DNA of 42,664 nt from a virus, in IMG/VR virus record IMGVR_UViG_3300042294_002009, positions 1 through 42,664 of that record. One strand, 5' to 3'. Of this stretch, positions 1-42,664 are shown one piece after another; the first letter of the stretch is position 1, and each line of letters starts with the position of its first letter. The notes beneath the pieces are model-generated. The model was given only the letters and a program-made list of their open reading frames with translations, was not told where the DNA came from and ran no database searches. Both the position numbers and the translations under genes were made by a program.

Positions 1-29
1 GTCCTGTGGCGAGAAGGTGTAGAGATTTG

Positions 30-398
30 CTACCCCCTACCCCGTCGCGCTTCAGCGGCCGTCTTTGCTTGGTGGCACGTCAGACAGATAGCCTGCAGGT
101 TCTTGTCGCCGTCGGTGCCGCCCTCGAACTTCGGCACCTTGTGATCCACTTGCTTTGCCGGCCTCAGCTTTCCATCTGCCATGCACATCTGGCACAAGCC
201 TTTGTCGCGGCTCAGGATGCGCTTGCGGGTTTGCTCCCACTCGGCACCATAACCCCGGCTTTGCCTGCTGCCTCGCCTTTCATCGCCGAACTTGCCGATC
301 TTCCGATCGGCCTGATGCGTGGCGCAGTAACCGGAACCGTCGCGCACTAGCGCGCTACAACCAGCATGCCTGCAGGGCCGAGGCGCTGCGCTAGGCAT
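30..398 (-). CDS. HNH endonuclease of the packaging module
   Basis: A 122-residue protein with an N-terminal cysteine/histidine cluster (CRHAGC...YCATH), probably a zinc knuckle, followed by an HNH nuclease domain: CQMC, then VDHKVP, a conserved N and a final CLTCH. In HK97-like phages such HNH proteins are encoded just upstream of the terminase and help cut concatemers at cos. Joining the window ends places this gene directly upstream of terS in the same direction. I chose the ATG at 398 because the longer reading runs back through a terminator hairpin. No strong Shine-Dalgarno is visible. The protein is complete (stop at 30). Family assignment is secure; the cos-cutting role is inferred from context. 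Confidence 0.85.
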   Translation of the reverse strand: MPSAAPRPCRHAGCSALVRDGSGYCATHQADRKIGKFGDERRGSRQSRGYGAEWEQTRKRILSRDKGLCQMCMADGKLRPAKQVDHKVPKFEGGTDGDKNLQAICLTCHQAKTAAEARRGRG

Positions 399-404
399 GG
401 GCAA

Positions 405-442
405 CAAAAAAGCCCGGCGACTCGGATGAGTGGCAGGGCTTT
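405..442 (-). terminator. Rho-independent terminator before the HNH gene
   Basis: On the minus strand AAAGCCC (442-436) pairs with GGGCTTT (415-409), with an inner ACTC/GAGT stem, and runs into six T. It separates the Q-like gene (494-856) from the HNH gene and is a plausible target of antitermination at the start of the late operon. Confidence 0.7.
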
Positions 443-493
443 GGAGACAATTCGAACAGCGTGCCGGTTTTATACTGGAAGTGTCCGGCCATG

Positions 494-856
494 TCAACAC
501 CCCGCCGCAATGTCGTTCAGGTGGCCCATGATGGCGCGATGTACAGCATCGAGGCGTTCATACAGGCGCTGCCGCGCGATGCCCATGCGCTGGGCTATTG
601 ATACCGCTGTGCCGCCGCGCTGATAGAACTCTACGCACAGCGCCTGATCCTCAGCAGGCAGCCGCGCCACGGCTTGATCAGTCTCGCGCACGTACTCGCA
701 ATCGCACACACCGGGCGGCAACTGGCTGCCATAGCTTCCGCCGTGCTGCGCCTGGTTGAACATCGGGCTGACGCTGGGATAGCCCAAGCCCTTGCTGTTC
801 TGGCGCATCGCCCATTTACCCCAGATGCTCAGCTGCACGTTGATGTACTCGATCAT
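494..856 (-). CDS. Q-like late-gene regulator with helix-turn-helix
   Basis: A 120-residue protein. The N-terminal half carries a GYPSVSPM/HGGSYGS segment and the C-terminal half looks like a sigma-4-type helix-turn-helix: AVARLPAEDQ...EFYQRGGTAVSIAQRMGI followed by RQRLYERLDAVH. I recall this arrangement from small phage proteins placed between replication and packaging genes that serve as late activators or antiterminators. The start ATG (856) overlaps the stop of the upstream gene (ATGA at 853-856), so the two are probably translationally coupled. It lies immediately before a terminator and the HNH-terminase genes, which supports a Q-like role. The function is inference; a plain DNA-binding regulator is the alternative. 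Confidence 0.55.
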   Translation of the reverse strand: MIEYINVQLSIWGKWAMRQNSKGLGYPSVSPMFNQAQHGGSYGSQLPPGVCDCEYVRETDQAVARLPAEDQALCVEFYQRGGTAVSIAQRMGIARQRLYERLDAVHRAIMGHLNDIAAGC

Positions 857-1041
857 CGCTGCCCTTTCAGTTCTCTGTTCTTCGCCGCCTTCAACAGCTT
901 GCGGATCTTGCGGGCCTTGCGCCGCCGCTCGCGCTCCCGGTATTCCTTGTCCGACTTCTCCATTCGCTCACGGGTGACCCGTAGCCGATCCAACGTATCG
1001 GCGGGATCACCCCACAGCCAGGCAAATGGCGGCGCACTCAA
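853..1041 (-). CDS. Small basic protein of unknown function
   Basis: A 62-residue protein whose C-terminal half is very rich in Arg and Lys (RERERRRKARKIRKLLK), probably one basic helix. I place the start at TTG 1041 because it overlaps the stop codon of the upstream gene (GTTGA) and because the upstream part of the open frame has no protein-like character. The stop overlaps the ATG of the Q-like gene. The tight overlaps on both sides argue for a real gene in one operon. A nucleic-acid-binding role is possible from composition only. Confidence 0.45.
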   Translation of the reverse strand: MSAPPFAWLWGDPADTLDRLRVTRERMEKSDKEYRERERRRKARKIRKLLKAAKNRELKGQR

Positions 1042-1268
1042 CGGCGGCCCCGCTTGGGCACAGGCGCCGATAGTTCGACCGGCAAGGCCGGCACCACCTC
1101 GACGCCCAGCACGCCGGCTGAGCGGCCCAGCTCGTGGCCAGCTTCGACGAAATGCACGCGATGCTCGGGCTTGGCTTCCGGGCGCAGGCCGCGCTTGATG
1201 ACGTTGTTGACTTCTTCGGCGCCGAATGCCTCGCGCAGGGCATCGACGAAGGCCGCGCACCGTGGCAT
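1038..1268 (-). CDS. Conserved small phage protein of unknown function
   Basis: A 76-residue protein starting MPRCAAFVDALREAF, followed by a helical segment and a short beta-prone tail ending in KRGRR. The start is either ATG 1268 (GAGGGCG eight bases upstream) or GTG 1280. I recall similar short proteins in replication regions of betaproteobacterial phages but cannot name a function. It sits between the iteron-rich region and the Q-like gene, and the first iteron (1282-1290) lies directly upstream of its start, so iteron-bound protein could affect its expression. Confidence 0.5.
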   Translation of the reverse strand: MPRCAAFVDALREAFGAEEVNNVIKRGLRPEAKPEHRVHFVEAGHELGRSAGVLGVEVVPALPVELSAPVPKRGRR

Positions 1269-1281
1269 CTTCGCCCTCACC

Positions 1282-1546
1282 TTCCATACCTCGCCGAGGT
1301 GTGGCAGAGGTATGGAACCCCGGAAGCCTTGCCCTGTGGCCCTCTTCCATACCTTCCATACCTTCCATACCTAAAGTGAGTCAGGAGTGCGCGCGCGCGT
1401 GGGCGCACGGGCCTGTGCATACGCCTGCACGCGCCCACACGTACGTGAGAGAAAAGGTATGGAAGGTATGGAAGGTATGGAACCCCCTTCTCTCCCAAGG
1501 CTTCGCGGGTTCCATACCTTGGCGTAAAGGTGTGGAAGGTATGGAA
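1282..1546. repeat. Symmetric 9-bp iteron array, candidate replication origin
   Basis: The 9-mer TTCCATACC occurs at 1282, 1345, 1354, 1363 and 1510, and its reverse complement GGTATGGAA at 1309, 1456, 1465, 1474 and 1538. Near matches are GGTGTGGCA (1298) and GGTGTGGAA (1529). Two blocks of three tandem copies in opposite orientation flank a GC-rich core with an inverted repeat (GTGGGCGC at 1399, GCGCCCAC at 1431) and an alternating GCGCGCGC tract. The array lies directly downstream of the primase/helicase gene. Iterons with this dyad layout are typical of initiator-bound replication origins. No convincing gene lies within 1290-1556; open frames there are low-complexity translations of the repeat. 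Confidence 0.65.
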
Positions 1547-1556
1547 CATCGCGGGG

Positions 1557-3998
1557 TCAGAGCGGAACATCATCGCCCTCCCAATCGGGCGTGCCGGTCG
1601 TCGAACTGGCCTCATTTCTAACGGGAGGCTTGTACCAGAACCGGATCATGCCGTTGCGGCGCTCCACTCGCGTGCAACCGAGCTTGCGCAGTGCCTGCCC
1701 GATGCGTGTCTGCAGGGCCGGTGTTACTTTTGAGGCGTCGAGTTTGAGGCAGTCGGCCGTCACGTCGTGCATCGAGAAATCGGAAACACGGGCATACACC
1801 CAATCGTGGATCGCATCGAGCAGACTGTCCTGCTGTTCCACCCGCAATTGCTCCAGGTCAAACCACTGGCGCTGCTCCTCGGCGATCGGCCAATACCGCT
1901 CGCCGGCGTCGATCCGCACCAGCGCCTCGGCAAACAACTGGTCGCGCACGCTGCGCAGGCCTTCGGTGTCGATCACCGCAATCAGGCAATCGATTGGCCA
2001 GAAACGCCGGCCGCCCGTCGGGTCTTTGTTCCACTCGTGCTCATTGGTCGAGCCACCGAAAACCACCTGGCGCGGCGCCTTGATCTCGCGCCGGCCATAC
2101 ACAGGCCGATACTCATCCACCTGACGCGACAGGAACGACTTCTGCCGGCGCTCCTCGGATCGGGCCAGCGCCCCCAGCTCGGGAAACTCCCAGATCATCT
2201 TGCCGCGCAAGGCGCTCATCGCATCCTTGCTCTGCAGGTCCAGCTCGGTGTCGCCATACCACTCGCCACCCAGGATCGAGAACGTCGTGCTCTTGCCCTT
2301 GCCTTGCGGCCCCGAGAGCACCAGGCAGTAATCGAACTTCACGCCCGGCTGCATCACGCGCTTCACCGCGCCCATCAGCCACCAGGCCGCTACGCGCGTC
2401 GTGTAAGGCGTCACTGGCGCACCCAGATATTTATTCAGCCAGCCATTGAGCCGCTTGGTGCCATCCCATTTCAAGCTGCGCAACCATTCGCGCACCGGGT
2501 GCCAGGCATTGGCCTTGGCCAGCGTCTCCACCACCTCCAGCACCATCACCGAGGCCGGCGTAAAGCCGAAGTTGCGCGACAACCACATCGCCGTGCGCGT
2601 ATCGTCCTGCGCGTCCCACTCCCCTACCCGGCCTTCGGCATAGGGTGGCGCTTTGCGCTTGACGGTGCATAGCGCCATTTCATCGAACGCGATCACACCT
2701 TTCCACGCCGGATGAAACGCCAGCACCTGGTAGATGTTCGACAAGCAGCTCTTGATCTCACCATCCTTCCAGATCAAGCCCGGGATGAATGGTCGTTTTT
2801 CCCGCTCACCTGCGTCAGCCTCGGAAGGGGTAGAAATGGTTTCGGCATGGTCTGCCGGCGGGGCGTCGGCGCTCTCGGGCGGCTGCCAGCGCACCGCCCC
2901 GGCGCGCATGTATTCGGTCAAGGTCGCGCCCGTCCAACCCTCTGCGATCGCGTCCGCAATGTCCCATCCATCAGGCTTCTCGCCAGGCGCAGGAACATCA
3001 ATCATCCAGACCATGTAGCCCAGCGCGTGCAAGCGTTCGGCCACGGCCAGCATCGCCTTGGTGCCCGGCTGTTTCTCCACGGGCAGCAGCGGCTTCGAGG
3101 CCGGATCAACGCCCGCCTCTTTCTCCGCCTTCGTCAGCTTCTCGCGCTTCGCGTCGCAATCGGGCCACAACAGCGCCTTCTTCACCGGCCGGTCGGACAG
3201 CGAGATGAAATCCGCCTTGCCCACACCATTGCAGCCGCCCGACCAGGACATCACCGCCAACTCGGGCAGCAACTCCTGCGCCGCCTCGCGGCACTTCTCG
3301 CCCTCGACAAACAGCAGCGACGCCTCCGGCTTGGCGGCCGCGCCATCGAGGCCGAACAGCGGCCGGCCCTCCTCCGCAAACGCCATCCAGCGCCACTCGC
3401 GCTTGCCTGACTTGGCATGCTGCGCAAACACCAGCGGAATATCGTCCTTGCCGCCGCCGCTGGTCACAAAGCGGCACACGTAGCCGATAACCCGGCCATC
3501 CGCTGCCCGGTAGGTGAATATCCGTGCCGGCATCCCGCGATTCGGATTTGCCTTCGGCGGCTCGCCGGCATCCTCCGGCGCCGGCCAGATCGGCTGCCAC
3601 CAGGTGCGCGGCTCTTTCGGTTTCGGTGGCTCCGCAGGCGCTGCAGGAGGCGGCGTCGCCGCCTTCGCCTTGCGTTTGCGGCCCTTATCCAGAGGCGGCA
3701 AAGCAATGCAAAAGCGCTCGGCCAGCTCGACCGCTGCCTTGCCCTGGTCGCCATAGTGGAACAGGTAGGCATACAGCGACACCAGATCGCCGCCCTTGTC
3801 ATCGCACGCGAAATCGCCCCAGGCCCCGGTGACCAGATTCACCGAGAACGAGCCGATCTTGCCATCGGCGCGGGTCGGGTTCAGCGCCGTCCATTCCGGC
3901 CCGACCTTCTGGCCGCCGGGCAGCCATTCGGCCACCAGCGACTCAGACTGGTTAAGCGCCGCCGCCGCGATCGCGGCGAAAGGAAGGTGAGACGTCAT
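1557..3998 (-). CDS. Phage replication primase-helicase (VirE-type ATPase domain)
   Basis: An 813-residue protein, a usual size for phage primase-helicases. The N-terminal 380 residues contain a zinc-less primase-like region and a Toprim-like stretch (LLFVEGEKCREA, then LLWPDCDAK). The C-terminal half matches the virulence-associated E (VirE, PF05272) ATPase: Walker A GPQGKGKST, Walker B-like MIWEFPELGAL, and the family signature FGGSTNEHEWNKDPTGGRRF. The protein would open and prime phage DNA, probably at the adjacent iteron array. The start ATG 3998 follows two bases after the stop of the CII-like gene, with GGTAGGC just upstream. Complete, with no frameshift. Confidence 0.85.
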   Translation of the reverse strand: MTSHLPFAAIAAAALNQSESLVAEWLPGGQKVGPEWTALNPTRADGKIGSFSVNLVTGAWGDFACDDKGGDLVSLYAYLFHYGDQGKAAVELAERFCIALPPLDKGRKRKAKAATPPPAAPAEPPKPKEPRTWWQPIWPAPEDAGEPPKANPNRGMPARIFTYRAADGRVIGYVCRFVTSGGGKDDIPLVFAQHAKSGKREWRWMAFAEEGRPLFGLDGAAAKPEASLLFVEGEKCREAAQELLPELAVMSWSGGCNGVGKADFISLSDRPVKKALLWPDCDAKREKLTKAEKEAGVDPASKPLLPVEKQPGTKAMLAVAERLHALGYMVWMIDVPAPGEKPDGWDIADAIAEGWTGATLTEYMRAGAVRWQPPESADAPPADHAETISTPSEADAGEREKRPFIPGLIWKDGEIKSCLSNIYQVLAFHPAWKGVIAFDEMALCTVKRKAPPYAEGRVGEWDAQDDTRTAMWLSRNFGFTPASVMVLEVVETLAKANAWHPVREWLRSLKWDGTKRLNGWLNKYLGAPVTPYTTRVAAWWLMGAVKRVMQPGVKFDYCLVLSGPQGKGKSTTFSILGGEWYGDTELDLQSKDAMSALRGKMIWEFPELGALARSEERRQKSFLSRQVDEYRPVYGRREIKAPRQVVFGGSTNEHEWNKDPTGGRRFWPIDCLIAVIDTEGLRSVRDQLFAEALVRIDAGERYWPIAEEQRQWFDLEQLRVEQQDSLLDAIHDWVYARVSDFSMHDVTADCLKLDASKVTPALQTRIGQALRKLGCTRVERRNGMIRFWYKPPVRNEASSTTGTPDWEGDDVPL

Positions 3999-4000
3999 GC

Positions 4001-4396
4001 CTACCGAACAAGCTGCGGCTGTAAATGTTCGATTCGATCCACGATCCTCGCTTGCAGCTTCACCGAATCCACGAACTGGCGCTGAAGTTCCGTCATCTCG
4101 TCAAGCGGCGCGCGCGACTTTGGACGCTCAAATCCGGTGTCATCCACCAGGTAACACATCGCTGCCGAGAACCCCCTGGTCTCGCGCGCACCGCGCATGA
4201 TCATGCGCTCCTGGGTATCACTCAAGCGCTCACGACGCTCCGGGTTCAACCGGTCATTCAGCCGATTTCGTGCGAGGTCCATATCGAGATCAGGCCACAG
4301 CAGCTTTCCGACAGCTTTGGTGCCACCTAACGTCTTGATGTCATCCTTCAGCGCCTCTTCCCAGCTCTCGTAAAACAATTCAGGTCCAGCACTCAT
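4001..4396 (-). CDS. CII-like phage regulatory protein
   Basis: A 131-residue protein resembling the CII-type regulators of betaproteobacterial and Pseudomonas phages: an N-terminal helical part (DDIKTLGGTKAVGKLLWP, then ARNRLNDRLNPERRERLS) consistent with a helix-turn-helix, and a C-terminal helix that could oligomerise. It precedes the replication gene in one operon, as cII precedes O in lambda. A GGAGG ribosome binding site lies about 8 bases before ATG 4396. The short palindrome GTCCGTTTACGGAC (4421-4434) lies upstream, and a strong terminator at 4460-4499 separates it from the Cro-like gene. Confidence 0.65.
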   Translation of the reverse strand: MSAGPELFYESWEEALKDDIKTLGGTKAVGKLLWPDLDMDLARNRLNDRLNPERRERLSDTQERMIMRGARETRGFSAAMCYLVDDTGFERPKSRAPLDEMTELQRQFVDSVKLQARIVDRIEHLQPQLVR

Positions 4397-4434
4397 GTCC
4401 GTACACCTCCGTAATTTAGGGTCCGTTTACGGAC
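4397..4434. promoter_or_regulatory. Palindromic site upstream of the CII-like gene
   Basis: A perfect 14-bp palindrome GTCCGTTTACGGAC (4421-4434) with another GTCCGT half site at 4397-4402 next to the start of the CII-like gene. Position and symmetry suggest an operator, possibly autoregulatory. No binding protein is known from the sequence alone. Confidence 0.4.
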
Positions 4435-4459
4435 ACCGACGGGCAGCTAAATTCAGGCC

Positions 4460-4499
4460 AAAAAAATAAGCTGTCGGTGTGGATGTCACACCGACAGCT
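4460..4499 (-). terminator. Strong terminator between cro-like and cII-like genes
   Basis: AGCTGTCGGTGT and ACACCGACAGCT form a perfect 12-bp stem with a 7-base loop (4469-4499). On the minus strand it is followed by TTA and a seven-T tract (4466-4460). Its place between the Cro-like and CII-like genes matches tR1 of lambda. Confidence 0.85.
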
Positions 4500-4601
4500 C
4501 GAAGCCCGGCCTTACACCGGGCGGAGGGAGACAAAAGAGAGGCCAGCCCATGACGGATAGAATCGCGGTACCACCCAACGACACCACCGAAAGGACTGGC
4601 C

Positions 4602-4976
4602 ATGAAACGAGACATGGATATCATCCGGCGGATCATTCTCGAAACCGCCGAATTGCCATACGGGGAGACACTCGAAAGCCTAGAAGGCATCTCGGAGGAA
4701 GCATTCATCACGCATGTGATCTGGCTACAGGAAGCCGGGCTTATCGAGGCGGATGCGCAAGCCGGCAGCGGATCATTCGCGCAATACGCCATTGTTTTCA
4801 GGCTGACCTGGGATGGCTGCGAATTCTCCGACGCCATCCAGGACGACACCCTGTGGAACAAAGCCAAGGAAGTCGTGCTCAAGCCCGGCCTCTCATTCAC
4901 CTTCGACACGCTCAAAGAGTGGCTGAAAGCCGAGATCAAGAATGGCCTGCCGTCCCTCCGCAGCCTGTCCGGCTAG
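4602..4976 (+). CDS. DUF2513-like phage protein
   Basis: A 124-residue protein starting MKRDMDIIRRIIL and continuing with ISEEAFITHVIWLQEAGLIEA and RLTWDGCEFSDAI. This pattern (short helices, a winged-helix-like HVxLLxEAGLIE segment, LTWxGHEFLD) is typical of DUF2513, small proteins common in phage and mobile elements with unknown role. A GAAAGGA ribosome binding site lies 5 bases before ATG 4602. The gene runs against the minus-strand regulatory operon and its 3' end overlaps the 80-residue minus-strand gene by 84 bases, so antisense interference between them is possible. Confidence 0.7.
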   Translation: MKRDMDIIRRIILETAELPYGETLESLEGISEEAFITHVIWLQEAGLIEADAQAGSGSFAQYAIVFRLTWDGCEFSDAIQDDTLWNKAKEVVLKPGLSFTFDTLKEWLKAEIKNGLPSLRSLSG

Positions 4977-5135
4977 CCAATAGACCTCGACAACCGTCGC
5001 GAGCACGCCACGCGAAAAGTCTCCACTCTTGGCGTTCGACTCAATACTCATCGGGTGCAAGGTCTGACTGTGGGTCAGCGATGCGCCATGCCGTAAGGCT
5101 ATGGCCTGCAGATGCTCGAGTAGCTGGCGCATCAC
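4893..5135 (-). CDS. Hypothetical protein coupled to the Cro-like gene
   Basis: An 80-residue open frame whose ATG overlaps the stop of the Cro-like gene (TGATG at 5132-5136), indicating translational coupling. It starts with a short helix (RQLLEHLQAIALRHG) and holds GVLATVVEVYWLAG in the middle; no family recognised. It occupies the slot just after cro in a lambda-like early operon. Its 3' end overlaps the DUF2513-like gene on the other strand. Confidence rests on the overlap and the reading frame length only. Confidence 0.4.
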   Translation of the reverse strand: MMRQLLEHLQAIALRHGASLTHSQTLHPMSIESNAKSGDFSRGVLATVVEVYWLAGQAAEGRQAILDLGFQPLFERVEGE

Positions 5136-5389
5136 ACCGCCTCCTGATGGGGTTCGGGCGCCGTGTCGCCAGCGCCGACTTTTGTGGCGGCGAAAATATC
5201 CGGACGCAGGGCAACCTCCAGCGCGGGAATGCCACGGCTGATCCAGTTATGGACCCGCTGGTAGTCGTAGCCAAGCGCCTTCGCCAGCGCCCCAACGCCG
5301 CCGTATTGCTTCAATACCGGCTCAACCGGAAAGATGATTGTCTTACACACGGCGTGAAGGTTAAACCATTTCACGCCGTGAATCAACAC
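5132..5389 (-). CDS. Cro/YdaS-like helix-turn-helix regulator
   Basis: An open frame of 85 codons. Residues from about 25 onward (VLKQYGGVGALAKALGYDY, then QRVHNWISRGIP) form a YdaS/Cro-type helix-turn-helix in which an invariant-like W-x-x-R-G-I-P follows the recognition helix. The first 20 codons overlap the large palindromic operator, so the real start may be one of the TTG or GTG codons downstream of it rather than GTG 5389. The C-terminal tail (KVGAGDTAPEPHQEAV) is encoded by a copy of the dispersed repeat and looks like an added tail. It is divergent from the CI-like gene, as expected for cro. Confidence 0.65.
   Translation of the reverse strand: MLIHGVKWFNLHAVCKTIIFPVEPVLKQYGGVGALAKALGYDYQRVHNWISRGIPALEVALRPDIFAATKVGAGDTAPEPHQEAV
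5161..5182 (-). repeat. Dispersed repeat copy 1 (core GTCGGCGCTGGCGACAC)
   Basis: Reverse-complement copy of the dispersed repeat. It encodes the KVGAGDTA tail of the Cro-like protein. One of seven copies in the window. Confidence 0.7.
5348..5380. promoter_or_regulatory. Immunity operator between cro-like and cI-like genes
   Basis: CACGGCGTGAA (5348-5358) and TTCACGCCGTG (5370-5380) form a perfect 11-bp inverted repeat. The centre GGTTAAACC is itself palindromic. It lies 36 bases before the CI-like start codon and at the 5' end of the Cro-like frame, so it is the likely shared CI/Cro operator. TTTCACGCC half sites recur at 6803-6853. Confidence 0.75.
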
Positions 5390-5415
5390 AGCGTTTAAAA
5401 AAATATCATTGCGCC

Positions 5416-5829
5416 ATGGAACCCACGAAACCCACCTTTGAGCGCCTGATGCTCGCCGCCAAAGAGCTGCACAAGAAGAACAGCCCCAGTGAAGTCGGGA
5501 GGTTTATCAATGAATCCGAGCAAACGATAAGCAACTGGAGGTCGCGCGGGGTGCCGAAAGCCAAGCACGTCGACATCGCCAGGACGCTCGGCTGCGATCC
5601 GGAATGGTTCGCTACCGGATCGGGCGAAATGCGCCGAAGTGCGGCGACATATTTTGTCGCTAACCAAGTCAACGAATCCAGCCCGCGCCTCTATGCCCAC
5701 CCGAACGAAACAATCGCACAAATCGTTTCACTGCTCGAAGCTACTGACGATGTCGGACGTGGCATCGGCCTGATGGCGGTATCTCAAGCGCTCGAACGCT
5801 ATAGGCCGCCAAAGGAAAATGCCGCGTAA
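5416..5829 (+). CDS. CI-like repressor without peptidase domain
   Basis: A 137-residue protein with an N-terminal CI-type helix-turn-helix: EVGRFINESEQTISNWRSRG, then VPKAKHVDIA and LGCDPEWFATG, the familiar end of phage CI DNA-binding domains. The C-terminal part (NETIAQIVSLLEATDD, then GLMAVSQALERY) looks like a helical dimerisation segment. Full-length CI proteins have about 200-240 residues with an S24 autopeptidase domain; none is present here, so RecA-stimulated self-cleavage is not expected. It is divergent from the Cro-like gene across the 5348-5380 operator. No clear ribosome binding site precedes ATG 5416, which fits a leaderless or weakly translated repressor. Confidence 0.7.
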   Translation: MEPTKPTFERLMLAAKELHKKNSPSEVGRFINESEQTISNWRSRGVPKAKHVDIARTLGCDPEWFATGSGEMRRSAATYFVANQVNESSPRLYAHPNETIAQIVSLLEATDDVGRGIGLMAVSQALERYRPPKENAA

Positions 5830-5903
5830 TATCGATGGCGGAATGGCGCAGTAGAACAATACAGGCGTCATTATTTAATGACAATTGACCTAAAGGCATA
5901 ATC

Positions 5904-6518
5904 ATGGGAAAACCGCCAAACGACTACGGGCTCCGTGGAATCCATGGTGATAGGTTGATTGCCAGAGAAATCGACGAACTCACCGGCCTGTGCAAAGGTG
6001 CCATCCTGGATGGATCGGTCAACCAAACAGAAGCCCAAGGCATCATGGCCTGGCTCGACACCCACACACACTGTCTGGACACGTGGCCCGCCAGCGTGCT
6101 GTACGACAGGCTTCGCGGAATGCTTGCCGACGGAAGCCTCGACTCCGACGAAGAGCGCGACCTGCTCGATTTGCTGACCGAGTTTGCTACTCCCGAAAGC
6201 GCACGAGGAGCCACGACGAGCGCGCTGCCAATCGACCAACCGGAGCCCGCCATTACCATTGACGGCCACAGCTTTTGTTTCACTGGTGTGTTCGACTACG
6301 GATCGCGCGCTGAATGCCAGCAGGCGGTGAGCGCCCGTGGCGGCATTGCAGCGAGCGGCATCACCAAGAAACTGCACTACCTGGTGATTGGCGGCATCGG
6401 ATCGGAATTCTGGAAGCACTCAACCTTTGGGACGAAGATCGCCAAGGCTGTCGAATACCGCGATGCCGGCACCCCGTTGATCATCGTCTCCGAACGCCAC
6501 TGGGCAGACCACCTGTAA
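5904..6518 (+). CDS. BRCT-domain protein
   Basis: A 204-residue protein. The N-terminal 100 residues are helical and acidic (DEERDLLDLLTEF). The C-terminal 85 residues form a BRCT domain like that of NAD-dependent DNA ligase: SFCFTGVFDYGSRAECQ, a Gly-Gly turn (ARGGIAAS), KKLHYLVIGG and the final tryptophan motif ERHWADHL. BRCT domains bind DNA ends or phosphopeptides. Proteins of this type (BRCT without ligase) occur in bacteria and prophages with unclear role. TAATG overlap with the next gene indicates an operon of two, placed beside the cI-like gene where lysogenic accessory genes often sit. Confidence 0.75.
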   Translation: MGKPPNDYGLRGIHGDRLIAREIDELTGLCKGAILDGSVNQTEAQGIMAWLDTHTHCLDTWPASVLYDRLRGMLADGSLDSDEERDLLDLLTEFATPESARGATTSALPIDQPEPAITIDGHSFCFTGVFDYGSRAECQQAVSARGGIAASGITKKLHYLVIGGIGSEFWKHSTFGTKIAKAVEYRDAGTPLIIVSERHWADHL

Positions 6519-6781
6519 TGCTGCCCGGATTCATCAGGATTGACAGGCATCGGTTCTATGGCGAGGTGTGGCCGCGCATCAGCAAACGTGTCGAGGCCAT
6601 CGAGAGCAACTGGAAAGAGGTCCATAACTGCTTGAAGGCAAACCAGCCAGCACCGGACCTCGTGATCAAATGGGGATACAAAGACAGCGAGACCGAGCAA
6701 AAGGTAATCCTTGCCTGCTCATATGCAAAATCGAACGCCGATGAAGATCACTGGATCGCCCCAGAGATAGCCACCAAATAA
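6518..6781 (+). CDS. Hypothetical protein coupled to the BRCT gene
   Basis: An 87-residue protein starting at an ATG that overlaps the BRCT stop codon (TAATG). It contains FYGEVWPRISKRVEAIESNW and a beta-prone C-terminal half (LVIKWGYKD, KVILACSY). No family recognised. It ends just before a dispersed repeat copy and a terminator, closing the cI-linked transcription unit. Confidence 0.55.
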   Translation: MLPGFIRIDRHRFYGEVWPRISKRVEAIESNWKEVHNCLKANQPAPDLVIKWGYKDSETEQKVILACSYAKSNADEDHWIAPEIATK

Positions 6782-6782
6782 C

Positions 6783-6805
6783 GCCGTCCCGCCAGCGCCG
6801 ACTTT
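6783..6805 (-). repeat. Dispersed repeat copy 2
   Basis: Reverse-complement copy (CCAGCGCCGACTTT part conserved, with CCC replacing TGT) directly after the stop of the preceding gene, in non-coding DNA. Confidence 0.65.
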
Positions 6806-6853
6806 CACGCCCGCCAACGCGCGGGCCTTTTCACGCCCTTAAATTTCACGCCC
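6803..6853. promoter_or_regulatory. Three TTTCACGCCC half sites before an early promoter
   Basis: TTTCACGCCC occurs at 6803-6812, 6829-6838 and 6844-6853, the last ending three bases before the -35 box at 6856. The sequence is the half site of the immunity palindrome at 5348-5380, so the CI- or Cro-like protein may also control this promoter. Confidence 0.55.
6809..6831 (+). terminator. Terminator after the cI-BRCT unit
   Basis: GCCCGC (6809-6814) pairs with GCGGGC (6821-6826), followed by CTTTT. A modest hairpin with a short T tract, placed between the BRCT unit and the next promoter. Confidence 0.55.
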
Positions 6854-6855
6854 CG

Positions 6856-6886
6856 TTGACTTCATAATACACATGGTGTTTATAAT
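6856..6886 (+). promoter_or_regulatory. Sigma70-type promoter for the early genes
   Basis: TTGACT (6856-6861) and a consensus TATAAT (6881-6886) with a long 19-bp spacer. It is the best promoter match seen upstream of the plus-strand early genes and the cassette array and has operator half sites directly before it. Confidence 0.6.
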
Positions 6887-6918
6887 GCGCTCCATCAACC
6901 CACCGATGGAGGCGCGAA

Positions 6919-7368
6919 ATGTGGTTCGACCCGCAGGGAAAACAAGACGGCGCAGGCTACACCGATGCCGAGCGCTGGGTGGCTTTTCTGTCCACGCTGC
7001 GCGGCCAGCGAGGCGCCTTCGTGCTGGGCGGCACAACGCTCAATGCTTCCCTCGCCGCTGCATCTTCTCAACCGCCCGAACTGCCTCCACTGCTTCGCGG
7101 AGCGCTTGCTCGGCTACCGGCGAGAATGCCGGCTGAATTTTGGCTTGCTGTAGCCGCCGTTCCAGCGCCTCCGCCAAGCGCCTGGCGTCGCCTTGTTCGG
7201 CGATGGCTGATGCCACCAGCGCAAGCGCGATTTGCTGAGACTGCACCATCGCGGCCAGCGCGATTTGAAAGGCTTCGCTCAGCTCTGCGATGGTTTTCGG
7301 TTCGTGGTCCATGGCACGTCCTCCTGAAATTGTGGAGCCGCCAGTCTAACGCCGGGGGTCAATCATGA
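6919..7368 (+). CDS. Possible small protein or tail-gene fragment
   Basis: The first 45 codons (MWFDPQGKQDGAGYT, then AERWVAFLSTLRGQRGAF) resemble the xWxAFLxxLxGxxGTF motif of phage distal tail proteins, and GGAGG lies 6 bases before the ATG, behind the promoter at 6856-6886. Beyond about 7039 the frame is antisense to a better-supported minus-strand gene and has poor composition. It may be a short genuine protein that reads on by chance, or a fragment of a tail gene moved into the early region. Confidence 0.3.
   Translation: MWFDPQGKQDGAGYTDAERWVAFLSTLRGQRGAFVLGGTTLNASLAAASSQPPELPPLLRGALARLPARMPAEFWLAVAAVPAPPPSAWRRLVRRWLMPPAQARFAETAPSRPARFERLRSALRWFSVRGPWHVLLKLWSRQSNAGGQS
7040..7312 (-). 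CDS. Small helical protein on the opposite strand
   Basis: A 90-residue, almost entirely helical protein (AELSEAFQIALAAMVQSQQ, then ARRLAEALERRLQQAK) without membrane segments. An excellent AGGAGG lies 8 bases before ATG 7312, which favours it over the antisense frame. It is divergent from the plus-strand early genes starting at 7365. No family recognised; the heptad-like pattern suggests a coiled coil. Confidence 0.55.
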   Translation of the reverse strand: MDHEPKTIAELSEAFQIALAAMVQSQQIALALVASAIAEQGDARRLAEALERRLQQAKIQPAFSPVAEQALREAVEAVRAVEKMQRRGKH

Positions 7369-7577
7369 CCCGCCACAGCCCGCACCAGCAGCTCGTCGAA
7401 GCGCGCCAGATCGCCCGCGACCACGGCATGGTCCTCTTCGAGAAACCCATCGAGCCCGGCAAGATCAGCTACATCGTCTATCGCAAATTGCCCGACGGCC
7501 GCAAGACCTTCCTCGGCAAGCGCGGCACCCCCGAAGGCGTGCGCGCCTACATCGCCAAGCTGGCCAAATTCCACTAG
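7365..7577 (+). CDS. Small early protein of unknown function
   Basis: A 70-residue protein: QQLVEARQIARDHGMVL, then SYIVYRKLPDGRKTFLGKRG and GVRAYIAKLAKFH. The helix-beta-beta-helix pattern looks like a short DNA- or protein-binding fold, and the next gene starts in a similar way (LEAHQVARRAGMYLI), so the two may be distant paralogues. It is first in a run of closely spaced plus-strand early genes that leads into the integron. Confidence 0.6.
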   Translation: MTRHSPHQQLVEARQIARDHGMVLFEKPIEPGKISYIVYRKLPDGRKTFLGKRGTPEGVRAYIAKLAKFH

Positions 7578-7585
7578 GCGCCGCC

Positions 7586-7795
7586 ATGTCGACCATCCTC
7601 CCCCACACCGGCCTCACCCTGCTCGAAGCGCACCAGGTTGCCCGGCGCGCCGGCATGTACCTCATCGACAACGGCACCGGCGACGTCAAGGTCTCGCCCA
7701 TCATCCCGCCCGGCTGGCGCGAGATACCGATCCGGGTCAAAGTCACCGCGCCGAATCGTGGAAACGTATGCACTACCGAGCGGGCGGCGGCATGA
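7586..7795 (+). CDS. Small early protein, possible paralogue of its neighbour
   Basis: A 69-residue protein with LLEAHQVARRAGMYLID followed by a beta-rich segment. The first 30 residues resemble the preceding gene's N-terminus (EARQIARDHGMVLF). Its stop overlaps the ATG of the next gene (ATGA at 7792-7795). Function unknown. Confidence 0.55.
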   Translation: MSTILPHTGLTLLEAHQVARRAGMYLIDNGTGDVKVSPIIPPGWREIPIRVKVTAPNRGNVCTTERAAA

Positions 7796-8076
7796 CCCGG
7801 CAAGAGGTCCGCGCCTACGGCGCCACCCTCGGCGGCGCGCTCGCCTTGGTGATCCTCATCCTCGGCAGCATCGGCCTGCTCGACCGCCTGGAGCGCGACA
7901 CCGAAGACCGCCTCGCCTACCGCCAGTGGGTCGCGGACGCCTGCATTCCCAGCCGCGGCGAAAGCGCCATCGCCATCAACGAAGGCGGTAAGCTCAAGTG
8001 CACCATTTACAGCCAGCGCGGCTACGGCCTCGCTACCGAAGTCGTCAGCGCCGCTGTCATGGAGGTGCCGCTGTGA
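7792..8076 (+). CDS. Small single-pass membrane protein
   Basis: A 94-residue protein with one N-terminal membrane segment (GATLGGALALVILILGSIG) and a mostly polar remainder with two cysteines (ADACIPSRG, LKCTIYSQ). ATG 7792 overlaps the stop of the gene before; an in-frame ATG at 7768 is possible. The stop overlaps the GTG of the next gene. The C-terminal part is probably periplasmic. Function unknown. Confidence 0.55.
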   Translation: MTRQEVRAYGATLGGALALVILILGSIGLLDRLERDTEDRLAYRQWVADACIPSRGESAIAINEGGKLKCTIYSQRGYGLATEVVSAAVMEVPL

Positions 8077-8699
8077 GCCGCCCGCCCATCGCCCGCGACA
8101 AGCTGGTGCGGCATATCTGCAGCCTCGGCAACGACAAGAACGGCAAGCCGATCAGCATCCGCACCGCCGAACTGGCCGCCGCCTGCAACGTCCTGCCCGG
8201 ATCGGTCCAGGCGATGCTCGCTGATCCCGTCGCCAAGGGCGAGATTTGCGTATGCAAGGTCACGCCAGCTGAAGGTCGGGCGTGCAATGAATATCGCAAA
8301 GGTTCCGGCGCCGGCGTGTCGCAATTCCAGACACTGAATATCAAACGCGCCGGCATCGCCGTGAGCACCGCCGGCCAGAAGCCGCTACCCGGCACGAGCA
8401 GCAAGCCCCAGCCGGAGGTGGGCGAGAAAACACCGGCAGCAGGCAATCAGGGTCCTCCTCCGGTCGCGCCTGCCGTTACTGCCACGCAGGCAACGCCGAA
8501 GCCAACGGCGCGCGCACGGATGAAAGAAGAGCCGGCGGCGCCCAAGGCTTCGGCGGGTGACGCTATACGCATCAACATCGATCATGACGGCGTGCTGATC
8601 ATCGGCACCGACGAAGGCGTGCTCGAGCTACAGCCTGAACACAGCAAACGCCTGGGCAATTTCATGCTCGGCTCGCAAGGCATTTGGAACCCGTTCTGA
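8073..8699 (+). CDS. Early protein with winged-helix-like N-terminus, left neighbour of the integron
   Basis: A 208-residue protein starting at GTG 8073 (GGAGGTG upstream, GTGA overlap with the previous gene). The N-terminal 85 residues (VRHICSLGNDKNGKP, TAELAAACNVLPGSVQAML) look like a winged helix-turn-helix. A Pro/Ala-rich linker follows, then a C-terminal beta-rich module (IRINIDHDGVLIIGTDEG). The stop lies three bases before the first cassette core site (GTTGGGCG, 8703), so the integron begins exactly behind this gene. Function unknown; DNA binding is inferred. Confidence 0.6.
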   Translation: MSRPPIARDKLVRHICSLGNDKNGKPISIRTAELAAACNVLPGSVQAMLADPVAKGEICVCKVTPAEGRACNEYRKGSGAGVSQFQTLNIKRAGIAVSTAGQKPLPGTSSKPQPEVGEKTPAAGNQGPPPVAPAVTATQATPKPTARARMKEEPAAPKASAGDAIRINIDHDGVLIIGTDEGVLELQPEHSKRLGNFMLGSQGIWNPF

Positions 8700-8702
8700 T
8701 GG

Positions 8703-8710
8703 GTTGGGCG
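8703..8710 (+). other. Left boundary core site of the cassette array
   Basis: GTTGGGCG fits the GTTRRRY core consensus and directly follows the stop of the phage gene at 8699. No attC hairpin lies to its left, so it is either the attI-like entry point or a secondary insertion site. It pairs with the end of cassette 1 (CGCACAAC, 9094) at 7 of 8 bases. Confidence 0.55.
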
Positions 8711-8732
8711 GCAAAACCTACGGAGCGAAGAC

Positions 8733-9137
8733 ATGAGCCTGTTTTGTGATTCTGGATACGACCATGACGGCGCGGACTGGTGGTGGTATCAGCCAGCCGA
8801 CGAAAAGCCGCTTGCGACGAAGCGCAGCCGAAAATGCTGCTCTTGCGGTGAGAAAGTCGGCGTTGGCGACACGGCGCGAAAGGTTGCGCGCTACCGGCCC
8901 GCGACAGAGTTTGAAGAAATGCGGGGTATCGCCAGCGACGAAGTGCCTATAGCCGACTGGTATCTGTGCGAGACGTGCGGCGATCTGGCGGACTCACTTT
9001 CGGAGCTTGGCTTTTGCTACCACCTCGGCAACGGCGAAAGCCTGAAGCAACAAATAGCCGACTACCGGCGCGACGAGGGAGCGCCGATCTTGACGCACAA
9101 CGTTCAGCTTGAGCGGCCTGCCGCTGAGGGAGATTGA
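8733..9137 (+). CDS. Cassette 1: zinc-ribbon-like protein
   Basis: A 134-residue protein with two CxxC pairs, CCSCGEKVGVGD and LCETCGDLAD, spaced about 50 residues apart as in a zinc ribbon. The N-terminus is acidic and tryptophan-rich (YDHDGADWWWYQP). ATG 8733 lies 30 bases inside the cassette, as is usual. The codons for GEKVGVGDTA coincide with a copy of the dispersed repeat. The reading frame ends inside its attC, its stop overlapping the candidate start codons of the next cassette gene. Function unknown; metal binding is inferred from the cysteines. Confidence 0.7.
   Translation: MSLFCDSGYDHDGADWWWYQPADEKPLATKRSRKCCSCGEKVGVGDTARKVARYRPATEFEEMRGIASDEVPIADWYLCETCGDLADSLSELGFCYHLGNGESLKQQIADYRRDEGAPILTHNVQLERPAAEGD
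8852..8875 (+). repeat. Dispersed repeat copy 3, inside cassette 1
   Basis: AAAGTCGGCGTTGGCGACAC, one base different from the core consensus, in frame within the cassette 1 zinc-ribbon gene. Confidence 0.55.
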
Positions 9138-9190
9138 AGATGGAAGAAGCGATGATTGCGGCAGGTCCGCTCGAAGCGTCAGTTAGGGCG
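9094..9190 (+). repeat. attC1, long spacer type
   Basis: R'' CGCACAAC (9094-9101) and R' GTTAGGGC (9182-9189). Inner arms: CTTGAGCGG and CTGCCGC on the left pair with GCGGCAG and CCGCTCGAAG on the right. About 97 bp, longer than the other sites (68-73 bp). The spacer holds the ribosome binding site and ATG (9140) of the next cassette's gene. Confidence 0.75.
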
Positions 9191-9406
9191 CTGACGCCAA
9201 CAAAGGGCTTGACGTTTCGCAAGGGCAAGCGCGAGGCCAATGTGCACGAAGTGAATGACGGCATCGTGTTCTATGGCGTGTATCTGGACGGCGACGACTG
9301 GCCTGCCGGACTGTACCAAGCCACGCTTGACGAGTGGAACAGGCTGGCGACGCAGGCGGTTGAGAACGGCGCGGAAGTCTTCACGATGGTGCGCCCTAAC
9401 GCTTAG
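9140..9406 (+). CDS. Cassette 2: small protein starting inside attC1
   Basis: An 88-residue protein with a compact beta-rich core (KGLTFRKGKREANVHEV, then GIVFYGVYLDGDDWPAG) and a helix (TLDEWNRLATQAVENG). The best start, ATG 9140 behind GAGGGAGA, lies in the spacer of attC1, upstream of the recombination point at 9182. The first 14 codons are thus supplied by whatever cassette sits in front; an internal TTG (9209) is the alternative. The stop lies within attC2. Function unknown. Confidence 0.55.
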   Translation: MEEAMIAAGPLEASVRALTPTKGLTFRKGKREANVHEVNDGIVFYGVYLDGDDWPAGLYQATLDEWNRLATQAVENGAEVFTMVRPNA

Positions 9407-9461
9407 GTGTGGGGCCTGCGCGGCTTTTCGCGCAGGTCCCACACGACCGACGTGTTCTGCG
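9392..9461 (+). repeat. attC2
   Basis: R'' CGCCCTAAC (9392-9400), R' GTTCTGCG (9454-9461). A near-perfect inner stem of GTGTGGG, a G-T pair and CCTGCGCG closes on the loop GCTTTT. R'' is the exact complement of the cassette's first bases (GTTAGGGCG, 9182). Confidence 0.9.
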
Positions 9462-9492
9462 GCACAGCGCCGCGACTGACAAGGAGAACGAC

Positions 9493-9789
9493 ATGGAAGG
9501 CAGCAGCTACAGAATTTTGGACATGGGAACGGCAGAAGGCCGCGCAGAGGCCGAAAGCTACGAACGCTCGAAGGCCGAGAAGGTGCGCAGCGGCCAGCAG
9601 CTTTACGCCAAGATCAAGCGATCGAGCAAGTACTACGGCCAGGGCGAGAAGGGCGCGCTGTTTGAGGTTTTCGTCGAAGCCGGACACCCGGAGGCGTACC
9701 TCGTGCAAGGAGGCCCAGGTGGCCAGTACCGACTGGCGGACGTGAATCTCTACGTCGTGGATGAAGGCCGCGAGGTGCGGATTTCGTGA
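9493..9789 (+). CDS. Cassette 3: small protein of unknown function
   Basis: A 98-residue protein with AAGGAGAA 6 bases before ATG 9493, 38 bases into the cassette. The N-terminal half is a charged helix (TAEGRAEAESYERSKAEKV) and the C-terminal half is beta-rich (ALFEVFVEAGHPEAYLV, then YRLADVNLYVVD). The stop TGA directly abuts the R'' box of attC3, the usual ending of a cassette gene. No family recognised. Confidence 0.6.
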   Translation: MEGSSYRILDMGTAEGRAEAESYERSKAEKVRSGQQLYAKIKRSSKYYGQGEKGALFEVFVEAGHPEAYLVQGGPGGQYRLADVNLYVVDEGREVRIS

Positions 9790-9861
9790 CGCAGAACGCA
9801 AAAAGTGAGGGGGCTGAGCCGCTTTTGGCGAAGCTCCCTCTCGACTGACGGGTTGGAGGGC
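9790..9861 (+). repeat. attC3
   Basis: R'' CGCAGAAC (9790-9797), R' GTTGGAGGGC (9852-9861). Inner stem GAGGG, a G-T pair, GCT, a tandem G-A mismatch and GCC, loop GCTTTT. R'' exactly complements the start of cassette 3 (GTTCTGCG, 9454). Confidence 0.88.
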
Positions 9862-9863
9862 AC

Positions 9864-10289
9864 ATGGCTACCAAGACAGAGCGAGCCGAGCAGGCAAACC
9901 GATTCCTCGAAGCGATTGCTGGATGCGGACGGAAGTTCTTCGCCCACAACGGGCGGGTTTCGCGTTTTGAGGTCGATGAACGCGGGGCCATCTGGTTTGT
10001 TGATGCGTACCGCGAAGCCAAGATTTACACGGCCTGCAAGTGGAGCCGTTGGCGAGGGTTCAGCGAAGGCGGGACGCTGCGAGCGCTGGTGCAACAGCTT
10101 TGCGACTTCATTCGCACCGGCACCCCGGCAACGATTCATCTCGGCCCTTGGCCGGAGTGGATTTGCGGCGGCGATCTGTGGGGGTACGGCGGCGACATGG
10201 AGACGGTGCGACAAGCGGCGCAGGCTGCCGGGGTTGTGCCCTCCAACGCAGAGCTAAGGGGCCGGCCGCTTGCGGACGGTCCCGCTTGA
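9864..10289 (+). CDS. Cassette 4: hypothetical protein with attC-encoded tail
   Basis: A 141-residue protein. The core site itself (GTTGGAGGGC) supplies the GGAGG ribosome binding site for ATG 9864. The first 110 residues look globular (FLEAIAGCGRKFFA, VSRFEVDERGAIWFVDAYR, TPATIHLGPWPEWICGG). The last 15-18 residues (SNAELRGRPLADGPA) are translated from attC4. Unknown function; short tryptophan-rich and basic segments suggest a soluble protein. Confidence 0.6.
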   Translation: MATKTERAEQANRFLEAIAGCGRKFFAHNGRVSRFEVDERGAIWFVDAYREAKIYTACKWSRWRGFSEGGTLRALVQQLCDFIRTGTPATIHLGPWPEWICGGDLWGYGGDMETVRQAAQAAGVVPSNAELRGRPLADGPA

Positions 10290-10305
10290 GCGCCGGGTTA
10301 TGCGC
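10238..10305 (+). repeat. attC4
   Basis: R'' GCCCTCCAAC (10238-10247), R' GTTATGCGC (10297-10305). Inner arms around GGGGCCGGCCGC / GCGGACGGTCCC with small bulges and a TT tip. R'' is an exact 10-base complement of the cassette 4 start. Confidence 0.88.
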
Positions 10306-10797
10306 TGCGCTTGGCAAGGCTGCAAAAACAAAGTGCGCGAACCCGGACCATGTTGGAAGCACGGACGATGGAGATTGGAACAGATGGCGAAACTGACAGA
10401 AGCGAAGAAGCGCGAGATTGCGAAAGCGCCAACCGAGCAAGAGAAGGTGAAGAAGGCTGCGGCGGTGATGATTGAGACGCCAATGGACCTGATCCGCTGC
10501 ATCTTGCAGCGGCACGAAGAAAGCGTGATTGAGGTAATGCGCGAACAACAGCAGGAAATTGAGCGGTTGCGTGAAGGGTTGAAGCTCATTACCTGCGAGC
10601 CGATAAATGCGGAGTACATGGCGCAAAACATCCTCGACGGTAAGCCGGCCTATCACGACACGATGATAAAAGTCGGCGATGGTGAGACGGCGCATAACGA
10701 CAGAGTGGAGGGGCGCGACGCAGCTTCATCGCGGCGCGTCCCTTCGCACGACGGGTTGTGCGGCAACGGTAACTACAACGAGAGGACTGACAAATGA
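10300..10797 (+). CDS. Cassette 5: Cys/His-cluster coiled-coil protein, start codon in the core site
   Basis: A 165-residue frame whose ATG (10300) is part of the core GTTATGCGC. The N-terminus has a small metal-binding-like cluster (CAWQGC...PGPCWKHG). A long charged coiled coil follows (ESVIEVMREQQQEIERLREG). The frame then reads through all of attC5 (tail RVEGRDAASSRRVPSHDG) and ends in the next cassette, its TGA overlapping the following ATG (ATGA). The attC-encoded tail is the same as in the unrelated cassette 8 protein. Function unknown. Confidence 0.6.
   Translation: MRCAWQGCKNKVREPGPCWKHGRWRLEQMAKLTEAKKREIAKAPTEQEKVKKAAAVMIETPMDLIRCILQRHEESVIEVMREQQQEIERLREGLKLITCEPINAEYMAQNILDGKPAYHDTMIKVGDGETAHNDRVEGRDAASSRRVPSHDGLCGNGNYNERTDK
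10690..10762 (+). repeat. attC5
   Basis: R'' GCGCATAAC (10690-10698) exactly complements the cassette 5 start (GTTATGCGC); R' GTTGTGCG (10755-10762). Inner stem GGGGCGCG / CGCGTCCC with one G-T pair, then CGC/GCG, loop AGCTTCATC. A 74-bp stretch (10696-10769) is identical to attC8. Confidence 0.92.
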
Positions 10798-11606
10798 GCA
10801 TGTGCATCTACCACGGCAACTGTGCCGACGGATTCGGGGCCGCGTGGATTGTTCGCAAGGCGCTCGGAGAGATTGATTTCTTCCCCGGCAAGTACCAGGA
10901 GCCACCGCCCGACGTGACGGGCAAGGACGTGGTGATGGTGGATTTCAGCTACAAGCGCCCGGTGCTGCTGGAAATGGCCGAGAAGGCGAATAGCATCCTG
11001 ATTCTGGACCACCACAAGACGGCAGCGGAAGACCTGCTTGACCTGCCGGCCAACGTGACGGCCAAGTTCGACATGGGGCACAGCGGCGCGATGCTGACCT
11101 GGGAGCACTTCTTCCCCGGCGAAACCCCGCCGCCGCTCCTGCTGCACATTGAGGACCGCGACCTGTGGCGCTTTGCGCTCCAGAACACCCGCCAGATACA
11201 GGCGAACGTCTTTTCGTTCCCGTATGACTTTCAGGTGTGGGACACGTTGATGGCTGCTGCGCCGGCCACCTTGGCAGCGGAAGGCGAAGCGATCGAGCGC
11301 AAGCACTTTAAGGACATGCGGGAATTGCTCGGCGTGACGACGCGGGAAATGGTGATTGGCGGGCACCGTGTGCCGGTGGCGAACCTGCCCTACACCATGA
11401 GCAGCGACGCCGGCCACGAAATGGCGAAAGGGAAGCCGTTTGCGGCCTGCTATTGGGACACGCCGAAGGGGCGAGTTTTCAGCCTGCGTTCGACCGACGA
11501 CGGCGCGGACGTTTCCGAAGTGGCGAAGCAATACGGGGGCGGGGGGCACCGCAATGCTTCCGGCTTCACGGTCAGCTTCGCCCATGCGCAGGCGTTCGAG
11601 GTTTGA
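10794..11606 (+). CDS. Cassette 6: DHH-family phosphoesterase
   Basis: A 270-residue protein of the DHH superfamily (RecJ/NrnA/oligoribonuclease-like). The N-terminal metal site begins CIYHGNCADGFGAAW and includes the DHH triad (SILILDHHKTA); the C-terminal DHHA1 domain ends with the substrate-binding GGGGHRNASGF. It probably hydrolyses short oligonucleotides or a signalling nucleotide. Length suits a minimal DHH-DHHA1 enzyme. ATG 10794 overlaps the end of the cassette 5 frame, with GAGAGGA upstream. The stop lies at the R'' box of attC6 (TTTGACGCACAAC). This is the cassette cargo gene with the clearest enzyme family. Confidence 0.85.
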   Translation: MSMCIYHGNCADGFGAAWIVRKALGEIDFFPGKYQEPPPDVTGKDVVMVDFSYKRPVLLEMAEKANSILILDHHKTAAEDLLDLPANVTAKFDMGHSGAMLTWEHFFPGETPPPLLLHIEDRDLWRFALQNTRQIQANVFSFPYDFQVWDTLMAAAPATLAAEGEAIERKHFKDMRELLGVTTREMVIGGHRVPVANLPYTMSSDAGHEMAKGKPFAACYWDTPKGRVFSLRSTDDGADVSEVAKQYGGGGHRNASGFTVSFAHAQAFEV

Positions 11607-11678
11607 CGCACAACGCAGAGGTCTGGGGAACTTGCGCGGCTTCATGCGCAAGTTCCCCAGGACCGACGGGTTATGCAC
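11607..11678 (+). repeat. attC6
   Basis: R'' CGCACAAC (11607-11614), exact complement of the cassette 6 start; R' GTTATGCAC (11670-11678). Perfect 15-bp inner stem CTGGGGAACTTGCGC with loop GGCTTCAT. The cleanest site in the array. Confidence 0.93.
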
Positions 11679-11688
11679 TGGAGGACAA

Positions 11689-12045
11689 ATGAACGTACCG
11701 AACAGAAAAGAAGGCGAAAGCGAACTGGAACACCTGCGGCGCAAGGAAATTGCCTTTGGCATCTGGCAGGGCGACGCGCTTGAACGGATGCGCGACCTCG
11801 AAGGCGATCTTGCCCAAGCCGTAGCCGACCGCGACAAATACCGGCTGGCGCTGAACCAGTTGCACGATGCGCTATGGATCGCTCAGCGGTACGCCATGCT
11901 GCAAGGGCACGAAATGAACGCCGATGCTTTTGCTCGGGACTTCGCACCGTTCCGCAACGTGATGGCGCACCACGGAGTGGAGCCGTATGCCAAGCCGAAA
12001 CGGACGAGAAAAGTCGACGGCGGTGGGACGGTGCATAACGTCTGA
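11689..12045 (+). CDS. Cassette 7: hypothetical helical protein
   Basis: A 118-residue protein, GGAGGA 5 bases before ATG 11689 and only 19 bases from the core. It is largely helical and charged (ESELEHLRRKEIAFGIW, DLEGDLAQAVADRDKYRL, LNQLHDALWIAQRYAML) with a basic end (KPKRTRKVDGG) translated up to and into attC7. No family recognised; a coiled-coil DNA- or protein-binding factor is possible. Confidence 0.6.
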   Translation: MNVPNRKEGESELEHLRRKEIAFGIWQGDALERMRDLEGDLAQAVADRDKYRLALNQLHDALWIAQRYAMLQGHEMNADAFARDFAPFRNVMAHHGVEPYAKPKRTRKVDGGGTVHNV

Positions 12046-12102
12046 AATAACAGGCTGGCGCGGCTTTATTGCGCCAGTCCTTGTTAATTGATTAGTTCGG
12101 CG
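12031..12102 (+). repeat. attC7
   Basis: R'' GTGCATAAC (12031-12039) exactly complements the cassette 7 start; R' GTTCGGCG (12095-12102). Inner arms AACAGGCTGGCGC / GCGCCAGTCCTTGTT with single-base bulges. The L'-R' gap is AT-rich, unlike the CGACGG found in other sites. Confidence 0.85.
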
Positions 12103-12126
12103 GCGTGTCACCAGCGCCGACTTTTG
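12101..12126 (-). repeat. Dispersed repeat copy 4, start of cassette 8
   Basis: Reverse-complement copy (GTGTCACCAGCGCCGACTTT) directly behind the cassette 8 core, in the leader of the gene. Confidence 0.6.
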
Positions 12127-12133
12127 AGAGGAC

Positions 12134-12481
12134 ATGAGCATGGAAACGATGAAACAGATGCGAGAACGGATTACGCGCGAAGGCAAGACGCTAGCGCACC
12201 TGGCCGCATTGCAGGCGCGCGGGAACGTGGCCCCGGTAGTGGCGGGGAACGCCTGCCCCCGGCGCACGACGTGCATGGTGGAACTGTCCGCGCTGCGCAT
12301 GTACGAGGGGCGCGGGCGCACGATGATTGTTCCTCACGGTTGCAATCCATTCAAGACGCCGAACGACAGAGTGGAGGGGCGCGACGCAGCTTCATCGCGG
12401 CGCGTCCCTTCGCACGACGGGTTGTGCGGCAACGGCACAGAAGTCGGCGCTGGCGACACGGCGATGAAAGGAAAGCAGTGA
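12134..12481 (+). CDS. Cassette 8: small protein with attC-encoded tail
   Basis: A 115-residue frame with GAGAGGAC before ATG 12134. The first 75 residues are the likely cassette protein: a helical N-terminus (METMKQMRERITREG), then GNACPRRTTCMVELSALRM with two cysteines. The frame continues through attC8 (RVEGRDAASSRRVPSHDG tail, as in cassette 5) and through a dispersed-repeat copy (EVGAGDTAMKGKQ) and ends overlapping the GTG of the methyltransferase. Unknown function. Confidence 0.55.
   Translation: MSMETMKQMRERITREGKTLAHLAALQARGNVAPVVAGNACPRRTTCMVELSALRMYEGRGRTMIVPHGCNPFKTPNDRVEGRDAASSRRVPSHDGLCGNGTEVGAGDTAMKGKQ
12357..12428 (+). repeat. attC8
   Basis: R'' CGCCGAAC (12357-12364) exactly complements the cassette 8 start; R' GTTGTGCG (12421-12428). 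Identical to attC5 over 74 bp (12362-12435), including 13 bases past the core. Confidence 0.92.
12440..12463 (+). repeat. Dispersed repeat copy 5, start of cassette 9
   Basis: GAAGTCGGCGCTGGCGACAC followed by GGCG, 12 bases behind the cassette 9 core and translated as EVGAGDTA in the run-on frame of cassette 8. Confidence 0.7.
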
Positions 12482-13230
12482 ATGAGTTGGCTCTTTTCGC
12501 GGGCGCTGGTGGCGGAATACTCGGGGGCAAGCTGCTCGGGTGGCGAACCGTCTGCGCTGTTGAGCGTGATGCCTACGCCGCACAAGTTCTGGCACAGCGG
12601 CAAAACGATGGATGCCTTGAGCCTTTCCCGATTTGGTCTGACGTGTGCAGTTTTGACGGAAGACCTTGGTCGGGAATTGTTGACGTTGTTTCTGGCGGCT
12701 TCCCATGCCAAGACATCAGCAGCGCCGGCAAGGGTAAAGGACTCGACGGAGAACGCTCTGGACTCTGGCGCGAAATGGCCCGGATCGTTGGCGAGGTACG
12801 ACCGCGATTCGTGTTCGTGGAGAACTCGCCAATGCTCACTCTTCGAGGACTCGGAGCCGTGCTTGGAGACTTGGCCGCGATGGGGTTTGATGCAAGGTGG
12901 GGAGTGCTGGGAGCTTCCGCCATTGGCGCACCGCACCGAAGAGAGCGAATCTGGATTGCTGCCTACGCTGACCCTGATTTCGTGCGAGCACCCTGGACGT
13001 TTCAAGCTCAAAGAGGGGCAACAGACCTGCATAAGCATGGAGTTGGCGAAGCGGGACAAGTGGGCAGTTGGTGGGAAGTACAGCCCGAACCATGCAGCGT
13101 GGTTTATGGCATGGCCGGAGTGGTGGACAGACTTAGGCCATTCGGCAATGGACAAGTACCGTCTGTGGCGGCAACGGCATGGCGGATTTTGACGCACAAC
13201 TTAAATTCAACGACACCCGATGTCGCGTGA
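12478..13230 (+). CDS. Cassette 9: DNA cytosine-C5 methyltransferase
   Basis: A 250-residue C5 methyltransferase. Motif I is ALFAGAGGG, motif IV GGFPCQDIS with the catalytic Pro-Cys, motif VI FVENSP, motif VIII HRRERIWI and motif X GNGQVPSVAA. The target-recognition segment between VIII and X is short, as in compact phage enzymes. GTG 12478 follows AGGAAAG by 5-6 bases and overlaps the stop of the previous frame. It probably protects phage DNA against host restriction. The end runs 38 bases into the partial attC9. A second long frame overlaps nearly all of it (see 12482-13192). Confidence 0.85.
   Translation: MNELALFAGAGGGILGGKLLGWRTVCAVERDAYAAQVLAQRQNDGCLEPFPIWSDVCSFDGRPWSGIVDVVSGGFPCQDISSAGKGKGLDGERSGLWREMARIVGEVRPRFVFVENSPMLTLRGLGAVLGDLAAMGFDARWGVLGASAIGAPHRRERIWIAAYADPDFVRAPWTFQAQRGATDLHKHGVGEAGQVGSWWEVQPEPCSVVYGMAGVVDRLRPFGNGQVPSVAATAWRILTHNLNSTTPDVA
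12482..13192 (+). CDS. Tryptophan-rich protein encoded in the +1 frame of the methyltransferase gene
   Basis: A 236-residue frame starting at ATG 12482, shifted by one base against the methyltransferase. Segments such as LSRFGLTCAVLTED, ARYDRDSCSWRTRQCSLFED, CLETWPRWGLMQGGECWELP, SGLLPTLT and MAWPEWWTDLGHS look like a real, tryptophan-rich protein rather than a shadow. I recall phage database proteins with this ETWPRWG...GECWE...WPxxWTDL pattern. Its stop abuts the R'' box (TTTTGACGCACAAC), the normal place for a cassette gene to end, whereas the methyltransferase runs past it. Either both frames are translated, or this frame is conserved because it mirrors a conserved methyltransferase. Confidence 0.4.
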   Translation: MSWLFSRALVAEYSGASCSGGEPSALLSVMPTPHKFWHSGKTMDALSLSRFGLTCAVLTEDLGRELLTLFLAASHAKTSAAPARVKDSTENALDSGAKWPGSLARYDRDSCSWRTRQCSLFEDSEPCLETWPRWGLMQGGECWELPPLAHRTEESESGLLPTLTLISCEHPGRFKLKEGQQTCISMELAKRDKWAVGGKYSPNHAAWFMAWPEWWTDLGHSAMDKYRLWRQRHGGF

Positions 13231-13253
13231 ACGCGCTGCTCATGTCGCATAAC
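13193..13253 (+). repeat. Partial attC9 or attI-like region before intI
   Basis: R'' CGCACAAC (13193-13200) complements the cassette 9 start, but no matching right arm or GTTRRRY core follows. A second CGCATAAC lies at 13246-13253; read on the minus strand both are GTT-type cores (GTTATGCG, GTTGTGCG). This could be a decayed last attC, an attI in the orientation expected for the nearby intI, or both. Confidence 0.5.
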
Positions 13254-13281
13254 TCGGCACCCATCCACGGAGACCCGCACC

Positions 13282-14313
13282 ATGAGTGAAGTCATCGAAC
13301 GAGACGCGACAATCGCGCCGGTCAAACGCGACACGCCGGCACCGGCAAAGCCGCCCAAGCTGCTCGACCAGGTGCGCGAGCGCATCTGCGTGCTGCACTA
13401 TGCTCGCGCCACCGAGAAAACCTACCTGCACTGGATCAAGTTCTACATTCACTTTCACGACCTGCGCCACCCGCGCGACATGGGCGCCGCCGAAGTCGAA
13501 GCCTTCCTGTCCCACTTGGCCACGGTACGCGACGTTGCGGCAGGCACGCAGAACCAAGCCATGCACGCCATCCTGTTCCTCTACAAACAGGTGCTCGGCG
13601 TCGAACTCGGCTGGCTTGACAGCATCACCCGCGCCAAGCCCTCCAAGCGGCTGCCCGCCGTCCTCACTCAGGGCGAAGCACAGCGCCTGCTCGCTGCCAC
13701 GCGCGGCACGTCGGGCCTCGTCGTGAGGCTGCTCTACGGCACCGGCATGCGGCTCATGGAAGGCCTGCGCCTGCGCATCAAGGATGTCGATTTCGAGCGC
13801 AACCAGATCACCATCCGCGGCGGGAAAGGCGACAAGGATCGCATCACCATGCTGCCCACCAGCATCGTGCCGGTCCTTCGCGCGCACATCGCCCAACGCC
13901 GCGCCTGGCACGACAAGGATATGGCGCTCGGCAAAGCCGACGTCGAACTGCCGCACGCCCTCGAACGTAAGTACCCGAACGCCGGGCGTGAATGGGGCTG
14001 GCAATACATCTTCGCCGCGGCCGACTACAGCACCGATCCGCGCACCGGCGTCATCCGTCGCCATCACGTCCACGAAAAGACCATCCAGCGCCATGTGAAA
14101 GACGCCGCGCACCGTGCCGGCATCGACAAGCCGGCGCACCCGCACACGCTGCGCCACTCCTTCGCAACACATTTGCTCGAAGCCGGCTACGACATCCGCA
14201 CCGTGCAGGAGCTGCTCGGCCATTCTGATGTGGCCACCACCATGATCTACACCCACGTCCTCAACAAAGGCGGGCGAGGCGTCGTCAGCCCGCTCGATCG
14301 CGTTACCACTTAA
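13282..14313 (+). CDS. intI: Integron integrase (IntI-type tyrosine recombinase)
   Basis: A 343-residue tyrosine recombinase. Catalytic residues: Arg157 (GMRLMEGLRLR), Lys in GKGDKDR, His288-x-x-Arg291 (HTLRHSFATH), His314 (LLGHSD) and Tyr323 (MIYTHV). Residues about 226-262 (ALERKYPNAGREWGWQYIF, then STDPRTGVIRRHH) are the extra domain found in integron integrases and absent from phage Xer-like integrases; it binds folded attC sites. GGAGA lies 9 bases before ATG 13282. The gene is followed after 17 bases by parB in the phage early operon. A separate phage integrase exists at 17327, so this enzyme serves cassettes, not prophage integration. Confidence 0.92.
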   Translation: MSEVIERDATIAPVKRDTPAPAKPPKLLDQVRERICVLHYARATEKTYLHWIKFYIHFHDLRHPRDMGAAEVEAFLSHLATVRDVAAGTQNQAMHAILFLYKQVLGVELGWLDSITRAKPSKRLPAVLTQGEAQRLLAATRGTSGLVVRLLYGTGMRLMEGLRLRIKDVDFERNQITIRGGKGDKDRITMLPTSIVPVLRAHIAQRRAWHDKDMALGKADVELPHALERKYPNAGREWGWQYIFAAADYSTDPRTGVIRRHHVHEKTIQRHVKDAAHRAGIDKPAHPHTLRHSFATHLLEAGYDIRTVQELLGHSDVATTMIYTHVLNKGGRGVVSPLDRVTT

Positions 14314-14330
14314 CCCAGGAGACACCACCC

Positions 14331-16253
14331 ATGAACGCACCCCTCCCACCCGACGCAGTGGCCGTCGCCACCCTGCCGGTCGATGCAATCGTTGCCTCAC
14401 TCAGCAACCCTCGCAAGCGCTTCGACGATGCCTACATCAGCGAACTGGCCGACTCGATCAAGAACCACGGCCTGATCCAGCCGATCACCGTCCGCCCGCT
14501 CTCGCTCGATGCCCTGTTTGCCTTCAACAAAACCCGGATTGAGACCGACGAGCGCCCCACCTACGAGATCGTCGTCGGCGAATGTCGCTGGCGGGCCGCC
14601 AAGCAGGCCGGCCTGGCCGAGATCCCCGCCTTCTGGCGCGAACTGGACGACAAGCAGGTGCTCGAGATCCAGGTCATCGAGAACCTGCAGCGCCGCGACG
14701 TGCATCCCATCGAAGAGGCCGAAGGCTACCAGGCGCTGATCGCCAGGCACGGCTACACCGCCGACCAGATCGCCGCCAAGATCAGCAAGAGCCGCAGCTA
14801 CGTCTATGGCCGGCTCAAGTTCGCCAGCCTGTGCCGCGACGCGCGGGATGCCTTCTACGAAGGCCGGCTCGACGCCAGCGTGGCGCTGCTGGTCGCGCGC
14901 ATCCCCGGCGAAACGCTGCAGAAGAAAGCCACCAAGGAAGTCACCTGCGGCTATGACAACCAGCCGCTGTCCTACCGCAACGCCAAGACCCACATCCTCC
15001 ACCGCTACACGCTCAGCCTGGTGCAGGCCACCTTCAAGCCGAGCGATGCCACCCTGCTGCCCAAGGCCGGCAGCTGCACCGATTGCGACAAGCTCAGCGG
15101 CAACTGCCGCGACCTGTTCAACGATATCGACGATCCAAACGTCTGCACGGACCCCGATTGTTTCGAGGCCAAACGCGAAGCGCGCCGCGACCAACTGATC
15201 GCCCACGCCGAGAAACGCAAGATCCCGGTTTTCCTTGGCGACCAGGGGCGCCAGGAACTCAATGGCGACACCGAATACGTCAGCCTGGATGCCGAAGTCG
15301 ACGACGATGCCGAAGGGCGCACCTACCGCCAGATCCTCGGCGCCAAGGCGCCCGTCACCGCCATCATCGAGTTCCCCTACGGCAAGAAAGACCTGGCCGA
15401 ATGCGCGCCCCTCAATGCGCTGGAAGCTGCCTTACGCAAAGCCGGCTGGAAGCCAGCCGACGCGCCACCAGTGAACACGTCGGGCATGACAGCAGAGCAG
15501 ATCGCCGCCAGCGCCGCAGACCGCGCCGAACGCGAAAGACAGAACGCCGAACGCGAGGCCGCATGGGCGTGCAAGGAAGCAATGGTCGCCACCGAGAATG
15601 CCTGGCGCAAGAAACTCGGCGATACCGTCTGGCCACAACTCATCAACGCCGACCTCGATGTCTCGCGGCAGACCGAGATCGTCCTGCACGCCCTCGCCGC
15701 CGCCTGGATGCGCATGCAAGTCGAATATACCGGCTTCGAGGAAGATGCGCTGAAGACCTACCTCGACATCACCCTGCCCAAAGAATACGACGACCAGATC
15801 GAACTGAACAACGTGCTGCAGGCGATGCAGAAGGCCTCGCTCGGCACGCTGCTGGCCATGATGTTCGACGAGTTCGCCTGGGACAGCCGCGAGCTGCATG
15901 CGCATATGCTCGAAGACGGCCAGCCAGCCCCGCTGCCGCACACCCTGCTCACCCTCGCCGAGGCCTTCGAGGTCGATCCCGACGCCTTGCGCGAACCGGA
16001 AGTGCAGCCCAAAACTGCAAAAGCCAAGGCCGCGAAACCCGTTTCTCCCCCTTCCAATGCTGCGCAAGCGCCAGCGTCAAGCGCGCCCCCGGCTGCGCCG
16101 GCGAAGGCCCAAAGCCCCGCGAAGAAACCCGCCGCGAAAAAGGCCAAGGCCAAGGCTGATCCAGCGCCGACTACGTCGGCGAACGAGCCGGCTGCGCCGG
16201 CAAAAACCACTCCGATGCCGGCGTGGCCATTTCCGACGGGAGCACAAGCCTGA
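14331..16253 (+). CDS. ParB/RepB/Spo0J-type protein
   Basis: A 640-residue protein. The N-terminal part is a ParB/Srx-like domain ([67 protein letters not shown]), followed by a helix-turn-helix ([19 protein letters not shown]). A mid-protein cysteine cluster ([24 protein letters not shown]) probably binds zinc. The C-terminus is an Ala/Pro/Lys-rich tail. Large phage ParB-like proteins of this layout occur beside SSB and may act as CTP-dependent clamps or nucleases on phage DNA. AGGAGA precedes the ATG. TGATG overlap with ssb. Confidence 0.85.
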
Positions 16254-16693
16254 TGGCCTCCGTCAATAAAGTCATCCTGGTCGGCAACCTCGGCAAAGAC
16301 CCCGAGGTGCGCTACACGCCGAACGGCGACTCAATCACCAACATCACCGTGGCCACCACTGACCAGTGGAAGGACAAGCAAACCGGCGAGAAGAAGGAAG
16401 CCACCGAGTGGCATCGCGTGGTGTTCTTCGGCAAGCTGGCCGAGATCGCCGGGCAGTACCTCAAGAAGGGCCGGCAGGTCTACCTCGAGGGCGCGCTGCG
16501 CACCCGCAAGTGGCAGGACAAGGAAGGCGTCGATCGCTACACCACCGAGATCGTCGCCAGTGAAATGAAGATGCTCGGAGCCAAGCAGGAGGGCGCCACA
16601 CCGGCACCCGCCGCCGCCTCAACGCCAGCACCTGCAGCAGCCCCGGCATCCGCCGGCAACTTCAACGATTTTGAAGACGACATCCCGTTCTAG
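16253..16693 (+). CDS. ssb: Single-stranded DNA-binding protein
   Basis: A 146-residue SSB. The OB fold starts [19 protein letters not shown] and includes [34 protein letters not shown] and [12 protein letters not shown]. An Ala/Pro-rich linker leads to the acidic interaction tip DFEDDIPF. The ATG overlaps the stop of the parB-like gene. It coats single-stranded DNA during phage replication and could affect folding of attC bottom strands, the substrate of the neighbouring IntI; that link is inference. Confidence 0.95.
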
Positions 16694-16695
16694 CC

Positions 16696-16950
16696 ATGAC
16701 CGCCCTCGCCCTGCTGGCCAGCACATTCTTCCTGGTCTTCTTCCTCGGCCTGCAGTCCCTGATCGTCAATGGCGGGCACCGACTGGCGGCCTTCTGCAAC
16801 AGTCTGGCCATCGGCCTGTCGCAGCTCACGCTCTACAAGCTAGCGCCGGACGCCACCGGCATCGAAATCGTCGCCTACCTGGCCGGCGGTCCGTTCGGCG
16901 TGGTCTGCGCCATGGAGGTTTTCACCAGATGGAGAAATCGCCGTGGCTGA
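16696..16950 (+). CDS. Small membrane protein
   Basis: An 84-residue protein with two or three hydrophobic segments (LALLASTFFLVFFLGLQSL, AFCNSLAIGLSQLTLYKL, GIEIVAYLAGGPFGVVCAM). It follows ssb after a 2-base gap and overlaps the next gene by 8 bases. Function unknown. Confidence 0.65.
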   Translation: MTALALLASTFFLVFFLGLQSLIVNGGHRLAAFCNSLAIGLSQLTLYKLAPDATGIEIVAYLAGGPFGVVCAMEVFTRWRNRRG

Positions 16951-17134
16951 CGAAATCGACATCGCCAACGATCGCGCCGAAGCCGACACCGAGCGCGCAA
17001 TCGCCGACGCCCGTGACAAAGCCAGCCAGATCCCGGCCGGCGTCGCCGGCGACTGCGATCTGTGCGGCGACTGGTCCGGCCGCCTGGTAGGCGGTGCCTG
17101 CGCGCGCTGCCGTGACCGGTACCGGCTGCCCTGA
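16943..17134 (+). CDS. TraR/DksA-like zinc-finger protein
   Basis: A 63-residue protein with an N-terminal helix (DEIDIANDRAEADTERAI) and a C4 zinc finger CDLCG...CARC at its end. This matches short TraR-type members of the DksA family, which bind RNA polymerase through the secondary channel and change promoter choice. Phage TraR proteins of about 60-75 residues are common. The start overlaps the upstream membrane-protein gene. Confidence 0.7.
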   Translation: MADEIDIANDRAEADTERAIADARDKASQIPAGVAGDCDLCGDWSGRLVGGACARCRDRYRLP

Positions 17135-17136
17135 CC

Positions 17137-17472
17137 ATGGCTACCCCCACCCTGCCCGATGAATTCTTCAGCATTGCCGAGCTGCAGGCCACCGCCGGCA
17201 GTCCGCAGCGAGCACGCATCATTGCCTGGCTGATCAGCAGCAGGGTTCCCCACGTCATCGGCCTGCATGGCTGGCCGCTGGTCTATCGCGATCGACTCTT
17301 GCCACAACACTACAGCGAGGCGCAGAATGCTTCCCCTACCCAGACCTTCGATTTCTCCGCCATCCATGCCACCCGCAGGACGCCCGCGCTGCGCTGCCAA
17401 CAGAGACCTGCCACCGGGAATGATCCGGCGCGTGCGCGGCGGATCAACCCGGTACTACTTCCAGCATCCTGA
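17137..17472 (+). CDS. DUF4224-like small protein before the integrase
   Basis: A 111-residue frame. The first 60 residues (DEFFSIAELQATAGSPQR, RIIAWLISSRVPHVI, GWPLVYRDRL) fit the DUF4224 pattern of small proteins found directly upstream of phage integrases, which may serve as excisionases or integration helpers. The C-terminal half overlaps the start of the integrase gene in another frame and is probably less constrained. Confidence 0.6.
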   Translation: MATPTLPDEFFSIAELQATAGSPQRARIIAWLISSRVPHVIGLHGWPLVYRDRLLPQHYSEAQNASPTQTFDFSAIHATRRTPALRCQQRPATGNDPARARRINPVLLPAS

Positions 17473-18478
17473 CGGCAGCCAGCCGCCCCTGGGCGGCGAT
17501 TTCGACGAGGCCGTGAAGAAGTGGACGGCCATGCGCGTCAAGCCGCTCAACGGGGCTCAGGACGTCTTCTCGACGATCGCCAAGGAATTCCGCACGAAGG
17601 GCCTGACCGAAGTCTCGCCGCGCACCAAGAAGCGCCTGTCGGCAAAAACTCAGAAGGAATATGAAGCCGCACTCGACCGCCTTGAAGCCGTCTTCAAGGA
17701 CGCGCCCATGGCCACGATCAAGCCGGTACACGTCGGCAAGCTGCTTGACGAACTGGCCGGCACGCCGGTGCTGGCCAACCGCATCAAGGCCACGCTCTCG
17801 CGCATGTGGAACTGGGCGCGATCACGCGGGAAGACGGACCTACCCAACCCTTGCACCGGCGTCGAAGGCTACGCCGAAGAAGTGCGCACAGTCCTGGTCA
17901 CGGCGGAAATGTTCTGGGCGATCTACGATCGCGGCGACCAGGTGCTACGAGACTGGATGCGTCTGGACATCGTCATCGGCCAACGGGTCAGCGACATCAC
18001 CAGAATCATGCGCACCGACGTGGTGACTGACGGCGACAAGAAGGATGCGCTGCGGTACCGATCGACCAAAACAGGAACGCTCGGCCTGATGGCCGTCGAG
18101 CGCGACCTGAAGGCGCTGATCGAGGAGCTGAAGGAACGCAAGCGGAAGGCGACCGGCCCCTGGCTGCTGCAGACGGACGAGGGCCAGCGAGTAACCCACG
18201 CCATGTTGCGCAATCGATTCGACGATGCCAGGATCAAGGCCAGGGAAGATCTCGGCGAGATATTCATCGACTGGCAGATGAGGGATCTGCGCAAAACGAG
18301 TCTCAACCAGGCAGCCACGCTCGAGGAGGCGCGCCGACGCGGATTGCATACCGATCCGCGCACAACCGCACGTCATTACGAGGTGCGAATCGACACGCTA
18401 CCGGGATCAATCCCGATGCGGCCAGAGGAGGCGGAATTACTGACATCTGTCAGTAATTCAGACAAAAAAACGGGCTAG
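17327..18478 (+). CDS. int: Phage tyrosine integrase
   Basis: A 383-residue integrase. The N-terminus (NRDLPPGMIRRVRGGSTRYYF) is the DUF3596/AP2-like arm-binding part; an SAM-like core-binding domain follows (TQKEYEAALDRLEAVF). The catalytic domain shows Arg in DIVIGQRVSDI, a central MRDLRKTSLNQA box and the C-terminal RTTARHYEVR with the tyrosine. ATG 17327 has GAGGCG upstream; ATG 17366 is an alternative. It lies next to the attP core and the CTGTCAGTAATTC sites, which identifies it as the enzyme for prophage integration, distinct from IntI. Confidence 0.9.
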   Translation: MLPLPRPSISPPSMPPAGRPRCAANRDLPPGMIRRVRGGSTRYYFQHPDGSQPPLGGDFDEAVKKWTAMRVKPLNGAQDVFSTIAKEFRTKGLTEVSPRTKKRLSAKTQKEYEAALDRLEAVFKDAPMATIKPVHVGKLLDELAGTPVLANRIKATLSRMWNWARSRGKTDLPNPCTGVEGYAEEVRTVLVTAEMFWAIYDRGDQVLRDWMRLDIVIGQRVSDITRIMRTDVVTDGDKKDALRYRSTKTGTLGLMAVERDLKALIEELKERKRKATGPWLLQTDEGQRVTHAMLRNRFDDARIKAREDLGEIFIDWQMRDLRKTSLNQAATLEEARRRGLHTDPRTTARHYEVRIDTLPGSIPMRPEEAELLTSVSNSDKKTG

Positions 18479-18506
18479 CGCAATGCTAACCCGTTGAAGT
18501 TTTGGT
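18470..18506 (+). terminator. Terminator at the end of int
   Basis: ACGGG-C-TAGC and GCTA-A-CCCGT (18470-18494) form a hairpin around GCAAT, followed by TGAAGTTTTGG. It overlaps the int stop codon and ends at the attP core. Confidence 0.6.
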
Positions 18507-18547
18507 GCTGTTGGCCGGAATCGAACTGGCGACCTACTGATTACGAA
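18503..18547 (-). other. attP: attP core: 3' part of a tRNA-Thr(CGU) gene
   Basis: On the minus strand the 45 bases read from the anticodon loop (TTCGTAA) through the T arm (AGTTCGATTCC) to CCA. The 5' half and a proper anticodon stem are absent, so it is not a functional tRNA gene. A tRNA 3' end beside an integrase is the typical phage crossover segment, so the phage should integrate into a tRNA-Thr(CGU) gene and restore its 3' end. Confidence 0.8.
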
Positions 18548-18673
18548 GCAGAAGCCAAAGTCCAACAAAACAGCAAGTTAATTCAATTCTGTCAGTAATT
18601 CAGGCATCGATTATACCCGCGTGGTTGAGCCATTTTCGCCGGAATTACTGACAGAAAATAGCACCGCCCGCGC

Positions 18674-18760
18674 CTAGTCAAACCCCACCCACCGCCCCTG
18701 ATCATCCAGCCCCCGGCTGGCCAGCTCCTCGCGGGCGATCTGCTGCAGGGTCTGGTCCAT
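18674..18760 (-). CDS. Possible 28-residue peptide
   Basis: ATG 18760 with GGAGC upstream encodes MDQTLQQIAREELASRG and ends RWVGFD. The helical start resembles the beginning of small phage proteins, but the size gives little support. It lies between attP and the Dam gene at the tail of the late operon. Otherwise the stretch 18655-18828 shows nothing clear. Confidence 0.25.
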   Translation of the reverse strand: MDQTLQQIAREELASRGLDDQGRWVGFD

Positions 18761-18828
18761 GGTGGGCTCCGGATGCGTTGGCGACGTCGGCAGCAACGCT
18801 CTGGTGCCGGCACGAGTCAAGCGCTTTG

Positions 18829-19620
18829 TCAGAATAATTGCCCCAGGTCCGAGATCTCCCAGTTGGTGATCACCAGCTCGCGGCTGGCGCGGCGCGAGTC
18901 GGCGGTACCGACCGAGTAGGTGATCTCCAGGTCGTGCATCACCAGGCCGTCAAAGGCCTCGCGGATCTGCGGATGGTCGTTGATGCTGACCATCATGCGG
19001 CCCTTGATGGTGCGCATGGCGCTGGCCAGCGCCTGGTATTCGCTGAAGGGAAACGGCACGCCATAGCCCTCGGTCTGCCAGTAGGGCGGATCGGCGTAGA
19101 AGAAGGTGTGGGCGCGATCGTAGCGTGTCAGGCAATCCAGCCAGGGCAGGTTCTCGACGGTGGTGCCGTTGGCCAAGCGCAGGTGTGCGGCCGACAGGCT
19201 CTCCTCGATCCGCAGCAGGTTGATCGCTGGCGCGGTGGTGGCGGTGCCGAAGGACTGGCTTTCGACGCGGCCACCGAAGGCGTGATGCTGCAGGTAGTAG
19301 AAGCGCGCGGCGCGCTGGATGTCGGTGAGCGTCTCGGGCTGAGTGTCCTGCAGCCACTTGAACACCTGGCGGCTGGTCAGCGCCCACTTGAACTGCCGCA
19401 CGAACTCCTCGAGGTGGTGCTGCACCACGCGGTAGAGGTTGATCAGCTCGCCATTAACGTCGTTTAGGATCTCGCAGGGCGCCGGCACCGGCCGCAGGAA
19501 ATAGAGCGCCGCGCCACCGCAAAACAACTCGACGTAGCAATCATGGGGCGGGAAGAGTGGAATGAGGCGATCGGCCAGGCGGCGCTTGCCGCCGAGCCAG
19601 GGAATGAGGGGTGCAGACAT
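18829..19620 (-). CDS. D12-class DNA adenine-N6 methyltransferase (Dam-like)
   Basis: A 263-residue methyltransferase. The N-terminus PLIPWLGGKRRLADRLIPLF and YVELFCGGAALYF is the AdoMet-binding start of D12 enzymes; DVNGELINLYRVV follows; the catalytic motif is FYADPPYW (DPPY). ATG 19620 was chosen because homologues start MxxPLIPWxGGKRRL; upstream codons lie in a palindromic leader. It is the last gene of the minus-strand late operon. It may protect phage DNA from restriction or regulate packaging and host interaction. Confidence 0.9.
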   Translation of the reverse strand: MSAPLIPWLGGKRRLADRLIPLFPPHDCYVELFCGGAALYFLRPVPAPCEILNDVNGELINLYRVVQHHLEEFVRQFKWALTSRQVFKWLQDTQPETLTDIQRAARFYYLQHHAFGGRVESQSFGTATTAPAINLLRIEESLSAAHLRLANGTTVENLPWLDCLTRYDRAHTFFYADPPYWQTEGYGVPFPFSEYQALASAMRTIKGRMMVSINDHPQIREAFDGLVMHDLEITYSVGTADSRRASRELVITNWEISDLGQLF

Positions 19621-19653
19621 GGTGAGCCCTCGATTCTGGTAGGCTTCGGCCCG

Positions 19654-19750
19654 CCACGCGCGTGGTGGGTAGGCCTTGGCCAAGGCTCACAGGTGCATGC
19701 CTGTGGGTTGCGGCGACCGGTGGGGGTGGTGACACACCCTGCCGGTCGCC
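19654..19750 (-). ncRNA. Palindrome-rich leader upstream of the Dam-like gene (candidate structured RNA)
   Basis: Four consecutive palindromes lie within 100 bases upstream of the gene: CCACGCGCGTGG (19654-19665), GCCTTGGCCAAGGC (19673-19686), CACAGGTGCATGCCTGTG (19688-19705) and the 9-bp arms GGCGACCGG/CCGGTCGCC (19712-19750) enclosing GGGTG/CACCC. I recall a similar leader before D12 methylases of other prophages, which is why these genes are often annotated with a spurious N-terminal extension. Function unknown: a cis-regulatory RNA, a protein-binding site or a recombination target. Confidence 0.5.
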
Positions 19751-19813
19751 TACTCTTTTACTGCTGTCGTCGGCGGCGTAGTGCGGCCGATCGAGGCCGC
19801 AGAATCCCCGACC

Positions 19814-20326
19814 TCATCTCACCGCCCCGGCGTACCCGTAGCACTTCCGGTACTCATCGGCGAGGGTGTCGGCGTCGAGGGTGAGCCGTCGAAGATCTGC
19901 TGCAATCTTGTCTGGAAGCTGTACGAAGGCGGAGCCATCAGCACCGGCGGCACCGGGGGCGGGGCCTTGGGCGCCTCCACCACCAGGCCAACATCCTGCA
20001 GCTTGGGTGGGTTGGAATCGCAGGCCGACACCAAAATACTTATCGCGCAGAGCAGCAGTAGCCGCTTTATTGATCGCATCATTCTTCTCCAGTGTGGTTT
20101 TAAGTCGATCGCGCTCGACCATCAGCGCGAGGTTGTCGGCATTGACCTTCTTCAGAATCTCCGCCGCGGCGGCTTTCTGATCGGCCAGCTTCTTGTTGAT
20201 GCCGTCAAATTTCACCTGGTCCGCGACCTTCTGCGCCGTCACGCCGGCAGTGTGCTGCCACTTGCCGACGCCGATCAGGCTGCCCAGCCAGACAAGACCT
20301 ATCACGAGGATCAATATCGGATTCAT
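19814..20326 (-). CDS. Rz-like inner-membrane spanin
   Basis: A 170-residue protein with a single N-terminal membrane anchor (PILILVIGLVWLGSLIGVG) followed by a periplasmic coiled coil (KKLADQKAAAAEILKKVN, then LALMVERDRLKTTLEKN), the plan of Rz i-spanins. It would join with Rz1 to fuse inner and outer membranes in the last step of lysis. ATG 20326 overlaps the endolysin stop. The Rz1 gene is nested inside it in another frame. Confidence 0.8.
   Translation of the reverse strand: MNPILILVIGLVWLGSLIGVGKWQHTAGVTAQKVADQVKFDGINKKLADQKAAAAEILKKVNADNLALMVERDRLKTTLEKNDAINKAATAALRDKYFGVGLRFQPTQAAGCWPGGGGAQGPAPGAAGADGSAFVQLPDKIAADLRRLTLDADTLADEYRKCYGYAGAVR
19819..20082 (-). CDS. Rz1-like outer-membrane spanin lipoprotein nested in Rz
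   Basis: An 87-residue proline-rich lipoprotein. Signal peptide RLLLLCAISILVSAC with the lipobox VSAC directly followed by DSNPP; the mature part is rich in proline (PKAPPPVPPVLMAPP). It lies entirely within the Rz gene in a different frame, as in lambda and P2. Start at ATG 20082 or 20079. Confidence 0.8.
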   Translation of the reverse strand: MMRSIKRLLLLCAISILVSACDSNPPKLQDVGLVVEAPKAPPPVPPVLMAPPSYSFQTRLQQIFDGSPSTPTPSPMSTGSATGTPGR

Positions 20327-20796
20327 GCCACCGCCTCCTCGCCTTCCAGCGCCGCGCACAGCGGCGGCTTGCTGCTTGGCACGTAGTAGCGCCGGTGCGA
20401 CTTCGGCGGCACGGTCTGCAAGTGCACCCAGCTCGGCGTCCATTGCGGGCGTTCCATCCACAGCCCGATTTCGGCCAGCGAATCCTCGTTTTTCAGGCAC
20501 CACTGCGCCAGATCGCGCGTTCCGTTGTCGCGCAGGTCGATCGCCTCGCCGGTCAGGTGCGTGCTGTGCGCGGCGGCATTGGCCGTGGCGTCGTTGATTT
20601 CCGCCGGCCGCCAACCGCTGGCGACGTGCGTGCCAGTGGTGCGGTCAAGCGCCGGACGCACGTTGTCGGCATACGCCCAGGAGAGCAGCAGGTTCACACG
20701 CCCGAGCAATTCGGCGACATTGGCGCGGATCGCGTCGGTCAGCTCGCCGGGGTAGGCCGCGTCGCGTCCCATGTAGTAGTCGGCGGGGATGATCAT
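20323..20796 (-). CDS. Peptidase M15-type endolysin
   Basis: A 157-residue protein of the M15 (D-alanyl-D-alanine carboxypeptidase-like) type: ASGWRPAEIND, the zinc motif STHLTGEAIDLRD and the closing PSWVHLQ. These residues supply His-x6-Asp and the final His of the zinc site. It cleaves the peptide stems of peptidoglycan. Start ATG 20796 overlaps the stop of the membrane-protein gene before it; the gene is followed by Rz/Rz1. No signal peptide, so release depends on the holin. Confidence 0.85.
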   Translation of the reverse strand: MIIPADYYMGRDAAYPGELTDAIRANVAELLGRVNLLLSWAYADNVRPALDRTTGTHVASGWRPAEINDATANAAAHSTHLTGEAIDLRDNGTRDLAQWCLKNEDSLAEIGLWMERPQWTPSWVHLQTVPPKSHRRYYVPSSKPPLCAALEGEEAVA

Positions 20797-21041
20797 CGCG
20801 GCGCCCTCCGGTCGAACAGCACCCACCCCGCCACTGCCACGATCAGCAGCAGCGGGCCGAACGACAGATGCAGCGCCGTACCCACCGCGCCGCCGCCGAG
20901 CAACGCATACGTGCCCGCCAGCGCCACGAAGTGCAGCCGGTGCCCGTCCCAGTTACGCCAGGAGAGCTTCGGCACCACACAGATGCAGCGGGCCAGCACC
21001 ACCGCCATCGCGCACAGCATCAACACATCCGGCGCGTTCAT
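20793..21041 (-). CDS. Small membrane protein of the lysis module
   Basis: An 82-residue protein with three hydrophobic segments (DVLMLCAMAVVLARCICVV, FVALAGTYALLGGGAVGTA, FGPLLLIVAVAGWVLF). It lies between the holin-like gene and the endolysin with ATGA overlaps on both sides. Possibly a second holin or antiholin; that role is inference from place and topology. Confidence 0.65.
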   Translation of the reverse strand: MNAPDVLMLCAMAVVLARCICVVPKLSWRNWDGHRLHFVALAGTYALLGGGAVGTALHLSFGPLLLIVAVAGWVLFDRRAPR

Positions 21042-21391
21042 TGCCCGCTCCGGCGTTTCATCCAGCCCACCGCGAGCGGGATCACCGTCGGCGCACCGCC
21101 GCCGATCAGCACCGCCATCAAGAGGCGCAGGCCGCCCAGGTTGCCCGCCAGCGCCGGCACTTCCTGCGCGGCCCAGGCAGCGGCGAACGGGCTGCCGTAG
21201 CCGGCCAGCATCGCGGCCAAGAGCGCCGCCGCTCCGGCCTTGATCTTGTCGTCGACCGCATCGAGGAAGATGCTGGCGAAGATCGCCGCCGCCAGCCCGA
21301 CGGCCAGCGCGTCGACCTGCGCGCCGAGTATCACCGTGCCGGCGCCGACAGCGGCGCCGATGGCGGCAGATGCGTGAGGTTCAACCATCAT
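21038..21391 (-). CDS. Holin-like membrane protein
   Basis: A 117-residue protein with several Ala/Gly-rich hydrophobic helices (AIGAAVGAGTVILGA, VGLAAAIFASIFLDAV, AALLAAMLAGYG, RLLMAVLIGGGAPTVIPL) and a basic C-terminus (MKRRSGQ). Size, topology, basic tail and position ahead of an endolysin fit a phage holin that opens the inner membrane at the time of lysis. Confidence 0.7.
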   Translation of the reverse strand: MMVEPHASAAIGAAVGAGTVILGAQVDALAVGLAAAIFASIFLDAVDDKIKAGAAALLAAMLAGYGSPFAAAWAAQEVPALAGNLGGLRLLMAVLIGGGAPTVIPLAVGWMKRRSGQ

Positions 21392-21824
21392 TCTGTCCTT
21401 TCAAAAATAATCGCTCCAGGTCCGCCGGGCTCGGCACCTCATCAAACACCACCGGCCAGCCGAGGGCGATCAGATCGTCGGCAACCATTTCCGAGCAGAT
21501 CACGCCACCGGCGTTGCGCGTCGAGCGGCCGAACAGGTGATAGATCGGGCGCAGGGCGAACAGCAGGTAGTCGGCCCAGCCATAAGTCGCCTCGTCGGTA
21601 TCCAGCCTGTGTTCGAGATACTCGGCCGTCACGTCGACCGGGCAGTCGGCCAAGCGGACGTGCGACTCAGGGTAGAGGCCGGGCCACAGCCGGCGACGGC
21701 GCAGCAGGTTCATGTCCCAAAAATGCGCGCCATCGGTGAAGCCGACGTGGTAGCACGCCGAGCCGGTGAAGAACTTGGTCAGCGTCGAGGATGGCTGCTT
21801 GCCGTAGATGAAGGCAATTTTCAC
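21381..21824 (-). CDS. YiiX/NlpC-like papain-fold protein
   Basis: A 147-residue protein with the circularly permuted papain-fold pattern: an early His (ACYHVGFTDGAHFWD) and a later Cys (AGGVICSEMVADDLIALG). Such YiiX/YebB-like NlpC/P60 relatives occur between tail-fibre and lysis genes in phages and may act as amidases or peptidases on cell-wall or lipid substrates. It overlaps the holin gene start. Catalytic role is inferred from the His/Cys pair. Confidence 0.65.
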   Translation of the reverse strand: MKIAFIYGKQPSSTLTKFFTGSACYHVGFTDGAHFWDMNLLRRRRLWPGLYPESHVRLADCPVDVTAEYLEHRLDTDEATYGWADYLLFALRPIYHLFGRSTRNAGGVICSEMVADDLIALGWPVVFDEVPSPADLERLFLKGQNDG

Positions 21825-22288
21825 AGCGTTGCCGCCAGCGTGAAGAGGTCGTCGAGCTGCTGGCTGGTCAGGGTCAGCGCAGCGGCCAGCGTCGAGACAA
21901 GTGCATTATTTCGCTGCACTTCGCTGGAGAATTCCCAGGTGATCTTCGTCGCTTCGTCGGCAGCAGCGACGGCGGTATTGACCTGCGACAACAGACCAAC
22001 TTGAAGCAGAGCCAAGCGCGCTTGCCGCATGGTTACGACCGCGGGCACAGCAATAACTTCCGGCACATATTCCGGCAGATCGGGCGGCTGCACATTCGGG
22101 AAGTCGGCGCGGACAAAGCCGAAGCGCGCGGCGGTCGACTCGTCCTCGATGGCCCGCCACGTTTGCGCGGCGTCGTCCTTTTCCAGCCGATAGAGCGTGC
22201 CGGCCAGGATGCCCATGAATTCAGCGTGAGCCGGCGTGCCGGCAATGGCATCAAGATCAGCCCGTGTGTTGATGACAGTGGATACCAT
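21821..22288 (-). CDS. Hypothetical protein next to the DGR reverse transcriptase
   Basis: A 155-residue protein. The N-terminal 100 residues look like a tail-fibre assembly or short fibre-associated protein (FMGILAGTLYRLEKDDAAQ, FPNVQPPDLPEYVPEV); the C-terminus is helical (LTLTSQQLDDLFTLAATL). ATG 22288 lies within the 3' end of the reverse-transcriptase gene (32-base overlap). A role in tail-fibre assembly is a guess from position. Confidence 0.5.
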   Translation of the reverse strand: MVSTVINTRADLDAIAGTPAHAEFMGILAGTLYRLEKDDAAQTWRAIEDESTAARFGFVRADFPNVQPPDLPEYVPEVIAVPAVVTMRQARLALLQVGLLSQVNTAVAAADEATKITWEFSSEVQRNNALVSTLAAALTLTSQQLDDLFTLAATL

Positions 22289-23255
22289 AGCGATTCTCCA
22301 AATGGTTAAAAAGGTGGCAAGTGTCGGCGCTGGCCGCATGGCCGCGCCATGAGGCGATAAAACGGGTAAGGCGTTCGGGCTCACCGAAGCGCTGGTAGCG
22401 TGCGATCTTGCGCTTGGCGGCCACCACCGAGCGCTGGCGCAGCAGCTTGTGGCGCGGCCAGATGCGGTAGCCAAGAAAATTGATTCCGCGTGAAATGGGC
22501 GACACCTGCCATTTGCTGATGCCAAGCCGCAGCCGGCGCGCGCTGGTCTCGCTGATCTGTTCAAACCATTCGCGCAGCTCGTGGGGGTTGGACGACAGAA
22601 TCACCATGTCATCCATGTAGCGCGCCCAATGGCGAGCGCCCAAGTCGTGATGCACAAAGCGGTCGATCACATCGCCATACACGTTGGCGAATAGCTGGCT
22701 GGTCAGGCTGCCAATCGGCAAACCGCGACCGGTATCCGGCACCATGGCGCGGATCAGCTCCAGCGTTTTGCGACACTTGATCTTGCGTGCGATCAGGCCG
22801 TGCAACACCGCCAGATCAATCGACGGAAAAAACTTGGCGTAGTCGGTTTTAAGGAAATGCGTCGCCTGCGTGCGGCGTAGTTCGGCCTGAATATGCCGCA
22901 CCCCGGCGTGTGTGCCCATGTCGGTACGGCAGGCAAAAGTGTAGGGTAGCAGCGCCCGGTCGAAGATTGGCCCGATCACATTCACCAGCGCGTGTTGCGC
23001 CAATCTATCCTTGAAATCCAGTGCCGAAATCAGGCGCGGCTTGGGCTCGTGGATGGTGAATTGGCGGTAGCTTCCCTGCACCCATGCACCATCCAGAATG
23101 GTCTCGCGGATAGACCGCAAATTCGTCTCGGCGAATTCCTTGAATTCCAGAAACCCCCACGTCTGGCGCTTGCCGCGAGCGGTGCGCCAGTAGGCATCGC
23201 GCAGATTGTCCATATCCACGATGCGTTCGATCAGATGATTGGCGCGCTTTGGCAT
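22257..23255 (-). CDS. DGR reverse transcriptase
   Basis: A 332-residue reverse transcriptase. The motif carrying the first catalytic Asp is TDYAKFFPSI (137-146), the DGR/group-II-specific fingers motif is GLPIGSLTSQLFANVY (178-193), and the active site is RYMDDMVIL (212-220). A C-terminal basic thumb (RQRSVVAAKRKIARYQRF) follows. It copies TR RNA into cDNA with errors at adenines and the product replaces VR by homing. The end of the protein includes AASADTCHL, a weak match to the dispersed repeat. Start ATG 23255 lies 175 bases after TR. Confidence 0.95.
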   Translation of the reverse strand: MPKRANHLIERIVDMDNLRDAYWRTARGKRQTWGFLEFKEFAETNLRSIRETILDGAWVQGSYRQFTIHEPKPRLISALDFKDRLAQHALVNVIGPIFDRALLPYTFACRTDMGTHAGVRHIQAELRRTQATHFLKTDYAKFFPSIDLAVLHGLIARKIKCRKTLELIRAMVPDTGRGLPIGSLTSQLFANVYGDVIDRFVHHDLGARHWARYMDDMVILSSNPHELREWFEQISETSARRLRLGISKWQVSPISRGINFLGYRIWPRHKLLRQRSVVAAKRKIARYQRFGEPERLTRFIASWRGHAASADTCHLFNHLENRYGIHCHQHTG

Positions 23256-23430
23256 GGTTAAAAGCTGGCCGCGCCGTTCGCCACAACATGGTGGCTACTA
23301 GGCGCTCTACCAGACCCCCAAAGGTATTCGCCGAAGCAGGACAACACGGCTGACCACAAGGAATAAGGCCGGCTCGTTGCGCCATGGCAACAACGAAGCC
23401 CCTGCGCTACATATCCAAAATCCCTGTCCT

Positions 23431-23546
23431 CACAGACGCCGCGCACCCCGATGTTGCTGTTCGAGTTCGTGGGCGAGTTGTTCCAGTTCGAGGCACGCGA
23501 ACCGGAGTTCGACGTGTTGTCCCAGTTGCCCCCGAATAGCGCGGCG
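23431..23546 (-). repeat. DGR template repeat (TR)
   Basis: 116 bp between avd and the reverse transcriptase. In the VR frame it is rich in AAC codons (GGNWDNTSNSGS, SNWNNSPTNSNSN), the codon that best allows change by adenine mutagenesis. 24 adenines on the coding strand, 11 of which differ in VR. The last 23 bases at the low-coordinate side are identical in TR and VR and should hold the IMH-type homology. Confidence 0.96.
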
Positions 23547-23549
23547 TTT

Positions 23550-23936
23550 TTACCCATGCTGCCCCCTGCGTTTTTGCTTCACAATCCACGCGCCCAACAG
23601 CCGCCCCACTTCAGCCAACAGCACCTGCGCTGTTTCGACTTGGTGAGACGACATGCCGCGCACGGGCTTGCTGTTCAAAAACCGCAGCCAGAATCGCAGA
23701 TGCGCCAAACCGGCATCCGCGACGTAAAGGCGCGAAATCTGCCCAGACTTCCCCGCCTCCACAATCAGTTGCACCTGCCCAAGCAGGCAGTCGATGAACA
23801 TGGCCCGCGCCGTGCCATGCCGGCGCGGGAGGTTTTGTGCAATCGGGTACAGATACGCAATCACCGTCTCGAATTTCTCGACGATGAGCATCTGCTCATA
23901 CGACTGCACGGATTCCTTTTCAGGGCTCATGTTCAT
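23550..23936 (-). CDS. avd: DGR accessory variability determinant (Avd)
   Basis: A 128-residue basic helical protein with the four-helix pattern of Avd: EQMLIVEKFETVIAYLYPIA, LPRRHGTARAMFIDCLLGQ, LAHLRFWLRFLNSKPV and VLLAEVGRLLGAWIVKQKRR. Avd forms a pentamer that binds the reverse transcriptase and TR RNA. Start ATG 23936 (or 23930) lies just beyond the VR hairpin; the stop lies 4 bases before TR, so the template RNA overlaps the avd transcript. Confidence 0.88.
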   Translation of the reverse strand: MNMSPEKESVQSYEQMLIVEKFETVIAYLYPIAQNLPRRHGTARAMFIDCLLGQVQLIVEAGKSGQISRLYVADAGLAHLRFWLRFLNSKPVRGMSSHQVETAQVLLAEVGRLLGAWIVKQKRRGQHG

Positions 23937-23940
23937 TCCC

Positions 23941-23956
23941 GGCGGCTGTCGCCGCC
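23941..23956 (-). promoter_or_regulatory. DGR target hairpin with GRNA tetraloop
   Basis: GGCGGC and GCCGCC pair around GACA on the coding strand, 20 bases downstream of VR and next to the stop codon of the variable protein. BPP-1-type DGRs need such a hairpin with a GRNA loop for efficient retrohoming; GACA fits the loop rule. Confidence 0.85.
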
Positions 23957-25315
23957 TCAATCAAGAATCATGTGGTCACAGACGCCGCGCACCCCGATGC
24001 TGCCGCTCGAGGCCGTGGGCGAGTTGCTCCAGCCCGAGGCACGCGAACCGGAGCTCGACGTGTTGCCCCAGTAGCCCCCGAATAGCGCGGCGCTTTCCAT
24101 CTGGTAGGTGCTGCCACGTCCGCCCGTGTTGGCTGTCCAGGCTGCCGATGCGGCACCGCCGCCGAACTCGGCACCCCACACGTACAAACATCCCGTGGAT
24201 TGAATAGCGCCCCACTTGGAGGTGAACTCGTTCCATGTATTTGTGTAGCCTGTGCCGTTGACTCCCGTGGTCGGCACATCCGACCCCTCGCTGGATTGCG
24301 CCTCTGTTGTCCCGTAGGCCATGGCCGCAAATTCGTCGTAGGTTGGCAGGCGCTTGCCCCACGACTGCATGACTTCAGCCGCTTCCCACCAGTTGAGCGT
24401 GCTGTAGGCGGTCGAGCCATTGCCGCCAAACTTGGTGGGTATCTTCGGCGGGCTACTGCCGTCGGCAATCGTTACGTTGTATTTGCTGGTGCCATTGGTC
24501 AGGTGGTCGACGCCACATAAATAGATGTCCGACCAAAACGAATCCGCCACCAGCGTCATGCCGCGCGGATCGGGGCACGCCGGCCGGAATTTCAAGTCCC
24601 ACAGTGAATAGGCGTTGATCGCGGCCGTGGTATCGCCACCCGCTACGCCTGTCGCGTTGCCACCCGGAGCGTAGTGGAAGCCGCCAATCTTGCGCCAGTT
24701 GCCCGCGCCCGGTGCCGACACGAAATCGGTCGTGGCCTGAATGGTGGCATCGGACTTGAGCCAGATGGCGTAATCGGTGCCAGCGGTAAGCGTCGGCATG
24801 GTGATCGAAGTCGCGCCAGAGAACGTAACGGTCGTGCCCGCTACATCAATGATGGTGCCGGCCTTGATTTCTGCCGTTCCCGCCCCGGTTTTGGTGAAAG
24901 CGACAGTGGTGGGATCGGCTTTGTAAAAACTGCCCCTCGCCGACCCGATGTCCGACAGCAGCGCCAGCGTGCCACTTTGATTCGGTAGTGCAATCGCCCG
25001 GTCGGCGGTTGGATCAACCACTGTCAGCGTGGTCTCGAAGGCGTCGTCGGTGGTGCCCTCGAACACCAGCGCAGCACCGGCACCAAGAACAGGCGCGCCG
25101 GTGGCCAGATCGCAGACGATCAGCCAGGCGCTGTTTGCCGCATTGCGTATCTTCAGCAAGCCTGTGGTGGTGTCCGCCCACCACTGATACGAATACGTCG
25201 TGGCCGGCGCGGTCGCGCCGCTGCTGTTGGCGACCAGCGCCGCGAGGGCGTCGTTGACGTCGGCGCGAAGGGTGGGGAAATTCGCGTTGGCGATGATCAT
25301 GTCATGTTGCGGCAT
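23957..25315 (-). CDS. DGR variable protein, tail protein with C-type-lectin-like end
   Basis: A 452-residue protein. The N-terminal half is tail-fibre-like (NANFPTLRADVNDALAALV, then beta-rich segments). The C-terminal half is a formylglycine-generating-enzyme/C-type lectin fold: RGMTLVADSFWSDIYLCG, WWEAAEVMQSWGKRLPTYDEF, WNEFTSKWG and the end GVRGVC. VR encodes the final 40 residues (LFGGYWGNTSSSGSRAS, GWSNSPTASSGSIGVRGVC). This is the receptor-binding face varied by the DGR, so the protein probably decides host range. Confidence 0.92.
   Translation of the reverse strand: MPQHDMIIANANFPTLRADVNDALAALVANSSGATAPATTYSYQWWADTTTGLLKIRNAANSAWLIVCDLATGAPVLGAGAALVFEGTTDDAFETTLTVVDPTADRAIALPNQSGTLALLSDIGSARGSFYKADPTTVAFTKTGAGTAEIKAGTIIDVAGTTVTFSGATSITMPTLTAGTDYAIWLKSDATIQATTDFVSAPGAGNWRKIGGFHYAPGGNATGVAGGDTTAAINAYSLWDLKFRPACPDPRGMTLVADSFWSDIYLCGVDHLTNGTSKYNVTIADGSSPPKIPTKFGGNGSTAYSTLNWWEAAEVMQSWGKRLPTYDEFAAMAYGTTEAQSSEGSDVPTTGVNGTGYTNTWNEFTSKWGAIQSTGCLYVWGAEFGGGAASAAWTANTGGRGSTYQMESAALFGGYWGNTSSSGSRASGWSNSPTASSGSIGVRGVCDHMILD
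23977..24092 (-). repeat. DGR variable repeat (VR)
   Basis: 116 bp at the 3' end of the variable gene. Against TR: 11 substitutions, all at TR adenines on the coding strand (nine A to G, one A to C, one A to T), changing nine residues: N to Y, D to G, N to S, N to G, N to S, N to A, N to S, S to G, N to S. No change at C, G or T. Confidence 0.97.
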
Positions 25316-25326
25316 GGCGGGGTCCT

Positions 25327-27909
25327 TTAGGCAATTTGCTCAGCCGCGACGCGCAACTGAGTGATCTTGATGGTGTAGTTCTGGTCGCCGCTGGTCAGGC
25401 GGGCGCGGAAATCAAAGCCGCGGGCGACGAATTCGGCGGCGTCGAGCCGCTTCCAGGCAGACCACGTCGGGGTGCCGGCGGGGTCGTCGTCGGTCTCGCG
25501 CGCCTCGACCCAGGCGTCGACCGGCGCGCCTTCGGTGCCGTCGAACAGGCCGGCGGCATCGTCGAACAGCCCGGCTGTCTCGTCGAAACTGGTCGATACG
25601 TTGACCGCCGAGGCGGCGATCAGCGAGGTCAGGCGAACGCGCGACACGACGCCCAGGTCCATGCCCGCCGCGAAGTCATAGGTGCCAGCCGCTGCCACGC
25701 CGCCGAAGTAATCGAAGAGGCCGGCGGCATCGTCGAAATTGCCCGTTGCGGCATCGAACAGCGTGTCGCTGCCCAGTTGCAGATCGACGCCATCGACGTA
25801 GGTGCTGGAATGCGTGCCGAGGAAGTCGTCGTCCTCCTGCACCGATGACAGCGTGCTCCACGCCAGCGCAGTGGCTTGTTTGGTGCTGATGCTGGCGGCG
25901 GTGACGGAGGGCCGGCCGCCGCTGTCTTCGGCCTTGAGCAGGTAGGTGCCGGCCTTGAGCGGCAGCACCAGCACGGTGGCCGTGCCGGCGCCGGCTTCGC
26001 CGATGCCGGTGCTGGTTTCCCATGTCGCGCCGGAAAGGCTGGGCGAGTGCCGCGCGCGAATCGCGCCGCCCTGGCGCACATCAAGATCCGGATGCAGCGC
26101 GAAGGTGAGGATGGCCAAGCCGCCGGCAGCCTGGATACCCAGCCCCGTGATGTCCGCCGGCGGCGCTGTCAGGCCAAGGATTTCTTTGGCGCGGGTGGCG
26201 GAATAGGCGGAGGCCACACCCATCGAATTGCGGGCGCGAACACGGAATTCATACTGCCCCGGCGCGATGTCGTTGATGTCGATCGCCAGCGCGGCGGAGG
26301 CCGGCAGCACTACCCACGCGCCCCCGGCGGGGCGGTACTCGGGGAGGTAATCGCGCACGAAGGCATCCACCACAGCCGCCCATGACACCGTGGCGCGGGC
26401 CTTGACGCCGGCGGAGCCGGTGGTCTCGAACAGGGTTTCGGTGACGTCGGGCGTGCCGGGGGCGGCGACGGTGTAGGGGTCGGGCAGGTTGGTCGCCACC
26501 GACACGCGCGGCGTGGTGAGCGGCTCGGCGACATAGACCGAGTCGTCGTATTCCACCGCCGTCACTTCTACTTCGTCGGAAGACAACAGGCCGATGCGCA
26601 CCACGCGGAAGGCCTTGGCGGTCCAGCCCGGGGTGCTGTGCGTGATGTTGACCACGTCGCCGACTTCGCAGCCCAGCCCGGCGATGGTGGCGCGGAAGCT
26701 GGCGATGGTGCCGAAGCGGCTCTGCTTCAGGTGCCGCTGGCCGAGCATCTGCGCTTCGTAGGCGTCGGTGGTGAAGGGCAGATCGATCTTGCTCTCCAGC
26801 ATCAGCGCGTTGTCGATCACGCGGTAGGCGGCGGATTCGGCCAGCGCGATGTCGGGCTGCCACTCGTTGTCCGGATTGGTCCAGTTGGCGCGCACGCGGT
26901 TGAAGCGGCCGCGCTTGTTGCCCAAGGCGATGTTCCAGGCGCCGACGATGGTGTCTTCGGTGAAGGTGAAGGCGGCGGTGTCGGCCTTGTCCAGCACCAG
27001 CTTGTGCTTGCCGCCGCTGAACACCAGCATGCCGCGCATGCAGGTCAGCAGCGCGCGGACGTTCTCGATGCTGCTCTTGCTGGTATCCACCAGGCCGTTG
27101 CAGGTGTAGCGCGGCTGCGTGCCGGCCGGCGTGGGGATGCTGGCGTCGCAGTAGTTCGCGGCGGCGATGATGGTGGCGTCATCGATGCTGGCCTCGGCGA
27201 TGCCGCGCCCGTAGCGGGCATTGGTCAGGTAGTCGCGCAGGCACAGCGCCGGGTTGTCGCTCCATGCGGTGGTCGAGTCGCGCGGGTCGAACACCTTGCG
27301 GCCGCGAATGTCGGCGGTGATGACCGGCACGCCGTGCCACACGTCCTGGTTGAAGGTCAGGCGGGCGACGGTGTAGGCGACGCCGGAGAGCTTGTGCGCG
27401 GTGGTCCATTTGGCGGGCAGCGCCGCGACCAGGCTACTGCTGGCGGCTTGCGCGTCGGCGCCGGTGAAGTGCTCCAGGGTGAAGGCGCCGGCAAAGCGGG
27501 CGTCGGTGCTGATCGTGCCGTCGAAATACACTGCATCGAAGCCGTCGACCTCGCCTTCGCAATGCGCCAGCACGATGTGCAGGTAGGTGTTATCGGCGCC
27601 GGACACTTCCGTCAGGCAGCGCGTGCCGCCGATGCGGCGCGTGCCGTAGAGCACCGGAAGCGGGTCGACCGTGCCGGCGGTATTGAGCAGCATGCCGCGC
27701 GCGGCGGCCACGGCGGGGGATTCTTGTTGTTGGTCTTGTTCGTCGGAGCCGATCACTCCGCCGAGAACTGACGAAGCCACCATGCTGGCGACGCCAGAAA
27801 CAAGTGCAGCCCCCATACTTCCTGCTACGACCATCCCGGCGGACACCGCATAGGCAGTCGCTGCATAACCAGCGGCCATGCTGCCGACAGCAACAATAGC
27901 GGCAGGCAT
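25327..27909 (-). CDS. Tail tip attachment protein (lambda J-like)
   Basis: An 860-residue protein. The N-terminal hydrophobic/Ala-rich part is followed by LPVLYGTRRIGGTRCLTEV and the phage tail-tip region DVWHGVPVITADIRGRKVFD, NPALCLRDYLTNARYGRGI, GMLVFSGGKHKLVLDK. The C-terminal half holds fibronectin-III-like segments (PGQYEFRVRARNSMGVASAY) and repeats of FDxAAGLFD. It is the central baseplate hub or host-specificity protein. ATG 27909 overlaps the stop of the upstream gene (TAATG) with GGAGGG before it; the longer frame runs into a dispersed repeat copy. Confidence 0.85.
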   Translation of the reverse strand: MPAAIVAVGSMAAGYAATAYAVSAGMVVAGSMGAALVSGVASMVASSVLGGVIGSDEQDQQQESPAVAAARGMLLNTAGTVDPLPVLYGTRRIGGTRCLTEVSGADNTYLHIVLAHCEGEVDGFDAVYFDGTISTDARFAGAFTLEHFTGADAQAASSSLVAALPAKWTTAHKLSGVAYTVARLTFNQDVWHGVPVITADIRGRKVFDPRDSTTAWSDNPALCLRDYLTNARYGRGIAEASIDDATIIAAANYCDASIPTPAGTQPRYTCNGLVDTSKSSIENVRALLTCMRGMLVFSGGKHKLVLDKADTAAFTFTEDTIVGAWNIALGNKRGRFNRVRANWTNPDNEWQPDIALAESAAYRVIDNALMLESKIDLPFTTDAYEAQMLGQRHLKQSRFGTIASFRATIAGLGCEVGDVVNITHSTPGWTAKAFRVVRIGLLSSDEVEVTAVEYDDSVYVAEPLTTPRVSVATNLPDPYTVAAPGTPDVTETLFETTGSAGVKARATVSWAAVVDAFVRDYLPEYRPAGGAWVVLPASAALAIDINDIAPGQYEFRVRARNSMGVASAYSATRAKEILGLTAPPADITGLGIQAAGGLAILTFALHPDLDVRQGGAIRARHSPSLSGATWETSTGIGEAGAGTATVLVLPLKAGTYLLKAEDSGGRPSVTAASISTKQATALAWSTLSSVQEDDDFLGTHSSTYVDGVDLQLGSDTLFDAATGNFDDAAGLFDYFGGVAAAGTYDFAAGMDLGVVSRVRLTSLIAASAVNVSTSFDETAGLFDDAAGLFDGTEGAPVDAWVEARETDDDPAGTPTWSAWKRLDAAEFVARGFDFRARLTSGDQNYTIKITQLRVAAEQIA

Positions 27910-28337
27910 TACGCAACCCTCCAGCCAGCCGCGAAAGTCGGCGCTGGCGACACGGCGGCATAGGCCAGCAGACACACGCCGGCGGTCTCGGTGGCCGACA
28001 GCACGCGGGCACCCAGCGCCACATGCGCGGCGATCTGCCCGTCGGCGGTCTCGCCGATCAGGATGTCGCCCTCCTGCGCGAAGGCCGGTTCGACTTCCAC
28101 CAGCCCGTCGCGCAACAACTGATCGATCACGCCGCGCGCGCCATGCTTGCGCGTCCAGGCTCGCGCACGGGTGGCCGTGGCCATGTGCTTGCGGTGCGTC
28201 GCGTGCAGCGCCGTGCCGTGCATGGCATCTACAGCACGCAAGGCCAGCGCCACGCAGTTGGTTTCGCCCCAGACGAACATGCGGCCAAGCTCGGCGCGCA
28301 CGAACTGCTGCAGCAGAAGGTCGGGTTGCGCTATCAT
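27909..28337 (-). CDS. Tail assembly protein (DUF6950/NlpC-like) with repeat-encoded end
   Basis: A 142-residue protein starting MIAQPDLLLQQFVRAELG, with FVWGETNCVALALRAVDAM as a papain-fold-like Cys motif and IAAHVALGARVLSATE as a possible His site. Small proteins of this kind (lambda K/NlpC-like position) precede the tail tip gene. The last 14 residues (SPAPTFAAGWRVA) come from a dispersed repeat copy and the sequence after it. TAATG overlap with the tail-tip gene. Confidence 0.65.
   Translation of the reverse strand: MIAQPDLLLQQFVRAELGRMFVWGETNCVALALRAVDAMHGTALHATHRKHMATATRARAWTRKHGARGVIDQLLRDGLVEVEPAFAQEGDILIGETADGQIAAHVALGARVLSATETAGVCLLAYAAVSPAPTFAAGWRVA
27933..27957 (+). repeat. Dispersed repeat copy 6, at a tail-gene junction
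   Basis: GAAAGTCGGCGCTGGCGACAC followed by GGCGG, perfect core. It lies in the last codons of the DUF6950-like gene, just before the start region of the tail-tip gene, on the non-coding strand. Confidence 0.75.
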
Positions 28338-28365
28338 GGCGCCGTCATCCGATCCGGAGAACCCC

Positions 28366-28632
28366 ATGCGCGCCCTGCCCCTGATTTTTGCCCTGCTGTT
28401 GGCTGGCTGCAGCATTGCCCCGGCGCGGCTTGAAAGGGAGCGCGCAGCGATCCGCGACAAACCACCGGCGTATCAGGCCGGCTACATGGAAGGCTGTGAG
28501 AGCAGCCTATCGGAATCGGAAATAATTCCAAAGGACGAGGCGAAATACCGCCGCGACGATGCGCGCATGAAGACTGACCCAGAGTACGCGCTGGGCTGGA
28601 ATGACGCCCGCTGGAAGTGCCGCGTGCATTGA
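28366..28632 (+). CDS. Small lipoprotein on the opposite strand of the late operon
   Basis: An 88-residue lipoprotein: signal peptide MRALPLIFALLLAGC with lipobox LAGC, then YQAGYMEGCESSLSES and ALGWNDARWKCRVH with two further cysteines. GGAGA lies 6 bases before ATG 28366. It is a plus-strand gene between minus-strand tail genes, with its start only 28 bases from the start codon at 28337. Inverted orientation, own ribosome binding site and lipoprotein signal fit a moron expressed from the prophage, possibly for superinfection exclusion (compare Cor or Llp). Role inferred. Confidence 0.7.
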   Translation: MRALPLIFALLLAGCSIAPARLERERAAIRDKPPAYQAGYMEGCESSLSESEIIPKDEAKYRRDDARMKTDPEYALGWNDARWKCRVH

Positions 28633-28638
28633 TCGCCA

Positions 28639-29202
28639 TCACGCCGGCCCCCAGGTAATCTGCCGATTCAACTGCGACACGTACTCGAAGCCCAGGTCGC
28701 CGGGGAACCATATCTGCTGTTCCTCGTGGTTCGTATGCCGCCCCGGCGTGCGCTCGAAGTCGATCCAGTGGCTGCTGGCCGAAATCGTCACGATGCAGCG
28801 GCCGTCGGCGGGGTCTTCTTCAATCGCCGGCGAATCAACACGGCCATCGAAGATCGGCAGCGGGTCGATCAGCACCGCCTCGCCGCCATCCAGAAACCCC
28901 TTGCGGATCACCAGCCGGCGGTCGATGTACTCATACGACAGAATCGCCGCGATCAGGGTCTGGTCGACGCCCGACAACTGCACGCTGGCCTGCGTGATGG
29001 TCAAGTCGCCCGCCTCTTCGATGCCGCTGAATTCGAGAAAATGCCCCAGCGCCGGGTAGGTGTTGCCATTCCAGTCGATGCTGCGATAGGCGTCGGTGGC
29101 GTAGGTGGTGGCGCCGTCCAGGTACAGCTCGAACAGGTGCACCGGCTGATTGGCGTCCTTGGCATATTCGGCGATCACGCCGGCGCTAGCGCCCCTGTTC
29201 AT
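28639..29202 (-). CDS. DUF2163-like tail protein
   Basis: A 187-residue protein with LFELYLDGATTYATDAYRS, NGNTYPALGHFLEFSG and IFDGRVDSPAIEED, the layout of DUF2163-type minor tail proteins (lambda L-like position) that link the distal tail protein to the hub. ATGA-type overlap with the gene upstream at 29199-29202. Confidence 0.7.
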   Translation of the reverse strand: MNRGASAGVIAEYAKDANQPVHLFELYLDGATTYATDAYRSIDWNGNTYPALGHFLEFSGIEEAGDLTITQASVQLSGVDQTLIAAILSYEYIDRRLVIRKGFLDGGEAVLIDPLPIFDGRVDSPAIEEDPADGRCIVTISASSHWIDFERTPGRHTNHEEQQIWFPGDLGFEYVSQLNRQITWGPA

Positions 29203-29792
29203 GGCGACTCCACCAACTCGCAGGACCAGTCGAACACCGGGCGGGCCTGTATGCCGACTTCGTGCGAATCGCCGCCGAAAGCGACAGTGAAGGGCACATT
29301 GGTCACCACCAGCGCTTCGTTGTCGGCCACCGCCGAATACAGCGCGGGCTCGATCGCCAGCGTGACTTCGCCGCTGCCGTTGCTGACGGCGTCGGCGGTG
29401 AGCATGTACACCTTGGCGTGGGCGAACTTGATGAAGTCGCCGGCTTTCAACACCGTGCTGCTGACCGCCCAGCCGTCGGTGAGGATGCTGCGCCCCGCCG
29501 TCTGCGCGCCCTTCACCAGCGGCGTGCCGGTCACAGCGGTCTGCGGCTGGCCGATGATGCTGGGCACGAAGCTGAAGGTGCCATACTGCCCGCGCTGCGC
29601 CAGCGCAAAGGCCAGGAGCGGCGCCATCTCGGCGCGGGTGCGGTTGTGGTAGCCCAGCGCGAAGCCCCAGCGCTGCGCGCCACGGCTGCGCGTCTGCCGC
29701 TTGAGTGAGTGCGCCACCGACACCAGCGTCGGCTGGATGGTGCGCAGGCTCATGGAGGACGGCGCCGGCGAGGTGGGGAAGGTTCCACTCAT
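29199..29792 (-). CDS. Distal tail (minor tail) protein
   Basis: A 197-residue protein. The motif MAPLLAFALAQRGQYGTFSF is the usual wxAFLxxLxGxxGTF signature of phage distal/minor tail proteins, preceded by RGAQRWGFALGYHN and followed by beta-rich segments. It directly follows the tape measure gene, the normal position. The fragment at 6919 carries a similar motif. Confidence 0.75.
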   Translation of the reverse strand: MSGTFPTSPAPSSMSLRTIQPTLVSVAHSLKRQTRSRGAQRWGFALGYHNRTRAEMAPLLAFALAQRGQYGTFSFVPSIIGQPQTAVTGTPLVKGAQTAGRSILTDGWAVSSTVLKAGDFIKFAHAKVYMLTADAVSNGSGEVTLAIEPALYSAVADNEALVVTNVPFTVAFGGDSHEVGIQARPVFDWSCELVESP

Positions 29793-29793
29793 G

Positions 29794-31782
29794 TCAGGCG
29801 CTCATCGGCGTGATGCGGTTGCGCATCTGCTGCCGGGCGGTGATGCCTGGCACGTTGCGATAGATGCGCTGCTCCAGCGCCGCCAGCGCGGCGTTGATTT
29901 GCGGGATCACCGACGCATCGGCGCCGCGGGCGTCGATGGTGACAGGCATGTCGATCGTGACGCTGTCGCCCCCAAAGCCCCGCGCCCGATTCTCGCCGGC
30001 CGGCACGATGCGCTCGCCCTTATGGATTTGCGCGATCATGTCGCGCGGGACATAGTCCGTACCACTAGCGAAACTGAATTTCGGAATGAAGAAATCAGTG
30101 AGCGAATCCATCCCAAACCCGCCCGATGAAAACCCGTCAAATGACTTCGACACAGCTTTCCCGATCGGCTCGGTCACGCTCTTGCGCAGGATGATGCGGG
30201 CGATGTCCTTGTCCAACCCTTTTAGCACATCAGAGAGGCTCTTGCCGCCAATCGCTGCCTCCTCGAAGGCGCTGTTGAAGCCCATCCCCATGTCGTGGGC
30301 AAAGGTGTCGACTTCCTTGACCGCCTCGCCCAGCGTGCCCAGCCGTGCCTGCGCGGCTTCGATGAACTGGTTTTCGCTGATGTGCCCGCCTTCCAGCATC
30401 GAGGCCAGCAGTTCCATGTCCTTGCGGGTTTCTTCCAGCTTTGCCGTCGGCGTGGCGGCCAGGAGCTGCATCAGTCGATCGGTTTCCTTGCTGGCCTTGT
30501 CGGTCTGCCCGGTGAGCTTGGCCATGGCCGACGTGTAGATGTCCATGTCGAGACCGGAATCGAAGAACAGCTTGTCGAGCGCCTCGATCTGGTCGGCCAG
30601 CTCGCGCGACTTGACCACCGCGCTGCTGTTGATGGCGCCGGCCACGGCCTGGTTGATGCGGGAGGCGTAGTCGTCGACACCATGAAATTTTGCAGCTTTC
30701 TTTTCGTGGCCCTCCTTAGCCAACCCCATTGCCTTTCGGGTCGCCTCTTGTTCTCTCTTTATTCGAGCAACGATTTCGGCGGCTGTTTCGGGCCGCTTCT
30801 GCTCTGGACCTTCCAACCCAAGCCCGTCTCCCAACGCCGCCATTTCACGATAGATGCGTTGAGCCTGAGCACGTTCCTCCAGCGCGGTCTTGTAGAAGTT
30901 CTGGCTGACGTTGCCAGTCGTGATCTTGGCCATCGACTCATTGAAGTCGGCGGCAAACTCGTGAGCCGACGCCCCAACTTGCTTGATCAGAGCGGACAGG
31001 GGATTAAGTACCTGCGCGCCAATTCCGCCGAACCCAATCCAGATCGCTTTGAGGGCACCGCCTTCCTGCGCCGCGATAGCCATCGCAGCGGAGATCTCAG
31101 TCATGGCCGGCAGCATGCTCGAAACCATGGCCATGGAGGCGACCTTGCTATGTAGCGCTAGCTCGGACAGTTGATCGTTGAACTTGTCGGCCTGCGGCGC
31201 GAGCGCGGCCATACGCTCGCCGTAGACCTTGGCTTTTTCCTGCGCCTCGGACAGCCCTTTGCTCCCCTGATTGAGCATAGGGATCATGTCCATACCGGCC
31301 TTGCCGAACAGCTTGACAGCCAATGCCGTCTTGGTAACTCCGTCTGGCATGTTGGCAAACAGATCGGCGAGTTGAATCAGTGCGCCATTGGCATCAGTTG
31401 CCGTGATACCGGCTTTTTTCAACTTGTCGGAATGGTCAACCATGAAGGTCGACAGTCCCTTGACGCCCTTGGCCAACGATTCGAGGCTGGTCCCAGACTG
31501 TTCTGCGGCGAGCTTCCAGGTGGCCAGATCCTTGACGCTGATGCCGACCCGTTGCGACAGGTCGTTCATCTCGTCGCCGAGGTCGATGATGCCCTTGATG
31601 TTGTCGATGAGCGCGCCGACGGAGAAGGCGGCGGCCATGCCGGCGAAGGCGGCCTTGGCGGCGCCGAAGGCGGCATCCATGCGCGCGGCGCTTTTTTCCG
31701 CCAGATGCGACACCTTGCCCAGATCCTGCTCGATGTTGGCGAGCTTGGCATTGATGTCGATGGTGAGCGTGGCGAGTGCCAT
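29794..31782 (-). CDS. Tail tape measure protein
   Basis: A 662-residue protein, long and mostly helical. The N-terminus (LTIDINAKLANIEQDLGKV) is followed by Ala-rich helices and a possible membrane-active segment; the middle contains GKAGMDMIPMLNQGSKGLSE and the end YVPRDMIAQIHKGERIVPAGE, the classical tape measure ending. About 660 residues predict a tail near 100 nm. ATG 31782 overlaps the stop of the frameshifted chaperone (TGATG). Confidence 0.9.
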   Translation of the reverse strand: MALATLTIDINAKLANIEQDLGKVSHLAEKSAARMDAAFGAAKAAFAGMAAAFSVGALIDNIKGIIDLGDEMNDLSQRVGISVKDLATWKLAAEQSGTSLESLAKGVKGLSTFMVDHSDKLKKAGITATDANGALIQLADLFANMPDGVTKTALAVKLFGKAGMDMIPMLNQGSKGLSEAQEKAKVYGERMAALAPQADKFNDQLSELALHSKVASMAMVSSMLPAMTEISAAMAIAAQEGGALKAIWIGFGGIGAQVLNPLSALIKQVGASAHEFAADFNESMAKITTGNVSQNFYKTALEERAQAQRIYREMAALGDGLGLEGPEQKRPETAAEIVARIKREQEATRKAMGLAKEGHEKKAAKFHGVDDYASRINQAVAGAINSSAVVKSRELADQIEALDKLFFDSGLDMDIYTSAMAKLTGQTDKASKETDRLMQLLAATPTAKLEETRKDMELLASMLEGGHISENQFIEAAQARLGTLGEAVKEVDTFAHDMGMGFNSAFEEAAIGGKSLSDVLKGLDKDIARIILRKSVTEPIGKAVSKSFDGFSSGGFGMDSLTDFFIPKFSFASGTDYVPRDMIAQIHKGERIVPAGENRARGFGGDSVTIDMPVTIDARGADASVIPQINAALAALEQRIYRNVPGITARQQMRNRITPMSA

Positions 31783-32332
31783 CAATCAGACTCCGGTGGG
31801 TTGTCGCGCAGCCAGTCGCGCAGAACGACGAGTTGCACGACGAGCGCTTCGATGTCGTCGATGCCGAATATTTCGGCGGCGACGGGCAAGGCGGACCATT
31901 CCAGGCCGCCCATGAAATTCCAGACCGTGATGACCAGACGCACGGCGTCCGGCGGTGCGCCTGGCGGGAGGGGCAGTTGCGTGCTCTCCTGCCAGGCAAT
32001 CAGTTTTTTGCGGCAGCCTCCAGCGCGGCGGCGTGTTCGCGATAGCTGCCGAGGATCTTGTCGATCAGCGGTCCGAGCAGTTCGGGGTGATCGGCCAGCC
32101 ATTCCTTGCAGACGTCTGCATCGAAGGCCAGCGGATGCGGATCGCCGCCGGGAATGAGGTCGAGTTCCTTGACCCCCTCCCAGCCGACGATGAACGGGAA
32201 CAGGCGCGAGACACTGCCCGGCCCGCGCATTTCCATCATCTCGACGTCGGTCGGGCGGCGCACCGTGAAAGTGAAACCGCCCGCTTCGACCTGCTGCTCG
32301 CGGGCCTTTCTGATTTTGTCGATCAGCCCCAT
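31782..32332 (-). CDS. Tail assembly chaperone, -1 frameshift fusion (G-T type)
   Basis: About 183 residues made by a programmed -1 frameshift on A AAA AAC (32009-32003), three bases before the zero-frame stop. After the slip translation continues as LIAWQESTQLPLPPGAPP and ends RDWLRDNPPESD. The pair G and G-T between the tail tube and tape measure genes is universal in lambda-like tails; the fusion binds the tape measure while the short form binds it in excess. Confidence 0.9.
32000..32332 (-). CDS. Tail assembly chaperone, short form (G type)
   Basis: A 110-residue zero-frame product ending ALEAAAKN. Contains FTFTVRRPTDVEMMEM and WEGVKELDLIPGG. Stop TGA at 32002-32000 directly after the slippery heptamer. 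Confidence 0.85.
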   Translation of the reverse strand: MGLIDKIRKAREQQVEAGGFTFTVRRPTDVEMMEMRGPGSVSRLFPFIVGWEGVKELDLIPGGDPHPLAFDADVCKEWLADHPELLGPLIDKILGSYREHAAALEAAAKN

Positions 32333-32334
32333 GA

Positions 32335-32979
32335 TCAGGAGGCGTAGACGTTGGGCAGACCGTTCATGGTGATGGCCGCTTCCGTGGTCACCATCTGCTG
32401 CGCGCTGCCGCCGGGCAGCAGGCTGCAGCCGACATGGCCAAGGAAGGACAGAATCTGGCCGCCGCTGCCGAAGGTGAACTTGAAGGCCTTCTTGGCTTGC
32501 GCGTCCGAGGCGGCCTTCATGGCTACCAGGCCGGCGTCGGCCGTGTCCCAGATGTTGGTGAAGTTGTAGGTCGCGGCGGCCGGCAGGCCCGGCATCTGGG
32601 TTTTGCTGTTGCCGTGGATCGTGGTGGTATCGATGAAGTCGTAGCCGCCGCCGGACGACGAGACGCTGGTGGCGGTGGTGATCGAATTGCCGAAGGTGAG
32701 CTTTTCCGCCGTGCCGGTGGAGAAGGTGTCGAAGTTGGTGCTGTCGACGCCCTCGATGCTGAAGGTGTCGGCGGTCAGCACGATGATCCGGGCGCTGCGA
32801 TCATCGAGCTGGAACATGCCGGAGACCGTCAGCGCAACGAAGTCGCCGGTGGTGTAGCCGTGGGTGGTCGAGGTGCAGACGGCGGGATTGGCTTTGGTGA
32901 TGGCCGAGATCGTCTTTGCAGCGGCGCGGGCCGATTCCATCGCAATCGCGACGTTGGACCATTTACGTGGAGTTGCCAT
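32335..32979 (-). CDS. Major tail tube protein
   Basis: A 214-residue protein starting MATPRKWSNVAIAMES, with FVALTVSGMFQLDDRSARI, TIHGNSKTQMPGLPAAATY and ILSFLGHVGCSLLPGGSAQ. Size, position before the chaperone pair and the beta-rich tube-like sequence identify it as the tail tube subunit. A terminator precedes it. Confidence 0.85.
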   Translation of the reverse strand: MATPRKWSNVAIAMESARAAAKTISAITKANPAVCTSTTHGYTTGDFVALTVSGMFQLDDRSARIIVLTADTFSIEGVDSTNFDTFSTGTAEKLTFGNSITTATSVSSSGGGYDFIDTTTIHGNSKTQMPGLPAAATYNFTNIWDTADAGLVAMKAASDAQAKKAFKFTFGSGGQILSFLGHVGCSLLPGGSAQQMVTTEAAITMNGLPNVYAS

Positions 32980-32992
32980 GGTGATTCCTTTC

Positions 32993-33014
32993 AAAAAAAA
33001 CCCGCCGAAGCGGG
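32993..33014 (-). terminator. Terminator inside the tail operon
   Basis: CCCGC-TTCG-GCGGG on the minus strand followed by eight T. The strongest internal terminator of the late operon, between the tail-completion and tail tube genes. It could lower expression downstream, or serve as a site for antitermination. Confidence 0.85.
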
Positions 33015-33058
33015 TGGGTGGGGTTCCCCGTCTCCGGGGCGGGGTAAAGCTGAATGCG

Positions 33059-33418
33059 TCAGCCCGTGGCGAAGGTCGTCACGGTGAGAATCGTGGCCAG
33101 CAGGCCGGTGTCGGGGTCCATCACGGCTTCGCGGCCGATGCGATTGAAGGTGGAGCCAGCCAGCACGGCCTCGACCGCTACGGCGGCGGCATCGGCGGCG
33201 GTGCGTGTTTGCGCCCAGCAGCCCACCGAGAGATCGACGTCGGCGCCAAACGCTTGCCCGGAGATGCCGAGGTACGGCTCGGTACGGGTGCGGGCAAAGA
33301 CAATAGCCGGATAGGCGCACTCTTCGGGCAGGGCATCCGGGTACAGACGCGTGGACACCAGTGCGGTCACACCGGCATTGCCCGAGAGCAGCGTGTAGAA
33401 ATCGGATTCGACGGTCAC
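33059..33418 (-). CDS. Tail completion/terminator protein (DUF3168-like)
   Basis: A 119-residue protein with VESDFYTLLSGNAGVTALV, TRLYPDALPEECAYPAIVF and DVDLSVGCWAQTRTAADA, the DUF3168 pattern. It caps the tail tube and meets the head connector. ATGA overlap with the preceding gene. Confidence 0.8.
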   Translation of the reverse strand: MTVESDFYTLLSGNAGVTALVSTRLYPDALPEECAYPAIVFARTRTEPYLGISGQAFGADVDLSVGCWAQTRTAADAAAVAVEAVLAGSTFNRIGREAVMDPDTGLLATILTVTTFATG

Positions 33419-33909
33419 TTTGATTTCACCCGCGCGTTGAGTTTTTCGATTTGCGGGACCACGGATTGCATGAACTTGGCGATGGCTTCCTGTCCCTTGC
33501 TGGTGGCGGCTGGACGCAGGAAGGGGCGCGCGGCCATCTTCCTGGTGCCCAGCTCAAGGAAGCGCCAGTAGTAGGGATCGTTCGGATTTCTTGCGCCGGC
33601 CTTGCCCAGCTTTTTGACCCGCGCGCGGCCGCGAATGCCGCGCACGTTGATGTACACGCCTTCGTCTCCGGCGGCGCGGGCAAACTTGCTGGCGCGCACG
33701 ACGATGTTCTTTTTGACCGTGCCCGGCGCGCGGGTCTTGCTCGGCACGTTCAGCACCGGCGCGGCGGCGCGGGCCGCCGCCTGGATGACCTTGCCGGCGT
33801 CGCGCAGGGCGCCGCGCACGGCCTTGGTGCGGATCGTCACCGCGGCTTCGGCCAGGGCGCGCTTGAGGTCGTCGACACCGGCGAGCTTGACCACCAGACC
33901 GTCAGCCAT
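33415..33909 (-). CDS. HK97 gp10-like neck/tail-connector protein
   Basis: A 164-residue basic protein (VKLAGVDDLKRALAEAA, LRDAGKVIQAAARAAAPV, NDPYYWRFLELGTRKMAARP). The YYWRFLExGTxxMxARPF motif is the signature of the HK97 gp10 family. It helps join the tail to the head. Confidence 0.85.
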   Translation of the reverse strand: MADGLVVKLAGVDDLKRALAEAAVTIRTKAVRGALRDAGKVIQAAARAAAPVLNVPSKTRAPGTVKKNIVVRASKFARAAGDEGVYINVRGIRGRARVKKLGKAGARNPNDPYYWRFLELGTRKMAARPFLRPAATSKGQEAIAKFMQSVVPQIEKLNARVKSK

Positions 33910-34225
33910 TGCGCACCCCCGCGATGCACATGATTTCCAGTCCTTCGCGGTGGCCCAGTTCGGCGATGCCGACGATGTCGAGCGGCTGCGCACCCCACAT
34001 CAGGCGCATGTCGCGCGTGATGTCGGTGCGGTAGCGGATCTGCACCTGGTGGTCGACGCTGCCCTGCATCTGCGCTGCGGCGAAGAACTCCTTGCCGCGC
34101 AATTGCTTGACGGACGCGCTGACCGTGTCGAGCACCGTCCAGGTGACCACCTCTTCGCCGTTGGCGGCGCGCGTGCTGCTCTTGCGCTCGATACTGACGC
34201 GCTCGGTGAGGCGGCCGGCTTGCAT
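33902..34225 (-). CDS. Head-closure (head-tail adaptor) protein
   Basis: A 107-residue protein, AGRLTERVSIERKSSTRAA, then VKQLRGKEFFAAAQMQG and YRTDITRDMRLMWGAQPLDI. This matches the SPP1 gp16-like head-closure family, which seals the connector after packaging. Start ATG 34225 (the longer frame lacks protein-like character). Confidence 0.85.
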   Translation of the reverse strand: MQAGRLTERVSIERKSSTRAANGEEVVTWTVLDTVSASVKQLRGKEFFAAAQMQGSVDHQVQIRYRTDITRDMRLMWGAQPLDIVGIAELGHREGLEIMCIAGVRNG

Positions 34226-34226
34226 G

Positions 34227-35156
34227 TCAGACCCACCGGATGACGCGATAGGCGTCGAGCAGACGGTCAACGAAGGGCAGCGGCTCCATCTTGACCACAC
34301 CGGATGCCTCGCGGTTGGCATGCCAGTGGCCGATCTGGATCAGCATCCACTGCTTGATTTCCTGCGGCACGGCGGCGGCGGCGCCGTAGCCGGCGACATA
34401 GCGCACCTTGACGGCATTGAGTTGCGCACGAGCAACCGGCCATGCACACCCCCAGGCGGGGGTGATGCGCCCGCGTTCGTGCACGGCATCGACGAGGTAC
34501 TGTGCCGAGTCGAGTGTCTGCGTGACGCCGTCGTTGTCGACATAGGTGATGGCCGCGACGCTTTGCAGCGGGCCACGCAAAATATCCATTTCCCAATCGG
34601 GAAATTCGTCGAGGTACATGTCGAGGGTTTGCGTCATCAACGCCTGATTGACGCCAGCCTCGGCGCCGCCGCGAGCGCTGGCGATCAGTGCCGACAACAG
34701 CGGATCGTCGGTGGTGTTGGTGCTGGGCGCGCCGGCGCCGAGACTGGCGTCGGCAATGTTGTCGGTGTAGCTGGTGGTGGTGTTGTCGGCAAGCGTAGCC
34801 AGCAGCAGGTAGGTGCTACCGCCAGCGGTGGTGCGGTAGAGCTTGCGCGCGGTGACGGCGCTGCCACCAAGGGGGATGGCGGACACTGTGACCTTGCCGT
34901 TGACCGTCTTGTCGGCTACCGTCACTGCCGCCGAAGGCGTGCCAGCCTGCGTCTCGCCGGCGGCGGTGACGAAGGTGGCCAGGTAGCGGTGCGCGCCGTT
35001 GTCGACGTTGCCGGCGACAGCAGGCGAAATCAAGGCGACCGTTGGCGCGGCAGGGGCCGGCTCCTGGTTGCCGCTGTCAAGGCGCAGATGCGCCATGACT
35101 TCGGCAATGGTGAGCGGCTCGGCAGCCGGTGCGGCAAATTGGACCAGAGCGGTCAT
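34227..35156 (-). CDS. Head-tail connector (gp6-like) with inserted Ig-like domain
   Basis: A 309-residue protein. The two ends are gp6-like connector sequence: PLTIAEVMAHLRLD at the start and, after residue 150, LLSALIASARGGAEAGVNQAL, LRGPLQSVAAITYVDNDGV, PQEIKQWMLIQIGHWHANR. Between them lie about 110 residues of an Ig/fibronectin-like beta domain (AHRYLATFVTAAGETQAG, AVTARKLYRTTAGGSTYLLL). Plain gp6-like proteins have roughly 100-190 residues, so this is an unusual insertion. Confidence 0.8.
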   Translation of the reverse strand: MTALVQFAAPAAEPLTIAEVMAHLRLDSGNQEPAPAAPTVALISPAVAGNVDNGAHRYLATFVTAAGETQAGTPSAAVTVADKTVNGKVTVSAIPLGGSAVTARKLYRTTAGGSTYLLLATLADNTTTSYTDNIADASLGAGAPSTNTTDDPLLSALIASARGGAEAGVNQALMTQTLDMYLDEFPDWEMDILRGPLQSVAAITYVDNDGVTQTLDSAQYLVDAVHERGRITPAWGCAWPVARAQLNAVKVRYVAGYGAAAAVPQEIKQWMLIQIGHWHANREASGVVKMEPLPFVDRLLDAYRVIRWV

Positions 35157-35162
35157 GCGGTT

Positions 35163-35498
35163 TTACTCGTCTGAACCCATGCCACCGACGACGCCAGCCG
35201 TCGAGATGCCTGCAGAAGTCGGCGCTGGCGGTACGGCGGCCGGCGCGGTCCGTTTGCCCTTGCCGCCACCCTTTCCGGCGGTGGCGATGTTCTTCAGGTG
35301 CTTGGCCGCTTCCTGCTCGGCGGCGGTGGCGGTTTCGCCGGGCCGGGCGGTGGCGGTTTCAGGGGCACGGCGCTTGACTTCGACGGCGTAGCCGCCGGCG
35401 ACCAGGTCGCGGCCTTCGGCGTCGTCGATGTCCCGTTCGTGGCCGATAGGGAAGGTACCGGCGGGACCAGACATCAGGGTGAGGTGTTTGATGTGCAT
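35163..35498 (-). CDS. Small head-region protein with repeat-encoded end
   Basis: A 111-residue protein: MHIKHLTLMSGPAGTFPIG, VAGGYAVEVKRRAPE, then a low-complexity Ala/Lys/Gly tail. The start resembles small phage head proteins placed before the connector. The C-terminal part (VPPAPTSAGISTAG) is encoded by a dispersed repeat copy. Function unknown. Confidence 0.6.
   Translation of the reverse strand: MHIKHLTLMSGPAGTFPIGHERDIDDAEGRDLVAGGYAVEVKRRAPETATARPGETATAAEQEAAKHLKNIATAGKGGGKGKRTAPAAVPPAPTSAGISTAGVVGGMGSDE
35215..35239 (+). repeat. Dispersed repeat copy 7, in a head gene
   Basis: GAAGTCGGCGCTGGCGGTAC followed by GGCGG, on the non-coding strand near the 3' end of the gene at 35163-35498; two bases differ from the consensus. 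Confidence 0.6.
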
Positions 35499-35501
35499 GG
35501 C

Positions 35502-35876
35502 TTACTCCAGGACGATGTGGAAGGCGCCGCTCTTGACGTTGCCGCCGTTGGCGATGACGATCTTGAGACGGTCGTTGGCGACGGCGATCTTGTCATTCAC
35601 GGCCGCGCCGCCGCCGGCATAGAGCGCGGCAGCACCGGCGGTCGAGTGCGTTGCCTGACGCGGGGCGCGCGTCGCGCTGGCGTTGACGCCGGTCTCGGTC
35701 CAGATCGTTTCGCCGGTGGCTTCGCTGGTGATGGTGATAGTGGATCCATCGGCGAAGTCGGTCTTGACGTAACGGAGGGTCGACACCTTGCCGGTGCAGA
35801 CCTCCGAATACGCCGTGGCCGATCCGTCGGCGGCCGTGGTCACCGCCACGGCCGCCAGGCGCTGTGCGTAGCTCAT
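35502..35876 (-). CDS. Hypothetical head-region protein
   Basis: A 124-residue, beta-rich protein (TLRYVKTDFADGSTITITS, LYAGGGAAVNDKIAVAND, LKIVIANGGNVKSGAFHIV). TGATG overlap with the gene before. It resembles small head-decoration or head-stabilising proteins in size and position; no family assigned. Confidence 0.6.
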   Translation of the reverse strand: MSYAQRLAAVAVTTAADGSATAYSEVCTGKVSTLRYVKTDFADGSTITITSEATGETIWTETGVNASATRAPRQATHSTAGAAALYAGGGAAVNDKIAVANDRLKIVIANGGNVKSGAFHIVLE

Positions 35877-36394
35877 CACGCGATCCGATACGTGACGAAG
35901 GTATCAGCCGCCGTCTTGCGGGTGCGCCACAGCGACGAGTAGCCCATGGTGGCGCCGGTGCTGGCATGCAGTGACTGCACCACCGGATTGCCGACGATGG
36001 TGTGCCCGGTATCCGCCGTGACGGTGATGGTGTCGGCGGCGGCCAGGGCGCTGTTGATCAGGCACCAGTCGAAGCTGTCGCCCACCGCCATGGTGACGCC
36101 GGCATCGATCAGCGCGCCGGTGGGCAACGTGTAGGCTGCGGTGGCGCCCGTCGCCGTCGGCGTGGCGGTGATGATCTTGGTCAGCAACTCGGCGATGGTG
36201 AGGGTGTTGGCGACGGTCTTGGCGGTGGGCGCGCCCTGCGCTTCGAACTTGGTGCCGCGGATGTTGAGCTGCGAGCCCGACGCCAGCGTTTGCGTGCCGC
36301 CGGATTCGACGGTTTGCGTGCCACCGCTGGCGATAACCTGTTCGACACCGCCCTGCTTTACGTAGATTTTCGGCACATAGGTGGGATCAGCCAT
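35876..36394 (-). CDS. Hypothetical structural protein with SGGTQT repeats
   Basis: A 172-residue protein. The N-terminal part has short repeats (VIASGGTQTVESGGTQTLASG), followed by a globular beta-rich domain (LIDAGVTMAVGDSFDWCLI, ADTITVTADTGHTIVG). The pattern suggests a capsid-decorating or head-fibre protein; role inferred from position behind the capsid gene. Confidence 0.6.
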   Translation of the reverse strand: MADPTYVPKIYVKQGGVEQVIASGGTQTVESGGTQTLASGSQLNIRGTKFEAQGAPTAKTVANTLTIAELLTKIITATPTATGATAAYTLPTGALIDAGVTMAVGDSFDWCLINSALAAADTITVTADTGHTIVGNPVVQSLHASTGATMGYSSLWRTRKTAADTFVTYRIA

Positions 36395-36453
36395 GATGCG
36401 TTCCTTTCATGTCAGTCGGGCCAGCGATCGCCGGCCCGGTGGGTGGCCTACGA

Positions 36454-36894
36454 TCAGGACGCGAGGCCAACGCCGAAGGCACTGGCGATCACGGAGGCGG
36501 CCTGCGTGGTCGGCTTGCTCTTCGCGCCGTACTGGATGGCGACGATGCCGCCGACGATGGCGTCTTGCGTGGTGCGCGACAAGACGGCAAACACGTAACG
36601 CAGCGTGGGTTTGTAGACGTCGACCAGCAGCACCTTGCTGTCGGAATCGGTGGCGCCGGCGGTGACCGCGCCGGTGGCCTTCTGCGTCACCGGCGTCGGC
36701 GAGCTGACGCTGTTGGCGCTGTTGGCCTTGGCGGTGAGCGTGAGGACACTTCCGGATGTCACATCGCCGGTCAGGGCGATGAACATGACGCCATCGAAGC
36801 CGGACATGTCGAGCACGTCGGTGGTGAGGTCGGTTTGCGCGGCAGCGGCGGCAGCTTCCACCACCGTGACCTTGATGTCTTTGCTGAGATTCAT
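36454..36894 (-). CDS. Putative capsid decoration protein
   Basis: A 146-residue protein with KDIKVTVVEAAAAAAQTDL, DMSGFDGVMFIALTGDVTS and KVLLVDVYKPTLRYVFAVL. Located directly downstream of the major capsid gene, as decoration proteins often are. A 9-bp hairpin (36924-36945) lies between the two genes. Confidence 0.6.
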   Translation of the reverse strand: MNLSKDIKVTVVEAAAAAAQTDLTTDVLDMSGFDGVMFIALTGDVTSGSVLTLTAKANSANSVSSPTPVTQKATGAVTAGATDSDSKVLLVDVYKPTLRYVFAVLSRTTQDAIVGGIVAIQYGAKSKPTTQAASVIASAFGVGLAS

Positions 36895-36923
36895 GATTCG
36901 TTTCCTTTATCGAGGTTGCGGAT

Positions 36924-36945
36924 GCGGCCCGCCTTCGCGGGCCGC
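36924..36945 (-). other. Hairpin between capsid and decoration genes
   Basis: GCGGCCCGC and GCGGGCCGC form a perfect 9-bp stem with a 4-base loop (GAAG on the minus strand). No T tract follows, so it is more likely an mRNA-stabilising or processing hairpin than a terminator. Confidence 0.55.
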
Positions 36946-36961
36946 TAGCGCGAGGGGTGGA

Positions 36962-38197
36962 TCAGGAGGCGGCGAGCTTGACGCGGACGAAGGCTTCGGC
37001 CAGCACCGGCATGCCGTCGGACTCCAGGCGGCCGATGAAGCCCATCTGGTTGGTCTCGGCGTACAGCTCGGTGAGGCGCTGCACCTGCAGATCGAGCGCA
37101 TCGGCAATCCAGTACTGGCTGAAATCGCCCAGGATGCCGACGTACTGGCTGGCGGTCAGGGTGTTCGGTGCGTACTCCGACATGTTGACCGCCAGGTTGA
37201 GCAGGCGATCCGGCTCGCCGGCTCGCACGCTTTCACGCCAGATGTAGTCGCCGTCGCCATTCTTCAGCTTGGCGACTACGGCCAGCACGTCGCGGTGGAA
37301 GATCCACTCGGCCTTGTTCCAGTAGTTGCCCTTGAGACCGAACTTGGCGCTGAGCAGGCCGTCGAAGGTCGGCGACGTGGCGGCATTGCCGGTGGAGACA
37401 TCGCGCGTGGTGGGGATGCCGTCGTTGCTGGCGGTGAACACGCCCAACGGCTGGTTGGCGCCGGAGCCAGTCATGAAGCCCTTTTCCTGGCTGATGGCGA
37501 ACTTGTAGGCAAGGCGGCTGGCCACCAGGTTGCCCATGCCGCCGTTGAGGCGCATCAGCTTGTTGCTGACCTTGATGCGCTTGGCCAGCGGATGCGGGGT
37601 GAGCGAGCGCTTGCCGAACGACATGGTGCCATCTTCGCTGCCGGTGAGGATTTCGGCGGTCCAGTCGGCATCGTCCGGATCCGCGGCCAGGTAGGGCGCG
37701 CCCAGCGAGCCGGCCGATTCGACGCGGTGCTTGGTGGCCTTGGCGCGGATGAAGACCATGTCGTCGACGCCCTTGATCAGGGTATCAACGAACTGTTCGG
37801 ACGCGACCATGAAGCCGCCGCCGGTGTCGCTGTCGGCCTGCAGCGCGCGAATCTCGGCTTCGGACAGGGCATTGCGGCCGCTGGCGATGAAGCGGTCGAA
37901 GGCTGCGCGGTATTCGTCGCTGCCGCGCTTGCCGGCGGTGCGCTGACCTTCCGGATTTTCATTGCCGGGCTTGCCGCGCAGGGACTGCTCGGCGGCGGTG
38001 CGCTCAGCTTCGGCGAGCTGCTCTTCACGCTCGATGCGCGTGCGCAGTTCGTCGGCCTTGCCGAAGACGTCCTTGTAGGTCTTGTCTTCGGCTTCCGTCA
38101 GGGCGCGCCTTTCTTCGTCGGCCTTGTCGAGGATGGCGCGGGCGTCGTGGATCAGCTTGCCGCGCTGTTCGCGGAGATCTTTCAGTTTCTGAGACAT
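36962..38197 (-). CDS. HK97-fold major capsid protein
   Basis: A 411-residue major capsid protein. The N-terminal 100 residues are a coiled-coil scaffold-like delta domain (LKDLREQRGKLIHDARAIL, LTEAEDKTYKDVFGKAD) cut off by the prohead protease. The rest is the HK97 shell domain (ADSDTGGGFMVASEQFVDTL, SNKLMRLNGGMGNLVASRL, TGSGANQPLGVF, ILGDFSQYWIADALD). AAAGGA lies before ATG 38197. Confidence 0.95.
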   Translation of the reverse strand: MSQKLKDLREQRGKLIHDARAILDKADEERRALTEAEDKTYKDVFGKADELRTRIEREEQLAEAERTAAEQSLRGKPGNENPEGQRTAGKRGSDEYRAAFDRFIASGRNALSEAEIRALQADSDTGGGFMVASEQFVDTLIKGVDDMVFIRAKATKHRVESAGSLGAPYLAADPDDADWTAEILTGSEDGTMSFGKRSLTPHPLAKRIKVSNKLMRLNGGMGNLVASRLAYKFAISQEKGFMTGSGANQPLGVFTASNDGIPTTRDVSTGNAATSPTFDGLLSAKFGLKGNYWNKAEWIFHRDVLAVVAKLKNGDGDYIWRESVRAGEPDRLLNLAVNMSEYAPNTLTASQYVGILGDFSQYWIADALDLQVQRLTELYAETNQMGFIGRLESDGMPVLAEAFVRVKLAAS

Positions 38198-38217
38198 GGT
38201 GTGTCCTTTCTCGAAAT

Positions 38218-38257
38218 GCCCTGGCAGAGAACACCGCGAGGCATCCGCTGCCAGGGC
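38218..38257 (-). promoter_or_regulatory. Stem-loop in the capsid gene leader
   Basis: GCCCTGGCAG (38257-38248 on the minus strand) pairs exactly with CTGCCAGGGC (38227-38218), 10-bp stem and 20-base loop, 20 bases before the capsid start codon. It may stabilise the capsid mRNA or affect its translation. Confidence 0.55.
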
Positions 38258-38277
38258 TTGAGCGGATTGCCGGAAAC

Positions 38278-38308
38278 AAAAAGGCCGCCGAGGTTTCCCA
38301 GGGCGGCC
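38278..38308 (-). terminator. Terminator between protease and capsid genes
   Basis: GGCCGCC and GGCGGCC pair around a 12-base loop and are followed by TTTTTG on the minus strand. It would reduce or condition transcription into the capsid gene unless bypassed by antitermination. Confidence 0.7.
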
Positions 38309-38327
38309 GGTTGTGGGGCTGCTTTGC

Positions 38328-38909
38328 TTACTGCGACAACTCCAGGTGGCGGCGCAGCAGATCGGTGCGCCACAGCTCGACGGGTGGCACGACGTCGGCG
38401 GCTTGCGCAGCCTGCAGGCTGCGCACGGCGACATCGGTGCTGGGGTACGCCGGGTAGGTCACCGGCGAGACGTCGAACAGCTCGCACTCGAGCAGGGTGC
38501 GGATCCACTCGCCATCGACCTTGGCCCACTTGTCGGCCATGGTGTAGAAGCCAAAGCTGCACTGATTGACATCACCGCGGGCGATAGGCGCCATCACCAT
38601 GTCGCGCACCAGCTGCGTGTCTGGCGCATCGACTTCGAAGGCGAGGCCGGCGCTGTCTTCGGACAGACGCAGGGTGCCAGCCTTGTTGCGGCCGAGCACG
38701 ATGTTGGCGTCGTGGTTCCACAGCGCACGGATGTCGCCGGACTGGATGGACTTGGCGAAGGCGCCCGGGGCGATGCGCTCACGAAAGCCGCCCAGGTCTT
38801 CGGAAAGGGAATCGAACTTGGCGGCATGGCCGGCGATTTTGGTCGGCGTGCCGTCGGCAGCGACGACGCGCAGCTCGGCAACGGCGATGCGGGTTTCCTT
38901 GGTTTTCAT
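38328..38909 (-). CDS. HK97-family prohead protease
   Basis: A 193-residue serine protease (U35/HK97 family). Catalytic His in ALWNHDANIVLGR, Ser in NQCSFGFYTM and the final PVTYPAYPSTDVAVR are family signatures. It removes the delta domain of the capsid protein during maturation. ATGA overlap with the portal stop. Confidence 0.92.
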   Translation of the reverse strand: MKTKETRIAVAELRVVAADGTPTKIAGHAAKFDSLSEDLGGFRERIAPGAFAKSIQSGDIRALWNHDANIVLGRNKAGTLRLSEDSAGLAFEVDAPDTQLVRDMVMAPIARGDVNQCSFGFYTMADKWAKVDGEWIRTLLECELFDVSPVTYPAYPSTDVAVRSLQAAQAADVVPPVELWRTDLLRRHLELSQ

Positions 38910-40168
38910 GAATTGGCTCCTTGTTTGGACTGGCCGGCGGCCTTGTTGAGCATGTCGAGCATCTGCACGAAGGCCATGTTGGTCTGCACGGTGTAGTCAT
39001 CCATGCCACTGGCGCTGGATGGGTTCTTACCTTCACTGATGCGGACTTCGTTGCGGTTGAAGACACCGTTTTGCAGCATGCTGCCGTTGAAGGCGGCGCG
39101 GGCGGCAGAATCGCCGCGCATCAGGCCATCGAGGTCGAAATAGATGCAGTGGGTTTTGCTCGACGCGCCGGAGAGCAGGTCGCGCTCCATGGCTTCTTCG
39201 CGCCGCACGGCGCCAGGGCGCACGGTGTGGGTGACGAATTCCATGCCCTGGTGTTCGATGTTGTTGTTGGTGCTGCGATCAAGCTCGGCCAGCATGTGCA
39301 GCGGCACGCCGAAGATGCGCGCGATTTCGGCGATCTGCATCTTGCGCGATTCGAGGAATTGGGCATCTTCGTTGGTCATGCCCAGGGCCTTCCACTCCAT
39401 ACCGTCTTCGAGCAGCGCGGTCTTTCCGGCGTTGCGCAGGCCGCTGTAGGCATCCTTCCAGCTCTTGAGCAGCGAGGTGCGCGTGGCGTCGTCCTTGAGG
39501 CGGCCGGCCATGGTGAGCACACCACCCAGGCGGGTGCCGTTGCCGAACAGGCGCGCGCCATGCTCTTCGGTGGCCAGCGCCAGGCCGATGGCTTCGCGGC
39601 AGGCGGCGATCGGCGACAGCGGGGTGATGCCGTCGGCGCCGGTGGTGAGCCCGTGCATGAAGTGCATTTCGTGCTGCAGGATGATGCGGCTGGGGCCGTT
39701 CAGCGGGCAGTACTCGAAGGCCAGGCGACCGTCGGGCGCGCGAAACGGCCGCACGCGATCGGGGTGCAGCGGGATCAGTTCGGCCACCGACTGGCCGCCG
39801 GTCGCGATGATTTCGGAGTAGTACCGGCCGCGCAGGGCGAAGTGGCCGGCCATCATCTCGCGCCATTCGAAGCTGGTCTGCCAGCGGTTCGGGCGTTTTG
39901 TCAGCACCTGGTCAAGCGGGTGCTTGCGGTCGCGCTCTTTGCCGCCGTTGTCGAGCTGGCGATAGACGCCGAGCGGTAGGCTGGCATATGTTTGTGCCAG
40001 GATGGCGACAGCACGGAACACGGCGGTGACGCGCATGGCGCTGTCGGCGGTGACCGACAGCCCGGTGGCGGAGCTGCCGCCGCCAAACCATTCAGCAATG
40101 ACCGGATCACGCGGGTGTCCGGTCATCACGGATCCGCGATGCTCTTCGAGGCGGGACATGATGCCCAT
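38906..40168 (-). CDS. Portal protein (HK97 family)
   Basis: A 420-residue portal. SLPLGVYRQLDNGGKERDR, PNRWQTSFEWREMMAGHFAL, LHPDRVRPFRAPDGRLAFEY, RIFGVPLHMLAELDRSTNNN and NGVFNRNEVRISEGKNP are the HK97 portal signatures. ATG 40168 overlaps the stop of the small membrane protein (TGATG). Confidence 0.93.
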   Translation of the reverse strand: MGIMSRLEEHRGSVMTGHPRDPVIAEWFGGGSSATGLSVTADSAMRVTAVFRAVAILAQTYASLPLGVYRQLDNGGKERDRKHPLDQVLTKRPNRWQTSFEWREMMAGHFALRGRYYSEIIATGGQSVAELIPLHPDRVRPFRAPDGRLAFEYCPLNGPSRIILQHEMHFMHGLTTGADGITPLSPIAACREAIGLALATEEHGARLFGNGTRLGGVLTMAGRLKDDATRTSLLKSWKDAYSGLRNAGKTALLEDGMEWKALGMTNEDAQFLESRKMQIAEIARIFGVPLHMLAELDRSTNNNIEHQGMEFVTHTVRPGAVRREEAMERDLLSGASSKTHCIYFDLDGLMRGDSAARAAFNGSMLQNGVFNRNEVRISEGKNPSSASGMDDYTVQTNMAFVQMLDMLNKAAGQSKQGANS

Positions 40169-40326
40169 CAGTGCGCTCCCATCCAGAACAGCACCGCACC
40201 GACGACGACGAACGCGACCGGCGGGTAAATGGCGTACAGGCCATAGCCGACCAGGGCGAGGCCACCAAAGGCGAAGCCGTCGCGCAGATCGACAAGGCCG
40301 GCGAGTTTGGGAAGTAGTTTGCGCAT
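40168..40326 (-). CDS. Small membrane protein between terminase and portal
   Basis: A 52-residue protein, MRKLLPKLAGLVDLRDGFA followed by GGLALVGYGLYAIYPP and FVVVGAVLFWMGAH, two hydrophobic segments. It overlaps the portal start (TGATG) and starts 3 bases after the TerL stop, so it fills the slot where many HK97-like phages have a tiny membrane gene. Function unknown. Confidence 0.7.
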   Translation of the reverse strand: MRKLLPKLAGLVDLRDGFAFGGLALVGYGLYAIYPPVAFVVVGAVLFWMGAH

Positions 40327-40328
40327 GG

Positions 40329-42053
40329 TCAGACGACGATGATTCCGCGGGAGTTGTAGACGCTGTCGGAGTCGTTATCGACCATCGCGCGGCCATGCGC
40401 GTCGATCGCGGCCACAGCGGCATCGATCTTGTTCGCCGCGCGCAGCTTGCGCGGGAAGATGTTCTCGTTGCGATCGGGCGCGACTTCGACATTGCTGAAC
40501 TGCCACACGGTGCAGGGGTTGTCGTCGTGGTGGTAGCGGCCGGCATCGACGAGGGCCTGGATGTCCTTCATCGGGTCGCTGAGGTAGCGGACTTGTTGCG
40601 GAATATCGACGACCTCGAAGCCTTCCTTGGCGAGGTTGGCGCCCATCTGCTGCCCGCCCCAGGGATCCTTCGCGATCTCGCGAATCAGCACGGTCTCGGC
40701 GCTGGTGATGATCTCTTCCTGTATCTGTTCCAGGTCGATCATGTTGCCGGGGGTGGCGATCAGGTGGCCGGTATGGACCCAGCCACGGTAGTGGGCGTTT
40801 TCTTCCTTGTCGATCGCAGCCTGCGGGGCGTAGTTGCGGGTGACGAGGTAGTAGTGGTCTTCGTCATCAATGCGGCGCTTGAATTCCCACACGGCGGTGG
40901 CGATGTCCTGTTTGCTGGCGAGGTCGAGGCCGACGACACACTCTTCGCCCTTGAACTGGTCGAGGGTGAGCGTGGCGTCGCCAGCTTGCTGCAGGTGGTA
41001 GAGGTTGAGCCAGGGCGAGGCGGCGGCGACCCAGACGTTGAGGTGCTTGGTCTTGAAGGTGTTCTGCTTGCGCGGATCGGCCAGGGCGTCGCGCTGCTGG
41101 GCCTTGAGGAATTCAGCATCGACCGACACACCAAAGTTCGGGTTAGCCTTGATCAGGGCACCCTCGCTGGTCCAGTCGTCACCTTCGTCGATGCCGAAAA
41201 CGATGCCGAAGCGCTGGTCGTTTTCGATGACGCCTTCGAGGATCTTCTGCAGCTCGGCCTGGTGCAGGTAGCACGGGCCCGAAATGTCGCTGCCGGCGGT
41301 GGTGATGACGAGCATCAGCGGTTGCGAGCGCGCACCCATGCCGGTCTGCATGGTGTCGTAGAGTTCGCTGGTCTTGTGCTCGTGGTACTCATCGACGATG
41401 GCGCAGCTGGGGCTGGCGCCGTCGCCAGGCTTACCGATGACGGGCTCGAACTTGGCGTTTTTCTCGGTGACTGACAGGTTGGAGGCGTTGGCCAGGACGC
41501 CATATTTCTGGCGGAAGATCGGCGTGGCGCGGGCCATGAGCAGGGCCGGACGGAAGACTTCCATGGCCTGGTCCTGACTGGTGGCGCCGGAGTAAACCTC
41601 GGCGCCGAATTCGCCATCGACGGCCAGCATGAAATTGCCGATGACGGCGGCCAGCGTGCTCTTGGAATTCTTGCGCGGGACGAAGAGATCCGCGACACGA
41701 AAGCGACGTTTGAAGGTGACGGCATGCACCCATCCGAAAATGCTGGCCAGGATGAAGACCTCCCACTCTTCGAGCTTGATCAGCTCGCCGCGACCGGCCC
41801 AGTCGCCCTTGATGTGCGGCATCAGCTGCGCGAACTTGCAGACGCGCTCGGCCGGTTGGTAGACGATGCCGTCAGCGTCGGTCAGTTTGGGATTGAAGAC
41901 GTAAGGGAAGCCCTCGCCGCCGACGCGATCGAGATCCTTGAGATGTCGCGCGCAGGCAAGCCGGTGCCATTTGCAGGCCGGCACGTCGCCGGCCACGACG
42001 GCGCGCGCGTACAGCGTGGCGCGGTCGGCAAATGAGAGGGCTACAGGTTCCAT
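40329..42053 (-). CDS. Terminase large subunit
   Basis: A 574-residue terminase. Walker A-like LFVPRKNSKSTLAAVIGN, Walker B SCAIVDEYHEH, coupling motif VITTAGSD, then the nuclease domain with VVGLDLASKQDIATAVW and further acidic residues. It cuts and pumps DNA through the portal. Overlaps the small subunit by 13 bases. Confidence 0.95.
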   Translation of the reverse strand: MEPVALSFADRATLYARAVVAGDVPACKWHRLACARHLKDLDRVGGEGFPYVFNPKLTDADGIVYQPAERVCKFAQLMPHIKGDWAGRGELIKLEEWEVFILASIFGWVHAVTFKRRFRVADLFVPRKNSKSTLAAVIGNFMLAVDGEFGAEVYSGATSQDQAMEVFRPALLMARATPIFRQKYGVLANASNLSVTEKNAKFEPVIGKPGDGASPSCAIVDEYHEHKTSELYDTMQTGMGARSQPLMLVITTAGSDISGPCYLHQAELQKILEGVIENDQRFGIVFGIDEGDDWTSEGALIKANPNFGVSVDAEFLKAQQRDALADPRKQNTFKTKHLNVWVAAASPWLNLYHLQQAGDATLTLDQFKGEECVVGLDLASKQDIATAVWEFKRRIDDEDHYYLVTRNYAPQAAIDKEENAHYRGWVHTGHLIATPGNMIDLEQIQEEIITSAETVLIREIAKDPWGGQQMGANLAKEGFEVVDIPQQVRYLSDPMKDIQALVDAGRYHHDDNPCTVWQFSNVEVAPDRNENIFPRKLRAANKIDAAVAAIDAHGRAMVDNDSDSVYNSRGIIVV

Positions 42054-42559
42054 GCGGTCTCGCCAGGTTGTTCAAACAATGCCGCCTGCCGATTGTCGGA
42101 CGGCTTCACCTTGGACCGCGACGACGGCGACATCCCAAAGCTCGCCAGGTAGCGATCGCAGTCCTGCTGCAGCTTGCCCACGATGCGGAGCAGCGCCGAC
42201 TCGCGCAGAAAGCCAGTCGGCGTCTTTTGGGTGAAGACCGCCTCGGCCTCATCAAGTCCGGCTTCGGCCGCCTGGCGGCGCTTGGCTTCCAGTGCTTGCT
42301 CGGCCAATACCAGGCGCGCCCAGGTCTGGCAGTAGATCGAAAGCGCCGCACGATCCAGGCGGCTGATCACGCCATTGGCCTCAAGCTCTGCCGTGATTCG
42401 GCGCCACTCTTTTCGGGCCTCTTTCGAGAGATGCCTGGGAATGTCGGGAACCGCCACCTCGGGCTGCATGCCCTCGGACAAGTCGAGCGTGCGACGTCCA
42501 GGGTTTCCGCGCAGGAACTTGATTACGTTCGACTGCGGTTTCGGCCCACGAAGTCCCAT
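42041..42559 (-). CDS. Terminase small subunit (P27 family)
   Basis: A 172-residue protein beginning MGLRGPKPQSNVIKFLRGN, with PRHLSKEARKEWRRITAEL and SRLDRAALSIYCQTWARLV, the P27 family pattern. It recognises the packaging site. Start ATG 42559 was chosen over 42604 because the family starts GxRGxKP; the extra codons lie in a terminator hairpin. Confidence 0.92.
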   Translation of the reverse strand: MGLRGPKPQSNVIKFLRGNPGRRTLDLSEGMQPEVAVPDIPRHLSKEARKEWRRITAELEANGVISRLDRAALSIYCQTWARLVLAEQALEAKRRQAAEAGLDEAEAVFTQKTPTGFLRESALLRIVGKLQQDCDRYLASFGMSPSSRSKVKPSDNRQAALFEQPGETAWNL

Positions 42560-42574
42560 CGATTCCCCCAAAGC

Positions 42575-42604
42575 AAAATGCCGCCTCGGAATCCGGGGCG
42601 GCAT
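42575..42604 (-). terminator. Terminator between HNH and terS
   Basis: ATGCCGCC and GGCGGCAT pair on the minus strand and are followed by TTTTG. It lies on the path of late transcription from the Q-like gene through HNH to terS. The 60 bases beyond it, to the window end, are AT-rich and show no gene; with bases 1-29 they would be the HNH-terS junction and may hold the cos region. Confidence 0.6.
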
Positions 42605-42664
42605 CGGTCTAGACGTCTGTACTCAGAAAAAAAAGTTCAAAACCTGCGACTTTAAAAATTTGAC

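Follow-up and report, generated by a model that had tools for sequence, protein, structure and literature searches.

Background

Does the tail module of an uncultivated phage contain a complete and working DGR, and, if so, which protein does this element diversify? The question is raised by a 42,664-nucleotide stretch of viral DNA (IMG/VR record IMGVR_UViG_3300042294_002009, positions 1 to 42,664; termed here the window), in which a reverse transcriptase (RT) gene lies close to two near copies of a 116-bp repeat. It has been proposed that phage DGRs are broadly active and that their targets have a modular architecture, in which a C-terminal C-Lec domain is carried by varied N-termini (Roux et al. 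2021; PMC8144416). The analysis described here makes it very probable that the window encodes a complete, recently active DGR of the BPP-1 kind, located within the tail module of a temperate siphophage and diversifying the receptor-binding end of an Mtd protein.

Results and discussion

The template and variable repeats

The template repeat (TR; minus strand, 23431-23546) is AAC-rich, with 24 adenines among its 116 bases, and aligns without gaps over its full 116 bp to the variable repeat (VR; minus strand, 23977-24092), at a spacing of 546. The two repeats mismatch at 11 positions, each of which corresponds to an adenine in the TR: nine are A>G, one is A>C (24012) and one is A>T (24073). Given 24 adenines in 116 TR bases, the probability that 11 random mismatches would all fall on A is 3e-9. 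The homology is, in fact, slightly longer (23430-23550 for the TR and 23976-24096 for the VR) and includes a twelfth A>G substitution at 23547/24093. Beyond 23429/23975, on the 3' side, mismatches occur at non-A bases as well; these constitute the IMH/IMH* difference, as in BPP-1, rather than mutagenesis. When sought across the window, the repeat was found to be present only twice--that is, there is neither a third copy of the TR nor a second VR--and hence the element has a single target. The last part of avd, the TR and part of the DGR RNA are spanned by an open reading frame (23258-23557, minus strand) that shares the reading frame of the VR within mtd; it is probably a by-product, the TR having originated as a copied piece of coding sequence.

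The surrounding cassette

On the minus strand the parts of the element occur in the order mtd (25315-23957), hairpin (23956-23941), avd (23936-23550), TR, DGR RNA (23399-23264) and RT (23255-22257). The RT (332 aa; Pfam RVT_1) contains a YMDD motif and the sequence IGSLTSQ in motif 4; its residues 1-328 match the BPP-1 DGR RT (PDB 8ub7) with an E-value of 7e-135, which is the best PDB match, other RTs scoring 1e-14 or worse. The RNA, which is situated between the TR and the RT gene, matches the Rfam family Phage_DGR (RF03022) over its full length (1-127) with 102.2 bits, versus a gathering score of 50, and is retained across relatives. The accessory protein Avd matches Bbp7 (PDB 4dwl; E 3.5e-51) and the Pfam family bAvd (PF22296). 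The initiation of mutagenic homing (IMH) sequence (23962-23982, minus strand), which is identical to that of BPP-1 at 20 of 21 bases, sits at the 3' end of the VR, and the TR diverges at the corresponding bases.

Directly after the mtd stop codon, and 20 nt past the VR, is the hairpin GGCGGC-GACA-GCCGCC, the loop of which conforms to GRNA (DNA folding energy -8.8 kcal/mol, z -2.3). Guo et al. 2011 (PMC3240598) described a GC-rich hairpin with a stem of 7-10 bp and showed that the GRNA loop matters in BPP-1; the loop and position of the window's hairpin fit this description, but its 6-bp stem falls below that range. Most relatives have an equivalent hairpin at the same distance, with a stem of 5-9 bp and a GRNA or similar loop. 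In an initial annotation, made from the window's sequence, the element had been called a complete DGR, with two 116-bp repeats at the coordinates given above, 11 adenine-only mismatches of the same composition (9 A>G, 1 A>C and 1 A>T), a GACA (GRNA) hairpin 20 bases after the VR, and avd and RT following in the BPP-1 order; realignment and recounting reproduced the repeats and their mismatches, every named part was located, the VR-avd-TR-RT order equals that of BPP-1, and the Phage_DGR RNA can now be added.

The target protein and its place in the tail

The target gene, mtd (23957-25315, minus strand), encodes 452 aa, of which residues 126-452 match the Mtd crystal structures 1yu0-1yu4 up to their C-terminal end (for 1yu4, residues 53-381, E 8e-131) and also the Pfam family mtd_2nd; the matched region comprises the second domain and the C-terminal C-type-lectin module, which carries the VR. 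The N-terminal domain of BPP-1 Mtd (its first about 50 aa) is absent from the target, the match beginning at Mtd residue 53. Residues 1-73 (25097-25315, minus strand) form an N-terminal adapter that is common to the fibres of siphophages lacking a DGR. Judged by these matches, the target is not a full-length Mtd but a fusion of this adapter with an Mtd receptor module (aa 126-452). An AlphaFold2 model of the target (15 rows) had a mean pLDDT of 42.6, which is too poor for a fold search, and the assignment of its fold therefore rests on the sequence match to the solved Mtd. The initial annotation had described the target as the C-type-lectin-like end of a tail protein next to the tail-tip gene; the neighbouring gene is indeed there, but the description of the protein was incomplete, inasmuch as it is a true Mtd homologue fused to a siphophage adapter.

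Immediately upstream of mtd is a gene for a J-like tail-tip protein (25327-27975, minus strand; PHROG 31, central tail fiber J, E 2e-93; Pfam PF13550). In DGR-less relatives the gene after J, which encodes a fibre, contains this adapter too: over about 70 aa, the identity is 84% in the IMG/VR loci L039-L041 and 50% in L035 and L036. Roseobacter phages, CRP-811 among them, likewise have it in the fibre that follows J. In all of these phages, however, the C-terminal ends of the fibres differ greatly and are unrelated to that of the window's target, and tblastn found neither a DGR RT nor Avd in the fetched IMG/VR loci (L035, L036 and L039-L041). Conversely, in relatives that possess the DGR, N-termini of other kinds precede the same block of Mtd, Avd, TR and RT. 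The co-inheritance of adapter and J, together with the adjacency of the two genes, suggests that Mtd attaches to the J-like tip through the adapter. A further locus (L042:19361-20281, minus strand) encodes a distant RT (30% identity); the same phage has, elsewhere, a J that is 50% identical and a fibre with an adapter of the same type.

By analogy with BPP-1, the element would operate as follows. An RT-Avd complex would bind a transcript that spans the TR and the structured RNA next to it (23264-23399), and would make from it a cDNA in which errors at template adenines are frequent. This cDNA would then replace the VR at the 3' end of mtd, steered by the IMH and the hairpin beyond the stop codon, while the TR itself would stay unchanged. 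The receptor-binding C-terminal domain of Mtd, which the N-terminal adapter would hold on the J-like tip, would thereby vary in some of its residues, and progeny phages might then bind different surface receptors--that is, switch tropism.

The phage and its second source of tail variation

Siphophage genes within the window encode a terminase, portal, protease, capsid, head-tail adaptor, tape measure, distal tail protein and the J-like tip. Two different integrase-like genes (13282-14313 and 17267-18478), a ParB-like gene between them, and methyltransferase genes suggest a temperate life. Exact 74-bp direct repeats (10696-10769 and 12362-12435), 1,666 bp apart, lie around a DHH phosphoesterase-like gene. 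The window contains no terminal repeat and, as regards clues to the host, no tRNA; a single scan of contigs for a host yielded nothing beyond an RT match of 40% in a Spirochaetaceae MAG. The search for near phage relatives returned none, only short methyltransferase matches.

From the middle of the tape measure gene to the middle of J (26368-31171), the contigs L002 and L003 carry a diverged allele, with J at 61% aa identity, whereas the sequences on either side of this segment are 99.3-100% identical between these contigs and the window. The window's allele is present in contig L033, which shares its source metagenome with L002. As read from these contigs, the tail of one phage population varies through such an allele swap as well as through the DGR.

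Comparison with BPP-1 and other phages

The closest well-characterized system is that of BPP-1 (Rauchvirus, NC_005357), which has the same mtd-avd-TR-brt order, 67% identical cassette DNA, and proteins that are 59% (RT), 64% (Avd) and 63% (Mtd module) identical to those of the window. The likeness extends to the IMH, the GRNA hairpin, the Phage_DGR RNA and the adenine-only differences between TR and VR. BPP-1 differs, however, in being a podovirus, whereas the window belongs to a siphophage with a J-like tail tip and a tape measure; moreover, its hairpin stem is 8 bp rather than 6, and the N-terminus of the window's Mtd is a siphophage adapter. No DNA match to BPP-1 was found in the window outside the DGR cassette, which has accordingly passed from one type of phage to another. 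The Mtd module is present, with 38-42% aa identity, in further siphophages, namely S-CBS1, S-CBS3 and Marinomonas phage P12026; no reverse transcriptase is annotated within 4 kb on either side of their Mtd genes, and they apparently represent Mtd without a neighbouring DGR. With respect to the metagenomic phage DGRs of Roux et al. 2021, the window shows no difference of principle, but adds contig-level evidence of exchange.

Evidence of recent activity

That the element has been active had been proposed initially from the TR and VR alone; two further kinds of comparison independently back this proposal. First, a scan for strain variants based on the VR skeleton found the same cassette on two other IMG/VR contigs only, L002 and L003; their match to the window starts at 26367 and reaches 7364 in the former and 18388 in the latter. 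The L002 contig shows 19 mismatches to the window, all of them within 26368-26482, at the edge of the divergent tail segment, so that the rest of the shared stretch, including the VR, equals that of the window. Contigs L002 and L003 differ from each other at only 4 of 11,484 bases (24055, 24054, 24016 and 18409), and the first three of these lie in the VR, at TR adenines (Fisher P 6e-8 for TR-A sites of the VR versus the rest).

Second, a scan with the IMH pattern retrieved 71 stretches, most of which have a recognisable TR/VR pair. In six pairs of these relatives with identical TRs (including L060/L096, L062/L085, L102/L117 and L023/L116), the two VRs are distinguished by 13-20 TR-A sites and by 0-3 VR positions of other kinds, and in such pairs shared VR substitutions do not exceed chance expectation. 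The Bordetella variants BPP-1, BIP-1 and BMP-1 exhibit the same pattern, their VRs varying at TR-A sites. For 14 distinct elements pooled, 189 of 199 TR/VR mismatches are at A, and the changes at A are A>G (51%), A>T (31%) and A>C (19%). Two relatives have unusual templates: in L070 (10557-10675), where Avd and an intact RT lie on either side of the template position, the repeat there retains no more than 7 adenines and has itself a diversified look, and the TR of L089 (730-846) is half-way to adenine exhaustion (14 A). The former gives the impression that the template was overwritten and thereby exhausted of adenines; an assembly error is another possibility.

A special mechanism favouring A>G, which might have been invoked for 10 of the window's 12 substitutions, is made unnecessary both by the prevalence of A>G within the family and by the published bRT error profile (PMC12875486). 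In the BPP-1 DGR reconstituted in E. coli, cytosine misincorporation, which yields A>G in the VR, is preferred (PMC12875486), and the window's A>G excess agrees with that preference; its G-rich substitution set is, as measured against the pooled elements, a mild extreme of the family spectrum.

Alternative explanations

The L002-L003 comparison has one feature that counts against the preferred reading, that of an active DGR. The VRs of the window and of L003 share 11 substitutions relative to the TR and differ at three sites; at each of these, a single mutation of an ancestral A, to G, T or C, would account for the difference. Under a simple model, about 2 shared substitutions would be expected of VRs homed independently (P 2e-6), which implies that both VRs descend from one homed VR through about three later changes; a single full TR-templated replacement would not yield such a pair.

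This step-wise appearance, and the L002-L003 VR difference itself, could be an effect of assembly, namely a consensus or mosaic of mixed VR variants. Such an effect is unlikely. In its favour, the contigs are metagenomic, and sample 3300034092 holds both tail alleles (L033 and L002) and is thus a real strain mixture. On the other hand, kilobases of identical or near-identical sequence flank the VR on both sides, the VR-focused pattern appears on independent contigs elsewhere in the family, and mixed VR variants would themselves indicate DGR diversity.

Improbable as well, and a little more so, is a DGR that was once active and is now silent, its TR/VR pattern being a relic and the three L002-L003 differences being point mutations kept by selection on receptor binding. 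The identity of the window and L002 VRs, and the recurrence of the 11 substitutions in L003, accord with such a history; moreover, given three late changes within the VR by chance, their all landing on TR adenines has a probability of 0.013, which is not extreme. Against it, the ORFs, RNA, IMH and hairpin are all intact; the three changes are each interpretable as departures from an ancestral A, and two of them are transversions; and relatives with nearly the same machinery and identical TRs have fully independent VRs.

It is very doubtful that the VR in this lineage diversifies by increments on its existing adenines rather than through wholesale replacement from the TR--with a transcript of the VR serving as template, for example, or with a cDNA:VR heteroduplex being repaired in patches. 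Point mutation under selection, or the blending of variants in a consensus, can also explain the likeness of the window and L003 VRs, and step-wise mutagenesis of a standing VR is the less likely account. Finally, two diverged duplicates of a gene end devoid of retroelement function, which the presence of two copies 546 bp apart might suggest, have practically no chance of being correct, being already excluded by the adenine-only changes (P 3e-9) and the conserved machinery--an adjacent RT and Avd and the RF03022 RNA--and opposed also by a TR that stays constant across relatives while the VR varies.

Conclusions

Both the DGR machinery and the modularity of its targets were already known, and the window is a well-supported but ordinary case of the BPP-1 kind, in which an Mtd module has been placed on a siphophage adapter. 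The step-wise difference between L002 and L003 poses a small puzzle as to how retrohoming resolves. More generally, this type of element, of which the podovirus BPP-1 has the case known in detail, is extended by a siphophage cassette of Mtd and DGR that is intact and apparently active; the cassette makes the exchange of receptor modules visible in the sequence, in that the adapter stays with J while Mtd-Avd-TR-RT travels as a block; and the near-identical contigs, in which the TR is fixed and the VR has changed at TR adenines, provide a clean natural record of DGR activity.
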